A DNA stretch of 64,000 nucleotides from Lentisphaerota bacterium (GTDB lineage: Bacteria > Verrucomicrobiota > Lentisphaeria > Victivallales > Victivallaceae). The stretch is from assembly GCA_015061605.1 (NCBI GenBank), contig SUWH01000002.1, forward strand, positions 62,001 to 126,000. Direction: 5' to 3'. A program made the translations under genes and the position numbers. A model generated the notes under the pieces. The model had not been told where the DNA came from and searched no databases. It saw only the letters and a program-made list of their open reading frames with translations. Below, one piece after another: positions 1 to 64,000 of the stretch. Position 1 is the stretch's first letter. Each line of letters begins with the position of its first letter.

Positions 1-422
1 GCAAGGATCATATCCAGCATCGGATACCACGCAACCGAATATGGTGCACGCAGCAGGCAGTAGATTATACATCCGGCAATGACCAGATACTTTGCATATT
101 CTATTGGTACGATGCTGGGAGCCGCCGCCATCAGCAAAAATGCTCCTGCCGAACCGAAAACCGCGGTCGAATAGGATGCACGCAATCCTGTTTTGCTGAT
201 GATCCCGGCGCAGATGATATTCATGAAAATCCCGCATATCGCGCTGATGGCGGTAGAAAACATGGAAAATGATTCATCACCTCCCAGTGTTATCAAGTAG
301 AGGATGATCATTGAATTACTGTCGAGCAATTGTTCTGAAACGCAGCCGAACCACGCCGACAGGATCGCGGTGCGCTGAAATTTTTTGCGCTGTTGCGGGG
401 AATATTGTTCTGCTGCGGACAT
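1..422 (-). CDS. MFS-type membrane transporter, N-terminal part (partial)
   Basis: The minus strand is open from an ATG at 422 to the window edge (about 140 codons), so the C-terminal part is missing. Translation starts MSAAEQYSPQQRKKFQRTAI. A short polar start is followed by long hydrophobic stretches that read as about four transmembrane helices, the usual beginning of a 12-helix major facilitator transporter. The substrate cannot be told. The start lies two bases after the stop of the upstream gene (425-949), so the two are almost certainly co-transcribed. The family call rests on hydropathy and general look only; another multi-helix permease family is possible. Confidence 0.6.
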   Translation of the reverse strand, partial: MSAAEQYSPQQRKKFQRTAILSAWFGCVSEQLLDSNSMIILYLITLGGDESFSMFSTAISAICGIFMNIICAGIISKTGLRASYSTAVFGSAGAFLLMAAAPSIVPIEYAKYLVIAGCIIYCLLRAPYSVAWYPMLDMIL

Positions 423-424
423 GA

Positions 425-949
425 TCAATTTTCTCCCGGTTTATTATTGGCTTCAACGATTGAAATTGCATAATTGCAGCTCAAACGGAAACACCATTTC
501 AAGGCTTCAAAGAGCAGCAGCACCGGATCGGCGGCATTGGCACATTGTTCGCTCCAGGCGAGATATTTTTCCGCACACTCCGAAGGGAAGGATGAGGCTT
601 TGAATTTTTCAGTTATTTTATCTTCGGCGTAGACCGGGATTTGTCCGGTAAGCATGCCGTTGAGTTCAAATTTGTCCGGCTGGTTGTTGTACATATTGGT
701 CACCGCTTCGGCGGCTTTGCCGAAAACAAAGGTGAACATGGAACTTACTTCATCCGGATGCAGTTCGCCGGAGTTTTCTCCGAAGCGGTTGCGGATTTCG
801 GCAAGCATTTTGATTATCAGCTCCTTTTCCGCTTCGGCAAGGCGCGGCGAAGTCGCCACCGGACCTGTGAGCAAACCGCAGGAGGCGGCACATTCAACTA
901 CACATTTGGCAACCGCTTGTGCCGCCAGGGAACGACTGAATTCAGCCAT
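425..949 (-). CDS. Hypothetical soluble protein, 174 aa
   Basis: I do not recognise this protein. It starts MAEFSRSLAAQAVAKCVVEC, has no signal peptide or membrane segment, and reads as mostly alpha-helical and acidic, with several cysteines. A Shine-Dalgarno-like GAGAGGA lies about 11 bases before the ATG. It sits between a 58-residue membrane protein (965-1141) and the transporter start at 422 with very short gaps, so it belongs to the M42 peptidase/cyclophilin operon. A role linked to the neighbouring transporter is possible, but nothing in the sequence proves it. Confidence 0.65.
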   Translation of the reverse strand: MAEFSRSLAAQAVAKCVVECAASCGLLTGPVATSPRLAEAEKELIIKMLAEIRNRFGENSGELHPDEVSSMFTFVFGKAAEAVTNMYNNQPDKFELNGMLTGQIPVYAEDKITEKFKASSFPSECAEKYLAWSEQCANAADPVLLLFEALKWCFRLSCNYAISIVEANNKPGEN

Positions 950-964
950 AAAGATAAAATCCTC

Positions 965-1141
965 TCAAAAGAACATGAAAAATATTCCGATAAGCATAAA
1001 AAAGCCCAGAAACAGTATGTATAATATTTTCCAACAGAGAAAATAACGGTTGGATTTCCAGCTGCCCGGGGCGCTGGGATGCCCCGCCAGCCGGGAAAAA
1101 CCGCCGGTATTAACATAGTTTCCGAGTTTTGAATTTGCCAT
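965..1141 (-). CDS. Small single-span membrane protein, 58 aa
   Basis: This short gene starts at an ATG that shares one base with the TAA stop of the M42 peptidase gene (1141-1143), a TAATG overlap typical of translational coupling. It ends with TGA at 965-967. Translation: MANSKLGNYVNTGGFSRLAG at the start, a basic middle, then one hydrophobic helix (about residues 33-58, rich in F, L, I and M) running to the very C-terminus. That fits a tail-anchored or small inner-membrane protein. No family is recognised. It fills the otherwise empty space between two co-directional genes, which supports it being real. Confidence 0.55.
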   Translation of the reverse strand: MANSKLGNYVNTGGFSRLAGHPSAPGSWKSNRYFLCWKILYILFLGFFMLIGIFFMFF

Positions 1142-2211
1142 TACCGCACCGGGATGAATGATTCATTGCCGCTGAATGAGGCAATGGTTTCGGTGAGCAG
1201 TTCAATTGCCGCTTCCGCATCGCGCAGGTCGCACATTTCGACCTGGGAGTGCATGTAGCGGTTGGGGACGCTCAACAACGCAGTTGCAACTCCGGCGCGG
1301 GTCATCTGGAGTGCGGCGGTATCGGTGCCGCCGGTGGCGCGGTGGGCGGTGCTTTCCTGAATGGCGATTGCATTGTCTTTTGCCGTTTTACGCAGAATTT
1401 CACCGAGAACGATGTTGTTGTCGCAGCTCTTACTCAAGATGATGCCTTTGCCAAGAGTAATATCTCCGTACTGCCGTTTGGGAATATCCGGCAGATCAGT
1501 GGCGAAACCGACATCGATACCGAATCCGACCTGCGGATCGATACCGAAACAGCTTACGGTCGCACCGCGCAGACCGACCTCTTCCTGTACCGAACCCACG
1601 CCGAAAACGGCAACATTGAGTTTGCGTTTGGCAAGACGGCGCATGGTTTCAGCGACGATAAAGGCGCCGATCTTGTCATCACAGCCTTTGGAGATGAAGC
1701 GGTTGGCGTTGAGCATCCGGAAGTTTTCCCGCATGACCACCGGATCACCGATGGAAACGAGTTCTTCGGCTTCGGCTTTATTTGCCGCGCCGATATCGAT
1801 CCACATGTCGTGGAGTTCGACCGCACAATCGCGTTCTTTGGGCTTGAGCAGATGGATGGGCTTTTTGCCGATAACGCCGGGGACTTTACCTTTGGCAGTG
1901 AGAATGTCGACTTCACTGGAAGGAACATTGAGCTTGTCGATGCCGCCGTTGGGGCGGAAATAAAGTAAACCCTCTTCGGAAATGTAGACGATCTGGAAAC
2001 CGATCTCGTCATAGTGTCCGGACATCATCACCCGCATGGGTGCTGATCCATTGAGTGAAGCGATGGTGTTGCCCAGCACGTCGCAACGGACGCTGCACAC
2101 ATCGGAAAGATAATCGCGGAAAACTTTGGCGGCTTCGACTTCGTAGCCGGTGGGGCTGGAACTGCGGAGGAGAGTCTCCAGAAACTTCATGCTTTCTGCG
2201 GAAAAAGCCAT
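1141..2211 (-). CDS. M42 family aminopeptidase (FrvX/endoglucanase M-like)
   Basis: 356 residues, normal for the M42 family of cytosolic, self-compartmentalised metallo-aminopeptidases that trim short peptides. The two-metal site is visible: SGHYDE (His66), GCDD (Asp178), the EE pair at 210-211 (general base Glu), Asp233 in GIDVGF, and His321 in MHSQVE. The GGTDT motif (about 294-298) is also conserved. The gene lies between cyclophilin (2235-2726, gap 23 bases) and the small membrane protein, in one minus-strand operon. Members are sometimes annotated as endoglucanases, but the metal-binding pattern is that of a peptidase. Confidence 0.92.
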   Translation of the reverse strand: MAFSAESMKFLETLLRSSSPTGYEVEAAKVFRDYLSDVCSVRCDVLGNTIASLNGSAPMRVMMSGHYDEIGFQIVYISEEGLLYFRPNGGIDKLNVPSSEVDILTAKGKVPGVIGKKPIHLLKPKERDCAVELHDMWIDIGAANKAEAEELVSIGDPVVMRENFRMLNANRFISKGCDDKIGAFIVAETMRRLAKRKLNVAVFGVGSVQEEVGLRGATVSCFGIDPQVGFGIDVGFATDLPDIPKRQYGDITLGKGIILSKSCDNNIVLGEILRKTAKDNAIAIQESTAHRATGGTDTAALQMTRAGVATALLSVPNRYMHSQVEMCDLRDAEAAIELLTETIASFSGNESFIPVR

Positions 2212-2234
2212 TTTATTTTTTCTCCTGATAAAAA

Positions 2235-2726
2235 TTATTCTTCAACGACATCCAGAATGACGATATTTTCCTGCGGCACGTCGCGGTGCATTCCCTTGGC
2301 GGTGGTGGGAACGCTCACGATGGCATCGGCAACATCCATGCCTTCAACGACTTTACCGAAAACGCAGTAGCCGTAGTACTGCGGGACGGGAGCTTTGAAG
2401 TCCAGAAAATCGTTGTCGACCACATTGATAAAAAACTGGCTGGTCGCAGAATCGACGATCTGGGTACGTGCCATGGCGATGGTGCCGCGCTTGTTGGAAA
2501 TCTGGTTGGTTGCTTCATTTTTGATGGGAGCGGCGGTTTCTTTCTGCATAAAATTTTCATCCATGCCGCCGCCCTGGATCATGAAGTTGGGGATGACGCG
2601 GTGGAAGATGGTGCCTTTGTAGAAGCCGCTTTTAACATAGGAAAGGAAATTTTTGACGGTGATGGGAGCTTCTTTTTCAAAGAGTTCGAGTTTGATGTCG
2701 CCTTTGGTGGTTTTGATAGTGACCAT
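2235..2726 (-). CDS. Cyclophilin-type peptidyl-prolyl cis-trans isomerase
   Basis: 163 residues, a single cyclophilin domain with no signal peptide, so a cytoplasmic folding catalyst. Family motifs seen are [13 protein letters not shown] (catalytic Arg in FHRVI), then the region [20 protein letters not shown] and the late [17 protein letters not shown] strong promoter lies upstream on the minus strand (2771-2799). It is the first gene of the operon that continues through the M42 peptidase to the MFS transporter. The family is certain; physiological clients are unknown. Confidence 0.95.
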
Positions 2727-2770
2727 AACTGTTTTTCTCCAAAAATTAAAAGTTGATTTTGTTTTTGCTT

Positions 2771-2799
2771 AATATAACGCATTTGCGTTTGAGGTTCAA
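2771..2799 (-). promoter_or_regulatory. Sigma-70 promoter for the cyclophilin operon
   Basis: On the minus strand the -35 TTGAAC (2794-2799) and -10 TATATT (2771-2776) are separated by 17 bases. The spacer contains the small palindrome AACGCATTTGCGTT. The predicted transcript starts about 40 bases before the cyclophilin ATG. Confidence 0.65.
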
Positions 2800-2810
2800 G
2801 CGGAAATTTT

Positions 2811-3791
2811 TCAATATTGCTCAAATACCCGCCGGATCTCTGCAAGCGGAAGTTTTGCCGCCAAAGCGAACATCAGCAGTATCCGCGCCTTTTGCCCGGA
2901 AAGATTTCCGCCGCACACGGTTCCGAGAGCATCATCATCCTGTGAGCCGTTGAAATTAACAAAGCCATTGGTTCTGGTACAGCGGACGATGGTGATTCTG
3001 CCTTTGAGTTCTTCCACTTTACGTTTCCATGCCGAGCTCAAGTTGCCGTTGCCGACTCCGGCAATGACGATACCGGAAACATTCTTTGCCGCGCACTGGT
3101 CGAACCAGTCCGCCGGAGCATCGGCGTAGGCATAAAGCACCCGGACTTCCGGCAATGTTTCATAGTTGCGGCAGTCAAATTCACTTCCGATGGTGTGGCG
3201 TTTTGCGCTGCGGTAAAAGAGTTCCACAACTGAATCGGTCACGGTTGCGATACATCCCATTTCGACCGGAGTGAAAGCATCCGGACGGGTCGGATGGATC
3301 TTGCGGGCATCACGCGCAGCGGAAATTACTCCATTCATGGCGATCATAACGCCGCAGTTGTGCAATTTATCCGAAGCGGCGGCAACGATGGCGTTGTATA
3401 AATTCAACGCCGCATCCGAACTTATTGCTGAAGCCGGACGCATGGAACCGGTGAGCACGACCGGTTTTGCACTTTTGACGCAGAGATTGAGGAAATATGC
3501 GGTCTCTTCCATAGTGTCGGTGCCGTGAGTGATAACGACACCGTCGCAGCTTTCCAGAACTTCGCTTACTCTTTTGGCGAGGGTGAGCCAGTTTCCGACA
3601 GTCAGTGAAGCACTGTCCAGACGGATGATGTCTTCGACGGTGACGTCGGCGATGCCGGAGAGTTTTTCCCTGCCCAGAGTTGCCAGAACCTCCTCTCCGT
3701 TGAGAACCGTTTTATAATTGGTACAGGATAATGGGTCACTGCTTACGCTGGCAATGGTTCCGCCGACGGCGAGGATATGGATTTTTTTCAT
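2811..3791 (-). CDS. L-asparaginase, cytoplasmic type
   Basis: 326 residues matching the bacterial asparaginase/glutaminase family, which hydrolyses asparagine to aspartate and ammonia. Both catalytic threonine regions are present: the N-terminal VGGTIAS (Thr12) and HGTDTMEE (Thr91, Asp92). VLTGSMRPAS, also typical, follows. There is no signal peptide, so this is probably a cytoplasmic enzyme and not a periplasmic high-affinity form. Its ATG is three bases after the stop of the rRNA methyltransferase gene (3795-4613), so the two share a transcript. Confidence 0.93.
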   Translation of the reverse strand: MKKIHILAVGGTIASVSSDPLSCTNYKTVLNGEEVLATLGREKLSGIADVTVEDIIRLDSASLTVGNWLTLAKRVSEVLESCDGVVITHGTDTMEETAYFLNLCVKSAKPVVLTGSMRPASAISSDAALNLYNAIVAAASDKLHNCGVMIAMNGVISAARDARKIHPTRPDAFTPVEMGCIATVTDSVVELFYRSAKRHTIGSEFDCRNYETLPEVRVLYAYADAPADWFDQCAAKNVSGIVIAGVGNGNLSSAWKRKVEELKGRITIVRCTRTNGFVNFNGSQDDDALGTVCGGNLSGQKARILLMFALAAKLPLAEIRRVFEQY

Positions 3792-3794
3792 AGC

Positions 3795-4613
3795 TTATTT
3801 TTCCCGCTTTTTAAATCCGCGCTGACGGGCGGCTTCGTAGAGCAGAATAGTCGCGGCACTGGCGACATTGAGGGAATCGATTTCGCCCAGCATCGGGATA
3901 TTCACTTTCAAATCAGCCTGTTCCATCCAGAAGTCGGTCAAGCCGGTTTGTTCCGCTCCGACTACCACTGCTACCGGCTGGGTGAGGTCGACATCGGTGT
4001 ATTTGAAGTCAGTATGCGGAGTTGCAGCAAGTATCTTTACTCCGCGTTTGCGCAAATAATCCATCGCTGACTGATTGTCGCAGACGGCGGTCGGCACCGA
4101 GAAGATCGCTCCGGTACTGGCGCGGATAACATTGGGATTATACAAATCGGTCATGCGTTCGCAGACGATGAGGGCGTCGGTCCCGGAAGCATCGGCACTG
4201 CGGAGCATCGAACCCAGATTGCCCGGTTTTTCGATGGTTTCGGCGACCAGATAGAGCATATTTTCATATTCGGGCAGATTTTCAAGTTCATGCTTACGCA
4301 TTTTTGCCACGGCGAGCAGACCTTCGGGGCGTTCGCGGTAGGTGACTTTTTCCAGCAGATGCGGGGCGAGGCGGACCACTTTGATGCCGCGGGAGGCGAT
4401 GCTTTCCAGAAGCGGGAACTCATTACTGCCGAGGAAGTGTTCGGGAGAGAAATATACTTCGGTCAGTTCCATTCCGTATTCGATGGCGCGGGTAAGTTCG
4501 CGGTATCCTTCAAGCAGGGTCAGTTGTTCTTTTTCGCGCGGGCGGCGGTCGCGGAGTTTGACCAGATGTTTTACCGACGGGTTCTGACTGCTGGTTATTT
4601 CCAAAAACTGCAT
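3795..4613 (-). CDS. SpoU/TrmH-family RNA 2'-O-methyltransferase
   Basis: 272 residues from the chosen start MQFLEITSSQ. The reading frame is open 69 bases further upstream, but the longer start would lie close to the predicted -10 box and has no ribosome site, whereas AAGGA lies before the chosen ATG. The N-terminal substrate-binding domain is followed by a SPOUT domain with the three family motifs: EKPGNLGSMLRSAD (motif 1), VVVGAEQTGLTDFW (motif 2) and IPMLGEIDSLNVASAATILL (motif 3). It probably methylates a ribose in 23S rRNA or tRNA; the exact target cannot be read from sequence. Confidence 0.9.
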   Translation of the reverse strand: MQFLEITSSQNPSVKHLVKLRDRRPREKEQLTLLEGYRELTRAIEYGMELTEVYFSPEHFLGSNEFPLLESIASRGIKVVRLAPHLLEKVTYRERPEGLLAVAKMRKHELENLPEYENMLYLVAETIEKPGNLGSMLRSADASGTDALIVCERMTDLYNPNVIRASTGAIFSVPTAVCDNQSAMDYLRKRGVKILAATPHTDFKYTDVDLTQPVAVVVGAEQTGLTDFWMEQADLKVNIPMLGEIDSLNVASAATILLYEAARQRGFKKREK

Positions 4614-4673
4614 AATGTTCTTCTTTCCTTCAAAAAATATCCGGTGTGTATTTTTTGCACACTGCGTGTCATA

Positions 4674-4702
4674 AATATACATTATATGTCACACTTTTTC
4701 AA
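4674..4702 (-). promoter_or_regulatory. Sigma-70 promoter for the rRNA methyltransferase-asparaginase operon
   Basis: On the minus strand, -35 TTGAAA (4697-4702), 17-base spacer, -10 TATATT (4674-4679). It is divergent from the sigma-54 element of clpB that begins 23 bases away. Confidence 0.7.
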
Positions 4703-4724
4703 GTGTTCCGCCTTGAAAAATCCA

Positions 4725-4741
4725 TTGGCACGTTTTATGCT
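4725..4741 (+). promoter_or_regulatory. Sigma-54 (RpoN) promoter of clpB
   Basis: The sequence TTGGCACGTTTTATGCT carries the invariant GG (4727-4728) and GC (4739-4740) exactly ten bases apart, as sigma-54 requires, and differs from the TTGGCACG-N4-TTGCT consensus at one base. The predicted start at about 4752 gives a leader of some 30 bases before the clpB ATG. No sigma-70-like pair with good spacing is seen in front of clpB, and no CIRCE-type repeat. Confidence 0.7.
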
Positions 4742-4781
4742 GTACTGTGAAGTGAAACCATAAAACAAGGAGGATACAACT

Positions 4782-7364
4782 ATGAATCCGGATAAACTTA
4801 CCAATAAAAGCCGTGAAGCTCTGCTCAATGCCCGTCAGATCGCAGTCGGACTGCATCACAATGAATTGCGTGCACTCCATGTACTTGCTGCATTGCTTGC
4901 CGATGAAAACGGTCTTGTTCCGTCGATTTTTGAAAAATGCGGCGTCAGTTGCGCCATCTTTGCTTCGCCGCTTCAGAATGCGCTCAACGAACTTCCCCGT
5001 TTGGAGGGAAATTCCGGAAGTGATGTCTACAACTCACGGGAATTCAGCGAACTTCTGAACGACGCCGCCAAGCACGCGGAAAATATGAAAGATGAATATG
5101 TCAGCGTGGAACATCTGCTGCTGGCGATGTTCAATTCCAGGACCCGTGCCAAAGAACTGCTGGAAAATTCCGGAATTTCTTCCGATAAAGTCTTGCAGGC
5201 TTTGCAGGGCATCCGCGGCAATCAGCGCGTTACCAGTGCCGATCCGGAATCGACTTTTGAAGCTCTGGATAAATATTCCCGCGACCTTACGCAAATGGCA
5301 TTGCAGGATAAGCTCGATCCGGTCATCGGCCGCGACGATGAGATCCGCCGGATGATCCAGATCCTTTCGCGCCGCACCAAAAACAATCCGGTGCTTATCG
5401 GCGAACCCGGGGTCGGTAAAACCGCCATCGTCGAAGGTCTCGCCCGCCGGGTGGTGCGCGGCGATGTCCCGGAAAACCTCAAGGGCCGCCGGGTGGTCGC
5501 GCTGGATATGGGCGCACTTATCGCCGGAGCGAAGTACCGGGGAGAATTTGAAGAACGGCTCAAAGCGGTTCTCAAAGAGGTGACTGCCGCCGAGGGTAAA
5601 ATCATTCTCTTTATTGACGAACTTCACACCGTTGTCGGAGCAGGAGCTTCAGAGGGTTCGATGGATGCCGGAAATCTGCTCAAACCGATGCTGGCAAGAG
5701 GAGAACTCCATTGCATCGGAGCCACCACGCTGGACGAGTACCGCAAATATATTGAAAAAGATGCCGCTCTCGAACGCCGTTTCCAGTCGGTATTGGTCAA
5801 TCCTCCAACGGTGGAGGATACCATCAGTATTCTGCGCGGATTGAAAGAACGTTACGAACTGCATCACGGAGTGAAACTGCGTGACAGCGCGCTGGTGGCG
5901 GCAGCGGTGCTTTCAGACAAGTATGTCGCCGACCGCTTCCTGCCGGACAAGGCGATCGACCTGGTGGATGAAGCCGCCGCCGCATTGCGTACCGAAATCG
6001 ACAGCAGTCCGGTGGAGCTGGATGAAAACAACCGCAAACTTATGCAGCTGGAAATCGAAATCACCAGTTTGCGCAATGAAAAGGATGCCGCAAGTGTCCG
6101 CCGCCGGGAAGAGCTTGCTGAAGAAGCCGCCAATCTGAAAGCCCGTCAGCAGGAACTTCAGGCACGGTATGATAACGAAAAAAAGGCGATAAGTGATCTT
6201 CAGAGCTACCGCGAAGCGCTCGACCTTGCCAAAGGTCAACTCGAACGCGCCGAGCGGGAATACAATCTGGAAAAGGCCGCCGAACTGCGCCACGGAGTCA
6301 TTCCCGATCTGCAGCAGAAAATCGTTGAAGCTGAAGAAGCCATTCGCAGTCAGAGTGCCGACCGTCTGCTCAAAGAGGAGGTCGATGAGGAGGATATTGC
6401 CGCCATTATCAGCCGCTGGACGCATATTCCGGTAACTAAACTGGTGCAGAGCGAGAAGGAAAAACTGCTCAAGCTGGATGAACATCTGCACCGCCGTCTG
6501 GTCGGTCAGGATGAGGCCGTGACCGCCGTTTCCGATGCGGTATTGCGTGCCAGAGCCGGATTGAAAGATCCGAAGCGTCCGATCGCAAGTTTTATTTTCC
6601 TCGGCCCCACCGGTGTCGGCAAAACTGAACTTGCCCGCGCGCTGGCGCAGGAATTGTTTGACGATGAACGCGCCATGGTGAGGATAGATATGTCTGAATA
6701 TATGGAGAAATTCTCCGTTTCAAGACTTATCGGTGCGCCTCCGGGATATGTCGGATACGAAGAGGGCGGACAGCTTTCGGAAGCGGTACGCCGCCGCCCC
6801 TATTCGGTGGTGCTGTTCGATGAAATTGAAAAAGCGCATCCGGATGTGTTCAATATCCTGCTGCAGATCCTTGAAGACGGCATTGTGACCGATTCGCAGG
6901 GGCGGACGGTGAGTTTCAAAAACACCATCATCATCATGACCAGCAATATCGGAAGTTCCATGATATTGGAAAACGGCTCTGATGGAGATAAGCTCCGGGA
7001 AAAGATGATGCTGGAACTGCGCCGTCACTTCCGTCCGGAGTTTTTGAACCGCATCGATGAAACACTGATATTCCACAGCTTGAAGCGGGAAGATATCCGT
7101 AAAATCGTCGCATTGCAAATGGATATGCTTGCCGCCCGTTTGGCGGAGCAGGAGATCAAACTCAACGTTACCGGAGCGGCACTGGATTTGATTGCTGAAG
7201 TCGGTTACGATCCCGATTTCGGGGCGCGGCCGTTGAAACGGGCGATAATCAATCTGGTGGAAACGCCGCTTTCGCGCAAGATGATCGCCGGTGAATTGTC
7301 CGGCGGCTCGGTGCTGACCATCGATGCTGAACACGAAACGCTGAAGTTCGACATCGCACAGTAA
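4782..7364 (+). CDS. clpB: ClpB disaggregase (Hsp104 family AAA+ chaperone)
   Basis: 860 residues, full length for ClpB, which with DnaK pulls proteins out of aggregates. Visible in order: Clp-N domain (1-145); first AAA+ module with Walker A GEPGVGKT (207-214) and Walker [10 protein letters not shown]; the long coiled-coil middle domain (about 400-530, heptad-like, rich in E, K and A) that separates ClpB from ClpA/ClpC; second AAA+ module with GPTGVGKT (608-615) and [16 protein letters not shown]-terminal D2-small domain. A near-perfect ribosome site AAGGAGGA (4767-4774) lies seven bases before the ATG. It is monocistronic, with its own sigma-54-type promoter. Confidence 0.97.
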
Positions 7365-7369
7365 TATTT

Positions 7370-7583
7370 GGCTCGTTGCAGTCGGACAAGTCGGACGGGG
7401 CGGACACGCGGCAAAACCGACAATGCGGCATCCGCAGACATAAAGACAATGGGTGGCTTAAAGAGTAAGACAGCGTGGGCTTGCTGAATTGGCTCGTTGC
7501 AGTCGGACAAGTCGGACGGGTCGGACAGGTCGGACGCGCGGCACAACCGACCATCCGGCATCCGCAGACATAAAGACAATCGG
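7370..7583. repeat. Direct repeat of 80-90 bp, two copies, with GTCGGAC tandem core
   Basis: Copy 1 (7370-7451) and copy 2 (7491-7583) both begin GGCTCGTTGCAGTCGGACAA and both end CATCCGCAGACATAAAGACA. The core is a tandem array of 10-bp units of form GTCGGACNNG. Copy 1 has three GGAC units; copy 2 has one more unit, so the array length varies between copies. Confidence 0.8.
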
Positions 7584-7715
7584 CGGCAAACGTGCCGTAA
7601 CAACCGCCGTCAGGCGGGATCAACAACTACCTTGCCTGTCGTGCCGGAGGCGCGACAAAAGGCTCTCCCCCGCCAGCAGCCCGAAATCAGGAGCGTTATC
7701 GCGCGGCTATCCGGG

Positions 7716-7790
7716 CGTTTTGCAAGAGAGAAGCGACGGGAGCATACTCAAGTATGTGACCGGAGCGGCGAACGCCGCAAGGCGCGCGGT
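7716..7790 (+). repeat. Dispersed intergenic element, partial copy 1
   Basis: The segment around 7716-7761 matches 61468-61509: GTTTTGCAAG at the start, and a 22-base core at 7740-7761 differing at one base from 61488-61509. The following GGCG-AACGC-GCAAGGCGCG stretch also matches. It lies next to the 3' end of tRNA-Lys. Confidence 0.6.
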
Positions 7791-7823
7791 AGCAAGCGAG
7801 AACGCTCCGTGAACCAAAAAAAA

Positions 7824-7899
7824 TGGTGCGTTCGCACGGGCTCGAACCGTGGACCCAGTGATTAAGAGTCACTTGCTCTACCGACTGAGCTACGAACGC
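7824..7899 (-). tRNA. tRNA-Lys, anticodon CUU
   Basis: A 76-base cloverleaf on the minus strand. The acceptor stem is GCGTTCG/CGAACGC with encoded 3' ACCA. The D arm is GCTC...GAGC, the anticodon stem AGTGA/TCACT closes the loop CTCTTAA (anticodon CTT, lysine AAG codons), and the T arm is CACGG-TTCGAGC-CCGTG. The variable loop is short. Confidence 0.97.
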
Positions 7900-7923
7900 A
7901 CATATCGTCTTTCGACTTTGCTT

Positions 7924-7951
7924 AATATACTGCTGTTTTCAAAAAATGCAA
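7924..7951 (-). promoter_or_regulatory. Promoter of tRNA-Lys
   Basis: Minus-strand -35 TTGCAT (7946-7951) and -10 TATATT (7924-7929), spacer 16 bases, about 25-30 bases before the mature tRNA 5' end. Confidence 0.6.
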
Positions 7952-7992
7952 GCTGATTTTAAAAAAATATTGACGGTTAAACGGAAATTTTC

Positions 7993-8021
7993 TTGATAAA
8001 ACGGCAAGATTGTGGTATATT
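7993..8021 (+). promoter_or_regulatory. Sigma-70 promoter of nadE
   Basis: -35 TTGATA (7993-7998), 17-base spacer, -10 TATATT (8016-8021). Transcription should begin about 8028. This rules out the upstream TTG at 7993 as a start codon, because that triplet is part of the -35 box. Confidence 0.7.
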
Positions 8022-8046
8022 GACCGCGAAACATAAGATCATTTTA

Positions 8047-9861
8047 ATGGAGCAGCAGAAAAAGATGTATGGGTATTACCGGATCGCGGCGATAACCCCG
8101 GCCGTTGTGCCGGGAGATGTGGAATACAATTGTGCGGAAATCATCAGATTGTGCAAAGAGGCCGCTGCCAATGGAGCGGTGATGCTGTTTCTGCCGCATC
8201 TGGCGGTGACCGGGAGCAGTTGCGGAGAGTTGTTTTTTCATCCGGAATTGCAGAAATCTGCACTTGAGGCGGTGGATAAGATCGCAAATGAATTACCGGA
8301 AAAGTGCGTGGCGGTGATCGGTTCGCCGTACAGTCCGCAGGGATTGGATCAGGTGCGGGATATGTTTGCCGTTGCGGCAAACCGTGGAGAAGTGACCTGG
8401 GTATCGCACCGCGATTTTGATAAGAGATTTTTCAGCAATGACTGGAGTTCAGAAGGAGAACCCGGTGGCGTTAAAGCGGTGAAATTCAGTTATGGAATGA
8501 GTTTTTCATTGCCGTATACGCCAAGTTTGCCTGATCCGGCGGAAATCGATTTTTATTCATGCAGAGCCAATGCGCTTCCCGGGACATTGGAGGAGTTGAA
8601 GCAGATGGCGGTGTGCGCTTCACGCAACGCCGGAAATGTGGTCGTACTCAATACTGGTAATGCGGGGGAATCGACTGCCGGAAATATCACGCCAAGTTGC
8701 GTTGTCATTGCCGTTGACGGTGAAATCGCCGCATCCACGCCGCTGTTGTCCGATGAGTCAATGATCACCTATGCGGACATCGATCCGGCAAGTTTGAAAT
8801 ACCGCCGTCAGCGCAATGGGAAAGTATTGGCTGATGATGATGTTATCCTGCTTGGCAGCAGTCTGCCGGAGTCGCCGGATTTGAAATATGCAAAAATTTT
8901 ACAACATCCGTATCTGCCGGAGGATGAAAAACAGTTGGCAAACTTCTGCCGGGAAACCTTGGAGATCCAGAGTTTTGCACTGGCACACCGGATGAAAAAA
9001 GCGTATGCCAAAAAGATGGTGCTGGGAATTTCCGGTGGATTGGATTCCACATTGGCGCTGGTGGTGCTGGCGCGCTGCTGTGAGGTTCTGGGATGGGAAA
9101 AGAGTAATATCGTCGCTGTGACCATGCCCGGATTCGGAACCACCGGCCGCACAAAAAATAATGCGCTTGAACTGGCAAAGATCATCGGCGCAGAAATAAG
9201 AGAAATTTCCATCTCCGATGCGTGTATTCAGCATTTCAAAGATATCGGACATGATCCGCAACTTCGCAACGCGGTGTATGAAAACACCCAGGCGCGGGAG
9301 CGCACCCAGATACTGATGGATATTGCCAATGCCGAAAACGGTTTGGTCATCGGGACGGGGGATCTTTCGGAAATCTCCATGGGCTGGTGTACCTACAACG
9401 GCGACCAGATGTCGATGTATTCACTTAACAGTACCATTATGAAAACGGTGATACCGGAGCTGCTCAAGTATGAAGCACAGTGCCACCCGGAAATGGCGGA
9501 AATTCTGCTGGATGTGATCGCAACTCCGGTAAGTCCGGAACTGCTTCCGGCAGAAGATAACGCCCCCGGTCACAAGACGGAGGAGATTTTGGGAGCGTAT
9601 GAGATACACGACTTCTTTATCTGGCACTTCTGTTATAACGGCGCGGGAAAAGAAAAGGTGATCTCTCTGGCAGAAATCGCATTCAAAGGTAAATATGACC
9701 GTGCGGAGATCGAACGCTGTTATGGTATATTCAGCCGGAGATTTTTCAGTCAGCAGTTCAAACGCAGTGCCTCACCGGAAGGAGTGAATGCCAACGCAGT
9801 ATCACTCAATCCGGGCGAATGGCGCATGCCGTCGGATGTTTCCGGAGTTCTTTTCAAGTGA
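8047..9861 (+). CDS. nadE: NAD+ synthetase, two-domain form with degenerate glutaminase domain
   Basis: About 604 residues: N-terminal nitrilase-fold domain (about 10-270) and C-terminal NAD synthetase domain (about 300-604). The synthetase half is intact, with the ATP pyrophosphatase loop SGGLDS (329-334) and GTGDLSE; it amidates nicotinic acid adenine dinucleotide to NAD. The glutaminase half normally supplies ammonia through a Glu-Lys-Cys triad. Here the usual P-E-L is LPHL (His51), the usual P-K is S-H (120-121), and the usual V-E-I-C-E-D region reads VKFSYGMSF (about 145-153) with no cysteine. It probably uses free ammonia. The start could also be the ATG at 8065, which has GGAG 12 bases upstream. 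Confidence 0.88.
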   Translation: MEQQKKMYGYYRIAAITPAVVPGDVEYNCAEIIRLCKEAAANGAVMLFLPHLAVTGSSCGELFFHPELQKSALEAVDKIANELPEKCVAVIGSPYSPQGLDQVRDMFAVAANRGEVTWVSHRDFDKRFFSNDWSSEGEPGGVKAVKFSYGMSFSLPYTPSLPDPAEIDFYSCRANALPGTLEELKQMAVCASRNAGNVVVLNTGNAGESTAGNITPSCVVIAVDGEIAASTPLLSDESMITYADIDPASLKYRRQRNGKVLADDDVILLGSSLPESPDLKYAKILQHPYLPEDEKQLANFCRETLEIQSFALAHRMKKAYAKKMVLGISGGLDSTLALVVLARCCEVLGWEKSNIVAVTMPGFGTTGRTKNNALELAKIIGAEIREISISDACIQHFKDIGHDPQLRNAVYENTQARERTQILMDIANAENGLVIGTGDLSEISMGWCTYNGDQMSMYSLNSTIMKTVIPELLKYEAQCHPEMAEILLDVIATPVSPELLPAEDNAPGHKTEEILGAYEIHDFFIWHFCYNGAGKEKVISLAEIAFKGKYDRAEIERCYGIFSRRFFSQQFKRSASPEGVNANAVSLNPGEWRMPSDVSGVLFK

Positions 9862-9865
9862 CCGG

Positions 9866-9888
9866 ATACGGCGACCGTATTGTTTCTT
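9866..9888 (+). terminator. Possible weak terminator of nadE
   Basis: A 6-bp stem ATACGG/CCGTAT with loop CGA is followed by TGTTTCTT. It sits in the 25-base gap before the convergent esterase gene. The stem is short, so termination efficiency is doubtful. Confidence 0.35.
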
Positions 9889-11842
9889 AAAAAGCGTGTT
9901 CCGGAGTCGGTTCATCGGCAAAGTTGACGATGTTCAGAAGCTTCTCTGCTTTTACGGCTTCGTAGATTTCCGGCAGATCAGTGTATTTGAGTATTCCCGG
10001 TATCATACAGGATTGCGGCCAGATGGTTGCCGGTTTGGCGGTCATGCTTTCCCATGAAGCCGGGGCGTCATAGAGCGTGATTTCAGCGATGTCATCCGAA
10101 ATCAATGCGGCGATCACCGCCGGAACAACTCCCAGCCCGCGGGCGGATAAAGTGATTTTTTTCACTCCGCACGCCTTGACATAAACGAGCATGGTCAACA
10201 AATCAAAGACCCGTTTGGCGACGGTTGAAGTTCCATACATATCATTGAGGCAATCGTAATGATAGTCCTGTCCGTGAGGAGTCTGGAAAAAGTTGTACTC
10301 TTCGACCGAATAGCAGGTGTTGGCACGTGATTCTCCCATGTTCCGGCAGTCAAAACCGGCGATGCGTTGGGTGATGGGCAGCTTCATCGCCGTGATCTCA
10401 CTTGCTGAATCCAGATGCGGCACATAGATATGCAGATCGTCGAATGCCGGGAGAGAGGAATACGCCGTATCGCAGAGTACTTTGAGCGTGGTCATGATGC
10501 CCGGTTCCGTTTCAATGCCGAATCGGCTGTGGATTAGATAACTTTCATCCTGTTTGAAGTAGAGTGTGCGGAGCATCCGGACGTAGGGTTCGGAAATATT
10601 TGCCGGGATCTGCAGATACTCTTTGAGAAATGATTTGAGTTCTGCGGGAGTAAGTTTTTTTCTTGCGGCTTTCAACTCCGCCGCTTTCTGTTGAATGAGG
10701 TCAAACACGGTGAAACTTTCCGGAAATCCGGTCATTACCTGACCGCTGGCGGTGCAGTTGATCTCCGCTTCCGGGAGTATTTCCGAATCGGCAAACTCTT
10801 TGCCATCGGCATCGACATTGGCGTGTTTATTGAAAAAACTGTACATTGCTTCCCGGTTTTCAATGGAGTAGCCGTGATAGGTGGGACCGATGAAATACCG
10901 GAGATTTTCTTCAGCTCCGAGCAGTTTGTAGACCTTTTGGGCTCTTGCCCAGGTTTCACGCAGACCGCGTTCATCAAAGAAGTCCTGTTTCTGCCCGAGC
11001 AGGATTATGGGGCGCGGGGCATAAGCGAGGATGAAGTCCCCCATTTCGCAGCCGGAAGCAAGAATATTCGGCGGCATCTGCTCGGCATCGGCGATGACTT
11101 CATTTTCAATGTTGCGCTGCCAGCTGGTGACATAGCAGCTGGGAGCCGCCATGGTGAAGCGGGGGTCGAGCGCCTGAACGAAAGTGGTCATGGTGCCGCC
11201 GCCGGAATTGCCGGTGATGCCGACCCGCGAGGGATCGACCTCCGGACGGGTAAGCAGATAATCCAGACCGCAAATGGCATCATAGGCGCGCCATGAACCG
11301 AAATATTCTCCGCAAAGCCGGAGCTGCTTGCCTAATGTGGCATGGGTTTTGGTACAGGAGCGGTTGAGTTCGGCAGCTTCGGGAATGCCCTCATACTGTT
11401 TGCGTTCACCCTGCGCGATGGGGTCGAGAACCAGTACTACATAACCTTTGCGGGCAAGATTGGAACCGCAGAGTTGATAATTTTTTTCCATTTTGCCGTT
11501 GTTGCTGTGTCCGCAGACAAAGAGCACCGCCGGATGTTTGCCGGGAGTGGCGGGACGGTATAAATTGGCAGTGACGGGAAAGTTTTTCCGGCTGTAGTAG
11601 ATTATTTTTTCAATGATGAAACCGTTTTTTTCAGCAACGCCGCAAATTTTTACCTCCGGAATGGAACGCTGTTGCGGGATGTCGAAAATTGCGGCGATCT
11701 TTTCCCGCACATTTTTTACATAGTTTTCGGCGTCTTCTTCAGTTTTCAATGCGGCAAGTCTGGCATCGCGTTCAACATTCAATGCGCGGATCTTATCCAC
11801 ATTATAATCCAATATCATACTGCTGTAGGCTGCGTAACTCAT
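9887..11842 (-). CDS. Acetyl-xylan-esterase-like alpha/beta hydrolase
   Basis: 651 residues from the chosen start MSYAAYSSMI, which has AAGGA nine bases upstream; an in-frame ATG 75 bases earlier has no ribosome site. The first half is an alpha/beta hydrolase of the acetyl xylan esterase/cephalosporin deacetylase type, with nucleophile elbow GNSGGG (Ser213) and likely His323 in PTYHGYS; the acid is Asp287 or Asp290. The second half (about 400-651) looks like a degenerate second hydrolase fold without a clear elbow. There is no signal peptide, so it acts in the cytoplasm, probably removing acyl groups from sugars or oligosaccharides. A GH36-like gene lies upstream. Confidence 0.75.
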   Translation of the reverse strand: MSYAAYSSMILDYNVDKIRALNVERDARLAALKTEEDAENYVKNVREKIAAIFDIPQQRSIPEVKICGVAEKNGFIIEKIIYYSRKNFPVTANLYRPATPGKHPAVLFVCGHSNNGKMEKNYQLCGSNLARKGYVVLVLDPIAQGERKQYEGIPEAAELNRSCTKTHATLGKQLRLCGEYFGSWRAYDAICGLDYLLTRPEVDPSRVGITGNSGGGTMTTFVQALDPRFTMAAPSCYVTSWQRNIENEVIADAEQMPPNILASGCEMGDFILAYAPRPIILLGQKQDFFDERGLRETWARAQKVYKLLGAEENLRYFIGPTYHGYSIENREAMYSFFNKHANVDADGKEFADSEILPEAEINCTASGQVMTGFPESFTVFDLIQQKAAELKAARKKLTPAELKSFLKEYLQIPANISEPYVRMLRTLYFKQDESYLIHSRFGIETEPGIMTTLKVLCDTAYSSLPAFDDLHIYVPHLDSASEITAMKLPITQRIAGFDCRNMGESRANTCYSVEEYNFFQTPHGQDYHYDCLNDMYGTSTVAKRVFDLLTMLVYVKACGVKKITLSARGLGVVPAVIAALISDDIAEITLYDAPASWESMTAKPATIWPQSCMIPGILKYTDLPEIYEAVKAEKLLNIVNFADEPTPEHAF

Positions 11843-12073
11843 AAAAAGAAATCCTTGTTTTTTAATTGTTAATGTCCCGAATTTTGTGATGGGACGGGTT
11901 GTTTGACAAAAGTGCATCTGACCTTTATTTTTTTATAAACACAACAAAAAATAAAGGAATTGATTAAGAGCAGTGTGCAAGGTCTCTGTTTTAACAAACG
12001 ATGATTGAAGGCATCGAATTTATCTTTGTTTATGATTGCCCCTTGTGGTAAACAAAAGCGGGTATTGCTCTAT

Positions 12074-13894
12074 TTACCACTCAAGGAGCAGACAACTGTG
12101 TGGCGCAAGGACGATTTCATGCGGGACATCGATCATTTTACCGCGCCAGAAATCGGTCGCCTTATCCGGAAGTTCCGGACAATCAAGGCGGAATTCCTGA
12201 ACCTCATCCATAAAGTTCACCAGCAGAAATCTGCCGCCATGCGGCAACTTCTGCAGCCAGCGCGACGGCATGGAATTACTGAAAAGATCCAGCGGTATCG
12301 CCGCACTTCCGGAAACAGCACTTACCACCTTGCGGGCAAGATCCAATCCGGCTTCATTGAGTTTGGTCAAATCATCAGAAAGATTTATCGCACCGCCGGA
12401 CATGAGGGAAATGGAAAGCAGAACTTCCAATTCCCGTTCGGTCGACTGGGCAAAAGTCCTGCTGTAAAACGGCTTATATTCTGACTTGGGATCACAGAAA
12501 ACCAATGTCGGCTGAATTGTTTCCTTAAAATCGGTCGTTTCGACACCCCGGCAGAGGGCAAAGTCAGGATCATTTATCCACAGTTTTTTATTCATCCAGT
12601 AGCGGCAGGCGACGTTGACCGCATTCTTTTTAGTTCCCTCCCAGGTGGAGTGGATGTCACTGCCGACCCGGGCGGCATCAACATATTTATTCCCGGTCAT
12701 AAAGGGATAGTTGCAGCCGAGGATAGCGGCACGGCCGGCGACCCCGTCACAAATCGGCTGCATCAAATGGCGGACGATCTCACTGCGGGGAACACTTTTG
12801 TCGTAAAACTGCGCGGCATCCAGCGTGGAAGCAAGGAAATCCAGTTTGAAGTAACCGAATCCGTCATTTACCAGCCGGTCAAAAAGTTCACGCAGAAATT
12901 TTTTGCTCTTTTCCACCGTCGGGTCAAGGATGAAGCCGTAACGGCGCATACAGTGAAATGCCAGACAGGGCTGACCGCCTTCGGAACATGCGAGCATATC
13001 ATATTCCAGCTGGGCGATACGGGCATGGGGTTCGACGGCAGAAGGAGCGACCCAGACACCGGGAGTGAAGCCGAGCTTGCGGATCTCGGAAGCAAGAAAC
13101 TTCATTCCGGACGGGAAAAGATGATTGGCGTACCATTCACCGTAACAGTACTGCCAGCCGTCATCGACGATGATGCGTTTGACGTGGCGCGAAAGAACCG
13201 GATCATTGGCGATGAATTCAGCATTTTTCAGCACCGCTTCTTCACTGACCGTCCAGCGGTAGTAATCCCAGCTGTTCCACCCCGGTTCGGGGGCGGTAAA
13301 CTCTCTTTTCACTTCAATATTGCTGTCAGTGTAACTCTGGAGCATTTCAAACGGCGAACCGTATCCCAAAGTGGTATCGGAAAAAGTTATTTCAGTTCCC
13401 TCATAGTGGTCGACCAGATGAACGACAGACAGTGTCAGCGAATTTCCGGAAACCGTGCCGCAGAATTTTGCCATCTGCGCTTGTTTGAGCGGATGACTCA
13501 ACATAAGTGAACCATCTTTATCACTCAAAATGCAGTTGTAAAAACAGGTGAATTCCTGACTTTCCGCCACCGGGGCAGTAACAATGCCGCAGCTGCCCAT
13601 TTTCATCCCGGTATAGACCAGATGTTCCAACGGAAGATCGCTGCACTCCATCATCACATATTTCAGATGCCGGACAGGAGAATTCAGTTTTGCACCGGTG
13701 GATAACACCGTCCTGCCGTTGCAGCTGTTCACAGAAAGCGTCCACACACCGACCGGGGTTTCAGCGGTATAGCTGCCGTCGGCAGAACACTGCCACTTCA
13801 ACTGGAAACAATTGCCGTCAACTTCAACATAACTTCCGGCGGAGGCAAAAGACCACGCACCGTAAGCAACAACTGAAAAGGGCTGATTACTCAT
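12074..13894 (-). CDS. GH36-type alpha-galactosidase-like glycoside hydrolase
   Basis: 606 residues, no signal peptide. An N-terminal beta-sandwich (about 1-200) is followed by a TIM barrel opening with GWNSWDYYRW, then VDDGWQYCYGEW and the nucleophile motif YFKLDFL (Asp about 352), all typical of clan GH-D (GH36/GH27). It should release alpha-linked galactose, or a related sugar, from oligosaccharides in the cytoplasm. It begins nine bases after the SPFH gene stop, an unexpected partner, so co-transcription may be accidental. An inverted repeat with 8-bp arms (GTGGTAAA/TTTACCAC) spans its stop codon. Confidence 0.85.
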   Translation of the reverse strand: MSNQPFSVVAYGAWSFASAGSYVEVDGNCFQLKWQCSADGSYTAETPVGVWTLSVNSCNGRTVLSTGAKLNSPVRHLKYVMMECSDLPLEHLVYTGMKMGSCGIVTAPVAESQEFTCFYNCILSDKDGSLMLSHPLKQAQMAKFCGTVSGNSLTLSVVHLVDHYEGTEITFSDTTLGYGSPFEMLQSYTDSNIEVKREFTAPEPGWNSWDYYRWTVSEEAVLKNAEFIANDPVLSRHVKRIIVDDGWQYCYGEWYANHLFPSGMKFLASEIRKLGFTPGVWVAPSAVEPHARIAQLEYDMLACSEGGQPCLAFHCMRRYGFILDPTVEKSKKFLRELFDRLVNDGFGYFKLDFLASTLDAAQFYDKSVPRSEIVRHLMQPICDGVAGRAAILGCNYPFMTGNKYVDAARVGSDIHSTWEGTKKNAVNVACRYWMNKKLWINDPDFALCRGVETTDFKETIQPTLVFCDPKSEYKPFYSRTFAQSTERELEVLLSISLMSGGAINLSDDLTKLNEAGLDLARKVVSAVSGSAAIPLDLFSNSMPSRWLQKLPHGGRFLLVNFMDEVQEFRLDCPELPDKATDFWRGKMIDVPHEIVLAPHSCLLLEW

Positions 13895-13903
13895 AGTTCA
13901 CTT

Positions 13904-14824
13904 TCAATTTTTCTTTGCTTCGTCAATGACCTTGGCGGCAGTCTTGAGAAATCCTGCCACATTGGAAAGATCACTGGGGATTATCATAGTATTATTCACC
14001 TTGGCAAGTTTGCCGAATTCAGCGATGTATTTTTCAGCGAGCTGCAAATTTACCGCATCACTGCCGCCTTCACAGCGGATGGCACTGGCGATGGTGGCAA
14101 TACCGTTGGCAGTAGCTTCGGCGACGAGACGGATCTCTTCGGCGCGGCCCTGTGCTTCGTTGATACGTTTTTGCTTTTCACCCTCGGAGTGAGCGATAGC
14201 TTCGCACTTTTCACCTTCGGCGCGGTTGATACGGGACTGGCGTTCACCTTCGGATTCGGCGATCTGGGCGCGTTTCTCGCGTTCAGCGCGCATCTGTTTT
14301 TCCATGGCATCGAGGACAGAAAGGGGCGGTTTAATCGTTTTGATCTCGTAGCGGGTGACCTTCACGCCCCAGGGATCGGAAGCTTTATCGACTTCGGCGC
14401 AGATGGCGGCATTGATGGTGGCACGTTCTTCAAAGGTGCGGTCGAGTTCAAGTTTACCGACTTCCGAACGCAAGGTGGTCTGCGCCAGCTGTGAACAGGC
14501 GAAAAGGTAATCGGAAATACCGTAACTCGCCTTGATCGGATCGACGATCTGCAAATAGAGCAATCCGTCCACTTCGACGATGATGTTGTCGCGGGTGACG
14601 CACTGCTGCGGGGGGACATCTATCGCCATTTCCTTGAGGTCGCGCTTGTAGGAAACGCGATCGACAAAAGGCATAAGGATATGAAGTCCGGCACTCAAAG
14701 TGGCATGATATTTGCCGAGCCGTTCGACGATCCACGCCTGTTTTTGCGGAACGATACGGGCGGTTTTAAAGAGAACAATGATAACAGCGGCGGCGATGAT
14801 AGCGGCGGTGATGAGTTGAGGCAT
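13904..14824 (-). CDS. SPFH/band 7 (stomatin-prohibitin) membrane protein
   Basis: 306 residues. One N-terminal hydrophobic anchor (about 3-20) is followed by the band 7 domain (PQKQAWIVERLGKYHATL and later DRVSYKRDLKEMAIDVPPQ), then a charged coiled coil (about 170-250) with repeats of the form SEGE-KQ-RIN-AEG. This is the QmcA/stomatin type, which forms oligomeric scaffolds in the membrane and is classically partnered with NfeD. The neighbour 14855-15292 is exactly such an NfeD protein, which strongly supports the call. Confidence 0.92.
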   Translation of the reverse strand: MPQLITAAIIAAAVIIVLFKTARIVPQKQAWIVERLGKYHATLSAGLHILMPFVDRVSYKRDLKEMAIDVPPQQCVTRDNIIVEVDGLLYLQIVDPIKASYGISDYLFACSQLAQTTLRSEVGKLELDRTFEERATINAAICAEVDKASDPWGVKVTRYEIKTIKPPLSVLDAMEKQMRAEREKRAQIAESEGERQSRINRAEGEKCEAIAHSEGEKQKRINEAQGRAEEIRLVAEATANGIATIASAIRCEGGSDAVNLQLAEKYIAEFGKLAKVNNTMIIPSDLSNVAGFLKTAAKVIDEAKKN

Positions 14825-14854
14825 TTTTTTATCCTTTCTTTTATTTGTTTATAT

Positions 14855-15292
14855 TCAAGCCTTTTCGACTTCAAGAGTGATATTGTTTCTGGATTTGATG
14901 ATGCAGCGGCTTCCGGCGGGGATGGTGTCGGAACTGACCGCGTTCCAAAGGGTGCCGCGGAATTCGACTTTCCCGGGAACTCCGGGAGCGATGTCGGAAG
15001 CACAGACACAGCTGTCACCGGAAACATTATCAGCATCGATATCGTTGTCAAGATTATTCTCCTTACCTTTGAAAACTCCCGGCATATAGCGGCGGCAGCC
15101 GATCAGCAGAACCACACCGAGTACCGCAAACAGTAAAATCTGCCAGGTCAGAGTCAGCGCCGGAATAAACCAGTACAATATGCCGGTGATGATGGCGGCG
15201 GCACCGAAAAAGCAGATGATGAAACCGGGGATGACAAATTCCGACAAAATGAGGATGATCCCTGCTATCAGCCAAAGTAAAGAAAGATTCAT
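14855..15292 (-). CDS. NfeD-like membrane protein
   Basis: 145 residues: three to four hydrophobic segments in the first half (WLIAGIILILSEFVIPGF; FFGAAAIITGILYWFI; ILLFAVLGVVLLIGC), then a polar linker and a C-terminal OB-fold-like domain with PGKVEFRGTLWNAVS and IPAGSRCIIKSR, the usual NfeD ending. It lacks the protease half found in long NfeD proteins. Located just upstream of the SPFH gene in the same direction; NfeD-SPFH pairs are a conserved membrane-quality or microdomain unit. Confidence 0.9.
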   Translation of the reverse strand: MNLSLLWLIAGIILILSEFVIPGFIICFFGAAAIITGILYWFIPALTLTWQILLFAVLGVVLLIGCRRYMPGVFKGKENNLDNDIDADNVSGDSCVCASDIAPGVPGKVEFRGTLWNAVSSDTIPAGSRCIIKSRNNITLEVEKA

Positions 15293-15313
15293 AACAACTC
15301 CTTTCGTTTTTTT

Positions 15314-16627
15314 TTAACGGATGCGGTTATCCAGCACACGTTTGGCTTTGCCTTCGCTGCGGGTGATGCTGTTAAAGGGAACCACGGTTACTTTGATACG
15401 CAAACCGGTGATGGATTCCACGGAAGCGGTGACCATGCGGCGGATCTGTTCAATGATCGCTTCGCCCTGAGCGTAAACCTCTTTGGCAAGTTCGACATCC
15501 AGTGCAATATTGTCCATATTTCCGGCGGTGCTGAGCTTGATCATGTAGTTGGGAGTGGTTCCCTCGACCATGAGCAGAGCGGATTCGATCTGCGAGGGGA
15601 AGACGTTCACGCCGCGGATGATGAACATATCATCACTGCGAGAAGAGATCCGGTCGATCCGGCGCAAGGTACGGCCGCAGGAGCATTTTTCCGGGATGAT
15701 GCGGGTGATATCACGGGTACGGTAGCGGATCATCGGCATGGCATATTTGCTCAAGGTGGTCAAAACCAGTTCACCGGTTTCGCCGTCGGGCAGGACTTCA
15801 CAGGTATCCGGATCGATGATTTCAGGATAGAAGTGGTCTTCAAAGATGTGCATACCCTGATGCTTGCCGCATTCGATGGCAACCCCCGGTCCGATGATTT
15901 CGGAAAGTCCGTAGATGTCGAATGCTTCAATTCCGGCACCGCGTTCAAGGCGTTCACGCATTCCCTGCGTCCACGGTTCAGCGCCGAAAACACCGGCACG
16001 GATGGGCAGATCGCGCAGATCGATGCCGAGTTCTTTAGCCTGTTCAATGAGGTGGAGGAAGTAGCTCGGCGTACAGCAGATGGCGTTGACACCGAAGTCA
16101 CGGATCAGCATGACCTGACGCTTGGTGTTGCCGCCGGAAGCGGGAACCACTGTCGCACCGAGAGCTTCAACGCCGCCGTGGGCGCCCAGACCGCCGGTGA
16201 AAAGTCCGTAACCGTAGGAGACCTGAACCACATCGTTTTTGGTCAATCCGCAGCAGCAGAGCGCGCGGCGCATGACACTGCTCCAGACTTCAAGGTCTTT
16301 CTGGGTGTAGGCAACAACAATGGGTTTGCCGGTGGTGCCGCTGGAAGCGTGCAGACGGACGATATCGCTCATGGGGACGGCGCACAAGCCGAACGGATAG
16401 GTATCGCGCAAATCGGTTTTGACACAGAAAGGCAGCAGATCTATATCTTTAAGAGTCTTGATGTCTTCCGGTTTGACCTGACGTTCATCCATGCGTTTGC
16501 GGAAAAGTTCCACATTTTTGTAGGCGTGGGCAACCATATTCTGCAAACGTGCCAGTTGCAGTTCCCGCAGGAATTCCGGTGAGATATAATCATTGGCACT
16601 GTAATTATCGTTGACATTGAGATTCAT
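15314..16627 (-). CDS. Phenylacetate-CoA ligase family enzyme
   Basis: 437 residues, the size of PaaK-type adenylate-forming ligases that activate an aryl or related acid as its CoA thioester. Seen: the nucleotide loop LHASSGTTGKPIVVAYT, the YGLSEIIGPGVAIEC region, YRTRDITRI, and C-terminal SEGKAKRV with the catalytic-type Lys. In gut anaerobes this family often serves indoleacetate or phenylacetate metabolism without a paa cluster, and there is none here. It stands between NfeD and phosphatidylserine decarboxylase in a minus-strand run; the true substrate is unknown. Confidence 0.85.
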   Translation of the reverse strand: MNLNVNDNYSANDYISPEFLRELQLARLQNMVAHAYKNVELFRKRMDERQVKPEDIKTLKDIDLLPFCVKTDLRDTYPFGLCAVPMSDIVRLHASSGTTGKPIVVAYTQKDLEVWSSVMRRALCCCGLTKNDVVQVSYGYGLFTGGLGAHGGVEALGATVVPASGGNTKRQVMLIRDFGVNAICCTPSYFLHLIEQAKELGIDLRDLPIRAGVFGAEPWTQGMRERLERGAGIEAFDIYGLSEIIGPGVAIECGKHQGMHIFEDHFYPEIIDPDTCEVLPDGETGELVLTTLSKYAMPMIRYRTRDITRIIPEKCSCGRTLRRIDRISSRSDDMFIIRGVNVFPSQIESALLMVEGTTPNYMIKLSTAGNMDNIALDVELAKEVYAQGEAIIEQIRRMVTASVESITGLRIKVTVVPFNSITRSEGKAKRVLDNRIR

Positions 16628-16649
16628 TTTTCTATTCCTTTATATTGGT

Positions 16650-17540
16650 TTATTTTACTTCTGCTATATGTGAACCGCAACGCACCAAAACTTCCATATC
16701 TTGTGCGGATGCAGTTAAAATATCTTCATCAAACCGGATACGGTCTGTTTCAAAAACCATGATGACGGTCGAACCGCCGAATTTGAAAAATCCCTTTTCA
16801 TCCATCTTTTGGAACTTTTCCCCGCCGGAGGTCTGAATGATCGAACCGACTCCGAAAGCGGCGACTTCGATCATCAGGAAATTTCCAAACACCGGAGAAA
16901 CAAATTTTGCGATGTGCCGGGTGTTTTCGACAAAAAGATCCGGTCGGCGCAGCAATGCCACCGGATTGACTGAATGATATTTGCCGGGAATGATCTGCAA
17001 TGCGCCGTCAGCACAACAGTCGCAGGGATAGTGATAACGGTGATAATCCACCGGCGCAAGGCGGACGACTGCCACGGTAAACGGTTTTTCCGGTAGTACG
17101 GTACCGCAAAGCTCATTGATGGAACGCTTCGCGCCTTTTACCGGGATCGGTGTGGAAGGCAAGAGATTTTCATGTACTGAAATTCTGCCGTCCGCCGGTG
17201 AAACAAGAACATTTTCATTGTGATCAATTACCCGCGCACCGGCTTTGAGGCGGCGGGCAAAAAAATCGTTGAAAGAGTTATAGTGTTCAACCGGATATTC
17301 CGCTTCACTTGGATCACAGCCGGGAATGGCAGTCAAGCGGGCGATGTCTTTGCGCGAAGCGGGCGAATCATAATATTTCCCCATCAACGCTGAAACAAAT
17401 CTGCCGCCGAACAGCACCGGCCACAAGGTGCGTCCCAGAAGAGTGTTGTAGGCAAAACGCAATGCGCCATCCCCCATGACAGTTTCAGTAACGATCTCTC
17501 CCGTTGTCCGGTCGAGATATTTCAGTTCCCCGGTTCCCAT
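16650..17540 (-). CDS. psd: Phosphatidylserine decarboxylase proenzyme
   Basis: 296 residues. This enzyme makes phosphatidylethanolamine and matures by self-cleavage that turns a serine into a pyruvoyl group. The cleavage motif is visible as FGGST (Gly-Gly-Ser-Thr at 255-258) near the C-terminus, and upstream are LAPVDYHRYHYP (catalytic histidines), SPADGRIS, and YNSFNDFFARRLK, all standard. The variant GGST in place of LGST is common in larger PSD types. It is followed in the same direction by the CoA ligase gene. Confidence 0.93.
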   Translation of the reverse strand: MGTGELKYLDRTTGEIVTETVMGDGALRFAYNTLLGRTLWPVLFGGRFVSALMGKYYDSPASRKDIARLTAIPGCDPSEAEYPVEHYNSFNDFFARRLKAGARVIDHNENVLVSPADGRISVHENLLPSTPIPVKGAKRSINELCGTVLPEKPFTVAVVRLAPVDYHRYHYPCDCCADGALQIIPGKYHSVNPVALLRRPDLFVENTRHIAKFVSPVFGNFLMIEVAAFGVGSIIQTSGGEKFQKMDEKGFFKFGGSTVIMVFETDRIRFDEDILTASAQDMEVLVRCGSHIAEVK

Positions 17541-17554
17541 AAAAAACCATTCAC

Positions 17555-17836
17555 TTATTTCATTATCAACAAGGCTTCCCGCCCGGTCATACCGGGAACT
17601 ACACCCAATTCAGCGGCACGCGCAGAAACCGCGACCACACATTTATTCAACATATCATCGTAACTTTGCACACCGGTCACGACCGCCATCGCTGAATTGA
17701 GTTTATCAGCGACCGCGAGATTGAAGTAACCGCAGCCGAGCATACCGGTTTTTCCCTGAATTATCAGCAGTTTACCCTGCAATAGTTCAATGGTACTGCC
17801 GCGGAAAATCATGCCGTCAAGTTCAATATTCTCCAT
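17555..17836 (-). CDS. DUF1805 family protein (YunC-like)
   Basis: 93 residues from MENIELDG; this ATG lies 14 bases inside the end of the V-ATPase D gene and is preceded by AAGGAAG, whereas an in-frame start further upstream would overlap by about 60 bases. The small domain contains LLIIQGKTGMLGCGYF and VTGVQSYDDML, typical of the DUF1805/YunC fold, a family of unknown biochemical role in bacteria and archaea. Its translation is likely coupled to the ATPase operon, although no link between the two functions is known. Confidence 0.8.
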   Translation of the reverse strand: MENIELDGMIFRGSTIELLQGKLLIIQGKTGMLGCGYFNLAVADKLNSAMAVVTGVQSYDDMLNKCVVAVSARAAELGVVPGMTGREALLIMK

Positions 17837-18437
17837 CGGAAACACTTCCTTTTTTCTTGGCGATCTTGCTTCTGGCAACGGCACTGGTTTCCTGATCGCT
17901 CATATAGATCCTGATGCGCCGGATATTCTCTTTGCATTCGGGGATCTTGATCTTTTCAAAGAGGTTGACCCGCTGGGTGGTGGAAACCAGTTCAGCAAGC
18001 AGCAGAGAATACTGTTTTTCCAGAATTTCTCCGGCGGCGCGCAGAGAAACCATCTCTTTCAAAGCGGCGATGCACTCATCGGTATGCCACGGCGTATTCA
18101 ACAGATCCCACTTGTGCGGCACAAAATCGACCTTTTCAAAAACCGGGATGGTGATACCGGCGATATTGGCAGAACCGGCGATGATGGTTTTGACTTCAAC
18201 TTTGGAAGCAAAAAACTCCGCTTCGCTCCGGTTGCTGAAAAAGTTGAACAATCCGGAAAGCTTCGCCGTCAACGCTTTTATGGCTTCGCGGTTGGCGGAA
18301 ACCCGTTCCAGACTCTGGCGGACTTCCAATTGCAGCTGCTGTTTTTTCAGCTGTAAAGTCGGCAGAAAGCGGCGGAACTGCTTGAGGTCGTCCTGCTGAT
18401 TTTTAAGTTCGGTTTTGGTATATTTTATCTTTGCCAT
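17823..18437 (-). CDS. atpD: V-type ATP synthase/ATPase subunit D (central stalk)
   Basis: 204 residues. The N-terminal KYTKTELKNQQDDLKQFRRF and the following long basic coiled coil, with another helix at the C-terminal third (EKQYSLLLAELVSTTQRVNLFEKIKIP), are the two halves of the rotor stalk subunit D; the RVNLFEKI stretch is the family hallmark. It follows subunit B by 11 bases. In other bacteria of this operon type subunits I and K come next; here DUF1805 follows. Confidence 0.92.
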   Translation of the reverse strand: MAKIKYTKTELKNQQDDLKQFRRFLPTLQLKKQQLQLEVRQSLERVSANREAIKALTAKLSGLFNFFSNRSEAEFFASKVEVKTIIAGSANIAGITIPVFEKVDFVPHKWDLLNTPWHTDECIAALKEMVSLRAAGEILEKQYSLLLAELVSTTQRVNLFEKIKIPECKENIRRIRIYMSDQETSAVARSKIAKKKGSVSDGEY

Positions 18438-18448
18438 AATATTGAAAA

Positions 18449-19747
18449 TCAGCTGTGTTTCGGCCAGTATTCTTCGATGAGGTCGGTTTTGATACCGACT
18501 TCGTTGGGTTCAAAACAGTCGGCGAGCATTTCCCAGCCCAGATCAAGCGCGCGCTCCAGAGGGATGTTGACCGAGAGATCCATCATCTCATTTTCAAAAC
18601 GTTTGCCGTATTTGAGCAGTTTATTATCCCATGCCGACATCCGGAAGCCCATGGATTGTTTTTCCAGCGTGCTGCGGTAGTCGGAGTAGAGGCGGATCAT
18701 CGCATCCATGATAGCGCGGTGGTCGCTGCGGGTACGGCTGTTGACATTCTGCTTCAAGCGGGAAAGCGAACCAAAGGGTTCGATACGGCCGCCTTTGAGA
18801 TAGAACTGTCCTTCGGTGATATAACCGGTGTTGTCCGGCACCGGGTGGGTCACATCATCGCCCGGCATGGTGGTCACTGCCAGAATGGTGATACTGCCGG
18901 CACTGTCGAAGTCGACCGCCTTTTCGTAACGGCTGGCGAGCTGACTGTACAAATCGCCGGGATAGCCGCGGGTGGCGGGGATCTGTTCCATGGTGATGGC
19001 GATCTCTTTGAGTGCATCGGCGAAGTTGGTCATATCGGTGAGCAGCACCAGAACCCGTTTGCCTTTGAGGGCGTAGGCTTCGGCGACTGCCAGTGACATA
19101 TCCGGCACCATCAGACACTCCACCACCGGGTCGGCGGCGGTATGGACGAACATCACCGTACGCGAAAGCGCACCGTGTTCATCCAGCGTCCGCTTGAATG
19201 TGAGATAGTCATCATATTTCAATCCCATACCGCCGAGGACGATCACATCGACCTCCGCCTGAAGCGCAATACGGGAAAGCAGCTGATTGTAGGGTTCTCC
19301 CGCCGAGGAGAAGATCGGCAGTTTCTGGGATTCGACCAGAGTGTTGAATACGTCGATCATCGGGATATTGGTGCGGATCATGTTGCGCGGGATGATACGT
19401 TTGGCAGGGTTCACTGACGGCGCACCGATGGGGATGAGTTCATCGGTGATATCCGGGCGGTTGTCACGCGCGCCGCCGCGTCCGTTGAAAACCCGTCCGA
19501 GCAGAGCATCTGAACCGGAGACCATCATCTCCCGTCCGAGAAAACGCACCTGGTCGCCGGTGCCGATACCACGGCTTCCGGCAAAGACCTGTAAAGAAAC
19601 TTTTCTGCCGTCCAGACGGATCACCTGGGCAAGAGAAGTACCTCTGGCGCTGGTGACTTCGGCAAGTTCGTTATAAGCAACTCCATCGGCTTCGACGGTG
19701 ATGACGTTGCCGGAAATGCGGATTATCTGGTGGTAAACTTTACGCAT
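18449..19747 (-). CDS. atpB: V-type ATP synthase/ATPase subunit B (regulatory)
   Basis: 432 residues. The fold is the non-catalytic nucleotide-binding subunit: N-terminal beta barrel, central domain without a proper Walker A, and motifs such as [32 protein letters not shown] and [18 protein letters not shown]. It alternates with subunit A in the V1 hexamer. Its start overlaps the end of the A gene by eight bases, showing translational coupling at equal dosage. Confidence 0.95.
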
Positions 19748-21482
19748 TGTTCTGTTTTCCTTCCGCGATTTTTGCAGTTATTTTTTCTGAAAGAACTTTA
19801 TAATCATCGCTGTCAAGTTTTTCGTAGTTGCGGTCGATAAAGAGCTGGCGCAGTTCGAGGAAATATTTGCGGGCGGTCTCTTTGTCCGCAAAACTGAACT
19901 GATCGCGCAAAACCTCCGTCACTCCGGCAAACATCAGCTGCTGACGGTCGGCGTAGGTAGTACCGTCGACTTCGTCAAAGGTGTTCTGCTGCAAATAGAC
20001 GTAGTCAAGAAATTCGCTCTTGAGGTAAATTACGAAATCTTCCAGACTGGTGCCTTCTTCACCGATGACCTTCATCATCTGATTGACTTCAGAACCTCTC
20101 CGCAAAATGGTGCGGGCGTATTCGAGGTCATCTTTATTTACCACGCTCGGATATTTGCTCCACGAATCCAGCGGATGTATGGCAGGATAACGGCGGGCGT
20201 CGGAACGCTCACGGGAGAGTCCGAGAAATGCTCCGACCACTTTGAGTGTTGCCTGGGTGACGGGTTCTTCAAAGTTTCCTCCGGCGGGGGAGACCGCACC
20301 GCCGATGGTGACTGAACCGTATTCACCGGTGCGGAGCTTGACCATACCGGCGCGTTCATAGAAACCGGCGATGAGTGATTCGAGGTAAGCCGGGAACGCC
20401 TCTTCGCCGGGGATCTCCTCCAATCGTCCGGACATTTCGCGCAGAGCCTGCGCCCAGCGGCTGGTGGAGTCGGCAAGCAGCAGCGTATTCAACCCCATCT
20501 GGCGATAGTATTCTGCGAGGGTAACTGCGGTGTAAACACTGGCTTCACGGGCGGAGACCGGCATACTGCTGGTGTTGCAGATGATGATCGAACGGTCGAT
20601 GAGCGAGTGTCCGGTGCGGGGGTCCTGAAGTTCGGGGTATTCACGGAGGATCTCCACCACCTCACCGGCGCGTTCACCGCAGGCGGCGATGACGACCACA
20701 TCCGCTTCGGCATTCTGACTGATGGCGTGCTGCAAAACCGTCTTTCCGGCACCGAAAGGTCCGGGGGTACAGAAAGTTCCGCCGGTCGCCACCGGGAAAA
20801 AGGTGTCGATGGAACGCTGACAGGTGATAAGCGGTTTTTCCGGCAGGACTTTGTCGATATAATCGGAAATAGGGATCTTGACCGGCCAGAACTGGGTCAT
20901 GGTGACATTGCGCTTTTCGCCGGAAGCATTGACTGCGACCGCCATGACATCGTCGATGGTGTAGTCACCTTCCGGGGCGACAGTTTCAATGGTCCAATTG
21001 CCTTTCCACGCGAAGGGGATCATGATATAGTGGGTGATATTGGCTTCCGGAACGGAACCGATGCGGTCACCGGCGACCACGGCGGTTCCGGGAGCTGCCG
21101 CCGGGGTGAAGTGCCATTTTGCTTCGCGGTCGAGTGCGCGCAGATAAATGCCGCGCTGCAGGAAGTATCCGGAGTGTTCTGCGAGCAGTTTGAGCGGGTT
21201 CTGCAAACCGTCATAAACCTGGGAAAGCAATCCCGGACCAAGTTCAACGCTGAGCAGTTCTCCGGTAAACTCCACCATATCACCGACCTTGAGACCGTTG
21301 GTGTTTTCAAATGCCTGCAAGTCGGCATATTTGCCCCGGACCCGGATGACTTCGCACTTGATTTTGGAGTCACCGACGGTGGCAAATGCGACCTCATTCT
21401 GGATCACCCGGCGGGAATATTCAACGGTGAGCATATTGCCGTTGACGCCAACGATCTTTTCAAAAAACTTTTCCTGTTCCAT
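19740..21482 (-). CDS. atpA: V-type ATP synthase/ATPase subunit A (catalytic)
   Basis: 580 residues. Walker A is GPFGAGKT (241-248), preceded by the characteristic [11 protein letters not shown]; Walker B region is [16 protein letters not shown]. The extra non-homologous insert that marks A-type rather than F-type beta subunits is present after the N-terminal barrel (about 115-190). It hydrolyses or makes ATP, coupled to ion movement through a membrane ring. This is the sodium- or proton-linked bacterial form found in spirochaetes, chlamydiae and relatives. Confidence 0.96.
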
Positions 21483-21509
21483 AAATTATTAAATCCTCCT
21501 TTATGGAGT

Positions 21510-22040
21510 TTACATATTACTCATCTGCGAAGAGATCTTTTCCACCGATTCTTCAAACAACATATTTCCGGCATCAACCGAACGGGTGTGGAATTTTTCC
21601 AGAGATGCCAGACGCAGCCGGTAGCAGCACAATGCGGCAAAATCCATTTCGTGCCCCACTTCCAGATCGTCGATCTTGCGCCAGCGGATGAGATCGACCA
21701 GACGTTCCCGCTCCAATGGGTCATTGGCGGCGGCGGCATTGGGCAGCGCATAATCCACATCGGAATCCAATTCATCCGGTTCAGGTAACGGATCGTAAAC
21801 CCCGAGTTTTTCCCGGCGGTTTTCAGCGATGCGCAGTTTCAGAAAATCATCGAACTCCCGCATTTTCCGGTAGACGGCGGAACGGGGAGACGTTTCTGCA
21901 TCATCCCATGAGATCAGCTCTTTGAACTTTTTACCGGACAACTCCTTTGAAGCAAGTTCGTCAAACTCGGCAAGAGTTATTCCCGGCAAAATACCGCATT
22001 CCAGAGTCGGCAGTGCGGCACATAACGGTCCGTAAAACAT
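21510..22040 (-). CDS. DUF2764 protein of the V-ATPase operon (probable subunit C-like)
   Basis: 176 residues, starting MFYGPLCAALPTLECGILPG. Proteins of this family lie between subunits E and A in V-ATPase operons of Chlamydiae, Bacteroidetes and spirochaetes, and are thought to stand in for subunit C. The helical C-terminal part (ERERLVDLIRWRKIDDLEVGH onward) fits a stalk-contacting role. It begins two bases after the subunit E stop. The assignment rests on position and general resemblance; the subunit C role is inference. Confidence 0.78.
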   Translation of the reverse strand: MFYGPLCAALPTLECGILPGITLAEFDELASKELSGKKFKELISWDDAETSPRSAVYRKMREFDDFLKLRIAENRREKLGVYDPLPEPDELDSDVDYALPNAAAANDPLERERLVDLIRWRKIDDLEVGHEMDFAALCCYRLRLASLEKFHTRSVDAGNMLFEESVEKISSQMSNM

Positions 22041-22042
22041 CG

Positions 22043-22645
22043 TTACTGCGCCTTGAATACTGCGGACAACTTCTCTCCGGCATAAGCGGCGAGCAGTTCA
22101 CTCACCGCCGCTTCGGAAAAATCAAAGAAGCAGTCGCTGTCATTGAATTCCACCTGAACTCCGGCAGAGATTTCCGGAGAAGCGATCATAACAGGTGCAT
22201 TTTTGATACTGTCAGCCAAAGCCCCTTTAAGCGCGGCATCCAGAGCTGCGGTATCTTTGACGGCACATCTCACGGTCAATTCAGCTTCAGGAGAAGCGGC
22301 AAATTTTTCAGCGAGAGTTTTGATGAGTTGTGCCATAAATTCCGGGGAGAGCGCAGCTGCGGCAGAGGCGGAAACCGCCGCATTGAGCCGGGCGGCAAGA
22401 TCGGCGCGGAGCTGCAACGTTATGTCTCTTGCCGCCTGACCGGCGGCGGAAATCGCCCGTGTTTTCAATGCTTCGGCTTCACTGGCGCTTTTGGAACAGA
22501 GTGCTTCGCTCTCACTTTTGGCATCAGCGATGATCTTTGCCGCTTCACTTTTGGCATCAGCGATGATTTTCGCCGCTTCGGCTTCAGCTTTCTGAATCCC
22601 GTCGGCGTTTATCTTGTCCAACAAACTTTGAAGTTCCTCACTCAT
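22043..22645 (-). CDS. atpE: V-type ATP synthase/ATPase subunit E (peripheral stalk)
   Basis: 200 residues. A long alanine-rich, charged N-terminal helix (about 10-85) forms the peripheral stalk coiled coil, followed by a small globular domain with VQVEFNDSDCFFDFSEAAV. The helix contains two exact tandem copies of EAAKIIADAKS (33-bp DNA repeats around 22513-22578), consistent with the undecad pattern of right-handed coiled coils in these stalks. It is the first gene of the operon E-DUF2764-A-B-D. Confidence 0.88.
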   Translation of the reverse strand: MSEELQSLLDKINADGIQKAEAEAAKIIADAKSEAAKIIADAKSESEALCSKSASEAEALKTRAISAAGQAARDITLQLRADLAARLNAAVSASAAAALSPEFMAQLIKTLAEKFAASPEAELTVRCAVKDTAALDAALKGALADSIKNAPVMIASPEISAGVQVEFNDSDCFFDFSEAAVSELLAAYAGEKLSAVFKAQ

Positions 22646-22688
22646 GGCGGTATTGCTCCGTTAATTATTTAGGATATTAAAACATTAT

Positions 22689-22716
22689 TATTTATAAAAT
22701 ATCCCTGATTTGTCAA
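22689..22716 (-). promoter_or_regulatory. Probable promoter of the V-ATPase operon
   Basis: Minus-strand -35 TTGACA (22711-22716), 16-base spacer, -10 TAAATA (22689-22694). It is divergent from the yhcH promoter. The -10 is weaker than the usual TATATT in this window. Confidence 0.5.
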
Positions 22717-22726
22717 ATTTCAAGCC

Positions 22727-22755
22727 TTGAAAAGAGAATATTCCGGTACTATATT
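22727..22755 (+). promoter_or_regulatory. Sigma-70 promoter of the yhcH-GH operon
   Basis: -35 TTGAAA (22727-22732), 17-base spacer, -10 TATATT (22750-22755). The transcript would start about 35 bases before the yhcH ATG. Confidence 0.7.
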
Positions 22756-22797
22756 AAAAAAAAGTTGATTTTTATTGTTTTCAACAGGATTTTTACT

Positions 22798-23265
22798 ATG
22801 ATAATCGACAGTATGAGAGATTTCGGCCGGTACGGCAAACTGGCTCCGGAAGTGTGGGAAAAACTTTCCTCTTTTTTTGATTCGATCTCCGGAACTATTC
22901 CTGAACCGGGTTCCCATAAACTTGACGGCGACAAGCTCAAAGTCAATATAGTCCACACCAACACCGCTCCGGCGGAAAACGGCAAATATGAAGTCCACCG
23001 GCAATATATCGACATCCACATCCCCATTCGGGGTACGGAAACCATCATCTGCCGCTGCAGCAGCGACGGATTGAAGCAGATCGGCTCATTTGATGCTGAA
23101 AACGACTATGTGTTGTTTGAACCTGAACCGGGCTTGGACTGCTTCCTTGAACCGGGGTATTTCCTGATGCTCTACCCCGGAGAGGTACACCATGTTTTGA
23201 CCGGTGACGGATCTCCCATTATCAAGGCGATAGTAAAGATCGACATCTCTCTGCTCGGGAAGTGA
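22798..23265 (+). CDS. YhcH/YjgK/YiaL (DUF386) family protein
   Basis: 155 residues from MIIDSMRDFG; AGGA lies eight bases before this ATG, while the longer open frame would begin right at the promoter. The single cupin-like domain carries GKYEVHRQYIDIHIPIRG and EPGYFLMLYPGEVHH, the latter with metal-binding histidine candidates. Family members (YhcH, the EbgC beta-galactosidase subunit) act on free sugars, probably as sugar anomerases, and occur in sialic-acid and glycan-use operons. It begins the operon leading to the large glycoside hydrolase. Confidence 0.88.
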   Translation: MIIDSMRDFGRYGKLAPEVWEKLSSFFDSISGTIPEPGSHKLDGDKLKVNIVHTNTAPAENGKYEVHRQYIDIHIPIRGTETIICRCSSDGLKQIGSFDAENDYVLFEPEPGLDCFLEPGYFLMLYPGEVHHVLTGDGSPIIKAIVKIDISLLGK

Positions 23266-23271
23266 TTTTTT

Positions 23272-26200
23272 ATGATTGACGATTTGATAAAAAACTTCAA
23301 AAATCCCGGTTCGACTTTCCGGGGAGCGCCGTTCTGGGCGTGGAACGCCAAACTTGATCCGGAAAAACTGCGCGACCAGATCCGCACCATGAAAGCTATG
23401 GGCATGGGGGGATTTTACATGCATTCCCGCACCGGACTCGATACGCCCTATCTGTCAGAGGAGTGGTTTGAATGTATTTCCAGTTGTATCGATGAAGCGG
23501 AAAAACTCGGCATGGAAGCGTGGCTCTACGATGAAGACCGCTGGCCATCCGGTGCCGCCGGCGGCATCGTCACCGCCGATGACCGTTTCAAAATGCGCAA
23601 ACTCAAATACTGTCAGGGCGATGCTCCGGAATCCGGCGTCGTGCTTGCCCGCTTTGAATTGGATTGTGACGGAAACAGATTGAAAAGTTTCCGCCGTCTT
23701 GCCGGTGACGAAACGCCTTCCGGAGACTTCTACACCTTTTACCGGGAGTTTATGGAGTGCTCCAGCTGGTACAACGGCGAAACCTATCTCGATACAATGA
23801 ACCCGGAAGCGGTGCAGGAGTTTGTCAACGTCACCCATGAAGAGTACTTCAAGCGTTACGCAGATAAATTCGGCAAGGTGATTCCGGGGATATTTTCCGA
23901 TGAACCGTGCTACATTCACGGCGATGTGCTGTTGAGTATGCCGTGGACGGATAAACTGCCGGAGGAGTTCAGAAAATCTTACGGTTACGACATAATGGAT
24001 AATCTGCCGGAACTCTTTTTCTTCGGAAAATATGAAGTTTCCCGCGTTCGCCACGATTACTATGACCTCATCACCCGGCTGTTTACTGAAAGTTTCACCG
24101 GAGTTATCGGCAAATGGTGCGGCAAACACCATCTTCCCATGACCGGACACACGCTGGCAGAAGATTATCTTTCCGGGCAGGCGCTGTACTGCGGCAGTGC
24201 CATGCGCTTTTATGAACACATGCAGATACCCGGAGTCGATGTTTTAACTGAACACTGGAATGTATTCAACACCGTCAAACAATGTACCTCCGTCGCCCGT
24301 CAGCAGGGCAAGGAACGGGTCATGACCGAAAGCTATGCCTGTACCGGATGGGACTTCCCGCTGTCCGGACACAAAGCATTGTGCGACTGGCAGTTTGCTC
24401 TCGGGGTGAATCAGCGTTGTCTCCATCTGGCGTGGTACTCCATGGAAGCTGAAGCAAAACGGGATTATCCGGCAAGTTTTTCCAAGCATTCCCCGTGGTA
24501 TGACAAATATCCGGTGGTGGAGGATTACTTCGCCCGCTTGAGTGCCGCTTTGATCCCGGGCGATGAGATCCGCGATCTGCTGGTCATCAACCCGATCGAA
24601 TCGGTATGGTCGGTACTGGTCAAGGATATTCCCGCCACCGATGCTGAACGGGAACGCCGCCAGATCAAACCCGGCACCAAAGCGATGGATGGATTTTATT
24701 CTGAACAGGTTGCTCCGCTCGACCGCGCCCACAGCGAACTTACCAATCTGCTCTTGAGTGAACACATCGACTTTGATTTCGGCGATGAAGAACACATTTC
24801 ACGCTTCGGCAGCGTTTCAGGAAACCGCTTCATCCTCGGCGAAGCGAAGTACAAAATGGTTCTTGTCCCGCAGCTGCGTACCATCCGCAGTACCACTTTG
24901 GAATTGTTGGAAAATTTCAACGGCAGAGTTTTCTATCTGGGAAATCCCCCGGAATTTGTCGATGCAATGCCCTCAATGCGGGCAATGGAGAGTTTCAAGA
25001 ACTTCACTCAAGTCACTTGGGGAAATATTGCGGAGATCATTCCGCGCCGGGTGTCGGCAACTTCAGAAAACCGTCAGGCAAAGGCGGTACTCTACCGTCT
25101 GGCAGAGATTGATGAAGGGTATACCTTTATGCTCTGCAATACTTCAATGAACTATTCTCACACCATAAAAGATTCTCCGATGGTGCGTGACCGGCAGATA
25201 AGTTATCCGGAAATTGAGGTAAAAATCGAAGTACCGGAACGGGGAAGACTCTATGAAATGGATTTGATGTCGGGCAGAATTTCTGCCGTTGACTCAAATT
25301 ATACTGACGGCAAATATGTTTTCAAGACTTCGCTTGATGTATTGGAAACCCGGCTCTATATCGTTTCGCCGCGCGACATCGCCGATACAAAAGCAAAGAA
25401 AATCATCTGCACCATGCCGGGAGAAAAATTGAACGATATCCCGATGAAGTATCAGCTCTCTGAAGCCAACCGCCTGGTACTTGATCATGCCGCGTGGCGC
25501 ATCGACAGCGGCGAATGGCACAAGGAAAATTACATCCTGCTGGTCGACGATGAACTGCGTGCCGCCCTCGGTTCCGCCCCGCGCGGCGGTCTGATGGCAC
25601 AGCCGTGGCGGTGGGATAAAACCAGAAAATGGCAGAGTGCCGAACTCGAACTGCAATATACATTCAACTGCGAAACGCTGCCGGACTCCGACTGCACACT
25701 CTATCTGGAGCATCCGGAACTGTACCGCTTTGAACTCAATGGAACTGCTCTTGATGCCGTTCCGGACGGTTTCTGGATGGAAGATGTCCTTAAAGGTATC
25801 AAACTCCCGGCAGCGATGTTCCGTATTGGCAGCAACGAACTCAAACTGTACACCTCTTACAACTGCGGTCAGCGCGGCTTGGAAAGTATGTATATTGCAG
25901 GCAACTTCGGGGTCAAAGGCGACAACACTGTAACAACTCTTCCGGAAACGCTGCGTTTTGGCGACTGGTGCAGTCAGCTTCTGCCCAACTATGCCGGCAA
26001 TATCACCTGTTTGACCGATGTGGAACTGCCCTCGCCTGCATTGCTGAAATTCAACGGATGGCGCGGGACGCTCCTTGGTGTGCAAGTCGATGACCAAGCA
26101 GAGATCCTGCTCCCGTGGCCGCCGTATCAAGCGGAGATCCCGGCTGGAAAGCACCGCCTTGCCATCACCGTTTACGGACACCGCCGCAACGCACTCGGAC

Positions 26201-26343
26201 CATTTTATCTCAATGAAAAGTGGCCCGTCCGCACCGGTCCCTATCAGCACAAAGTTTATGAACACCCGGAACGGCAGCTGGTTCCATTCGGACTGCTTGA
26301 AGCTCCGGAAATTGCCTTGATTAAAACCGAAAAAGGAGAATGA
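23272..26343 (+). CDS. Large GH106-like glycoside hydrolase (alpha-L-rhamnosidase-like)
   Basis: 1023 residues, no signal peptide. The N-terminal barrel opens with FRGAPFWAWNAKLDPEKLRD, MGMGGFYMHSRTGL and AWLYDEDRWPSG, a pattern I associate with GH106 and its uncharacterised relatives. GIFSDEPCY (about 202-210) and TGHTLAED contain acidic residues that may be catalytic. The C-terminal 300 residues are beta-rich, with galactose-binding-like folds. It probably removes a sugar (perhaps rhamnose or a uronic acid) from plant or mucin glycans in the cytoplasm. The family call is from motif memory and could be a neighbouring unnumbered family. Confidence 0.65.
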   Translation: MIDDLIKNFKNPGSTFRGAPFWAWNAKLDPEKLRDQIRTMKAMGMGGFYMHSRTGLDTPYLSEEWFECISSCIDEAEKLGMEAWLYDEDRWPSGAAGGIVTADDRFKMRKLKYCQGDAPESGVVLARFELDCDGNRLKSFRRLAGDETPSGDFYTFYREFMECSSWYNGETYLDTMNPEAVQEFVNVTHEEYFKRYADKFGKVIPGIFSDEPCYIHGDVLLSMPWTDKLPEEFRKSYGYDIMDNLPELFFFGKYEVSRVRHDYYDLITRLFTESFTGVIGKWCGKHHLPMTGHTLAEDYLSGQALYCGSAMRFYEHMQIPGVDVLTEHWNVFNTVKQCTSVARQQGKERVMTESYACTGWDFPLSGHKALCDWQFALGVNQRCLHLAWYSMEAEAKRDYPASFSKHSPWYDKYPVVEDYFARLSAALIPGDEIRDLLVINPIESVWSVLVKDIPATDAERERRQIKPGTKAMDGFYSEQVAPLDRAHSELTNLLLSEHIDFDFGDEEHISRFGSVSGNRFILGEAKYKMVLVPQLRTIRSTTLELLENFNGRVFYLGNPPEFVDAMPSMRAMESFKNFTQVTWGNIAEIIPRRVSATSENRQAKAVLYRLAEIDEGYTFMLCNTSMNYSHTIKDSPMVRDRQISYPEIEVKIEVPERGRLYEMDLMSGRISAVDSNYTDGKYVFKTSLDVLETRLYIVSPRDIADTKAKKIICTMPGEKLNDIPMKYQLSEANRLVLDHAAWRIDSGEWHKENYILLVDDELRAALGSAPRGGLMAQPWRWDKTRKWQSAELELQYTFNCETLPDSDCTLYLEHPELYRFELNGTALDAVPDGFWMEDVLKGIKLPAAMFRIGSNELKLYTSYNCGQRGLESMYIAGNFGVKGDNTVTTLPETLRFGDWCSQLLPNYAGNITCLTDVELPSPALLKFNGWRGTLLGVQVDDQAEILLPWPPYQAEIPAGKHRLAITVYGHRRNALGPFYLNEKWPVRTGPYQHKVYEHPERQLVPFGLLEAPEIALIKTEKGE

Positions 26344-26345
26344 AA

Positions 26346-27431
26346 ATGAAAAAAATATTGCTGTTCTGTTTCGTTTTTGCGGCACTTTTTGCCGTTGCCG
26401 CCGAAAAAAATGAAGCGGTCAAAGCTGAAACTGCAAAAGTAAAAAAAGCTCCTGCTGGAAAAGCTGAAAAAGCCAAAAAAAGCAAAGCGGTCAATGCCCC
26501 GACTAAAGAAATTACCTATCTTTGCAGTTTTGACAATACTCAGCAGCCGGCACTCATTCTGGAAGCCAAGTCCAAAGAACCCCGTCCGCTTTTTGTTACT
26601 TTGCATACCTGGAGTGCAAACTACAGGCAGTGTCGCAGTTCTTATGCCGGACATCTGGTCAAGCATGATGTTTACATGATCGCCCCCAACTTCCGGGGAA
26701 AGAATACGGTCGGTAATAAGCTTTCCATGGGCAGTGATGCGGCGATTTCCGACATCCTTGATGCAGTGAAGTACATGCAGAAAAATTACAATATCGACAA
26801 TAACCGCATCTATCTTATCGGCGGTTCCGGCGGTGGTTTCATGTCGCTTCTGACCAGCTCCCGCAGCCGCGATATCTGGGCGGCTGTCTCCTCCTGGTGC
26901 CCGATCTCCGATATTGTGAAGTGGCATGAATACTATTCACCCAAGCCCGGAACTGCCAAAGGTTACGGTATCCATATCGAAAAAAATATCGGCAGCCCCC
27001 AGACTGATGAAAACGCCAAAAAAGAGGCTATCCACCGCAGTCCGGTAACTTACCTTGATGGTGTCAGTTATCCGCTGGACATCTCCCACGGCGTCTTTGA
27101 TAAAGTCGTCCCCGTGGAACACGCCATCCGGGCATTCAACAAGGTCGCCGCTCCCCAAGACCGTTTCACTGAAGCTGAAATCACTGCGATCAAAAATATC
27201 GTCAACACCAAAAAAACTCCGGAAGGGTTCCCCGAAGTTACTGAAAAATACGGCAGATACAAAATCTATGTCCGCCGCGTTTCCGGTAATGCACGCATCA
27301 ACATCTTCCATGCCGGTCATTCTATTCTGGGCGGTACCGGTGTGCAGTGGCTGTTGAAGCAGAAAAAAGGCAAACCGGCAGATTTCTCCGAGATCAAGAG
27401 CAACGAGAAGAGCGCAGCTTTGGGGCGGTGA
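26346..27431 (+). CDS. Secreted alpha/beta hydrolase (prolyl-oligopeptidase-like esterase)
   Basis: 361 residues. The start MKKILLFC is chosen because AAGGAG (26333-26338) is seven bases upstream; the ATG at 26340 overlaps that site. Signal peptide of about 19 residues (LLFCFVFAALFAVAA), then a lysine- and alanine-rich linker (about 20-55), then an alpha/beta hydrolase with elbow GGSGGG (Ser about 161), a possible acid in GVFDKVVP and His in FHAGHS. It is probably a periplasmic or surface esterase acting on acylated sugars. It follows the GH106-like gene with a three-base gap and is in the same operon. Confidence 0.8.
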   Translation: MKKILLFCFVFAALFAVAAEKNEAVKAETAKVKKAPAGKAEKAKKSKAVNAPTKEITYLCSFDNTQQPALILEAKSKEPRPLFVTLHTWSANYRQCRSSYAGHLVKHDVYMIAPNFRGKNTVGNKLSMGSDAAISDILDAVKYMQKNYNIDNNRIYLIGGSGGGFMSLLTSSRSRDIWAAVSSWCPISDIVKWHEYYSPKPGTAKGYGIHIEKNIGSPQTDENAKKEAIHRSPVTYLDGVSYPLDISHGVFDKVVPVEHAIRAFNKVAAPQDRFTEAEITAIKNIVNTKKTPEGFPEVTEKYGRYKIYVRRVSGNARINIFHAGHSILGGTGVQWLLKQKKGKPADFSEIKSNEKSAALGR

Positions 27432-27743
27432 GAATACGGAGCCGGTGACGGTAAAAAGACAACCGGGCGCCAATTGTTTTTACGTCGGCGGCGCATTGCG
27501 GACAATCTCACTCTTTTCCTCCGTAGCCATAAAAGCGAAGGAGGATGCCTCGTACTGTATCCATCGGTCTTCGCGTAAAGCTCCGTCCGTGACAAGCCGA
27601 TTGAAGCGGCGTTTGTCATATTTAATGGCTCGTGCAGTATATTGCGATTGTTGTCATAAAAGTTATCCAATTGAAGTTATCAACGTTTTACAAAATTCGG
27701 GACATTACCTGTTTATGAGACGTTTGTGGTTTTTATCCGGAAT
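27432..27743. repeat. Gene-free region with reverse-oriented copy of the dispersed element
   Basis: About 310 bases without a credible gene. The stretch 27486-27510, read on the minus strand, matches 35627-35651 at 23 of 25 bases. A short sequence at 27713-27728 (TTATGAGACGTTTGTG) resembles the element end at 35663-35678. The rest is unremarkable. Confidence 0.55.
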
Positions 27744-27771
27744 TTGACAAATCTGTTTTGTGGTGTATATT
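27744..27771 (+). promoter_or_regulatory. Sigma-70 promoter of the secreted-protein/pseudopilin cluster
   Basis: Consensus -35 TTGACA (27744-27749), 16-base spacer, -10 TATATT (27766-27771), 45 bases before the ATG at 27816. Confidence 0.7.
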
Positions 27772-27815
27772 ATCTGCAGAGAATTGAAATCAACTCTTTT
27801 TTGCCGGTGATATTT

Positions 27816-28316
27816 ATGAAACGTATGGGATTACTTTTCGCTGTCGTTTTCGGAGTGTGCTGCGCATCCGCGCAGGAAGCTGATTTTTATCTGTGCAGTA
27901 AAATTTCTGCCGTCGCCGGTATGGCGCTGGTGAAAACTCCGGACATGGTTCACTTTTATTTTAAAATTCTTCCCGGAGAACAAAAGGAGATCGAACATGC
28001 CAGCATCTATTTGTCCACTGACCGCGATCCCAAAACCGGACGGAAAAATTACGGTTGTGAATATTATATGAACGCAAAGAAACGTTCTCTTACCTATTAT
28101 AACAAAGATGGCAGAGAGACCGGGTTCCGCAAAGCATTTACAGTCCGCCATATCGATGACTGGTGCATCTGGAGTTTCAAAAGTTCAGTTTTCGCCGCAA
28201 CACCGCTGGATGATATTTTCCTTACCTGGAAAGGTATCAAAAAGCAGGGACATATCCGGCTTGCTCCCGGCAAAGCCATACGGAAAGTTATTATTCCTGT
28301 AATTACAACTCCATAA
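27816..28316 (+). CDS. Secreted protein related to the N-terminus of its neighbour, 166 aa
   Basis: Start MKRMGLLFAVVFG gives a clear signal peptide (about 18 residues, ending CASAQ); the frame is open further upstream only across the promoter. The mature 145 residues align with about residues 25-150 of the next protein (28341-30788): both share IYL-TD-D--TGRK--G-EYY and a later DGRETGFR. The fold looks like a beta-sandwich carbohydrate-binding module of the CBM9/DOMON kind. It is probably a tandem-duplicated, stand-alone binding domain for the same substrate. Confidence 0.7.
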   Translation: MKRMGLLFAVVFGVCCASAQEADFYLCSKISAVAGMALVKTPDMVHFYFKILPGEQKEIEHASIYLSTDRDPKTGRKNYGCEYYMNAKKRSLTYYNKDGRETGFRKAFTVRHIDDWCIWSFKSSVFAATPLDDIFLTWKGIKKQGHIRLAPGKAIRKVIIPVITTP

Positions 28317-28340
28317 TTATCAACAAAGGGAGAATATATT

Positions 28341-30788
28341 ATGAGAAAGTTACTGATTTCAATGCTGTCGCTGACCGTTTGTGTGCTTTTTGCCGCACCG
28401 GTTCAGCTCTACCCGCCAGTAAAGGCCAATAAGCACATCGCCGGTTTTGCCTTGCACCGGGATAAAGATTTTCACTGGATGCTGTTCAAACTTGCCAAAG
28501 ACGCTCCGGCAAATCTCGTTATTGACAGTATTTATCTGAATACAGACAAAGATAAAAATACCGGAAGAAAAAAGGTCGGCAACGAATATTATATCGTTCC
28601 GCTCAAAAAAGGTGTTACGGCGTATGCGGTCGATGGAAGGGAGACCGGTTTCCGCCGGAGTGCAGAACTTTTCCGGCTTGGCGAATGGATCGCTATCCGG
28701 ATCAAATCCGAAGTCTTTAAAGCCAATCCGCTTAAAGAGTATTCCATGTGGTGGCGCAACAAGACCTGTTCGGCTTCCATCAGAGTTGCCCCGGATGTGA
28801 AGACTACTGAAGTGGAAATGCCAAAGCTTCCGACGGTTGAAGAGGTTAAAAAAAAAGCTGATGCCCTGCGCCCCAAAGTCAAGACCATGACCTCATGGAT
28901 GACACCCGGAATCGTTCACATCAATTCACTCAAAGACAACACCGGCAAAAAGTCGGTCACTCTGAATATCCCGCGCAACGGAACGGGAGATTTTCAACTT
29001 GCGGCTTACTATTCCGGATATAAAGCCGGACGTATGACCTTGAACTGGACTCCGCCATTGTCCAATACCGCCAATGTCATTTCCGCCGATCCTCTGCGGA
29101 TGTACCGGGTGATCAATGTCCCTTTCATTGAACCGACGGATGAGAAGTTGAAATATTCTCTCCGCTTTCCAGCCGGAACGCTTTTCCGCAAAACTTCCAT
29201 CCCCGACCGTTTGAGCCGTTATAAGATGGGCAGCGGGACCGGAGACTATAAAATGTCTCTGCGCAAGCGCCTGGTAGTCTGGCACGGAACAGTCTCGGTC
29301 GCGGAAAATACCCGTCCCGGCGTCTATGAATCGACCTTTACCCTCGCCTGGCCGGAGGGCAAAGAGGAGTTCAAACTCATCGTCAATGTGGAAGATTTCA
29401 CCATCCCGGAACGCCCCAGTTTTGTCATGTTCGCTGATATGCCGCGCGCCTGTAACTATATCAGCAATCTTCCCGGCACCAAAAACGGTACCGATGTCGG
29501 CAATGAAGTCACCATCAACAACCGTTCCAGTGCGATCGTCATGGATCTGGAGCGCTGTTTGCGGGAACTCAAATTCCACCGCATCGCCCCGCGCAAAGTG
29601 CTGGTTCCGGTTTCAATAAAGTTTGATAAAGATGAAAAACCTGTTATCGATTTCAGCAGCATCGACGCATTTACCAAGCTGGTGGTCGATGATCTCAAGA
29701 TGAATCCCCGGTTTGAGATGCCGCTGCTGACAGTTTCCACCGGACACAACGCCCATTACACCCGTCTTTTCGGTCCTGTCGGGCGTGACCACATGAGTGA
29801 TGAATTCCGCCGCAAATATGCCGCCACGGTCAAGGCGGTAAGCGAACATCTCAAGGAGAAAAACTGGGATAAATATTTCTTCGCCTACTTCTCCGATGAA
29901 CCGGGAAAGCAGTTCATGGCTCAAACCAAAGAGATCATCCGCATCATCAACAAGGTCAACCCAAATCTTTCGCCGTGGATATTCGGTCCCGGACCAACTA
30001 AAGAATATATCAACGAACTCAATACCTGGATGGGTGGTTTCGGCACTCCGCTGGAAGCCGGTGAAGTCGAACACAACCCCAATTCCGAAGCTGTCCGCAT
30101 CGCTAAAGCGCGCGGTGACAAAATCGGTCTTTACAATCCACGCTACCCCATCAATGCCGCTCCGGCAACAGTTCGCGCTTTGTACTGGTGGGCGTTCCAG
30201 CAGGAATTGTACTGGATGAGCCACTACTGTTTTGCCTATTTCCATGCCGCGCCGCGCGATATTTCCAATGCCGGTTACTGGGGATACTGGGTCTATCCGC
30301 CCAACCCGGGCAAAGCCGGTACCTGGGACAACTCCATCCGTCTGGAAGCGACCCGCGCCGGACTTACTGACTATGAATACCTCAAGGCGTTGACCGACAA
30401 AGTTGCCGCATTGCAGAAAAAAATTCCTGCCGCTGCTGGTTTGAAAGCCAACGCTCCTGCCATTCAATACACCCGCGCCGTTGCCCGCAGTAAATATGTC
30501 CGGTGCGAAGATGATGCGCTTATCACCCGCATCCGCGACCTCATCGGTAAAGAGATAAAAGAGCTTGCCAATGCGCCGGGTTTTGTCAACTATTCCGTAA
30601 GCAAAGATAAAGTTGTCTTTTCCGTCTACGCCGTTCCCGGTACGGTGGTGAAGTTCGGCAAAGAGACCCGCACCGCCGGAAATGAACCGCTGATCTGGAG
30701 TTTCCCCGCCAAAGATGTGCTGGGTAAAGAACAGTGCTTTGTTATCGGCAGCGCAACCGTGCATAAAACTGCTCTGGCTGAATTTTAA
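28341..30788 (+). CDS. Secreted DUF4091/GH123-like glycoside hydrolase
   Basis: 815 residues. Signal peptide (MRKLLISMLSLTVCVLFAA), an N-terminal beta-sandwich (about 20-150) homologous to the preceding small protein, a linker, a second beta domain (about 190-370), then a TIM-barrel region with YFFAYFSDEPGKQ, whose Asp-Glu pair is in the place used by GH123-type N-acetylhexosaminidases. The end carries SIRLEATRAGLTDYEYLKAL, the DUF4091 signature. It probably acts outside the cytoplasm on N-acetylated or plant-derived glycans; specificity is not deducible. Confidence 0.75.
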   Translation: MRKLLISMLSLTVCVLFAAPVQLYPPVKANKHIAGFALHRDKDFHWMLFKLAKDAPANLVIDSIYLNTDKDKNTGRKKVGNEYYIVPLKKGVTAYAVDGRETGFRRSAELFRLGEWIAIRIKSEVFKANPLKEYSMWWRNKTCSASIRVAPDVKTTEVEMPKLPTVEEVKKKADALRPKVKTMTSWMTPGIVHINSLKDNTGKKSVTLNIPRNGTGDFQLAAYYSGYKAGRMTLNWTPPLSNTANVISADPLRMYRVINVPFIEPTDEKLKYSLRFPAGTLFRKTSIPDRLSRYKMGSGTGDYKMSLRKRLVVWHGTVSVAENTRPGVYESTFTLAWPEGKEEFKLIVNVEDFTIPERPSFVMFADMPRACNYISNLPGTKNGTDVGNEVTINNRSSAIVMDLERCLRELKFHRIAPRKVLVPVSIKFDKDEKPVIDFSSIDAFTKLVVDDLKMNPRFEMPLLTVSTGHNAHYTRLFGPVGRDHMSDEFRRKYAATVKAVSEHLKEKNWDKYFFAYFSDEPGKQFMAQTKEIIRIINKVNPNLSPWIFGPGPTKEYINELNTWMGGFGTPLEAGEVEHNPNSEAVRIAKARGDKIGLYNPRYPINAAPATVRALYWWAFQQELYWMSHYCFAYFHAAPRDISNAGYWGYWVYPPNPGKAGTWDNSIRLEATRAGLTDYEYLKALTDKVAALQKKIPAAAGLKANAPAIQYTRAVARSKYVRCEDDALITRIRDLIGKEIKELANAPGFVNYSVSKDKVVFSVYAVPGTVVKFGKETRTAGNEPLIWSFPAKDVLGKEQCFVIGSATVHKTALAEF

Positions 30789-30811
30789 GAACTTGAAAAG
30801 GAAAATATTGT

Positions 30812-31554
30812 ATGAAATCAGGTAAAGAATTTCACCCGCCGCGGCGGGTGAAGGGGTACCCCTTCACCCGCCGCGGCGGGTGAAGGGGTACCCCTTCACC
30901 CTCATTGAACTGCTCGTTGTTATCGCGATAATAGCCATTCTGGCGGCAATGCTGCTCCCGGCATTACAGAAGGCGCGTATGCGCGGTAATTCAACATCCT
31001 GTGTCAATAATCAGAAACAGATCGGACAGTATGTCGCGTCTTATATGGCGGACTACAATGACATTTTTCCGCGTTATGCGTCTTCATTCAGTGCAATGCT
31101 GGATTATTACTATGCTCTGCCCGGTCTTATTGTCGATTATAATACCAAATATATTTATTCTCCCGTATTCCTGTGCCCGGCAAATATGCCTGATCTTGGC
31201 TGGAGTAAGAGCAACGGCAGATATTACTCCTACTATAAGAAGACCAGTTATGCATGGAATAAAACTTTTTATCAGGGCTCTTCCACCTCTTCAAAGTCAA
31301 CCAAAATAACCAAAATCCGCAAACCGGCATCCAAAGTTATGATGTTTGATGTCGGTAAAGGGCAGGCAAAGGTCGAATTTGACCACGCGGTAGCGGTCAA
31401 TGCGAAATTGAAATATCGTATTCCGGGACCGCATGACCGGATCATCAATGTACTTTTTGTTGCCGGTAATGTCGAAGGCATCCGAGATAATGTCAGAGCA
31501 TTTTTCAGTGAAAATTATGATGAAGCCCGGAAACACTGGGTCTCCACTGATTAA
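30812..31554 (+). pseudogene. Type II pseudopilin, frame broken by a 32-bp duplication
   Basis: The natural start is ATG 30812, with AAAGGA about ten bases upstream. Its frame runs [19 protein letters not shown] and would continue into [14 protein letters not shown] if the 32-bp unit 30831-30862 were present once. It is present twice, so the frame stops at TGA 30881-30883 after 23 codons. That TGA overlaps a GTG at 30880 which opens the pilin frame (225 codons, starting KGYPFTLIE after the initiator). The gene may thus still be expressed by stop-restart coupling, be switched by repeat number, or be dead. The body has the N-terminal pilin helix and the late [12 protein letters not shown], a variant of the H-X9-DG motif of these proteins. 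Confidence 0.75.
30831..30901 (+). repeat. Chain of overlapping perfect palindromes in the pseudopilin leader
   Basis: Tandem 32-bp units at 30831-30862 and 30863-30894, then a 7-base remnant. Each unit contains a 22-bp perfect palindrome centred on CCGCGG (30831-30852, 30863-30884), overlapped by a 24-bp perfect palindrome centred on GGTACC (30846-30869, 30878-30901). The last palindrome ends directly in the codons of the FTLIE motif. Confidence 0.95.
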
Positions 31555-31772
31555 GGTTGCTGCGCAATGTGAAGTTTTTGCCTGTGGCAAAGTGAAACGC
31601 TCGCTTGAGCGAGTAAAGATGTGATAAATTCAAATTCTATATCTTACGGACATCTGCCGCGACAACGGAGCGGCAAAATACCCCGTTTTTTTTGAAAAAG
31701 GATAGGGGGTTCGGGGGGAAGGGAAAAACTTTTTTTCTCGTGAAAAAAAGTTTTTCCCTTCCCCCCGACAAC
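31555..31772. other. Gene-free region with hairpin element
   Basis: No gene is credible here. From the left: a small inverted repeat CTCGCTTGAGCGAG near 31600; then, in minus orientation, the GCGGCAAAATACCCCG motif of the hairpin-associated repeat (about 31650-31710); then the long hairpin 31711-31768, and next to it the terminator of the Gfo/Idh gene. Confidence 0.6.
31711..31768 (-). repeat. Long perfect hairpin, copy 1 (27-bp arms)
   Basis: Arms 31711-31737 and 31742-31768 are exact inverse complements with a 4-base loop TCGT. On the minus strand it lies downstream of the Gfo/Idh oxidoreductase gene. The flank (31650-31710) matches the flank of the second hairpin at 61133-61188 in the same relative orientation. 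Confidence 0.9.
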
Positions 31773-31800
31773 AAAAAAAAGCACCCGTTTCCGGGTGCTT
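31773..31800 (-). terminator. Intrinsic terminator of the Gfo/Idh gene
   Basis: Minus-strand stem AAGCACCCG/CGGGTGCTT with loop GAAA, followed by a run of T (A-run 31773-31780 on the plus strand), 16 bases after the stop codon. Confidence 0.9.
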
Positions 31801-31816
31801 GGAAAAAATCAAACAA

Positions 31817-32884
31817 TTATTTGACTTTAACCGCTTTACCGCCGGATTTGGCGGACTTGTGCATGGCAATGCAGGCACGCAAATTGCGCAAACCATCTTC
31901 AGCATTGACCGGCTTGCCGTCGATGATCGACTGGGCGTGCTTGGTAATGATCTGCTGATAGATGTTGGGGAACTTGCGGGGACGCAGATGCTTGACGCCG
32001 GAGGCACTTTCCAGTTCCAGACGCTGGGCGTAGGGTTCATCCGGAGTTCCGGAGAGCTGGAACATGGTACCGAATCCGCGCAGAACTGCGGCATCACCGT
32101 AGATTTCAAAACCGAGGTTGCTCAAAGTACCGATCAAACCGCCGCGGGCTTCGGAGAAGGCGACCTTGAAAGAGCCGACCTGACCGTTTTCCAGCGTGAA
32201 TTTGATGTAGGCACCGTCTTCGGCAACGATACCGAGGGTTTTGGGCAGATAGACCGCCTGAACGGAAGCGATCTTGCTGTTGAATATGAATTCAGCCATG
32301 TAGACACAGTGGGAAGCAACATCACCGATGGGACCGCCCATTTCTTCAATTTTGCTGCAGCGCCAGGTGGCAGCTTCTTCAGGAGTTGCTCCAAAGAGGA
32401 ACTCCATGTGGAAACAGCTGTCGCCGACATTGCCCAGTTTGCCGGCGGCAACATATTTGCGCGCCAACTGGTTGAATGCGTTGTAGACCATCATGTGGTC
32501 AACCGTAAGGCTGAGTTTTTTCTTTGCCGCCATTTTGACCATGGCTGAACCGTCGGCAACACTGGTGGCCAGCGGTTTCTCCGCCATGACATGCTTGCCG
32601 GCTTCCATTGCCTTGATGGCAATGGAAGCGTGAGAAGCATTGTTGGTGGCAATGTAGACAGCGTCGATCTCTTTATCGGCAAGGATATCGTCGATGGAAT
32701 CGTACCACTTCAGATTGAGGGCTGCGGCAGCGGATTTGCGGGCGGGGTTGACGTCAAAGGCGCCGACCAGTTCCGCATTGGGCAGACCGTTGAAACGGCT
32801 CTTGTCGCATCCGAAACCTTCTTTGGCGATACGATTTTCAGCGATGCCGCCGAATCCGATGATCGCATACTTGACTTTTGCCAT
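31817..32884 (-). CDS. Gfo/Idh/MocA family NAD(P)-dependent oxidoreductase
   Basis: 355 residues. N-terminal Rossmann fold with YAIIGFGGIAENRIAKEGF (dinucleotide loop G-F-G-G-I), AVYIATNNASHASIAIKAMEAGKHVMAEKPLA (the family EKP motif, Lys likely catalytic), and the C-terminal mixed alpha/beta domain with GGPIGDVASHCVYMAEF (the D-x-x-x-H type motif). It oxidises or reduces a sugar or sugar nucleotide. It is the second gene after a DegT aminotransferase (gap 10 bases), a pair typical of amino-sugar or keto-sugar metabolism. Confidence 0.9.
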   Translation of the reverse strand: MAKVKYAIIGFGGIAENRIAKEGFGCDKSRFNGLPNAELVGAFDVNPARKSAAAALNLKWYDSIDDILADKEIDAVYIATNNASHASIAIKAMEAGKHVMAEKPLATSVADGSAMVKMAAKKKLSLTVDHMMVYNAFNQLARKYVAAGKLGNVGDSCFHMEFLFGATPEEAATWRCSKIEEMGGPIGDVASHCVYMAEFIFNSKIASVQAVYLPKTLGIVAEDGAYIKFTLENGQVGSFKVAFSEARGGLIGTLSNLGFEIYGDAAVLRGFGTMFQLSGTPDEPYAQRLELESASGVKHLRPRKFPNIYQQIITKHAQSIIDGKPVNAEDGLRNLRACIAMHKSAKSGGKAVKVK

Positions 32885-32894
32885 AATAAAACCC

Positions 32895-34166
32895 TTACTT
32901 CATGAAAGCTTCGGCGACCTTCTTGAAGGCATCGATCATAGCCTGAACGTGGCATTCGTCGTAGGTCGGGTGGGTGAAGAAGCTGATGGTACGGTCGGTC
33001 ATCCAGTTCGCCATCTTGCAGTTGAACTTGGAGTAATCGATGTTGCGGGCTTTGGGATCGTGGAACGGATACTTGGCGGTACCGAAACCGTTGCGGTCGG
33101 TGTAGGCCTGTTCCTTGTACATTTCCGGCCACAGGATGCTGTAGACGGGGACGCCTTCGGCAGCGATTGCGGCGATGAACTGCTTGGTGTCAACGCCTTC
33201 TTTGAATTTATCGGTGTCAAGGACGAACGGAGCCCACCAGTAGGAGTTCTGACGTTCTTCGGTATCGACCGGAGCATATTTGACCAGCGGGTGATCCTTG
33301 AGAGCGGCGACGAGCATCTTACCGTTGCGGATACGGTTTTTGAGGTTCCAGTCGTCGAAGCGTTCCAGTTCGCACAGACCGATCTGGCTCTGGATTTCGG
33401 TCATACGGAAGTTGAAACCGACGCGGCGGTGGATGTAGAGCTGTTTGCCTTCCATTTCGAGAAGGTTGAGTTTGGCTTTGACGTCATAGCCGTGGTCGCG
33501 GAAGGAACGGCATTCCCAGGCGAGATCATCGTCGTTGGTGACGACCATACCGCCTTCACCACCGGTGGTGAAGTGTTTGCTCTGGCAGAAGCTGAAGCAG
33601 CCGACAGTACCGATGGTACCGGCTTTTTTGCCTTTGTAGATACCGCCGAAGCACTGGGCGCAGTCTTCAACCACATACAGATTGTGTTTTTTGGCGATTT
33701 CCATGATGGGATCCATGTCGGCGACGATACCATAGAGGTGGACGACGACGATCGCTTTGGTGCGTTCGGTGATGGCTTCTTCGATCTTGGAAGCGTCGAT
33801 CAGGTGGTCGGTTCCGCAGTCAACGAAGACAGGGAGAGCACCGGCCTGCAGAGCGCAGAAGCTGGAAGCGATGAAGCTGTAGGAAGTACAGATGACTTCA
33901 TCTCCGGGGCCGACACCCAGAGAGGCCAGAGCGGTGTGCAAAGCGCAGGTACCGTTGGCAACGCTGATGGCGTTGCGGACGCCGAGCCATTCAGCCCATT
34001 TCTTTTCAAATTCCATACCGACTTTACCGGTCCAGTAGTTGACTTTACCGGATTTCAGGATGTCAACGACCTTGTCATAGACAGCGGGGTTGAACTGCGG
34101 CCAGGACGGGAAGGCGCCTTCAAAGACCTTCTTGCCACCATTGATTGCGAGATTCTCAATACCCAT
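32895..34166 (-). CDS. DegT/DnrJ/EryC1/StrS-family aminotransferase
   Basis: 423 residues, PLP-dependent sugar aminotransferase fold. Features in order: N-terminal LAINGGKKVFEG, ANGTCALHTALASLGVGPGDEVI, the VVEDCAQCFGG stretch with the aspartate that binds the pyridine nitrogen, and SFCQSKHFTTGGEGGM with the PLP lysine. It transfers an amino group to a keto-sugar, probably working with the Gfo/Idh enzyme behind it. Codon use is strongly biased, which suggests high expression. The divergently placed regulator at 34217 reads in the same direction and may control it. Confidence 0.88.
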   Translation of the reverse strand: MGIENLAINGGKKVFEGAFPSWPQFNPAVYDKVVDILKSGKVNYWTGKVGMEFEKKWAEWLGVRNAISVANGTCALHTALASLGVGPGDEVICTSYSFIASSFCALQAGALPVFVDCGTDHLIDASKIEEAITERTKAIVVVHLYGIVADMDPIMEIAKKHNLYVVEDCAQCFGGIYKGKKAGTIGTVGCFSFCQSKHFTTGGEGGMVVTNDDDLAWECRSFRDHGYDVKAKLNLLEMEGKQLYIHRRVGFNFRMTEIQSQIGLCELERFDDWNLKNRIRNGKMLVAALKDHPLVKYAPVDTEERQNSYWWAPFVLDTDKFKEGVDTKQFIAAIAAEGVPVYSILWPEMYKEQAYTDRNGFGTAKYPFHDPKARNIDYSKFNCKMANWMTDRTISFFTHPTYDECHVQAMIDAFKKVAEAFMK

Positions 34167-34216
34167 TTTTTTCCTCCGTTTTGGTTAGGTTTGTGTGTTT
34201 GAGAACATTTATTTTT

Positions 34217-35254
34217 TTACGAAACCGGAATAAACCGGTATGACAACCGTTGTTCAGCGGGGGAACTGCCCCGCAGTACGCTTAAGAGCAGATCGACTGC
34301 CAGAGTGGCGTACTCTTCGATATTCTGCTGGAAAAGGATCATTTTTTCCGAGGGATAACGTTCTTTCAATTCGCCGTGGACGATGGTCGCTATCTGCGGC
34401 AGATAGGCAACCTCCGGCAGCTGACGGGAAATCAGTTCTGAAAGCAACCCGCTTATTACGGTATCATCGTCGCAAACGATACCGTCCGGACGGGATGAAG
34501 CTTTTTGTGAAAGCAGTTTTCCGGCGATCGCCGCCCCTCCGTCATAGCTTACGCCGATAAGAGAAGCGATATTCTCCTGACGGCGCAAAAGAAGCTGTTC
34601 TTGAGAGGTACAGATCTGCACGATATTTTTACACCCGACAGCTTTGAGCTCGGTGATCGCTTCGCGGATGAAGCGGTTGACTTCGATGACCACGCTCAAA
34701 GGCATGGTCACTGCATCATCGTCACCGATAAAGCAGCAGGGAAGTTTCAGTTTTGCAAGTTTATTCTGGGACTCCGGTGCAAGAGGACACAGCGTGATGA
34801 TGCCGTCGCAGCGGTTTTCGATGATAGCCTGCTCAAAACCGGTGAATTCATCCAGTGCCGGGGCAGGGGAATCCAGTGGATCGGAGGTTTGGAAAAAGGT
34901 CATGCAGCGGCAGTTGCGTTCGGTGAGCAGTTTCTGAATGAATCCTGCAAGAGTCGCAGAATAGGCACTGCCGGACAAGGGGCGCACCGCTACGGCAATG
35001 GTTCTGCCGGTGAGGTGTCCTCCATCCGGATTGGCGACGAAAAGTCCGACTTTGTCCCGGACTTCAAGCACTCCCAGTTGACATAGAGAATCCACTGCGG
35101 CGGCGATGGTCTGACTTCCGAAACCGAATTCAGCCCGCAAACTGGCGTAGGCCGGCAGACGGTCGCCGGTCTTGAGCCGGCGATCATGAATATAGGTTAC
35201 AAGCGCGTTTCTCGCGCTCTCCACCCTGCGTGGCAATCCGGTTGGCGTACTCAT
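34217..35254 (-). CDS. GntR-type transcriptional regulator with LacI-like sensor domain
   Basis: 345 residues from MSTPTGLPRRVESARN; the longer frame to 35290 would place the start inside the operator, so the inner ATG is chosen. The N-terminal winged helix (about 10-75) has the GntR pattern KTGDRLPAYASLRAEFG and TIAAAVDSLCQLGVLEVRDKVG. The rest (about 85-345) is a periplasmic-binding-protein-like sensor as in LacI/AraR regulators, suggesting a sugar effector. A palindromic operator overlaps its own transcription start, so it is probably self-repressed. Confidence 0.88.
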   Translation of the reverse strand: MSTPTGLPRRVESARNALVTYIHDRRLKTGDRLPAYASLRAEFGFGSQTIAAAVDSLCQLGVLEVRDKVGLFVANPDGGHLTGRTIAVAVRPLSGSAYSATLAGFIQKLLTERNCRCMTFFQTSDPLDSPAPALDEFTGFEQAIIENRCDGIITLCPLAPESQNKLAKLKLPCCFIGDDDAVTMPLSVVIEVNRFIREAITELKAVGCKNIVQICTSQEQLLLRRQENIASLIGVSYDGGAAIAGKLLSQKASSRPDGIVCDDDTVISGLLSELISRQLPEVAYLPQIATIVHGELKERYPSEKMILFQQNIEEYATLAVDLLLSVLRGSSPAEQRLSYRFIPVS

Positions 35255-35281
35255 AATTATAGCTCTGTCTCCCAAATGGTT

Positions 35282-35301
35282 GTATACCAAAATTGGTATA
35301 C
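35282..35301. promoter_or_regulatory. Operator of the GntR-type regulator
   Basis: Inverted repeat GTATACCAA-AA-TTGGTATAC, two perfect 9-bp arms around a 2-base centre. It lies just downstream of the predicted -10 box, over the expected transcription start, the classic place for an auto-repressor site. Confidence 0.75.
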
Positions 35302-35308
35302 GCTTATT

Positions 35309-35337
35309 AATATAACGCCTTTTCTGTGTTATGTCAA
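35309..35337 (-). promoter_or_regulatory. Sigma-70 promoter of the GntR-type regulator
   Basis: Minus-strand -35 TTGACA (35332-35337), 17-base spacer, -10 TATATT (35309-35314), the nearest to full consensus in the window. Confidence 0.8.
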
Positions 35338-35372
35338 TAGAGTTGAAAGCAAAAGAGGAAAAAAGATTTGAT

Positions 35373-35686
35373 TTTTTTCACAGATATCCCATAATTTTTC
35401 AAAAAGCGGGTATTCCCTCTGCATTCAAGCGAGAGAAATTTGATTTTTGAAAAAGTGATTTTGGCAGATTTTCTTGTCCGAAGCAGTTGCGCTCGAAACT
35501 GCCTATTTCCAGTCGGCGGATGCATCCGCCTCCGCACGAGGCTTCGGCGGACAGGGTGGACTTACATGGTGACCGCTTGTCGCGGCGTAGTGTAACGAAG
35601 CCGGAAGCGGCGAGCGAAGCAAGGCGCGAGATTGCCCGCAATGCGCCGCCGTCGGTTGTTTTTTATGAGACAGCTGTGGATTTTTT
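35373..35686 (+). repeat. Dispersed intergenic element, best copy (about 315 bp) with terminal inverted repeats
   Basis: No gene is credible between 35302 and 35867; this element fills most of it. Ends: 35373-35394 and 35663-35686 are related as inverted repeats (13 of 16 bases over the core). The interior shares with 61265-61584 the stretch TTTTGAAAAAGTGATTTTGG and the GC-rich block GGCGAGCG-AGCAAGGCGCGAGATTG. There is no transposase frame. Confidence 0.7.
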
Positions 35687-35760
35687 TTTCTGTAAAAATG
35701 GAAATGCCGATAAGAAATGGTTATTTTCGGGTTATTGCAGTGAAAAGTTTTTGCGGTTAC

Positions 35761-35789
35761 TTGCAATTTGTGCAATGCGGTGATATATT
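35761..35789 (+). promoter_or_regulatory. Sigma-70 promoter of the surface-glycan cluster
   Basis: -35 TTGCAA (35761-35766), 17-base spacer, -10 TATATT (35784-35789); it gives a leader of about 70 bases before the NeuB-like gene. Confidence 0.65.
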
Positions 35790-35867
35790 GACAATGGTTT
35801 TAAGTGGATATTCCCTTATTAATGTATTTTTATTGAAGTTTATATAGTTTACGGAAAGTCCGGTGCT

Positions 35868-36695
35868 ATGGGCAAAGTTTTCATATCGGCAGAGATCGGA
35901 ATAAACCACAACGGGGATTTGAATATCGCCCGGCAGATGATCGATGCCGCTTCTGAAGCGGGGTGCGATGCAGTCAAGTTTCAGAAGCGTTGTGTTGAAA
36001 AGGTTTATACAAAAGAGTTCCTCGACAGTCCGCGGGAGAGTCCCTGGGGGACTACCCAGCGGGAGCAGAAAATGGGGTTGGAGTTTACTGAAAGCGACTA
36101 CCGGGAAATAGATACTTACTGCCGCAGTAAAAATATTGCCTGGTTCGCTTCGAGCTGGGATGTCGATTCCCAGAAGTTTCTCCGGCAGTTCAACTTGAAA
36201 TACAACAAGGTCGCTTCGGCGATGCTCACCAATATCGGGCTTCTTGAAACTATCGCGGAAGAAAAGCGTTATACTTTTATTGCCACCGGTATGAGTTCCT
36301 GGGACGAAATCGATGCTGCAGTTGCCATATTCCGCAAGCATGGATGTCCTTTTGAACTGATGCATTGCGTTTCGGTTTATCCGATGCCGCCGGAGCTTGC
36401 CAATCTTAGAATGATCGGCGAGTTGTCGGCCCGTTACAATTGTAAAGTCGGTTTTTCCAGTCACGAGATCGGTAATGTCGCCACTCTGGGCGCGGTCGCA
36501 TTGGGCGCTACTTCACTTGAACGGCATATTACTCTTGACCGGACTATGTACGGTTCAGATCAGAAAGTTTCCATCGAAACTGCCGAATTGATCGCCTTTG
36601 TCCGCGAGATCCGGGAGATGGAAGCGGCTCTCGGTGACGGTGACAGAAATCTTTCTGATGCTGAATTGGCTGTGCGTAAAAAATTGCGCGGTTGA
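35868..36695 (+). CDS. NeuB-like nonulosonate synthase, short form without SAF domain
   Basis: 275 residues, only the TIM-barrel catalytic domain. Family features: ISAEIGINHNGDLNIARQMI, CDAVKFQKR, IAWFASSWDVDS, FIATGMSSWDEI, HCVSVYPMPPELANL and GFSSHEIG, with the metal-binding histidines. Standard NeuB/PseI/LegI (about 340 residues) carry a C-terminal antifreeze-like SAF domain that covers the active site; it is missing here. It presumably condenses phosphoenolpyruvate with an amino- or other hexose derivative. Next gene starts 11 bases on; first gene of the cluster. Confidence 0.85.
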   Translation: MGKVFISAEIGINHNGDLNIARQMIDAASEAGCDAVKFQKRCVEKVYTKEFLDSPRESPWGTTQREQKMGLEFTESDYREIDTYCRSKNIAWFASSWDVDSQKFLRQFNLKYNKVASAMLTNIGLLETIAEEKRYTFIATGMSSWDEIDAAVAIFRKHGCPFELMHCVSVYPMPPELANLRMIGELSARYNCKVGFSSHEIGNVATLGAVALGATSLERHITLDRTMYGSDQKVSIETAELIAFVREIREMEAALGDGDRNLSDAELAVRKKLRG

Positions 36696-36706
36696 GGGAG
36701 ATATTT

Positions 36707-38479
36707 ATGATCCGGGTCGCTGATTATGTGATGGATTTTCTGGTTGGGAAAGGCGTTTCCCATTGCTTTGTTCTGCCGGGGGGCGGAGCGATGCACCTCA
36801 ATGATGCGCTGGGCCGCAATGATAAGCTTGATTATACTGTTTTTCTCCATGAACAGGCGCTTGCCATTGCCGCCGAAAGTTACGGCCAGCACCGCAACTT
36901 CCCCGGTGTCGGTCTGGTCACTTCCGGGCCGGGGAGCACCAATGCGATAACCGGAGTCACTGCCGGATATATTGATTCAACGCCGATGTTCATGCTCTCC
37001 GGGCAGGCGAAGCGTTCCGATCTGAAACATGGTACCGGAGTGCGCCAGATGGGTTCGCAGGAGGTGGATATCGTTGCAATGATAACTCCGGTGACCAAGT
37101 ATGCGTTTCAGATACTTGAACCGGAATCCATACGCTACCATCTGGAAAAGGCGTGGTATGAGTGTACTTCAGGTAGAATGGGGCCGGTATGGCTTGACAT
37201 TCCGCTGGATGTTCAGGGAGCACTGGTGGATGAAAATGCTCTGGAAGGTTTCACTCCTCCCGCAGAAAAAGAACTTTGCATCCCGCTTGATTCCATCAGG
37301 GAAATGTTGGAGAAATCCAGTCGTCCGCTGATGCTCATTGGTAACGGAACCAAGCTCGCCGGAAGCACCGGACGTTATATCAGTTTTGCAGAAAAATACA
37401 ATATCCCGGTGATTCTGACCTGGAAAAGTATTGATGCGATGGATTACACTCACCATTTGAACTTCGGTACTCCGGGAATCATGGGCAGCCGCTATGCCAA
37501 CTTCATCGTCCAGAATTGCGATTGTCTGCTTGTTTGCGGCAGTCGGCTCGACCCCAGTTTGACCGCATTCAACAGTACCGACTTTGCCCGCAATGCACGC
37601 AAGATAATGGTGGATATAGATGAAGCGGAAATGCGTAAAATCAAAGGCGTTGATTTGAAAATAACTGCTCCGGCGGATAAGTTCATCAGCGCGTTGGAAA
37701 ATGTGGAAATCCATTTTGGCAATACCGGAACGTGGCTGGATTATTGCCGGGAAGTCAAAAGCGCATTCCCGGTCTTTGAAGAATCCGCCAAAGAGTGGGA
37801 TAATGGCGTTGACCTCTACTTCTTTACCGAAGAACTTTTCAAGGCGTTGAAGCCGGATGATGTCGTCGTTCCGGAAAGTTCCGGTGCTGCCGGTGAAGTT
37901 ACCTATCACGGCATGAAAGTCAAAAAAGGGCAGAAAATAAAAAATGCCGCAGGTCTTGGTTCCATGGGCTTCGGTTTGCCTTATGCGATCGGTGCGGCGA
38001 TCGCCAATGACCGCCGACGCACGGTGCTTATCAACGGAGACGGCGCGTTTCAGATGAATATTCAGGAGCTTGAAACGGTGGCCCGGTTGAAACTTCCGGT
38101 GAAAATGTTTATCTGGGACAACGACGGATACGGCAGTATCGTCAATACCCAGCGCAATATGTTTCAAGGTTTTCTGGTCGGTTCCGACCGGGCAAGCGGA
38201 CTTTCGCTGCCCGATGTGTGCAAACAGGCCGCCGCTTACGGTATCCGTACTCTTGAAGTCAGGGAAAATGGCAAACTTGCGGCTGCCATCGCTGAAACGC
38301 TCAAAGGTGATGAACCGGTTTTGTGCAAGGTTGTGGTGACTCCAGACCACAAGACCCGCCCGAGAGTACAGGCGGAAAAACTTCCGGACGGCAGGATGAT
38401 CTCTCATCCGTTGGAGGACATGTGGCCCTATCTGCCGGAGGATGAAGTGAAAAAATATATGAGGTTTGCCGCAAAATGA
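36707..38479 (+). CDS. Thiamine-diphosphate-dependent enzyme (acetolactate-synthase-like)
   Basis: 590 residues; ATG 36707 follows the ribosome site GAGGGAGA (36694-36701). Three ThDP-enzyme domains: N-terminal pyrimidine-binding domain with HCFVLPGGGAMHLNDALG and the catalytic-type Glu in HEQALAIAAESYG; a central domain; and the C-terminal pyrophosphate domain with the GDG...N motif (NGDGAFQMNIQELETV, then DNDGYGS). Homologues in surface-polysaccharide clusters make branched or shortened keto-sugars instead of acetolactate. Location between the NeuB-like synthase and the HAD phosphatase supports such a role, with unknown product. Confidence 0.85.
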   Translation: MIRVADYVMDFLVGKGVSHCFVLPGGGAMHLNDALGRNDKLDYTVFLHEQALAIAAESYGQHRNFPGVGLVTSGPGSTNAITGVTAGYIDSTPMFMLSGQAKRSDLKHGTGVRQMGSQEVDIVAMITPVTKYAFQILEPESIRYHLEKAWYECTSGRMGPVWLDIPLDVQGALVDENALEGFTPPAEKELCIPLDSIREMLEKSSRPLMLIGNGTKLAGSTGRYISFAEKYNIPVILTWKSIDAMDYTHHLNFGTPGIMGSRYANFIVQNCDCLLVCGSRLDPSLTAFNSTDFARNARKIMVDIDEAEMRKIKGVDLKITAPADKFISALENVEIHFGNTGTWLDYCREVKSAFPVFEESAKEWDNGVDLYFFTEELFKALKPDDVVVPESSGAAGEVTYHGMKVKKGQKIKNAAGLGSMGFGLPYAIGAAIANDRRRTVLINGDGAFQMNIQELETVARLKLPVKMFIWDNDGYGSIVNTQRNMFQGFLVGSDRASGLSLPDVCKQAAAYGIRTLEVRENGKLAAAIAETLKGDEPVLCKVVVTPDHKTRPRVQAEKLPDGRMISHPLEDMWPYLPEDEVKKYMRFAAK

Positions 38480-38943
38480 TCAAGCTTCTGCTTTCAGATA
38501 TCGACGGAGTCCTGACCGACGGCAAAGTTACCGTTGACGCGCAGGGAAACGAGATCAAAACTGTCAATTTTACCGATATGGATGCAATGGGCAGTTTCCG
38601 GCAAAAAGGGGTTAAAATCGGGCTTATCACCGGAGAAAAAACTCCCATTGTCGAATATTTCAAAAAACGGTTCCGTCCGGATTTTTTCATCTGCGGCTGT
38701 CACACCAAAGATGAAGCGGTAAAACAGCTTATGGAAGAAAACGGATTTACTGCAAATGAAGTCTGCTATGTCGGTGACGGTAAATATGATCTTCCGGTGA
38801 TGCCGCTGGTGCGGGTTTCTGCGTGTCCAGCTAATGCAATACGGGAAGTGAAAGCGGTCGCTGTGATCAATTTGCAGACCCGCGGCGGCGATGGTGCGAT
38901 GAAAGAGCTGTTGGACATTTTGAGCGATAACGGAGAAGTTTGA
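38476..38943 (+). CDS. KdsC/NeuB-pathway HAD phosphatase
   Basis: 155 residues, the compact cap-less HAD fold of 3-deoxy-octulosonate 8-phosphate phosphatase and acylneuraminate 9-phosphatase. Motifs: LLSDIDGVLTDGK (DxD nucleophile), LITGEKTPIVEYF (motif 2 Thr), and YVGDGKYDLPVM (motif 4). Its ATG overlaps the stop of the ThDP gene by four bases. It most likely removes the phosphate from the nine- or eight-carbon acid made by the NeuB-like synthase. Confidence 0.88.
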   Translation: MIKLLLSDIDGVLTDGKVTVDAQGNEIKTVNFTDMDAMGSFRQKGVKIGLITGEKTPIVEYFKKRFRPDFFICGCHTKDEAVKQLMEENGFTANEVCYVGDGKYDLPVMPLVRVSACPANAIREVKAVAVINLQTRGGDGAMKELLDILSDNGEV

Positions 38944-38944
38944 A

Positions 38945-39916
38945 ATGGGCAGAAAGAAGATATCTATTCATTCCGGAACTTTTAACGAAGAAGGCAATAT
39001 TGAGGAATTTTACCGCCGGGTGAAAGCGGTGATTTCCCAGCATCCGGAATATGATTTTGAAATCGTAATGGCAGATAACTGCTCAAAGGATAATACCCGG
39101 CAGATCATGCGTAAAATTGCAGCGCAGGATCCGTCATTCAAAGTCATATTCAATGCCAACAACTTCGGTGCCACCCGTTCCGGGATGCACAATCTGATGC
39201 ATCAGAGAATAAATTCAGATGCGGCAGTGATGATGTGTTCCGATCTTCAGGATCCTCCTGAATTGATCCATGATTTTATCAAAAAGTATGAAGAGGGTTT
39301 TGAAGTCGTTTGTGCGGTAAAGAGCAAGTCAAAAGAAAATCCGTTGGTTTTTGCTCTGCGTTCGCTCTATTACTGGTTGTTGAAAAAGATTTCCGATGAT
39401 GAATTGATCTCCGGTTTTACCGGATTCGGTCTTTATGACCGTAAGGTGATCGAAGCGATCCGTCAGTACAAAGACCCTAATCCCTATCTGCGCGGCATGA
39501 TCGCCGAGATCGGTTTCCGGCGCTGCTGCGTGGAATATACGCAGGAGAAGCGCCGTAACGGCCGGAGTTCCTATAATTTTTTCAGTTATTATGATTTTGC
39601 GATGAACGGTTTTGTAAACCACTCCAAGCTGCCGTTGCGTATGGCGGTATTCGGAGGTTTTTTCATCGCAATGATCAGTATGCTGGCGGCATTTGGATAT
39701 TTTGTTTATAAACTGTTCAATTGGGAAAGTTTTCAAGTTGGCATGGCGCCGTTGGTGATCGGATTGTTTTTCTTTTCGGCGGTGCAGCTTATTTTCATCG
39801 GCATACTCGGAGAGTATATCGTAGCGATTTATACTCATGTAAAAAATAAACCATACGTCATTGAAGACGAACTTATCAATTTTGATGATGAAAAGATCAA
39901 AGATCAGAAAGATTGA
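38945..39916 (+). CDS. GT2 glycosyltransferase with C-terminal membrane helices (GtrB/DPM1 type)
   Basis: 323 residues. GT-A domain: SIHSGTFNEEGNIEEFYRRV, VMADNCSKDNT, MMCSDLQDPPELI (DxD-like) and GFTGFGLYDRKVI. Two long hydrophobic segments (about 235-258 and 270-298) anchor it, as in enzymes that load a sugar on polyprenyl phosphate. Ends DELINFDDEKIK. It probably provides a lipid-linked sugar for glycan assembly. It starts one base after the phosphatase stop. Confidence 0.9.
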   Translation: MGRKKISIHSGTFNEEGNIEEFYRRVKAVISQHPEYDFEIVMADNCSKDNTRQIMRKIAAQDPSFKVIFNANNFGATRSGMHNLMHQRINSDAAVMMCSDLQDPPELIHDFIKKYEEGFEVVCAVKSKSKENPLVFALRSLYYWLLKKISDDELISGFTGFGLYDRKVIEAIRQYKDPNPYLRGMIAEIGFRRCCVEYTQEKRRNGRSSYNFFSYYDFAMNGFVNHSKLPLRMAVFGGFFIAMISMLAAFGYFVYKLFNWESFQVGMAPLVIGLFFFSAVQLIFIGILGEYIVAIYTHVKNKPYVIEDELINFDDEKIKDQKD

Positions 39917-39918
39917 TT

Positions 39919-40768
39919 ATGCAGGAAATCATTATTTACGGAGCTGGAAGAACCGGTAAAGCTGTCTGGGAGGTGTGTTGCAGGTGCGGGATCAATGTCG
40001 TTGCATTCATCGACCGTATGACTGCCGGAGAGTTCTGCGGGATTTCCGTGGTCAGAGCCGATATGATCCCTGTTGATACAGATCGTACATTGCCGGTTGT
40101 CCTGGCATTGCACGATGATGTGCATAATGCGGCGGTTGCGGTGAAAAACGCCGGATTTGAAAATGTGATGACCCTGTCCGCATTCAATATTTATTTGCGC
40201 AGAAATTCTGTTGCTGCAGTAGAGCTGGTGCCTCTGTTTGATCCGGAAATTTTTTCCGGCAGTTGCGATGAGATTGCTGATGCCGTATATTGAGTTTGAA
40301 AAAATTTATGCATTTGATCCGGATCCGTTGGTCGCCAGTCAGCTCAGGGAGAATTTAAGCAGATATAAAGGGCTTGATTTTCATATAATTCAGGCCGGGC
40401 TGGGCAACTGCCGCGGGCAGATAGCTTTTGCCGAGGATGGAACCGGGCGCGGAGTGATTCGGGAAGACGGTGGAATAAAGATTGATATCGTCACGCTTGA
40501 TGAAGTTTTCAGTAATGTAAAAGTTGATTTTATAAAGATGGATATAGAGGGGGCTGAAGCGGATGCTCTGTTAGGGGCTGCCAATGTGATCAAGCGTGAT
40601 ATGCCGCTTCTGGAAGTGTCGGTTTATCACCGTCCGGGAGATTTCTGGAAACTTCCGCTGCTGATAAAGGAGCTGAATCCGGAATATTCGATTTATCTGC
40701 GCTGCGGCAATGACAGTTTCCATGATACTGTTGCTGTGGCAGTCCCGGAACGTTTCAAGTTGAGATGA
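39919..40768 (+). pseudogene. FkbM-family methyltransferase, broken by frameshift/deletion
   Basis: Two overlapping frames look like halves of one protein. The first (39919-40293) has a Rossmann-like start MQEIIIYGAGRTGKAVWEV and ends at TGA 40291-40293. The second frame (usable from about 40260 to 40768) continues as FEKIYAFDPDPLVASQL, VDFIKMDIEGAEADALLG and LPLLIKELNPEYSIYLR, which are the middle and end of FkbM methyltransferases. The expected SAM motif I (of type D-x-G-A-x-x-G-D-T) between the halves is missing, so there is probably a deletion as well as a frame change near 40280. It is likely inactive. Confidence 0.6.
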
Positions 40769-41670
40769 TGGAGTTGTCACAGATATTGGTTACCGGCGGG
40801 ACCGGTTTTTTCGGGTGTTCTCTGCTGGATGAGATTGCCGGAGGGAAATACCGGGAATACCGTTTTGTCATGCTTTCTCGCCGGGCAAAAGAGTTTGAAA
40901 AGTTTCATTCTGGATATGGCGCGCTGCCCAATGTGGAATTTTTGTCTGCCGATGTCCGGGAGCTTGCTCAATGTAATGAAACTTTTGATTACATTATTCA
41001 CGCGGCAACTCCTTCTGTCGATGTTCCGGACGATGTTGAATTGCACGATATTATTGTTAATGGTACGCAGAAAGTTCTGGAGTTCGCCCGTAAGTGTGGA
41101 GCAAAAAAGCTGCTTTATGTTTCCAGCGGCGGTGTGTACGGCAAAGGTACTGCACCATTTAAGGAAAATTCTCATTGCTGTCCGGAAACAGTTTACGGCA
41201 AAGCTAAACTTGAAGCGGAAAAAATGGTTTTATCTTCCGGTATCCCGGCAGTCGTTATGCGTGGATTTGCTTTTGCCGGGAAACATTTGCGGCGAGATGT
41301 CCACTTCGCTTTCGGCAATTTCATCGCCGATGCGATTGCCAGACGTGATATTATTATAAAGGGCGATGGTACTCCGTTGCGGAGTTATATGCACAGTTCC
41401 GATCTTGCCCGCTGGATGATGAGCATGCTGCTTTACGGCAGGGCAGGGGAGATTTACAATTGCGGATCAAATGAAGCCATTTCAATAAAGGCTTTGGCGG
41501 AAAAGGTAAATGCGGTTCTGAATCCATCCGGAAAAATTTCAGTTTTAACTTCGTTTGTTCCGGGAACGGAAGTTTCCTGTTACGTCCCTGATATCTCCAA
41601 AGCTGAAAACGAGTTGGAGTTAAGGTTGACCGTAGATATTGAAAATTCAATAAAATTATCAGTGGGGTAA
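40765..41670 (+). CDS. NAD-dependent epimerase/dehydratase (extended SDR)
   Basis: 301 residues. N-terminal ILVTGGTGFFGCSLLDEI (TGxxGxxG loop), YIIHAATPS, LLYVSSGGVYG (catalytic Ser/Thr) and YGKAKLEAEKM (YxxxK). It acts on a nucleotide sugar, as epimerase, dehydratase or reductase; the pattern does not decide. Its ATG overlaps the preceding stop (ATGATG). It is the last enzyme of the surface-glycan cluster. Confidence 0.88.
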   Translation: MMELSQILVTGGTGFFGCSLLDEIAGGKYREYRFVMLSRRAKEFEKFHSGYGALPNVEFLSADVRELAQCNETFDYIIHAATPSVDVPDDVELHDIIVNGTQKVLEFARKCGAKKLLYVSSGGVYGKGTAPFKENSHCCPETVYGKAKLEAEKMVLSSGIPAVVMRGFAFAGKHLRRDVHFAFGNFIADAIARRDIIIKGDGTPLRSYMHSSDLARWMMSMLLYGRAGEIYNCGSNEAISIKALAEKVNAVLNPSGKISVLTSFVPGTEVSCYVPDISKAENELELRLTVDIENSIKLSVG

Positions 41671-41673
41671 GTT

Positions 41674-42498
41674 ATGAGTGAAAAAAAGTTAAGCCGCGGC
41701 ATTACAAGCACTTCCAATTTCTGTGCACACCGTCTGGTTTTTACACAGGGCAGAGTTGTGGTGAAGCCAACCGCCGGAAACTATATTTTCTTTTCCATTT
41801 TCGCTTTGATCGGTCTGGGTATCATCGCGGCAGCGTGGCTGGCAGATGGCGATGAGAATGCCCGCATCCCGATGACCGTTTTCGGACTTATTTTCGGCGG
41901 AGCCGGATTTGCCGGTATGTTCTGGAAACGCAACCGCTTGCCGGAAATCGACCTCATGCGCCGGATGTTTTATCCGGAACGGCGCAAATATGATCCATCG
42001 GATATGACCAATCTTTCTTCGATGCAGAATAATGGTATTCCGTTGAGCGAACTGGTAAAAATAGAAGTTTCCACCCGGCGTGTCCGCGGCAATAAATCCA
42101 GTTATACAGCCTATATGCTTGATCTGGTTTTCCGCGACGGTTACAGCTGCCGTCTGCTTTCTCACGGCGCGCGTAAGCAGTTTACCGAAGATGCTGAAAA
42201 ACTTGCCCAAGTGCTCAATATGCCGCTGATTGGACTTGAAGAGACCCAACGCCAGATGGTGAGTTTGAAAGTCGGCGGCATAATCCAGATGATTTTCAGT
42301 ATATTCTGGCTGTCGATCTGTATTCCGATGATGCTTCAGATGATCGTTCCGGCGCTGGATAAACTGGATAAAATAAAGCAGGAACCGGCAATATTGATCC
42401 AGATTATTTTCCCCTCCATATTCATTCTGGTCGGTGTCGGAATGTTTATTGCCGGGGTGAGAAACGTAGTCAAATCACTGAAAAATCCGCAAAAATAA
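41674..42498 (+). CDS. Hypothetical membrane protein, 274 aa
   Basis: I do not recognise the family. There are four hydrophobic segments in two pairs (about 33-57, 66-82; and 197-225, 243-265), with a soluble middle domain (about 85-190) that reads as a beta-rich PH-like fold (LDLVFRDGYSCRLLSHGARKQ). This resembles small two-hairpin membrane proteins with a bacterial PH domain. It starts three bases after the epimerase stop, so it is in the same transcript, but its job in the cluster is unknown. Confidence 0.6.
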   Translation: MSEKKLSRGITSTSNFCAHRLVFTQGRVVVKPTAGNYIFFSIFALIGLGIIAAAWLADGDENARIPMTVFGLIFGGAGFAGMFWKRNRLPEIDLMRRMFYPERRKYDPSDMTNLSSMQNNGIPLSELVKIEVSTRRVRGNKSSYTAYMLDLVFRDGYSCRLLSHGARKQFTEDAEKLAQVLNMPLIGLEETQRQMVSLKVGGIIQMIFSIFWLSICIPMMLQMIVPALDKLDKIKQEPAILIQIIFPSIFILVGVGMFIAGVRNVVKSLKNPQK

Positions 42499-42604
42499 GA
42501 GAGTTTTCAGTTTACCGCTTTTATTTTCGGAAAACGGTGTTATATTAAATCGAAGTGTTTTTATAAAGTGCCAATATCAACCACTAAATAAAGGGAGTTA
42601 ACAA

Positions 42605-43684
42605 ATGGCTTTGGAACTTAAAAAAGATGCCGCTTATTCACTGTTGGTCGCAACCAGTATGGGTGTCCGTCTGACCCCGGTCGATGGTCAGCCCTTCCAC
42701 TGCGGAACCAACTTCCAGATGCAGGTCACCAGCGCAGAAACCAACGTCGCCAGCGTTGCCAGCTACCTCGGTCTCAAGACCAAAGTTCTGACCGCTTTCG
42801 TCAAAGGCAGCCCGGTTGCCCGCATGATCAAAGACAACCTCGCCAGCCGCCACATGGATTATGAAGGCCCGGAATTTGAACAGGATAATCCCTGGGGGTT
42901 CCGTCACCAGTTCAACCTCGCCGACAGCGGTTACGGCAGCCGTGGTCCCCGCGTCCAGAACGACCGTGCCGGTGAAGTCGGCCGCGAACTGGATGTCAAA
43001 TATTTCGACCTCGAACGCATCTTCGGTAAAGAGGGCGTCCAGATCGTCCACCTTTCCGGTTTGATCGCCGCGCTCTCCCCCAAGACCAGCAAATTCTGTC
43101 TGGAAATCGCCCGCGCCGCCAAGAAATACGGCAGCAAGATCAGCTTCGACCTCAACTACCGCGCCTCTTTCTGGAAGGGCCGCGAAGCGGAATTGAGCGC
43201 GATTTTCGCTGAAATCGCTTCTCTTGCTGACGTCCTTATCGGTAACGAAGAAGACTTCCAGCTCTGCTTGAACATCAAGGGACCCGAAGCCGGCGGTAAA
43301 GATATCAAGGCCAAAATCGAAAACTTCAAAGAGATGGTCGAACGCGTCAAAGCTGCTTATCCCAACGCCACCGCTTTCGCCACCACCCTCCGTCAGGTCG
43401 TCGATGCCAACCACCACCTCTGGGGCGCGATCGCCAACGTTGAAGGTGAATGGCAGGTCGTTGAACCCCGCGACATCACCGTTCTCGACCGCATCGGCGG
43501 CGGCGACGGTTTCGTCGGCGGTTTCCTCTATGGTATCCTCCGTGAATGGGAACCGGAAAAATGGATCCAGTTCGGCTGGGCGACCGGTGCTCTTGCCACT
43601 ACCTTCCTCACCGACTACGGTCAGCCCGCTGACGAAGAACAGGTCTGGAGCATCTGGAGCGGCAATGCCCGTGTCAAACGCTGA
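42605..43684 (+). CDS. PfkB-family sugar kinase (KDG kinase-like)
   Basis: 359 residues of the ribokinase fold. Seen: NVASVASYLGLKTKVLTAF (N-terminal substrate region), ISFDLNYRASFW, ADVLIGNEEDFQL and the catalytic-base motif DRIGGGDGFVGGFLYG (PfkB signature 2, with G-G-G-D in place of G-A-G-D). The DLNYR motif is common in 2-keto-3-deoxygluconate kinases. Codons are strongly C-ending, like gdhA, pointing to high expression. A TATATT -10 lies at 42541-42546 without a good -35. A ribosome site GGGAG precedes the ATG. Confidence 0.85.
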   Translation: MALELKKDAAYSLLVATSMGVRLTPVDGQPFHCGTNFQMQVTSAETNVASVASYLGLKTKVLTAFVKGSPVARMIKDNLASRHMDYEGPEFEQDNPWGFRHQFNLADSGYGSRGPRVQNDRAGEVGRELDVKYFDLERIFGKEGVQIVHLSGLIAALSPKTSKFCLEIARAAKKYGSKISFDLNYRASFWKGREAELSAIFAEIASLADVLIGNEEDFQLCLNIKGPEAGGKDIKAKIENFKEMVERVKAAYPNATAFATTLRQVVDANHHLWGAIANVEGEWQVVEPRDITVLDRIGGGDGFVGGFLYGILREWEPEKWIQFGWATGALATTFLTDYGQPADEEQVWSIWSGNARVKR

Positions 43685-43708
43685 AAGATTTTTTCAGTAT
43701 GATCATAG

Positions 43709-43742
43709 AAAAGCACCGTTTGTTTTGACGGTGCTTTTTTTG
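43709..43742 (+). terminator. Intrinsic terminator of the PfkB kinase gene
   Basis: Stem AAAAGCACCGT (43709-43719) pairs with ACGGTGCTTTT (43728-43738) around an 8-base loop and is followed by T residues, 24 bases after the stop. Confidence 0.9.
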
Positions 43743-43778
43743 TTGATTTTTCAGTTTGCATAATAATTGGCGGGTATT

Positions 43779-46058
43779 ATGGATTCTTTTGTTTTTTGTT
43801 GTGAACATTGCGGCAAGTCGATAAAAGCGGATGTGGCTGATCGTGGCGCACAGGCGGATTGCCCTTATTGTAATAAGCCGATTGTTATTCCGCAGGTAAA
43901 GACCATGCGGATAACCAGCGTTGTTCCGGTGGCAGAAGCTCAAGACGTCATTTATGTTGATGAACAGATCGCGGCTGAAACTGGTGAACTAAAGAAAAAA
44001 TTCGGCAGATTCAAATGGAAATATGCGATCATTGGAGCGATTATTGTCGTCGGGCCGATGATCGCATACAACTGGATCGCATCTGGACAGCGGGCGGCAG
44101 AACAGGCAAAGGTCGATGCGGCAAAACAAGATAAATATTATTCCGCTGTCAGACGTAATAATTCCCGTCCTGTCCGGGTGGTTAAACGCATTGCTCCGCC
44201 ATCCCGCCAGTCTGCAAATAAACGGTATGTTCCATCGCCGCGCGTTTCGCAGAATAACACAAGTTCACGTCCCGGTGCAACGACTGTTCCCCGTCGTGTG
44301 TCCACTCCTCCACCTCCGGCTGTCCGTGAAAATGCCGTTGTTTCCTCTCCGGGAAAACGGTATCAGCAATTTATTTCCGGTGCCGATGGATTGATTGAAC
44401 GCTTGAATCAGAAATCTGCTTCATTAACTTTTGAACAGCAAAAGGCGCAAAAGCTGATAATTGCAAAAATAGAAAATATGAAAAGCGCGTGGCAGGCGCG
44501 TTTGAAATATATAAAAGCACGTAATGAAAAAATTGCGGAAGCATCAAAAAAATCCTATGACTATGCTTTGGGAAAAGCGGTTCAGCAGCGGTTTGAAGAA
44601 TATACCGATCAGAAATCTGATTGGGGATATAACAGCGAATGTATAAGGTTTGCAGAACAGCTGCTCAAAGATTTTGAAAATCCGCGTCTTGATCCCAATA
44701 TCCACTTGAATGACCGCAGATATGCCCGCTATTCCGGAAATGCTTTGAAAGCTGTTTCTTCCGGTCGTATCGTCCGTAAGGAGAAACTTTTTGAAACATT
44801 GGTGCGGCGTTTTGCTGATCCTGGTTGTTTGTCTGACCGTAAAGATTTTTTTGATTATGTACTGATAAATTACGGATTGCCGTTTGAGAATGTACAATAC
44901 AATTTTGACCGGAGATTTGAACCGGATTCCAAACGGGTGAATGAAAAAGATTCTCTGGAACTGCTGCTCTATGATGGAGCGATCCCCACTGTTGAACATT
45001 TGACCAAAGCTGTATATGCTTCAAACGCGGAGGCTGTCACGCTGCTGCTGGCTTCCGGAGTTGACCCCAATGCGGTGAATCCGGATGGGGAAACGGCACT
45101 TTTCAACAGTTACCGGATCGAAAACGGTTCGGCAATACGTGATCTCCTGCTGGCCGCCGGAGCAGATCCTGATTTCCGCAATTACGCCGGGAAAAAAGCA
45201 CAGGATATGGCTGTAGTGGGCGTATTCATGAATGCCTGGACTCGGGGCGCGTTGCCGGAAATCGAGCAGGGGCTGCAGCAGGGGGTGGATCCTGATATGC
45301 TGCTTGCCAATGGCGAACCATTGCTGCTTGATGCCTGTAAGCGCAATGATTTGAATCTGGTAAAAGTTTTATTCAAGTATAACGTTGATCCCAATAAGCG
45401 CGGTAAATCGCGTTATATGCCGATCGCCACGACATTTTCCTATTTGACCAGAAATTATTTACGGGACAAGTATAATCAGGATACGGCATTGGCTATATTC
45501 AAATTTATGGTAATCAATGGAGCTGATATCGGTGTGAATCCAATCGGTTACGGAGGAACAACGCTGCTTTGGTATGTATGTTCAAATTATCCGAAAAGAG
45601 CGGAATCACATTATAAGGAATTGGTTCTTTTTATGTTGAGAAATGCCCGGATGTTGAAAGAATCACAATGGGAATCGGTTCTGGGGACACTTTCGCGGGT
45701 TCCGTCTGATGTGGCAGAAGAGATGTTGAAACTGGCACCGGATGGCACACTTGAAGGTGCGGTGAATTTAATGTTCAATTCTTCCTACCGCAAAGCTTCT
45801 CCGGAAATTGTGAAGCTGCTCGCGCAAAAGAATGTCGATTTTAATAATATACAGAGAACATATTTCTATGATCAGGTCAGCCGTAAACGGCAGCGCGGCA
45901 GTTTCCCTGCGCTTTATATCGCGGTTCGCAGCGGTCAGCCTGCCGCTGTGATAAAGGAACTGCTCAAGTATGGCGCCGATAAAAACTGGCAGGACCGCGA
46001 TGGTAAAAAAGCAATTGATTACGCCCGAACCGACCAGGTTAAACAATTACTGAAATAG
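43779..46058 (+). CDS. Membrane-anchored ankyrin-repeat protein with N-terminal zinc ribbon
   Basis: About 759 residues from MDSFVFCCEHCGKSI (the open frame begins four codons earlier, at a TTG). Residues 7-32 carry two CxxC pairs (CEHCGKS...CPYCNK), a small zinc ribbon. A transmembrane helix follows (about 85-105, YAIIGAIIVVGPMIAYNWI), then a basic, proline- and serine-rich linker (about 125-195), a helical region, and several ankyrin-like repeats (about 400-560 and 660-759: AVTLLLASGVDPNAVNPDGETAL, LLLAAGADPDFRNYAGKKA, LLKYGADKNWQDRDGKKA). It is probably a protein-binding scaffold with the repeats outside the cytoplasm; no enzyme domain is seen. Confidence 0.78.
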   Translation: MDSFVFCCEHCGKSIKADVADRGAQADCPYCNKPIVIPQVKTMRITSVVPVAEAQDVIYVDEQIAAETGELKKKFGRFKWKYAIIGAIIVVGPMIAYNWIASGQRAAEQAKVDAAKQDKYYSAVRRNNSRPVRVVKRIAPPSRQSANKRYVPSPRVSQNNTSSRPGATTVPRRVSTPPPPAVRENAVVSSPGKRYQQFISGADGLIERLNQKSASLTFEQQKAQKLIIAKIENMKSAWQARLKYIKARNEKIAEASKKSYDYALGKAVQQRFEEYTDQKSDWGYNSECIRFAEQLLKDFENPRLDPNIHLNDRRYARYSGNALKAVSSGRIVRKEKLFETLVRRFADPGCLSDRKDFFDYVLINYGLPFENVQYNFDRRFEPDSKRVNEKDSLELLLYDGAIPTVEHLTKAVYASNAEAVTLLLASGVDPNAVNPDGETALFNSYRIENGSAIRDLLLAAGADPDFRNYAGKKAQDMAVVGVFMNAWTRGALPEIEQGLQQGVDPDMLLANGEPLLLDACKRNDLNLVKVLFKYNVDPNKRGKSRYMPIATTFSYLTRNYLRDKYNQDTALAIFKFMVINGADIGVNPIGYGGTTLLWYVCSNYPKRAESHYKELVLFMLRNARMLKESQWESVLGTLSRVPSDVAEEMLKLAPDGTLEGAVNLMFNSSYRKASPEIVKLLAQKNVDFNNIQRTYFYDQVSRKRQRGSFPALYIAVRSGQPAAVIKELLKYGADKNWQDRDGKKAIDYARTDQVKQLLK

Positions 46059-46067
46059 AGCGAAATA

Positions 46068-46618
46068 AAAAGGGGCTGTTGCAAAACCATCGTTTTGGAA
46101 AGATACTGCGAGGCGGTTGCCGCCGATCCGGCTTCATTGCATTACGCCGTGACAAGGCGCGCAAAGGCTGGCTTGTCACGCCATAGTCCGCAGGACGACG
46201 GCGGGACGAAGCGAACCGCCGGTCAGCAGCCGGCGGACGCACTGAAGAAATTCAGTGCGGGCGTAGGAAGCCGAGCATTTAAGCCGCGAGTGAAGCCGAT
46301 GTAATCGGCTGAACGCAGGCGCTGTAATCAAAGAAAAATTCCAAAAAACTTTGCGCGCGAGTGGGAGGCGGCAAAGGGGGGAGTCCGGCGGGGGGAAAGC
46401 CGGAACGGCTGTCCCCCTCCGGCTGGCAACTACCGCTCGCGATGGAAACTTCGCATACCAAGTTATGTACTCCAACAGTTTTGCATACCAAACGGCACGT
46501 TACTATGCCGGCAGTAGTGCATTCCTCATAGAAATTTATTGAGGAGATTGGAGATTATAGTTGAGATAGATGGCTTTTAAGTGAAAAAAGGGCTGTTGCT
46601 TTTGCAACAGCCCCTTTT
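46068..46618. mobile_element. 551-bp segment bounded by 19-bp perfect inverted repeats (possible non-autonomous element)
   Basis: Ends 46068-46086 (AAAAGGGGCTGTTGCAAAA) and 46600-46618 are exact inverse complements. CTGTTGCAAA is a common end motif in some IS families, but there is no transposase and no clear target duplication. The right end coincides with an intrinsic terminator, so a broken or copied terminator is the alternative. The interior 46127-46154 matches the dispersed element at 35578-35605 (24 of 28, opposite strand). No gene is credible in it. Confidence 0.35.
46584..46613 (-). terminator. Intrinsic terminator of the 51321-46634 operon
   Basis: Minus-strand stem GGGCTGTTGC/GCAACAGCCC with loop AAAA followed by six T. 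It is 20 bases after the stop of the last gene (46634-47350). Confidence 0.9.
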
Positions 46619-46633
46619 AGTATTTGCAATCAG

Positions 46634-47350
46634 TTATTTGGTTTTCGGAAATACCAGTTTCGCAAAGCGGGCAGTCTCGTAAACATTACGGAGAGTCTGC
46701 GGGAAACAGCTGTGTTCACGTCCGGCAAGATAACGGCCGTAGTTGTTGCGGTAGACCAGAATGGTCCAGTTTTCGCTTTCGGTGAAAAGCAGACCTTTGC
46801 GGCGCAACTCTGACAGCGGAACGGTGACTTTGGCACTCCATGATTTGTCGATATCTTTGGAATCATTCAGAGTACCGTCAACTTTGACTTCATATTTATA
46901 GTTGAATGTTTCTGAACAAATCGGCAGAGCTGCTCCTGCTCCGGGCATAAGGAAGCAGTTGCTCATGCTGTTGGAGGTGACATTGATCTCCCAGATATTG
47001 GGCTGTTTTTCGCAGTGGAGCAGGATCTGAACTGCATCTGCGATATTGTAAAGTTTGGGGCTTTTGTTGTTGAGTGCTTCACTGAGGATATCTTTGTCTT
47101 CCATGTAGAGTTCGATATAGAGATTATCCTTATCCATCGAGCAGCGCAGAGCGGTCTGTTCGGAGGGCAGCCGGTTGAAGTCTTCGAGTTTCCCCGCCTG
47201 GGCACGGAAAATATTTCCGCACAGAGGAGAACAGTCTTCCGGGCATTTCTGATCTGCCGGACGGATGACGACTTCCGGACGGACATATTCAGCGGCGGAG
47301 ACCCCGAATATGGCGGCACAGGCACAAAGGGTGGTGATAAGGTGTTTCAT
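46634..47350 (-). CDS. Secreted CBM9/DOMON-like protein, 238 aa
   Basis: Signal peptide (MKHLITTLCACAAIFGVSAA) followed by one beta-sandwich of the CBM9/DOMON type: DKDNLYIELYMEDKDI, ADAVQILLHCEK, WEINVTSN, WSAKVTVPLSEL and WTILVYRNNYGR appear in the usual order. The module binds sugars or haem-like ligands; here glycan binding is more likely given the neighbours. It follows its paralogue (47353-48135) with a two-base gap and has the same layout at low identity, so the pair is an old tandem duplication. Confidence 0.75.
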   Translation of the reverse strand: MKHLITTLCACAAIFGVSAAEYVRPEVVIRPADQKCPEDCSPLCGNIFRAQAGKLEDFNRLPSEQTALRCSMDKDNLYIELYMEDKDILSEALNNKSPKLYNIADAVQILLHCEKQPNIWEINVTSNSMSNCFLMPGAGAALPICSETFNYKYEVKVDGTLNDSKDIDKSWSAKVTVPLSELRRKGLLFTESENWTILVYRNNYGRYLAGREHSCFPQTLRNVYETARFAKLVFPKTK

Positions 47351-47352
47351 GA

Positions 47353-48135
47353 TTATTTTTCCTCCTGATTGATATTTACAAATTCGATGTTGGCATAGTA
47401 TTGGGTGGCATGGTATCCGCCGGTGATCTGGGGATAGGATGAAAGCTCCTGTGCCGGGAGATGTACGCTGTAATTATAACGGGCGGCAAGGACGGTCCAT
47501 TTTTCGCCGGGTGCGAATTTACCGCCGTTTTTTTCCAGTTCTTTGCGCGGGATGGCGATGACGACGCTCCAACCTTTGTCGCGGTCGTTGTGGTTGTTGA
47601 ATGTTCCGTAAATTTTGCTGTCAACACCGATTTTTACATCTGTCGGACCGAAACCGGAAGGCAGACTCAACGTACCTTTGGAGGGAAAATAAAAACGGGT
47701 GTAGAGTTTGTTGGGAAGTCCGTAAATTTCCCAGTAATAACTGTCATTTTGCGGTTTGATGAATACTTCGATCAAATCCCCCTGGATGTAATGGTGATCC
47801 TGATTCTGAAACGCTCCGGTCATAACATCGCTGTCGACCATGTCCACCCGGACAAAAAAGTCGGTGTCATTGCACAGATAGCGGACATAAGCACCTTCGG
47901 CGGGGGCTTTGCTGATGTGTGCAAGTTCAGTGACATAGTGCATGAGATCGTACCTGGGCATTTTGTCCCACAGTTTTGAATCCATGGCATTTTTCAAAGT
48001 GAGATCTTTGACCACCCCCACTTTTACTGTCGGGCGGAAAGTTTCCGGTTCTGCCGGGGCGTTGGCGACCGGAACTGCGTTGACCGTCAGTACCGCCATG
48101 CCTGCCAGAAAGGCACTTAAAATTGATTTTTTCAT
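47353..48135 (-). CDS. Secreted CBM9/DOMON-like protein, 260 aa
   Basis: Start MKKSILSAFLAGMAVLTVNA gives a signal peptide and has AAAGGAG upstream; the frame is open 11 codons further but without a ribosome site. One beta-sandwich with VRYLCNDTDFFVRVDMVDSD, GDLIEVFIKPQ, YYWEIYGLPN, WSVVIAIPRKEL and WTVLAARYNYS. The same order occurs at the C-terminus of the 1918-residue protein (51448-57204). It is probably a stand-alone carbohydrate-binding protein of the periplasm or surface. Confidence 0.75.
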   Translation of the reverse strand: MKKSILSAFLAGMAVLTVNAVPVANAPAEPETFRPTVKVGVVKDLTLKNAMDSKLWDKMPRYDLMHYVTELAHISKAPAEGAYVRYLCNDTDFFVRVDMVDSDVMTGAFQNQDHHYIQGDLIEVFIKPQNDSYYWEIYGLPNKLYTRFYFPSKGTLSLPSGFGPTDVKIGVDSKIYGTFNNHNDRDKGWSVVIAIPRKELEKNGGKFAPGEKWTVLAARYNYSVHLPAQELSSYPQITGGYHATQYYANIEFVNINQEEK

Positions 48136-48164
48136 ACATTCTCCTTTTATTATGTTTATGGATC

Positions 48165-49700
48165 TCAAATCTCCTGTTCCCGGTAACTGATTGCTTCAAG
48201 CAAATGGTCATCGGAAATCTTTTCACTGTTTGCCAAATCGGCGATGGTGCGGGCGGTTTTCATCATTCTTGTATAGGCCCGCGGACTGAGTTTCAGCCGG
48301 GATACCGCATCGCGCAGTAATGTTTCACCGGACGGGGACACCTGACAGAATTTCTGCAGCAGAGCGCTTTCCAGCTGGGAATTGGTATAAATTCCATATT
48401 TTTCATAACGGTGCAACTGCCGCTCTCTGGCGGCGATGACCCGCTGACGGATGACGGCACTGGATTCACCGCTTGGCGCATTGAGCAGTTCATTTTGTGA
48501 AAGCTGACGGACTGCCACCCGCAGATCGATCCGGTCGAGCAGCGGCCCGGAAAGTTTTTTCAGATAGCGCCGTTTTTCTTCGGCGGTACAGCGGCATCCC
48601 AGATCGACTTCACCTCTGCCGCAGGGGCAGGGATTGAGGGCGGCGCAGAGGATGAAGCGGGCCGGGAAAGTATAACTGCCGGCGGCGCGGGAAACGGTCA
48701 CACTTCCGGTTTCCAGAGGCTGGCGCAGAACTTCCAGAACATTGCGTTTGAATTCCGGCAGTTCATCGAGAAAGAGTACACCGTTATGGGCAAGGCTTAT
48801 TTCTCCCGGGCGCGGGTCACGCCCGCCGCCGACCAGACCGGCATCGGAAATGGTGTGGTGCGGCGCTCTGAACGGACGGCAGTTGATCAGCGGCTGATCT
48901 TTGGAAAGCATTCCAAGCACGCTGTGGATTTGACTGGTTTCCAGCATTTCGTTGAGTGTCATCGGCGGCAGGATACCGGGCAGTCTCATGGAAATCATCG
49001 ATTTTCCGGTTCCGGGCGAGCCGCTTAATAAAACGTGATGAGCGCCGGCGGCGGCGATTTCCAATGCCCGGCGGGCGGCGATCTGACCTTTTACATCGGC
49101 GAAGTCAGGCTCATTGGCACTGTGGGAGTATTCTTCAACTGAAGCCCGGCATGGAGTACCGCGGCCGCGGTTGAGCAGTTCGACCGCATCCCGGAGCGAT
49201 TTTACCGGGAACACCGGCAGTTTATCTCCGGCGGCAAGGGCTGCTTCGCGGGCATTGGCTTCCGGAACCAGAAGAGCGGTCACTCCGGCGGTTTGAGCGA
49301 ACATCGCTGCAATGGGGAGCGCGCCGCGAACCGGGCGGGTGGAACCGTCCAAACCGAGTTCACCCAGTACGGCGACTCTGCCGAGCCGTTCCGGATCGAC
49401 CACGCCGGTGGCTCCGAGTATTCCCAGAGCAATGCCCAGATCAAATGAACTGCCCTCTTTCTTTAAATCGGCGGGGGCGAGATTGACCACGGTGAATCCT
49501 TGCGGCGGCATGAAGTTTGAACTGATAAATGCCGAATGTATCCGGTCGCGGCTTTCCCGTACCGCCGCATCCGGAAGACCGACGATGGAAATGGCACTGT
49601 CGCGGTTGCTGACCGAAGATACTCCGGTGGGATTGACTTCGATCTCGATTTTGAAGGCTTCAATGCCGATCACTGTTGCAGAAAAAAGTTTGGCAAGCAT
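48165..49700 (-). CDS. comM: YifB/ComM-type Mg-chelatase-like AAA+ ATPase
   Basis: 511 residues. N-terminal Lon-protease-like ribosomal S5 domain 2 fold with SIVGLPDAAVRESRDRIHSA; central AAA+ module with Walker A LSGSPGTGKSMISMRLPGIL and Walker B GVLFLDELPEFKRNVLE; four cysteines in NPCPCGRGEVDLGCRCT (zinc site); C-terminal helical bundle with SPRAYTRMMKTARTIADL. ComM promotes branch migration during natural transformation, so uptake of DNA by this organism is possible but not shown by this gene alone. Confidence 0.93.
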   Translation of the reverse strand: MLAKLFSATVIGIEAFKIEIEVNPTGVSSVSNRDSAISIVGLPDAAVRESRDRIHSAFISSNFMPPQGFTVVNLAPADLKKEGSSFDLGIALGILGATGVVDPERLGRVAVLGELGLDGSTRPVRGALPIAAMFAQTAGVTALLVPEANAREAALAAGDKLPVFPVKSLRDAVELLNRGRGTPCRASVEEYSHSANEPDFADVKGQIAARRALEIAAAGAHHVLLSGSPGTGKSMISMRLPGILPPMTLNEMLETSQIHSVLGMLSKDQPLINCRPFRAPHHTISDAGLVGGGRDPRPGEISLAHNGVLFLDELPEFKRNVLEVLRQPLETGSVTVSRAAGSYTFPARFILCAALNPCPCGRGEVDLGCRCTAEEKRRYLKKLSGPLLDRIDLRVAVRQLSQNELLNAPSGESSAVIRQRVIAARERQLHRYEKYGIYTNSQLESALLQKFCQVSPSGETLLRDAVSRLKLSPRAYTRMMKTARTIADLANSEKISDDHLLEAISYREQEI

Positions 49701-49706
49701 AAAGAA

Positions 49707-50750
49707 TTATCCTTCAAATTTTGATGACAAAGCATTTGCGATGGGGGAAATATCATTCAAAGCGGCGATGTTGTGCCGCAGACGGATGTCAGAATTTTCT
49801 GTTTCAAAACCGCATTGCCGGAGTTGATACAGTAAGTGCGCCGCTTCTGTTTCCGGTGGTGTTCCGGAGAGTTCTGCTTCAAATCTGACCGAATTATTTT
49901 TGCAATTTACGGCAATGCAGCGGCGGTGCGGGATTTGGAACAAAGTCAAAAAGAAACTTGCGGCAAAATATGTTCCGGCACCGGGAACCGTTTCTTCCGG
50001 AAATCCGGAGAAATTTTCCTTGTATGAAGAGGCGACCAGCCAATCTCCGCACCGGGTGGAAAACTTGGGATACGCTGAAAAAAGTTGGTCATGCCGCTTT
50101 TTCCACTCCGCTTTCAGGCGGCGGATCTCCAGTTGCAAAAGACGGTCAAAGTGTTCTTCCGGATCGGTGACGTGAAATTTTTTCCACAATTCAAGTAAGG
50201 TGGCGTGGGATGTTTTCCCCCGCAGATTGAAGATGAAACGGCTGATGTCAGTGCGGCGTTTCCCGGAAAAGAGCCGTTGTTTTATATCGTGGACATCGAC
50301 CAGGACCGGGAGATTTTTCTCCGGCACATAGAGCAGATTGCCGAAGTGCGGGTCATTATGAAAAAATTTTGAGTCCTGCCACTTTTGCATCAAAGCGGTA
50401 AAACTGGTGATAAAATCGTCTTTATCATTACCGGAATCTAAAAATTCTCCGGCAGTGACAGCATTTTCCAGTTCGCGTGTGATCAGGAAATTGTCTCTGC
50501 CGTATCTGCCGCAGGCAAGGTGTCCGACCACCGGAAATCCGGCTTTCTGCAACGCCAGCGCGATCGAAAATTCATGGGTGAAGGTGTGAAATTTCCGGTG
50601 GTCGATCTTGATGAAAAATCCATCTTTTTTGAATACATCCCGCACCGGATTGTGCTTGACCGGAGTGCCGCCGGTAAGAAGCGTATTCAAATTTTCCGGA
50701 AGTTGTTTTCTTGCTTCAGGAGAGGCAAAGCGGACGAAATCACTGAACAT
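49707..50750 (-). CDS. Kdo-kinase/WaaP-like lipopolysaccharide kinase
   Basis: 347 residues. A small protein-kinase-like fold: KKDGFFIKIDHRKFH (ATP-site lysine region), FFHNDPHFGNLL (catalytic H-N-D at 131-133) and VLVDVHDIKQRLF (metal-binding Asp152), as in KdkA, WaaP and InaA. Members phosphorylate Kdo or heptose in the lipopolysaccharide core. It begins 11 bases inside the end of rsmD, so translation is coupled. Exact acceptor is not deducible. Confidence 0.8.
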   Translation of the reverse strand: MFSDFVRFASPEARKQLPENLNTLLTGGTPVKHNPVRDVFKKDGFFIKIDHRKFHTFTHEFSIALALQKAGFPVVGHLACGRYGRDNFLITRELENAVTAGEFLDSGNDKDDFITSFTALMQKWQDSKFFHNDPHFGNLLYVPEKNLPVLVDVHDIKQRLFSGKRRTDISRFIFNLRGKTSHATLLELWKKFHVTDPEEHFDRLLQLEIRRLKAEWKKRHDQLFSAYPKFSTRCGDWLVASSYKENFSGFPEETVPGAGTYFAASFFLTLFQIPHRRCIAVNCKNNSVRFEAELSGTPPETEAAHLLYQLRQCGFETENSDIRLRHNIAALNDISPIANALSSKFEG

Positions 50751-51321
50751 TTTTTATTTTTCCCGTTGCAAACATCGTATTGGCATAGCGGCGGAGTTTG
50801 AATCCATCCAGCAGTTTCGCTCCGGCAAGAAATTCTCCGGCAGATCCCGGGTGATCCGGCAGTTCCCAAATCAGAGTTCTTTCTGCCAGAGTCCGGCAGA
50901 AGTAATTGTTGTTCAAAATTTTATTGAAACACTCCGCACTGATGGGGTAGGGGGGATCGGCAAAGATGATATCCGGAAGCTGTTTCAAACGGGCGAGGTA
51001 TTTTTCCGGACAGGTCGCATCGGATTGGATTATCCACGCCGGAGCGGAGATTCCGGCGGCGCGGACAGCATTGAGATTGTGTTCGATGCAGTTGATGTGC
51101 ATGGATTCGAGTTCGACCATGGCTGCCGATGCCGCGCCCCGGCTCAAACTTTCCAGAGCCAGTGCGCCGGAACCGGAAAAAAGGTCAAGCACATGGCAGT
51201 CTGACAAATCTCCCAGACTGTCAAATAGTGCTTTTCGCACCCGACCGGCCGTCGGACGGACGGGAATACCGGGCGGAACGCATAATTCCACGCCCCGGGC
51301 CAGACCTGCAATAATATTCAT
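50740..51321 (-). CDS. rsmD: 16S rRNA (guanine(966)-N(2))-methyltransferase RsmD
   Basis: 193 residues. Family pattern: N-terminal MNIIAGLARGVELCVPPG, RPTAGRVRKALFDSLG, the SAM motif VLDLFSGSGALALESLSRGA, and the catalytic IIFADPPYPIS (DPPY). It methylates G966 of 16S rRNA during 30S assembly. It is the first gene of the minus-strand operon with the kinase and YifB. A sequencing-independent start is given by the ATG directly after the promoter region. Confidence 0.93.
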   Translation of the reverse strand: MNIIAGLARGVELCVPPGIPVRPTAGRVRKALFDSLGDLSDCHVLDLFSGSGALALESLSRGAASAAMVELESMHINCIEHNLNAVRAAGISAPAWIIQSDATCPEKYLARLKQLPDIIFADPPYPISAECFNKILNNNYFCRTLAERTLIWELPDHPGSAGEFLAGAKLLDGFKLRRYANTMFATGKIKNVQ

Positions 51322-51360
51322 AAAATGATGATTTCCCTGTTGAAATATTTATCATTTTAT

Positions 51361-51389
51361 AAGATAGCACATCCTGCCGTAATTTACAA
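51361..51389 (-). promoter_or_regulatory. Probable promoter of the rsmD operon
   Basis: Minus-strand -35 TTGTAA (51384-51389), 17-base spacer, -10 TATCTT (51361-51366), 40 bases before the ATG. The surrounding region also holds an inverted repeat with 10-bp arms at 51397-51417, perhaps the transcript end of the 1918-residue gene, but it lacks a T-run. Confidence 0.5.
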
Positions 51390-51447
51390 ATTACTTTTTC
51401 CCTGCACTGCAGGGAAATCGGGAATAACCGGCAAATGATCCGGAATA

Positions 51448-54400
51448 TTACTTTTGGCACTTGATGTAACGCTCCGGCTTGAAGTATGCCCCGCCTGCCG
51501 GAGTTCCGGTACAGCCGCGCGCTCCGGCGGCATGGCGGTTGCGGATCACGGTGAAGCCGAAACCGTTTACAGCATTTACATCTTTATACGGTACTTTTAC
51601 ATCCAGTATCCAGCGGTCGGCAAGTTTGGTCGCCTTGACTGAAGTATTGTGCTGCCAAGACCAGTTCCAGCGGCGGCCTTCGCTTTCGCTGGCGCGGATA
51701 TTGCCGTCGGGATCGAATAGATAGTGGTAACACTTTTGCGGATTTTTGCCGTCATCGACAAAGATCTCAATGCAATCTCCACCGTAGACCCCTTTGGAAA
51801 TCTGGAGTGCATCCATGCGCTTTTCCATGCAGGTAACGATGAACCGGGCATGATCACCGCCGTCAAAGACCTTGACGGTGGTCGGATTTTCTTTGTCCGG
51901 CAGTTGCGATGATGAATTTACAAAATGGAACGGTTGTTCCGGAGCATCGGGATCGTATTGAGCCAATTTCCACTTCATTTCACTGGTATATTGTTTGCGT
52001 TCCTTGTAGTTGGCGGTCCAGTAAGTAAACAGAGTGCGGTCGGTTTTTACTCCGGGGTTGGCGGGGGCGAGTTTTTCCGCTTGGGCAAGCTGAATGGAGA
52101 GTTCTTTTTGAATGGCAGGGGTGAAAAGGCCGGTGAAGTTTTCCGGATCTTTCATCATGCATCCATTCATATCCATCATGCCTTTTTCCAGAGTTTTCCA
52201 GTATTTGAACATCACCTTTGCCGCTTTGCCGTAGCGGATGCGGCAGATTTCTGCGAGGATATCATCCGGAGAACCATCGGTACTCCACAAAAGTTTTGCC
52301 GCCAGATAAAAGTTCATCCACTGTGATTCCCAGCTTACGGAGGTGTGAGCCGAAGCTTCGGAAAGCCATCCATCCAGTTTCAGTTTTTTATAGAGCTTGA
52401 AGTCTTCCACCACCGAGCGGAAAAATGGACCGGGCATTCTGCCGATTTTGTATGAAAAATAGTCGTAAATATAGACATGCTCAACTTTACTGCGGATATG
52501 TTTCAAGCGGGCATGATTTTTGGCATTTGACGGACATGCCGGATCGGCGATACCGTGTTTATGGCAGTGAAACTGGGTGACGGAAATAAGCAGATTTTCC
52601 GGAGGGGAGGGGAGGAATTCCATAAAGTCGGAAAAGTTGCTGTAACTGTAATGTCCCAGCATCACGCCGGGAGCTTTTTTATTCATGCGGGCGCAAATAT
52701 CTTTGACGAAATCGGCGACCCGGCGGTTTACCATACCGGTTTTGCGGTCTTCCGGGGTGTCGAGTGCGAGACATTTTTCACATTCGCAATGTCCGTATCC
52801 GTCATTGGGTGGAAAGCCGTAAACGCCGATATGGGGACGTTGTTTGATTTGGGCGAGCAGTTCATTGGCAAACACTTCGCGCATTTCCATATTGGAAAGG
52901 CAAAGCTGACTGCCGATGTGGGTGCGTTTGCCGCCGAGCAATGCGAAAAATTCCGGATTGGACTTGAAATATTTTTCTTTCGGGATGAGCAAGTCATAGG
53001 CGTGGACTGTGGTATCGGGAAGCAAGCCGAGCTCCTGAAGCCGCGCTCCAACGATATCATCTTCCGGCAGATGGGTAAGTTTGCGGTTCATCCGGTTGAA
53101 ACTCATCCAGCGGGCGACACGGTCATCAAAATGATGTTTCCCGGCGCAGATATGGAGACTGCGGTAGGTGAAATCCGGTTTGTGGACTCCGGCAAATTTT
53201 CCGGCATCAAAGCTGATTCCTGTCTGCGGGATCAACGGTTCCTCTGCCGGATTGAGCCAATGGATACCGAGCTTGTTGAGTAAAGTGTAGATACCGCAGC
53301 GCAAAGCTTCATCATCGCCGGTGATGGTGATTTTATCTTTGGCGGGAACATCGACTTGGAATATGCCGTGGTCGCCGATCTTCTTGAGTTTCAAGGTGAC
53401 ATCCAGTTCCGGGAGGAACTGCCCGCATTTGGCGAGCAATCCCTCCGCGGTCTTGAGGGCAGTACTTACCTGAAGTGAACTTTTGTCTCCGGAGAAGTTC
53501 ACTTTACTTTTTTTTTTAGCCTCAAAGGCTGCGGGGTCATAAACTTTTTCCAGTTTTACATCATCAAATGCGGTGTATACTCCTTCGCCCTGACGGGTGA
53601 CACCGTGAATAAGCAGTGCGGTTGCCGGGATATCCGGAGCGCTGAACATGGTACTGACCTGCACCCAGTTGTTTTCACACTCCGGCGGATACTGTACTGA
53701 AACCGAACCGCCCTGATCGAGCCAGCCGCCTTTGCCCTGCATGCGGACGCTGGCGCCGCCGTAACCGAAACCCTCTTCGCCGCGGTTGCGTTTGACATAG
53801 AACGACCATTTGTAACGGCATCCCGGGGTTAGTTTGACATAGCTGATGATGGAACCGCCGATCTGGCGTTCGCCGATGGCACCGGCATGTTTGCCGGAGT
53901 GGACTCCCTCTTTGAGGATGAAAAATTCCGTCTTGCTGTTGGGGAACTTCCAGGTGTGCCAGTAGCTGATGTTTTTGAAGTTGTTGTGGTCGGAGACCAG
54001 ATGTTTGTCCCGGATATTTTTCACATCTTCAAAACCGGGGTTGCGGACGAGGTTGACCGGGGTGTGTTCAAGCATATAAGCCTGGGTGAGCAAGGCAGCT
54101 TTAGCGGCGCGGTGTCTGGTTTTTGCGGCGGCATCACGATAGAACTTGCCGATATTTCTGCCGTTTTTCTTTAAATAGGCTGTGACACGGTCGAGAACCG
54201 GATCGACGCTGCGTTCAAGATAGGATACCGGGTTGAGGGTGGAGATATTTTTGAATTGCTTCACGCCGAATTTTTTCGGATTGATGAAAATATCAGCTTC
54301 TTCGGCGGGGGTGATTTCGTATGCTTTCAAATCAGCGATGGCGCTGTAACCCTGCTCAATAAGTTCAAGAACTTTTTTCACATCTTTATCCGATTTGATT

Positions 54401-57204
54401 TCAGTGATCTTTGCCAGTTCCTGGGCGCAGACCGCATTGACCAGATTGAAGCGGATCAGGGTGTAGATTTTATATACTGCATTGACTTTGCGTTTGGCAT
54501 AGTCGCTTTTGGCAGCTTTGAGAGCGGCATCCATGGCGGCATCAAATTTTTTGATATCGTCAGCGGTGTAGTATTTGTACTGATTGAAGCGATTACGGTT
54601 TTTGATCGGGATGTCAAAATCCGGATCGCGGGCGCAGACAGCTTCAAAGAGGTCAAAGAGGGCTTTGACCTTCATACCGGCTTCGGCGTACATGGAATTG
54701 AAGTAGTCATCGAGCAATGCTTCGATATTGACATCGGGATTCCAGACGATGTTGTCCAATACATACTGGCGGGGGGCGGAGAAGATGAGTGAAGCGGGGA
54801 AATATTCCACCCACATACTTTCCAGATGGTAGTTTTTCATTGCATCTTTCCAGAGTTTACCCATCAATCTGGGGTAGTAGCGCGGAGTGATGAAGCTGCT
54901 GCCGATGGAGTAGATGTAGTCATAAAGTCCGAAATGTTTGGTTCCGACCGCGCGCCAGTCTTTCATTGCGCGGAAAGCACTGATGCCCATCCCGGTAACT
55001 TCGACAAGGACGTTGGGTTCCATTTTTACGCCTTTGGGAACGGCATAACTGCAGCGGCTGTAGGCTATGAACGCCGCGACTTTATCCGGATATTTCTTTG
55101 CCAGAACTTTGGCGGCGGTATTGTAGAAACGGGCATACTGATTGCCGGTGGTTTTGAATTCATAAAGACACTTTTCGCACTGGCAGTCGCCGCCGCCGTC
55201 ATTGACGCCGAGGGGCAGACCGATGCGTTCGGGATGTTTTTTGAAGTATTCGTCAGCATATTCGGCGACCAGTTTCGGCATATCCGGATTGCTGATACAG
55301 GGGTTCCACGGGCCGGAACGTTTTTGGGGATTCATCACTTTGCGTTTGCCGTTGATGACCGGGAAATATTCCGGGTGGGTCTGATAGTATTTTTTGACCG
55401 GAACCAGACTGCTCAAGGCGTGGGTCGCCATGCAGTTGAGGCGGCTGTTGCGCCCGAAAGAACCGTTGGGGGATTTGGCAAGATAATAGCTGTTGAGGGC
55501 GGGTTCTTCTCTGATATCGAGTTTTTCCGGAAGTTCAAGCGAAGCGCGCCGGGGGACGATTTCAAAATAACTGCCCGTACCGAATTGGCGGTATCCGGCG
55601 TAGCGTTTGAGGAAGTCGTTGACCGCAAACATTATCGCGGTATGATTTTTTGCCGTTATGACCAGATTTTTTCCATCGCGGCAAAAGATGAGATAGCCGT
55701 AGGGGTGGAGTTTGGAAAGATCGGGTTTGAGTCCCTTTACATAGGCGGTTTCGCCGATGTGGACGGTGTATTCATCTTTGTTTCCGGTGATGCTGTAAAA
55801 ATTTTTCTGTCCGGTGACGCGCTGCATTATGCCGCGAAAAAATGCGCCTGCAGCGGCATCACCTCCTTTTGCGATGGCAAGATGAAGTTTTCTGCCGTTG
55901 ATCTTCACCGCCTGATTGTTCTGGGGGGCGGGGAAATATTTTTCCATTTCGACCGGATCGAGGAGGATCTCCAGCAGTTTGACCAGAGCTTCGGAATATT
56001 CTTTGTCAAACGGATGAAAACTTGTGAAAACCACCGCGCCTTTGCCGACCCGGTTCACGCCGAGTTCGATGAAGTTTTTGCCGCCGAAAAGCCGGATCAT
56101 GGAGGTGGCTTTATTCAAGCCGGGGTGGTTGCCTTTAGTGCGGGCGTAGACATTGTAAATATCGGTTTTTTCTCCGAAAATTTTGCGGGCGAGTTCGGAG
56201 GGAGCTTCTTTGGTGCGGGAATAGCTGTAAATTGAAGCTCCCAGCACGTCGGCGCCTTTGTCAAGGGTTTTGCCGTCGCTGTAAAGGTTGTTCTGACTTG
56301 CGCCCATGAAGAAAACGATACCGCCGTCTTCAACGAATTTGCGGAGCTTGGAGCGTTCGGCATCGTCGATTTTTTTGCCTTTGTACTTCATGCGGTGGGA
56401 GAAAACCAGTACATCGACCGGTTTGTCCGGCACGACAAGATCGCCCGAATTGCCGCCGTTTTTGACGCTGTTGGCAAAAATCGTGCGGAAAGCGCTGCCG
56501 GTATCGCCGAGGTAAAAGGCGGTTTTGGTAAGTTTTTTCGGAGTGGGGAAATATTTATCCAGCGTTGCCGGATCATTCAACGCTTCCATGAGTTTGATCA
56601 GCGCGGCATCGTAAGCCGGATTTGCACCGGGGGCAAAGGTGGTATATACCAGCGCGCCTTTGCCGACGCGGTTGACACCGAGGACGATACCTTTTTTATC
56701 ACCGAGCAGCCGTACCATTCTGGTAACTTTGCCCATGGCGGGATAGTTGGATTTCTGCCTGGCGACGAATTCAGCTGCTCCGGCGGCGGTATCGCCGAGG
56801 ATGGCTTTGGCGGTATCGGTGGGAGTTCCGGCAAATTTACCGTAGTTGTAGTATTCGGCGCCGAGGATCTCGCTTCCGGAAGCAAGGCTGTATTTTTTGC
56901 CGAACATGATGGCGGGAACCGCGCTGAACATAACGGCAATGCCGCCGTTTTCCAGATAGGCAAGCAGTTTCGCTTTATCGGGGATCGTACCTTTATATTT
57001 ACCCAGCTGTGAAAATACCTGCAAATCAGTTTTTTCATTGAGGGTCAGGGTCGAATTGTCGCCTGATTTGGCATAGATTTTGGAAAATGCCCGGGCAAAT
57101 ACTCCCGTGTAATTGCCGGAATAAAAGGCAGTCTTTGACGGCGCGGCGAATGCGGCAAACGCGCATACTGCCAACAACATTGAAATCATCGATTTAAGTT
57201 TCAT
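51448..57204 (-). CDS. Giant secreted protein with two DUF4838-like modules
   Basis: 1918 residues. Signal peptide (about 20), then two tandem copies (about 22-220 and 230-435) of a module starting KTAFYSGNYTGVF / KTAFYLGDTGSAF and each containing LGVNRVGKGALV or LGVNRVGKGAVV. Next a beta domain (about 440-570), a first DUF4838-like barrel with GGGDCQCEKCLYEF, a carbohydrate-binding-like beta sandwich beginning LVRNPGFEDVKN, a second DUF4838-like barrel with GYGHCECEKCLALD, and a C-terminal CBM9/DOMON domain (last about 190 residues). The paired C-x-C-x-x-C motifs may bind metal. It is presumably a glycan-degrading enzyme outside the cell; activity is unproven. Confidence 0.75.
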   Translation of the reverse strand: MKLKSMISMLLAVCAFAAFAAPSKTAFYSGNYTGVFARAFSKIYAKSGDNSTLTLNEKTDLQVFSQLGKYKGTIPDKAKLLAYLENGGIAVMFSAVPAIMFGKKYSLASGSEILGAEYYNYGKFAGTPTDTAKAILGDTAAGAAEFVARQKSNYPAMGKVTRMVRLLGDKKGIVLGVNRVGKGALVYTTFAPGANPAYDAALIKLMEALNDPATLDKYFPTPKKLTKTAFYLGDTGSAFRTIFANSVKNGGNSGDLVVPDKPVDVLVFSHRMKYKGKKIDDAERSKLRKFVEDGGIVFFMGASQNNLYSDGKTLDKGADVLGASIYSYSRTKEAPSELARKIFGEKTDIYNVYARTKGNHPGLNKATSMIRLFGGKNFIELGVNRVGKGAVVFTSFHPFDKEYSEALVKLLEILLDPVEMEKYFPAPQNNQAVKINGRKLHLAIAKGGDAAAGAFFRGIMQRVTGQKNFYSITGNKDEYTVHIGETAYVKGLKPDLSKLHPYGYLIFCRDGKNLVITAKNHTAIMFAVNDFLKRYAGYRQFGTGSYFEIVPRRASLELPEKLDIREEPALNSYYLAKSPNGSFGRNSRLNCMATHALSSLVPVKKYYQTHPEYFPVINGKRKVMNPQKRSGPWNPCISNPDMPKLVAEYADEYFKKHPERIGLPLGVNDGGGDCQCEKCLYEFKTTGNQYARFYNTAAKVLAKKYPDKVAAFIAYSRCSYAVPKGVKMEPNVLVEVTGMGISAFRAMKDWRAVGTKHFGLYDYIYSIGSSFITPRYYPRLMGKLWKDAMKNYHLESMWVEYFPASLIFSAPRQYVLDNIVWNPDVNIEALLDDYFNSMYAEAGMKVKALFDLFEAVCARDPDFDIPIKNRNRFNQYKYYTADDIKKFDAAMDAALKAAKSDYAKRKVNAVYKIYTLIRFNLVNAVCAQELAKITEIKSDKDVKKVLELIEQGYSAIADLKAYEITPAEEADIFINPKKFGVKQFKNISTLNPVSYLERSVDPVLDRVTAYLKKNGRNIGKFYRDAAAKTRHRAAKAALLTQAYMLEHTPVNLVRNPGFEDVKNIRDKHLVSDHNNFKNISYWHTWKFPNSKTEFFILKEGVHSGKHAGAIGERQIGGSIISYVKLTPGCRYKWSFYVKRNRGEEGFGYGGASVRMQGKGGWLDQGGSVSVQYPPECENNWVQVSTMFSAPDIPATALLIHGVTRQGEGVYTAFDDVKLEKVYDPAAFEAKKKSKVNFSGDKSSLQVSTALKTAEGLLAKCGQFLPELDVTLKLKKIGDHGIFQVDVPAKDKITITGDDEALRCGIYTLLNKLGIHWLNPAEEPLIPQTGISFDAGKFAGVHKPDFTYRSLHICAGKHHFDDRVARWMSFNRMNRKLTHLPEDDIVGARLQELGLLPDTTVHAYDLLIPKEKYFKSNPEFFALLGGKRTHIGSQLCLSNMEMREVFANELLAQIKQRPHIGVYGFPPNDGYGHCECEKCLALDTPEDRKTGMVNRRVADFVKDICARMNKKAPGVMLGHYSYSNFSDFMEFLPSPPENLLISVTQFHCHKHGIADPACPSNAKNHARLKHIRSKVEHVYIYDYFSYKIGRMPGPFFRSVVEDFKLYKKLKLDGWLSEASAHTSVSWESQWMNFYLAAKLLWSTDGSPDDILAEICRIRYGKAAKVMFKYWKTLEKGMMDMNGCMMKDPENFTGLFTPAIQKELSIQLAQAEKLAPANPGVKTDRTLFTYWTANYKERKQYTSEMKWKLAQYDPDAPEQPFHFVNSSSQLPDKENPTTVKVFDGGDHARFIVTCMEKRMDALQISKGVYGGDCIEIFVDDGKNPQKCYHYLFDPDGNIRASESEGRRWNWSWQHNTSVKATKLADRWILDVKVPYKDVNAVNGFGFTVIRNRHAAGARGCTGTPAGGAYFKPERYIKCQK

Positions 57205-57250
57205 TTGTCCCTCTATGATTTATGTGAACGATATAATGTATTAAATTCGC

Positions 57251-57973
57251 TTAATCTTTTCCCCAAACCGTTGCGGCACGTTTGGCGTTGGTAATGTCCC
57301 GGTATGGAGATGCATCATGTGCCCATATAGCATTACCGCCAATCAACAGAAAATGGCTGCCTTTCCCATTGTGATATGCGTAACGCAGGGTCGAAAATCC
57401 GTATGTGTAATATTCCGCATTTTCAGCTCCTACGAACGCTGTAGCCCCGGGAGCTACCTGCTGATCAAAAGCCAATATTTTTATGGAAGGATTCTTTATT
57501 TGAGTGACTTTAGGTCTGTGTTTCATTATTGATTTATTGCCCAGCATACTGCAGGTGGTTCCGGACCAACCGTTGTGTGCCGGATCCCGTGAAACAAAGG
57601 GCAGTTTGTATTTCGGACAGTACCATACCGGCGCAAACAGAATATTGTAGGCGGGATACCAGTGTTGAACCAAATACTTGTCAAAACCCTGACGCCAGCC
57701 ATGATAGCCGGTCGGACCTTTGATCTGTCCGTAGTAGGGCGCATTCAACCAGCCATCATAATCATTGTGATACATCCCGGCAGCCACACCGATTTGTCTC
57801 ATATTGTTCAAACAGGCAGTAGAAGTACTGCGCTCCCGGGCTTTTTGCAGTGACGGGAGCAAAATTGCCGCGAGGATGGCGATGATTGCGATGACGACGA
57901 GCAGCTCAATGAGCGTGAAGCTGTACAGCTTCTTCTGGCAATTGCCAGAAGAAAGATCTTTCAATGAACTCAT
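57251..57973 (-). CDS. Type II pseudopilin with palindromic leader
   Basis: 240 residues: 18-residue leader [18 protein letters not shown], then [16 protein letters not shown] and a long helix (LQKARERST). Such proteins are cut by a prepilin peptidase just before Phe and packed into a secretion pseudopilus or act alone. The residue before the cut is Ser, not the usual Gly. The late [17 protein letters not shown] is a degenerate form of the H-X9-DG motif of Lentisphaerae/Planctomycetes pseudopilins. The leader codons consist of overlapping palindromes (57917-57962). It is transcribed into the 1918-residue gene 46 bases downstream. Confidence 0.9.
57917..57962 (-). repeat. Three overlapping perfect palindromes in the pseudopilin leader
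   Basis: 57917-57932 (16 bp, GAAGCTGTACAGCTTC), 57930-57953 (24 bp, centred on CAATTG) and 57951-57962 (12 bp, GAAAGATCTTTC) are all perfect and share their outer three bases. Together they make up codons 4-19, up to the Phe of FTLIE. Confidence 0.95.
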
Positions 57974-58015
57974 AAAAAATACTCCTTGATGGTTTGTTTT
58001 TTGTGTATCTGTTTT

Positions 58016-58044
58016 ACTATAACTTCAAACAAATCAAAATACAA
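58016..58044 (-). promoter_or_regulatory. Probable promoter of the pseudopilin/giant-protein operon
   Basis: Minus-strand -35 TTGTAT (58039-58044), 17-base spacer, -10 TATAGT (58016-58021), with AAGGAG seven to twelve bases before the ATG. Confidence 0.55.
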
Positions 58045-58062
58045 CAGCAAAAAACAAAAAAA

Positions 58063-59061
58063 TTACCATTTTGTTGTTATCAGCAACGCGTTGCCTGATT
58101 TTATTACGGCACACTTCCGGATTTTTTCCAGACGTATTTCAGTTTCATCATCGCAGATGATCAGGTTTTGATCTGATTCATCAAGCTGTATTTTACCATT
58201 GGCATTGACGGCGTTTTCGTGAAAATCTTTCATCGTTATCTCATACAGCGCGCCTAAAGTACCCAGATCGTTCCACTGGAATGAGGCCTGCTTTACTGCG
58301 ACATTGGCGGCTTTTTCCATAATGGCGTAATCGATGGAGATTTTTTCACAATTTTCAAAATCGGTTTTGTAGTCTCCCCCGTTTGCCCACGATTCCAATT
58401 TTTCATACAGGGCGGGGGTGTGTTTTTGGAACGCTTTTTCGAGCGTATCAAGTTTCCAGACAAAAATACCGCAGTTCCACCAGTAGTTGCCGTCCATCAT
58501 ATAACGCCGGGCGGTTTCAAAATCCGGTTTTTCTTTGAATGCATTTACCTTGTAGACTCCGGGAGCGATTTTTTCTCCGGCATTGATATAGCCGTAACCG
58601 GTCGCCGGTTTGTCCGGTGCCGCTCCGAGAGTGGTCAGAAAACTGTTTTGAGCCTGTTCGATACAATCCAGCAGATCTTCCTGAAAACGCTTCACCGGCG
58701 TGATCCGGTGGTCGGCAGGCAGTACGATCATGGTTGCATCAGGACATTTGCGTTTGATCAATGCACTTGCCAATGCTATGCAGGGGGCGGTATTTCTCCG
58801 GCAGGGTTCTGAAATGATGTTTTCCTCCGGAAGCATCAATATTTTGCGGGCCTGAACGGCTGATTTTTCATCGGTTATCACAAAGACATTTTCAGCGTTC
58901 AAAAGCGGGAACAACCGTTGAACGGTATCTTCCAGAAGTGTCTGTTGTCCGTTGAGACTGATCAGCGGCTTGGTGCGTTCTTCGGTGCTTAAGGGCCACA
59001 ATCTTTCGCCCTTGCCGCCAGCCATGATTACCGCAAACAATTTTTCTCTGGCAATTTTCAT
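58063..59061 (-). CDS. manC: Mannose-1-phosphate guanylyltransferase
   Basis: 332 residues from MKIAREKLFAVI, preceded by GAGGAAAAT; the frame is open 18 codons upstream across the leader. Single nucleotidyltransferase domain: VIMAGGKGERLWPLSTEERTKP (GTP loop), ITDEKSAVQARKIL, VLPADHRI, and NAFKEKPDFETARRYM, then WNCGIFVWK. No C-terminal isomerase domain, so it is the short monofunctional type. It makes GDP-mannose for polysaccharides, consistent with the glycan genes elsewhere in the window. Confidence 0.92.
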   Translation of the reverse strand: MKIAREKLFAVIMAGGKGERLWPLSTEERTKPLISLNGQQTLLEDTVQRLFPLLNAENVFVITDEKSAVQARKILMLPEENIISEPCRRNTAPCIALASALIKRKCPDATMIVLPADHRITPVKRFQEDLLDCIEQAQNSFLTTLGAAPDKPATGYGYINAGEKIAPGVYKVNAFKEKPDFETARRYMMDGNYWWNCGIFVWKLDTLEKAFQKHTPALYEKLESWANGGDYKTDFENCEKISIDYAIMEKAANVAVKQASFQWNDLGTLGALYEITMKDFHENAVNANGKIQLDESDQNLIICDDETEIRLEKIRKCAVIKSGNALLITTKW

Positions 59062-59105
59062 GATTATTTTCCTCAATAACAACATTACACCGTGATACGG
59101 TAAAG

Positions 59106-59134
59106 AATATATCACCTTATCTGTGATTTGTCAA
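59106..59134 (-). promoter_or_regulatory. Sigma-70 promoter of manC
   Basis: Minus-strand -35 TTGACA (59129-59134), 17-base spacer, -10 TATATT (59106-59111). Confidence 0.8.
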
Positions 59135-59200
59135 ACATGCAATGCCGTCAGTATCGCTGTTCATCGCGGAACAAGTGCGGGGAAATTTTATTTTTCCGCT

Positions 59201-59229
59201 TGCATTTGCTTCAAAGTTGCGCTATATTG
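59201..59229 (+). promoter_or_regulatory. Sigma-70 promoter of gdhA
   Basis: -35 TTGCAT (59201-59206), 17-base spacer, -10 TATATT (59224-59229); the leader is about 70 bases. Confidence 0.65.
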
Positions 59230-59307
59230 GACATCGTTATAGTGTCTGTACGATTTACGACACACAGCGGAAAGTTTACTTTTTTCTTAAATGAAGGGAA
59301 ATGAATC

Positions 59308-60648
59308 ATGAATGAGTATGCACAGCAGGTTTTTGAACTGCGCAAACAGCAGGCTCCGTGGGAAAGTGAATTTCTTCAGAGCGTGGAAGAACTCTTTGAA
59401 TCCATCGGCAGTGTCATTGAAAGTGATCCCAGAATTCAGAAGCACTGTATTCTGGAACGTCTGACCATTCCGGAACGCATCATCTCTTTTCAGGTTCCGT
59501 GGCTCGACCGCGACGGCAATATCCAGGTCAATACCGGCTGGCGTGTCCAGTTCAACGGTGCGATCGGACCTTACAAAGGCGGTTTGCGTTTTCACCCCAC
59601 TGTGACTCTTTCAACTTTGAAATTCCTCGGATTTGAACAGACTTTCAAAAACGCCCTCACCACGCTCCCCATGGGCGGCGGCAAGGGCGGCAGCGACTTC
59701 AATCCGCGCGGCAAAACCGACATCGAAGTTATGAATTTCTGCAACTCCTTTATGCGTGAACTTTTCCGTCACATCGGCGCGCAGGTCGACGTCCCGGCAG
59801 GCGACCTCGGTGTCGGTGCCCGTGAAATCGGTTATATGTTTGGTGCCTACCGCCGTCTTGCCAACAATTACAGCGGCGTTCTGACCGGTAAAGGTGTCGG
59901 CTGGGGCGGTTCGCTCGTCCGCGCTGAAGCGACCGGTTTCGGTGCCATCTACTTTGTTCAGCACATGCTCGAAGAACTTAAAGAATCCATCGCCGGAAAA
60001 CGTATCGTCATTTCCGGTTTCGGCAACGTCGCCTGGGGTACTGCGCTCAAGGCCTCCCGCCTGGGTGCCAAAGTTATCGCCATTTCCGGTCCGGACGGCT
60101 ACATCCTCGATGAAGCCGGTCTCGATGAAGAAAAAGTCGCCTATATGCTCGAACTCCGCGCCAGCGGTATGGATATGGTTGCTCCTTACGCCGAAAAGTT
60201 CCCCGGTGCAAAATATTTCCCCGGACGCAAGGTTTGGGAAGTTCCCACCGAGATCGCCATGCCCTGTGCCATCCAGAATGAACTCAACGGCGAAGATGCC
60301 GAAATGCTCGCCAAAAACGGCGTCCGCATCGTTGCGGAAGTTTCCAATATGGGCTGTACCCCCGAAGCTATCGCAGCATTCCGCAAACACGGTGTGATCT
60401 TCGCTCCCGGCAAGGCGGTCAACGCCGGTGGTGTCGCCACCAGCTGTCTGGAAATGAGCCAGAATGCCGGACACTGCAACTGGAACGCCGACGAAGTCGA
60501 TGCCCGTCTGCACTCCATCATGACCGGTATCCACTCCACCTGTGTCAAACACGGCCGCAAGGATTCCGGAGAAATCGACTATGTTGCCGGTGCCAATATC
60601 GCCGGATTCATCCGCGTGGCAAACGCGATGATCGCCCAGGGACTCTGA
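59308..60648 (+). CDS. gdhA: NADP-type glutamate dehydrogenase (hexameric class I)
   Basis: 446 residues, the length of hexameric 50-kDa enzymes. Seen: FNGAIGPYKGGLRFHPTV, TLPMGGGKGGSDFNPRGK (catalytic Lys region), VPAGDLGVGAREIGYMFG and the dinucleotide loop ISGFGNVAWGTALKA. It fixes ammonia into glutamate, the usual entry point of nitrogen in anaerobes when ammonia is plentiful. Codons are strongly biased to C-ending forms, indicating very high expression. A terminator follows. Confidence 0.96.
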   Translation: MNEYAQQVFELRKQQAPWESEFLQSVEELFESIGSVIESDPRIQKHCILERLTIPERIISFQVPWLDRDGNIQVNTGWRVQFNGAIGPYKGGLRFHPTVTLSTLKFLGFEQTFKNALTTLPMGGGKGGSDFNPRGKTDIEVMNFCNSFMRELFRHIGAQVDVPAGDLGVGAREIGYMFGAYRRLANNYSGVLTGKGVGWGGSLVRAEATGFGAIYFVQHMLEELKESIAGKRIVISGFGNVAWGTALKASRLGAKVIAISGPDGYILDEAGLDEEKVAYMLELRASGMDMVAPYAEKFPGAKYFPGRKVWEVPTEIAMPCAIQNELNGEDAEMLAKNGVRIVAEVSNMGCTPEAIAAFRKHGVIFAPGKAVNAGGVATSCLEMSQNAGHCNWNADEVDARLHSIMTGIHSTCVKHGRKDSGEIDYVAGANIAGFIRVANAMIAQGL

Positions 60649-60665
60649 TTCAGAGTTTATGAAGT

Positions 60666-60704
60666 CAGGTGAAGAGGAAGATTTTCTCTTCACCTGTTTA
60701 TTTT
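60666..60704 (+). terminator. Intrinsic terminator of gdhA
   Basis: 11-bp stem CAGGTGAAGAG/CTCTTCACCTG with a 9-base loop, followed by TTTATTTT, 18 bases after the stop. Confidence 0.85.
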
Positions 60705-60719
60705 CAAGAGAATTGAACA

Positions 60720-61121
60720 ATGTTTCTTACTTCCGGAGCCAAAAAGTCCACCCGTAAACTGGGAATAAAAGGTGAAAATGCCGCAGTAAAACATCTGGAA
60801 TACTGCGGCATGACCATTCTCGCCCGCAACTTTCGCTGCAAGCCCGGTGAACTGGATATCGTCGCTCTGGACGGTAATGAACTGGTTTTCGTCGAAGTCA
60901 AATCGCTCCGTTACCGTCCCGGTTTCACTCCGGCGGTGAATTTGTCGGTACATCAACGCCGCCGCAACCGCAACGCGGCAAAACTTTATTACAAACTCAT
61001 CGGTTCACCGCCGCTGGTTTCCCGCTTCGATCTGGTCGAAGTGATCTTTTGGAATAATATCCTCATTTCACTGCGCCGTACCGAAAATTATCTGCTGCCG
61101 CTGCCGCCGGCTTGTACTTGA
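60720..61121 (+). CDS. YraN/UPF0102 family protein
   Basis: 133 residues of the restriction-endonuclease-like UPF0102 fold: LGIKGENAAVKHLEYCGM, ILARNFRCKPGELDIVALDG and VFVEVKSLRYRPGF, with the E-D-x(n)-E-V-K nuclease-type residues. Function in the cell is not settled (a Holliday-junction-like nuclease has been proposed). No strong ribosome site; it starts 15 bases after the gdhA terminator and may depend on read-through. Confidence 0.85.
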   Translation: MFLTSGAKKSTRKLGIKGENAAVKHLEYCGMTILARNFRCKPGELDIVALDGNELVFVEVKSLRYRPGFTPAVNLSVHQRRRNRNAAKLYYKLIGSPPLVSRFDLVEVIFWNNILISLRRTENYLLPLPPACT

Positions 61122-61132
61122 TAATGTTTGTT

Positions 61133-61188
61133 TTCGGGGAGGGGAAAAACTTCTTTTCACGGGAAAAGAAGTTTTTCCCCTCCCCGAA
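61133..61188 (+). repeat. Long perfect hairpin, copy 2 (26-bp arms)
   Basis: Arms 61133-61158 and 61163-61188 are exact inverse complements with loop ACGG, 11 bases after the yraN stop. It differs from the copy at 31711-31768 by paired changes that keep the stem perfect. It may act as a terminator. Confidence 0.9.
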
Positions 61189-61195
61189 CCCCACC

Positions 61196-61642
61196 CCTTT
61201 TCAAGAAAAGCGGGGTATTATTGCTCCCGTTGGTCGCAGACAAATGCTTAAAGCAAATTGTTTTCACAGCTGTCCCATAAAATAAGAAAAACATCTGCTC
61301 TCTCAAGTTTTTCAGCGAAAGAAAATTGAATTTTGAAAAAGTGATTTTGGCAGATTTTGTTTTGCACGGGCAAAACGTGCGTGCCGTCAGGGCGCACCAC
61401 CATTTTACGACGTGTTTAAAAAACGAATGATCCAATCGGCGGATGGATCGTGCGGCAATGTCGTGTTTTGCAAGCAAGAAGAGTGGGGAGCATACTCACG
61501 TATGTGACCCGCGAGGCGAGCGCAGCAAGGCGCGAGATTGGCCGCGAGACGCCGCCGTCCGTTGTTTTTTGTGAGATGTCTGTGAATTGTTTTTGCTCCT
61601 TTTCAAGAAAAGCGGGGTATTATTGCTCCCGTTGGTCGCAGA
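61196..61642. repeat. 45-bp perfect direct repeats, spacing 402 bp
   Basis: 61196-61240 and 61598-61642 are identical and contain AAAAGCGGGGTATTATTGC. They bracket the dispersed element copy below. The second copy reaches to the stop codon of the lipase-like gene (61643). Confidence 0.9.
61265..61584 (+). repeat. Dispersed intergenic element, copy at 61.3-61.6 kb
   Basis: Ends 61265-61280 and 61569-61584 are related as imperfect inverted repeats (11 of 16) and match the ends of the 35.4-kb copy. The interior matches that copy and the tRNA-Lys-side copy. There is no credible gene between 61122 and 61642. Confidence 0.7.
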
Positions 61643-62578
61643 TCATTTTTGTAATATACTCGAGAGGCGGCGTTTGATTTCGCGGAAGTTGGCAAGAGCT
61701 GATGTTTCATCGGAATAATAAAAACTCTTTCCGGCGGGGGTGGTGATGCGCCAGAAATTCTTTTTTGAATGCCGGGCAAACTGCCAGCCGTCAACTTCTT
61801 CAATTTCGCGGAAGCCGGAACGTTTTTCCGGTTTACAACTGTTGTGTCCGGCGATTTTTTTCAACGCGGCATAGTCCAGATAATATTCCGGGACTTCGCC
61901 GCTGAAAGCCTGATGCAGTGTTTTAAGATAATATATTGCCAGATGGGCGGCGGTCTGACGCGGAGTTGCCAGCGCTTCTGCCGGGATTACGGTGAATTTT
62001 CCGATTTTGACGGATTTTTCCGGGATCTCCATGCGGAACTGCCGGAAATTTTTCAACGGATGCGGGATGCCGGCAAAGCCGAGCGGGATCTCTTTTTCCT
62101 CCTGACAGTAGAGCTTTAATATATTGTCTTGGGGGCAACAGATGTTTATCACCGGTTCTGCGGAAATTTTTTGCAGTAAAGCAAGAGTTTCATCATCCGG
62201 TTTAACGGCGCTGCCAAGCAGGATTATCTGTTTGACTTTGATCTTTTTTGCGGCAAGGACGGTCATGCTGTCAAGGATTATCCTGCCGCCCAGAGAGTGA
62301 CCGATCAAGGTTATTTTTTCCGGAGCTTTTGCCGGAACAAGTTTATTTGTTAAATCCGTAACCGCTTGAGCGGCGGAACTCTTGGCATTTTTCCACAGCC
62401 GGTTGGAATCCCATTTATGTACTTGCAGTTCAGCACCGGGAAAGAGTTCACTCAACAATTTGCGGTGGCGTGAATAATTTATCCATTCAGTGAACCAGCC
62501 GGGAATGAATATCACCGTTTCTTGGGCAAACAAGGGCAGGGTGAACACGGTCAACAGAATGAAAATTATTTTCTTCAT
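61643..62578 (-). CDS. Secreted lipase-like alpha/beta hydrolase
   Basis: 311 residues. Signal peptide (MKKIIFILLTVFTLPLFA), then ETVIFIPGWFTEWINYSR (oxyanion region) and the nucleophile elbow LIGHSLGGRI (Ser). The C-terminal 60 residues (WQFARHSKKNFWRITTPAG and onward) form a small extra domain. It is probably an exported lipase/esterase, with natural substrate unknown. Its stop codon is at the border of the 45-bp repeat. It follows aat with a four-base overlap. Confidence 0.8.
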   Translation of the reverse strand: MKKIIFILLTVFTLPLFAQETVIFIPGWFTEWINYSRHRKLLSELFPGAELQVHKWDSNRLWKNAKSSAAQAVTDLTNKLVPAKAPEKITLIGHSLGGRIILDSMTVLAAKKIKVKQIILLGSAVKPDDETLALLQKISAEPVINICCPQDNILKLYCQEEKEIPLGFAGIPHPLKNFRQFRMEIPEKSVKIGKFTVIPAEALATPRQTAAHLAIYYLKTLHQAFSGEVPEYYLDYAALKKIAGHNSCKPEKRSGFREIEEVDGWQFARHSKKNFWRITTPAGKSFYYSDETSALANFREIKRRLSSILQK

Positions 62579-63258
62579 GGTGTTCTTCCAAAGTCAAGCG
62601 GTTCGCCGCCGTAGAGTTCCAGCAGTTTGAGATAATCGCTTCGGTTGATGAGTTTCGCGCCGAATGCCGCCGTCAAACTGGTCACCATCTGGGTGTCGAT
62701 AAGTACCACGCCGTGCGCTTGCAGAAACTCCACCATTTTGACAAAGGCGAACTTCGATGCTCCGGAAACGCGGTAAAACATGCTTTCTCCACAGAAAATT
62801 TTTCCGACTGAAATCCCGTATAATCCACCCGCAAGTTTGCCGCAATCGTCGTATGCTTCAAAACTGTGCGCATAGTTGAGTTTGTGGAACTCTGTGTAAA
62901 CTTTTATCATTTCAGAGGTTATCCAGGTCGAGCCCTGATCCGGTCTTATGGCGCGGGCGCAGTTGGTTATGACCTCTTCAAAGGCGGAATCGACCTTGAA
63001 TGTGAACTGATTTTTTTTCAGTTCCCGCTGAAAACTTTTCGGGATATGCAGTTGATCGCAGAAAAGCACTCCGCGCTCTGCCGGAGATGCCCACGGGATA
63101 TACGGCACATCTTCTCCAAACGGCCAGGGAAATATCCCGTGCTGATAGGCATCAATGAGCATCGCGCAATCCAAACTTTCTGACAGCGCGACGATGCCGT
63201 TTTCATCGGCATTTTCCGGAGAGGGAAAAATGGATGCCTTGCCGGGCATAAAGCTCAC
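62575..63258 (-). CDS. aat: Leucyl/phenylalanyl-tRNA-protein transferase
   Basis: 227 residues. The N-terminal YQHGIFPWPFGEDVPYIPWASPAERGVL and FEAYDDCGKLAGGLYGISVGKIFCGESMF, followed by ASKFAFVKMVEFL and GVVLIDTQM, are the family signature. It adds Leu or Phe to proteins with N-terminal Arg/Lys, marking them for the ClpAP/ClpS pathway. The ATG overlaps the dnaE stop by four bases (ATGA). Confidence 0.95.
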   Translation of the reverse strand: MSFMPGKASIFPSPENADENGIVALSESLDCAMLIDAYQHGIFPWPFGEDVPYIPWASPAERGVLFCDQLHIPKSFQRELKKNQFTFKVDSAFEEVITNCARAIRPDQGSTWITSEMIKVYTEFHKLNYAHSFEAYDDCGKLAGGLYGISVGKIFCGESMFYRVSGASKFAFVKMVEFLQAHGVVLIDTQMVTSLTAAFGAKLINRSDYLKLLELYGGEPLDFGRTP

Positions 63259-64000
63259 CCTTTATTCTGCGGCACCCAGCGGCGCGGCGGCGGCTGGCAG
63301 TCGGTGCGTTTGATCCGGTAATGATCTTCGCCCAGAGTTTCATCAAAGCGGTGGAGCAATCCCCGGGAAACGGTTATCGGGCGCAAATTTGATTCCACGA
63401 AAACGACCTCATCTTTGTCGGTGACGATACAGACGATAAGTTTGGTTTTTCCCTCCGGGGCTTTGCGGCACAGATCGGCAACGGTTTTTATTGTGTCGGG
63501 TTTGAGTTCATTCTGATAGATGTGCAAATAGAGCTCTTCGGAATACTCTTCCGGGGCGGCATCGAGCGGATGAATGCGTTCAACGATGAGCCGGGGCTTT
63601 TCGCTGTCAGGGTTGCGCCGGACGGTGGCTTCGAGGATCACTCCGGCACCCGGCGCGGTATCCACATTGTTTTGATTGATCAGCCCCAATGCTTTTTCGT
63701 AGATCATACATTCGCAGTTGGCATCGAGATCTTCGATCTGCAGTACGCCAAACGGTTTATTGGTAGTTTTGCTGTATTTGACCGCGTAACTTAAAACCAT
63801 GCCCGCCAGCCGGACGGTGGTGTTGTCACCGAATTCCGGAAGTTTGTGTATCGGGGTGGCAAAGGTGCGCAGCAACGCGGCTTTCGGCTGGAGCGGATGG
63901 CCGGAAACGTAGAAGCCCAACAGCTCTTTTTCGCTTTTCAGTACCTCATCCCATTCAAATTCCGGGATGTCCGGGATCTGGATGGAGCAGGCGTCATTGC
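63255..64000 (-). CDS. dnaE: DNA polymerase III alpha subunit, C-terminal 248 codons (partial)
   Basis: The minus-strand frame stays open to the window edge, so the catalytic part lies outside. The visible part reads DEVLKSEKELLGFYVSGHPL (the conserved end of the finger/HhH region), then the OB-fold domain VRLAGMVLSYAVKYSKTTNKPFGVLQIEDLDANCECMIYE and a C-terminal domain (PRLIVERIHPLDAAPEEYSEELYLHI). It is the replicative polymerase of the replisome. Confidence 0.93.
   Translation of the reverse strand, partial: NDACSIQIPDIPEFEWDEVLKSEKELLGFYVSGHPLQPKAALLRTFATPIHKLPEFGDNTTVRLAGMVLSYAVKYSKTTNKPFGVLQIEDLDANCECMIYEKALGLINQNNVDTAPGAGVILEATVRRNPDSEKPRLIVERIHPLDAAPEEYSEELYLHIYQNELKPDTIKTVADLCRKAPEGKTKLIVCIVTDKDEVVFVESNLRPITVSRGLLHRFDETLGEDHYRIKRTDCQPPPRRWVPQNKG

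Follow-up and report, generated by a model that had tools for sequence, protein, structure and literature searches.

Why should the leader of a pseudopilin gene be built from perfect palindromes, directly ahead of its prepilin motif? The question is raised by two genes in the 64-kb stretch of DNA that we analyzed as a whole (here, the window). An earlier note on this DNA had described three overlapping perfect palindromes of 16, 24, and 12 bp in the leader of one of them, and rereading the sequence confirmed these at 57917-57962 on the minus strand. The palindromes that the note placed before the pilin motif of a second pseudopilin, at 30.8 kb, are also there, and the whole 32-bp palindrome unit is present twice in that gene (Table 1). 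We refer to the two larger hairpins as X and Y.

Table 1. Positions in the window of the two pseudopilin genes, their palindromes, and the neighboring gene
Feature	Position	Strand	Remarks
Two exact 32-bp X-Y units, 5' of the second pseudopilin	30831..30894	+	
Second pseudopilin, from the FTLIELLV codons to the stop	30895..31554	+	
1918-aa gene with two DUF4838 stretches, directly downstream of the pseudopilin	51448..57204	-	Pilin synteny kept across four related genomes
Pseudopilin gene, 240 aa, with X-Y leader	57251..57973	-	TIGR02532 and N_methyl above cut-offs; DUF1559
FTLIELLV codons; the motif is the insert target in other genes	57896..57919	-	Inserts sit 3' of the motif at other loci
Hairpin Y, GAAGCTGTACAGCTTC, 16 bp; its 3' arm overlaps the Phe-Thr codons	57917..57932	-	
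Hairpin X, 24-bp palindrome, TTCTTCTGGCAATTGCCAGAAGAA	57930..57953	-	
12-bp palindrome overlapping X; no regular module elsewhere, may be incidental	57951..57962	-	

The genome to which the window belongs (2.56 Mb in 52 contigs, 88.7% complete) has 67 matches to TIGR02532, all of which were retrieved, and these gave 69 motif copies, three of them internal. The 60 nt before each motif, together with its first 12 nt, were searched for inverted repeats with arms of at least 9 bases and a loop of at most 4. Such arms were present in 41 of the 68 leaders that could be tested (one of the 69 motif copies was left out), compared to means of 0.2 after shuffling of codon order and 2.3 after recoding of the same protein. 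Among overlapping 72-nt tiles of the 64-kb window, an arm of 9 was reached in 20 of 1,776. The palindromes are thus beyond chance, as the note had held, and the observation it named as able to overturn this, a lack of excess in the other pseudopilins of the genome, is the opposite of what was found. The 41 palindromic leaders include hairpin modules other than X-Y: among 66 full pilins, 30 have an X-Y-like palindrome with an arm of at least 9, 10 the end of a hairpin repeat that we call B, 5 the end of a module C, 1 a borderline case, and 20 none at these thresholds.

A pattern joining Y to the pilin codons was found in 23 of the 34 genomes of the window's genus, with up to 32 occurrences per genome and none for the reversed control among the matches listed, so that the predicted family of palindromes in the pseudopilins of related genomes does exist. 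In a survey of 387 genomes of the phylum, the matches listed place the pattern in 29 genomes (8 of 197 genera), with one match for the reversed control; more than two matches per genome were listed only for the window's genus, for g27 (same family), and for g38 (same order). Prepilin motif counts within the genus range from 3 to 150 per genome among the matches listed. On the same basis, the Y pattern was not found in the five genus genomes with 3 to 8 prepilin motifs or in two pilin-rich ones with 107 and 111, and the genome with 150 motifs has a single Y-pattern match.

The palindromes pointed to a larger system. Upstream of many pilins there are extra copies of FTLIELLV, which are followed by a different peptide instead of the membrane stretch, and this peptide itself ends in the next FTLIELLV. 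Of the 69 stretches between successive motif copies, which come from loci partly picked by element searches and hence measure frame and not frequency, 68 are in frame and free of stop codons, at lengths of 84 to 291 nt; the one exception, of 142 nt, holds a tandem X-Y copy. (Six of 75 internal copies had been excluded, having no further copy within 420 bp or running off the end of the sequence.) These genes therefore contain inserts of 84 to 291 bp that lie directly after the FTLIELLV codons and end in an FTLIELLV of their own, and the pilin 3' of the last copy is complete. The note's suggestion of in-frame palindromic inserts comparable to Rickettsia palindromic elements (RPEs) is supported in this respect. 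A literature search found no description of the inserts in the limited collection of papers that it covered.

Left ends of the inserts fall into six types, allowing for small variants; right ends are also of several types, and the two are combined in various ways. Seven loci are nested (L008, L014, L062, L085, L136, L163, and L178), and L110 has two separate filled genes. Hairpin repeat B also occurs outside pilin leaders, between or after genes, as at 31656-31765 and about 61135-61186 of the window. A B query gave at least 50 matches in the window's genome; B is therefore a general repeat, which has also come to form the right end in a number of pilin inserts. The C inserts (L005, L006, L007, L008, and L010) have an array-like appearance, with several different hairpins separated by GCTTCA spacers.

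One family, which we call LE1 (left end KRSHLCCDR), is represented by 29 stretches in a pattern scan of the species genome collection, all from Lentisphaerae/Lentisphaeria metagenome-assembled genomes, and those with a source in their title come from roe deer cecum or sheep colon. All 28 copies with a readable flank sit directly after FTLI[EK]LL[VM]; the 29th shows only 4 flank bases. In the 24 copies with full context, mean pairwise identity is 0.94 for the body and 0.94 for the element's own motif copy, compared to 0.25 for the native leader and 0.46 for the pilin. At the right end of the family, X-Y precedes TTCACCTTAATAGAGCTTCTTGT, whose codons specify FTLIELLV. LE1 is thus near-identical in unrelated pilins, such inserts can nest, and X-Y is the right end of the family.

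X and Y usually follow the layout D-x-D'-y-D, in which x and y are short cores, D' complements D, and the final D coincides with the beginning of the Phe-Thr-Leu codons of the gene itself. Since X (D-x-D') and Y (D'-y-D) have D' in common, they are mutually exclusive. To quantify the pairing, we began with 265 motif copies, found GTRAA within reach of 101, and counted 81 distinct cases. Merging of identical contexts preceded this count and those of stretches, joints, identities, and stem changes, and loci L068-L097 had been chosen by a Y pattern with the wobble bases left free. At the wobble position, D' agrees with the Phe codon in 79 of the 81 cases, where independence would predict 41 (Fisher 1.6e-20); at the following two bases it agrees in 68 and 62. 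An explanation of the Val-Lys codons (GTR AAG) by the protein alone was rejected, as it leaves the wobble pairing unexplained. Where the Y core has at least 8 nt (65 distinct cases), 56 show three outer complementary pairs but a full palindrome is seen in just 29; the typical Y is therefore a stem whose loop is free, not a perfect palindrome. The note had proposed GAAG-NN-GTAC-NN-CTTC as the form of the last palindrome; this form does precede the motif in the 30.8-kb gene, where GAAG-GG-GTAC-CC-CTTC stands before CACCCTCATTGA, but the GTAC core does not generalize.

Changes within the hairpins have not broken this pairing. In 28 LE1-type copies, changes per column amount to 0.375 in the X stem, 3.0 in the X loop, and 1.47 in the rest of the body, and in L014, where the motif copy concerned is internal and decayed, three arms have changed jointly from TTCACC to TTCATC. 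Pairing between the hairpins and the gene's own codons is maintained through changes on both sides. Such joint changes fit arms that template each other in repair, or a hairpin that is needed for movement, and either could be what keeps the arms matched.

From these observations we consider it fairly likely that X-Y is the hairpin module of a system of small mobile inserts, read in frame, whose targets are the pseudopilin genes of a single order of Lentisphaerota. The inserts are probably mobile with codon precision and, we infer, tolerated because the leader is cleaved off. Everything upstream of the last FTLIELLV would be leader peptide, to be removed by prepilin peptidase, and insertion would be nearly silent because it would lengthen only this putatively removed part. 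A recombinase would join the element at the GT of the Val-8 codon, perhaps acting on an intermediate, circular or single-stranded, in which X and Y are folded. Where X-Y stands by itself, as it does in the window's gene, it might be a remnant or a separate product of the insertion process.

How the window's gene fits this proposal can be judged from its relatives. A search with the mature part of its pilin gave one match in each of four related genomes, at 44 to 56% identity, and because the 1918-aa DUF4838 gene follows downstream in each, we take the four to be orthologs; the gene upstream is not shared. One syntenic ortholog (L223) has an empty leader, MKKR-FTLIE, with no X-Y. Two others (L221 and L222) have an X-Y of other sequence and then a further stretch, and the fourth (L224) has two nested inserts. 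Judging from leaders that are empty, filled with X-Y plus a stretch, or doubly filled, X-Y is a changeable feature. The window's own X-Y is likely descended from an insert; against this, the gene has no internal FTLIELLV copy, so that its X-Y is tied to the inserts only by architecture. Alternatively, leaders with X-Y only, such as the window's, could hold palindromes made in place by template switching between arms, with the inserts having captured one as their right end. From gene to gene and from ortholog to ortholog the layout is constant but the X cores are not, the three arms of L014 changed in concert, and genes with X-Y alone lack an internal motif copy, all of which would suit an origin in place. 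X-Y nevertheless sits in inserts that move as a whole, and L223 is entirely without it. We regard an origin in place as conceivable but somewhat less than evenly probable.

The serious rival to mobile inserts is ordinary homologous recombination or gene conversion among pilin paralogs, with the FTLIELLV codons as the pivot and no dedicated element. Up to 150 motif copies per genome (among the matches listed) would provide partners, and the varied pairing of left and right ends is consistent with it. Right joints within the motif occur at a few loci (L016, L053, L214, and L217), and these count against mobile inserts because plain recombination would yield them. The common stretch is only about 24 bp, however, and the first motif copies are only 80% identical to one another; the second copies mostly retain the element's own motif to its end. 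The third base of Val-8 is A or G in 64 of 69 internal copies but in only 65 of 198 pilin copies; by this measure the left joint follows the GT in nearly all inserts. In addition, a shorter cousin of the LE1 inserts, present in the window's genome (L026) and in one from a different family of the order (L231), is identical at 57 of 60 positions between the two, and the two pilins give only short, weak matches beyond residue 40; such identity across bacterial families speaks against recombination among paralogs. On balance, we find this rival rather unlikely.

The duplicated unit of the 30.8-kb gene raises a different possibility, namely, that tandem X-Y duplication is a phase-variation switch. 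In this assembly the frame of the motif is not that of the upstream ATG with a ribosome site (30812). Of 191 leaders, 11 carry an exact repeat of the X-Y unit, with unit lengths of 34, 31, and 32 bp, and all 11 follow one rule: two copies put the ATG that has a ribosome site out of frame, whereas a single copy would leave it in frame. Moreover, a pair of pilins from two genomes, 95% identical, differ in having one X-Y copy and two. Against a switch, 10 of the 11 exact tandems come from the window's single assembly, the exact tandems show only two-copy states, several tandem leaders are near contig ends, and an artefact of assembly or library is possible. At L029 (G000:C21:1592-1760), L034, L048, and L054, X-Y palindromes have a contig end or a stretch of N nearby, which indicates that assembly has trouble there. 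The frame-shifting tandem is either a phase switch or an assembly artefact, and we are doubtful of the former.

It is improbable, in our estimate, that X and Y are conserved mRNA hairpins that control translation just after the start codon as a mutually exclusive, switch-like pair. The shared D' would permit such a switch, the stems vary less than the loop, and the leader RNAs fold more stably than shuffles (z = -2.34 over 92 nt and -3.31 over 47 nt for the window's gene; z = -8.79 for the 30.8-kb gene). Yet 20 of the 66 full pilins have no such palindrome and 15 have other modules, the ortholog L223 has none, and pairing is kept even in L014, at its decayed internal motif copy. A known structured RNA or intron was rejected as well: Rfam searches of 10 loci gave 12 matches with E values up to 1, all below the gathering score.

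What might move the inserts? The note had suggested a search for a linked REP-type (IS200-like) transposase, and such a link is not supported. The Y1_Tnp profile has no match in the window's genome; it matches in 11 of the 34 genus genomes and is absent from 16 of the 23 palindrome-bearing ones (among the matches listed). At 13 loci around all 12 Y1 matches there were no element-like ends, and the sole pilin motif there belongs to an ordinary pilin gene. With the enzyme missing from the element's own genome and no such ends at Y1 loci, we rejected it as the mobilizer. An IS110-type mobilizer (DEDD/Transposase_20) was set aside; across the 34 genus genomes, Transposase_20 matched in 1, the window's own. 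That no mobilizing enzyme was found among those searched (Y1 and Transposase_20) counts against mobile inserts, as do the pilin-rich genus genomes without the Y pattern. Viral carriage of LE1 was rejected on finding no match in viral contigs, and translational bypassing is unneeded for inserts that are in frame and open.

The proposed tolerance depends on prepilin peptidase (Peptidase_A24), which has one match in the window's genome and one to three in 32 of the 34 genus genomes. Glycine is the usual residue directly before a prepilin cleavage site, and Cys, Arg, Ser, or His there is unusual for prepilins. Position -1 before FTLIE is Gly in only 4 of the 69 motif copies of the window's genome, with Cys, Arg, Ser, and His commonest. 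The scarcity of Gly counts against the proposal, and cleavage of these leaders is at present a prediction. More tentatively, and with a confidence just short of even, we propose that these are selfish elements, read in frame, for which a protein-processing site serves as a safe harbor: their target would be a single codon within the prepilin motif, they would bring along the motif in a copy of their own and be edited out of the protein by prepilin peptidase, and their hairpins, kept complementary to the target codons, would guide or enable insertion. If true, a mobile element would escape selection by landing upstream of a leader-peptide cleavage site and rebuilding it, not by RNA or protein splicing. 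This would explain the odd long pilin leaders in these gut bacteria and offer a natural experiment on what prepilin peptidase accepts. It would also raise the question of which activity places 108 bp at one codon of dozens of genes.

Several known systems resemble these inserts in part. IS200/IS605-type elements have hairpins near their ends and an end resembling the target, and need no target duplication; the pilin inserts likewise have hairpins near their ends and a target-like end but no linked Y1 transposase. Islands and phages that integrate in tRNA genes bring with them whatever portion of the target the gene needs to stay intact. The pilin inserts differ from these in being 84 to 291 bp long, without an integrase, in many copies per genome, and in restoring a protein motif in frame. 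The Piv invertase of Moraxella and IS110 provides a precedent for DNA rearrangement in a pilin coding sequence, whereas Transposase_20 is confined here to the one genome in 34. REP/BIME sequences, in the part of the literature drawn on here (PMC3733652), are short hairpins in inverted and tandem arrangement with RAYT transposases. Compared with that partial account, our hairpins are alike in size and arrangement, but X-Y as a rule has no GTAG tag and sits inside genes at one site, and Y1 is absent or unlinked.

RPEs, as the excerpted accounts describe them, are short palindromic elements read in frame in protein genes, with an unknown transposase, and are reported in many unrelated genes, intergenic space, and RNA genes (PMC2229807, PMC10969869). 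They are about 105 to 150 bp long with a long stem-loop; the pilin inserts span 84 to 291 bp and do have hairpins, which are of different kinds. Relative to those excerpts, the pilin inserts are confined to a single codon in one protein family and bring a copy of their target; every readable LE1 copy is in a pilin motif and not in many unrelated genes, and hairpin B alone is widespread. Within what these sources describe, RPEs are the nearest known kind, and single-codon targeting, the carried motif, and probable removal with the leader set the pilin inserts apart.
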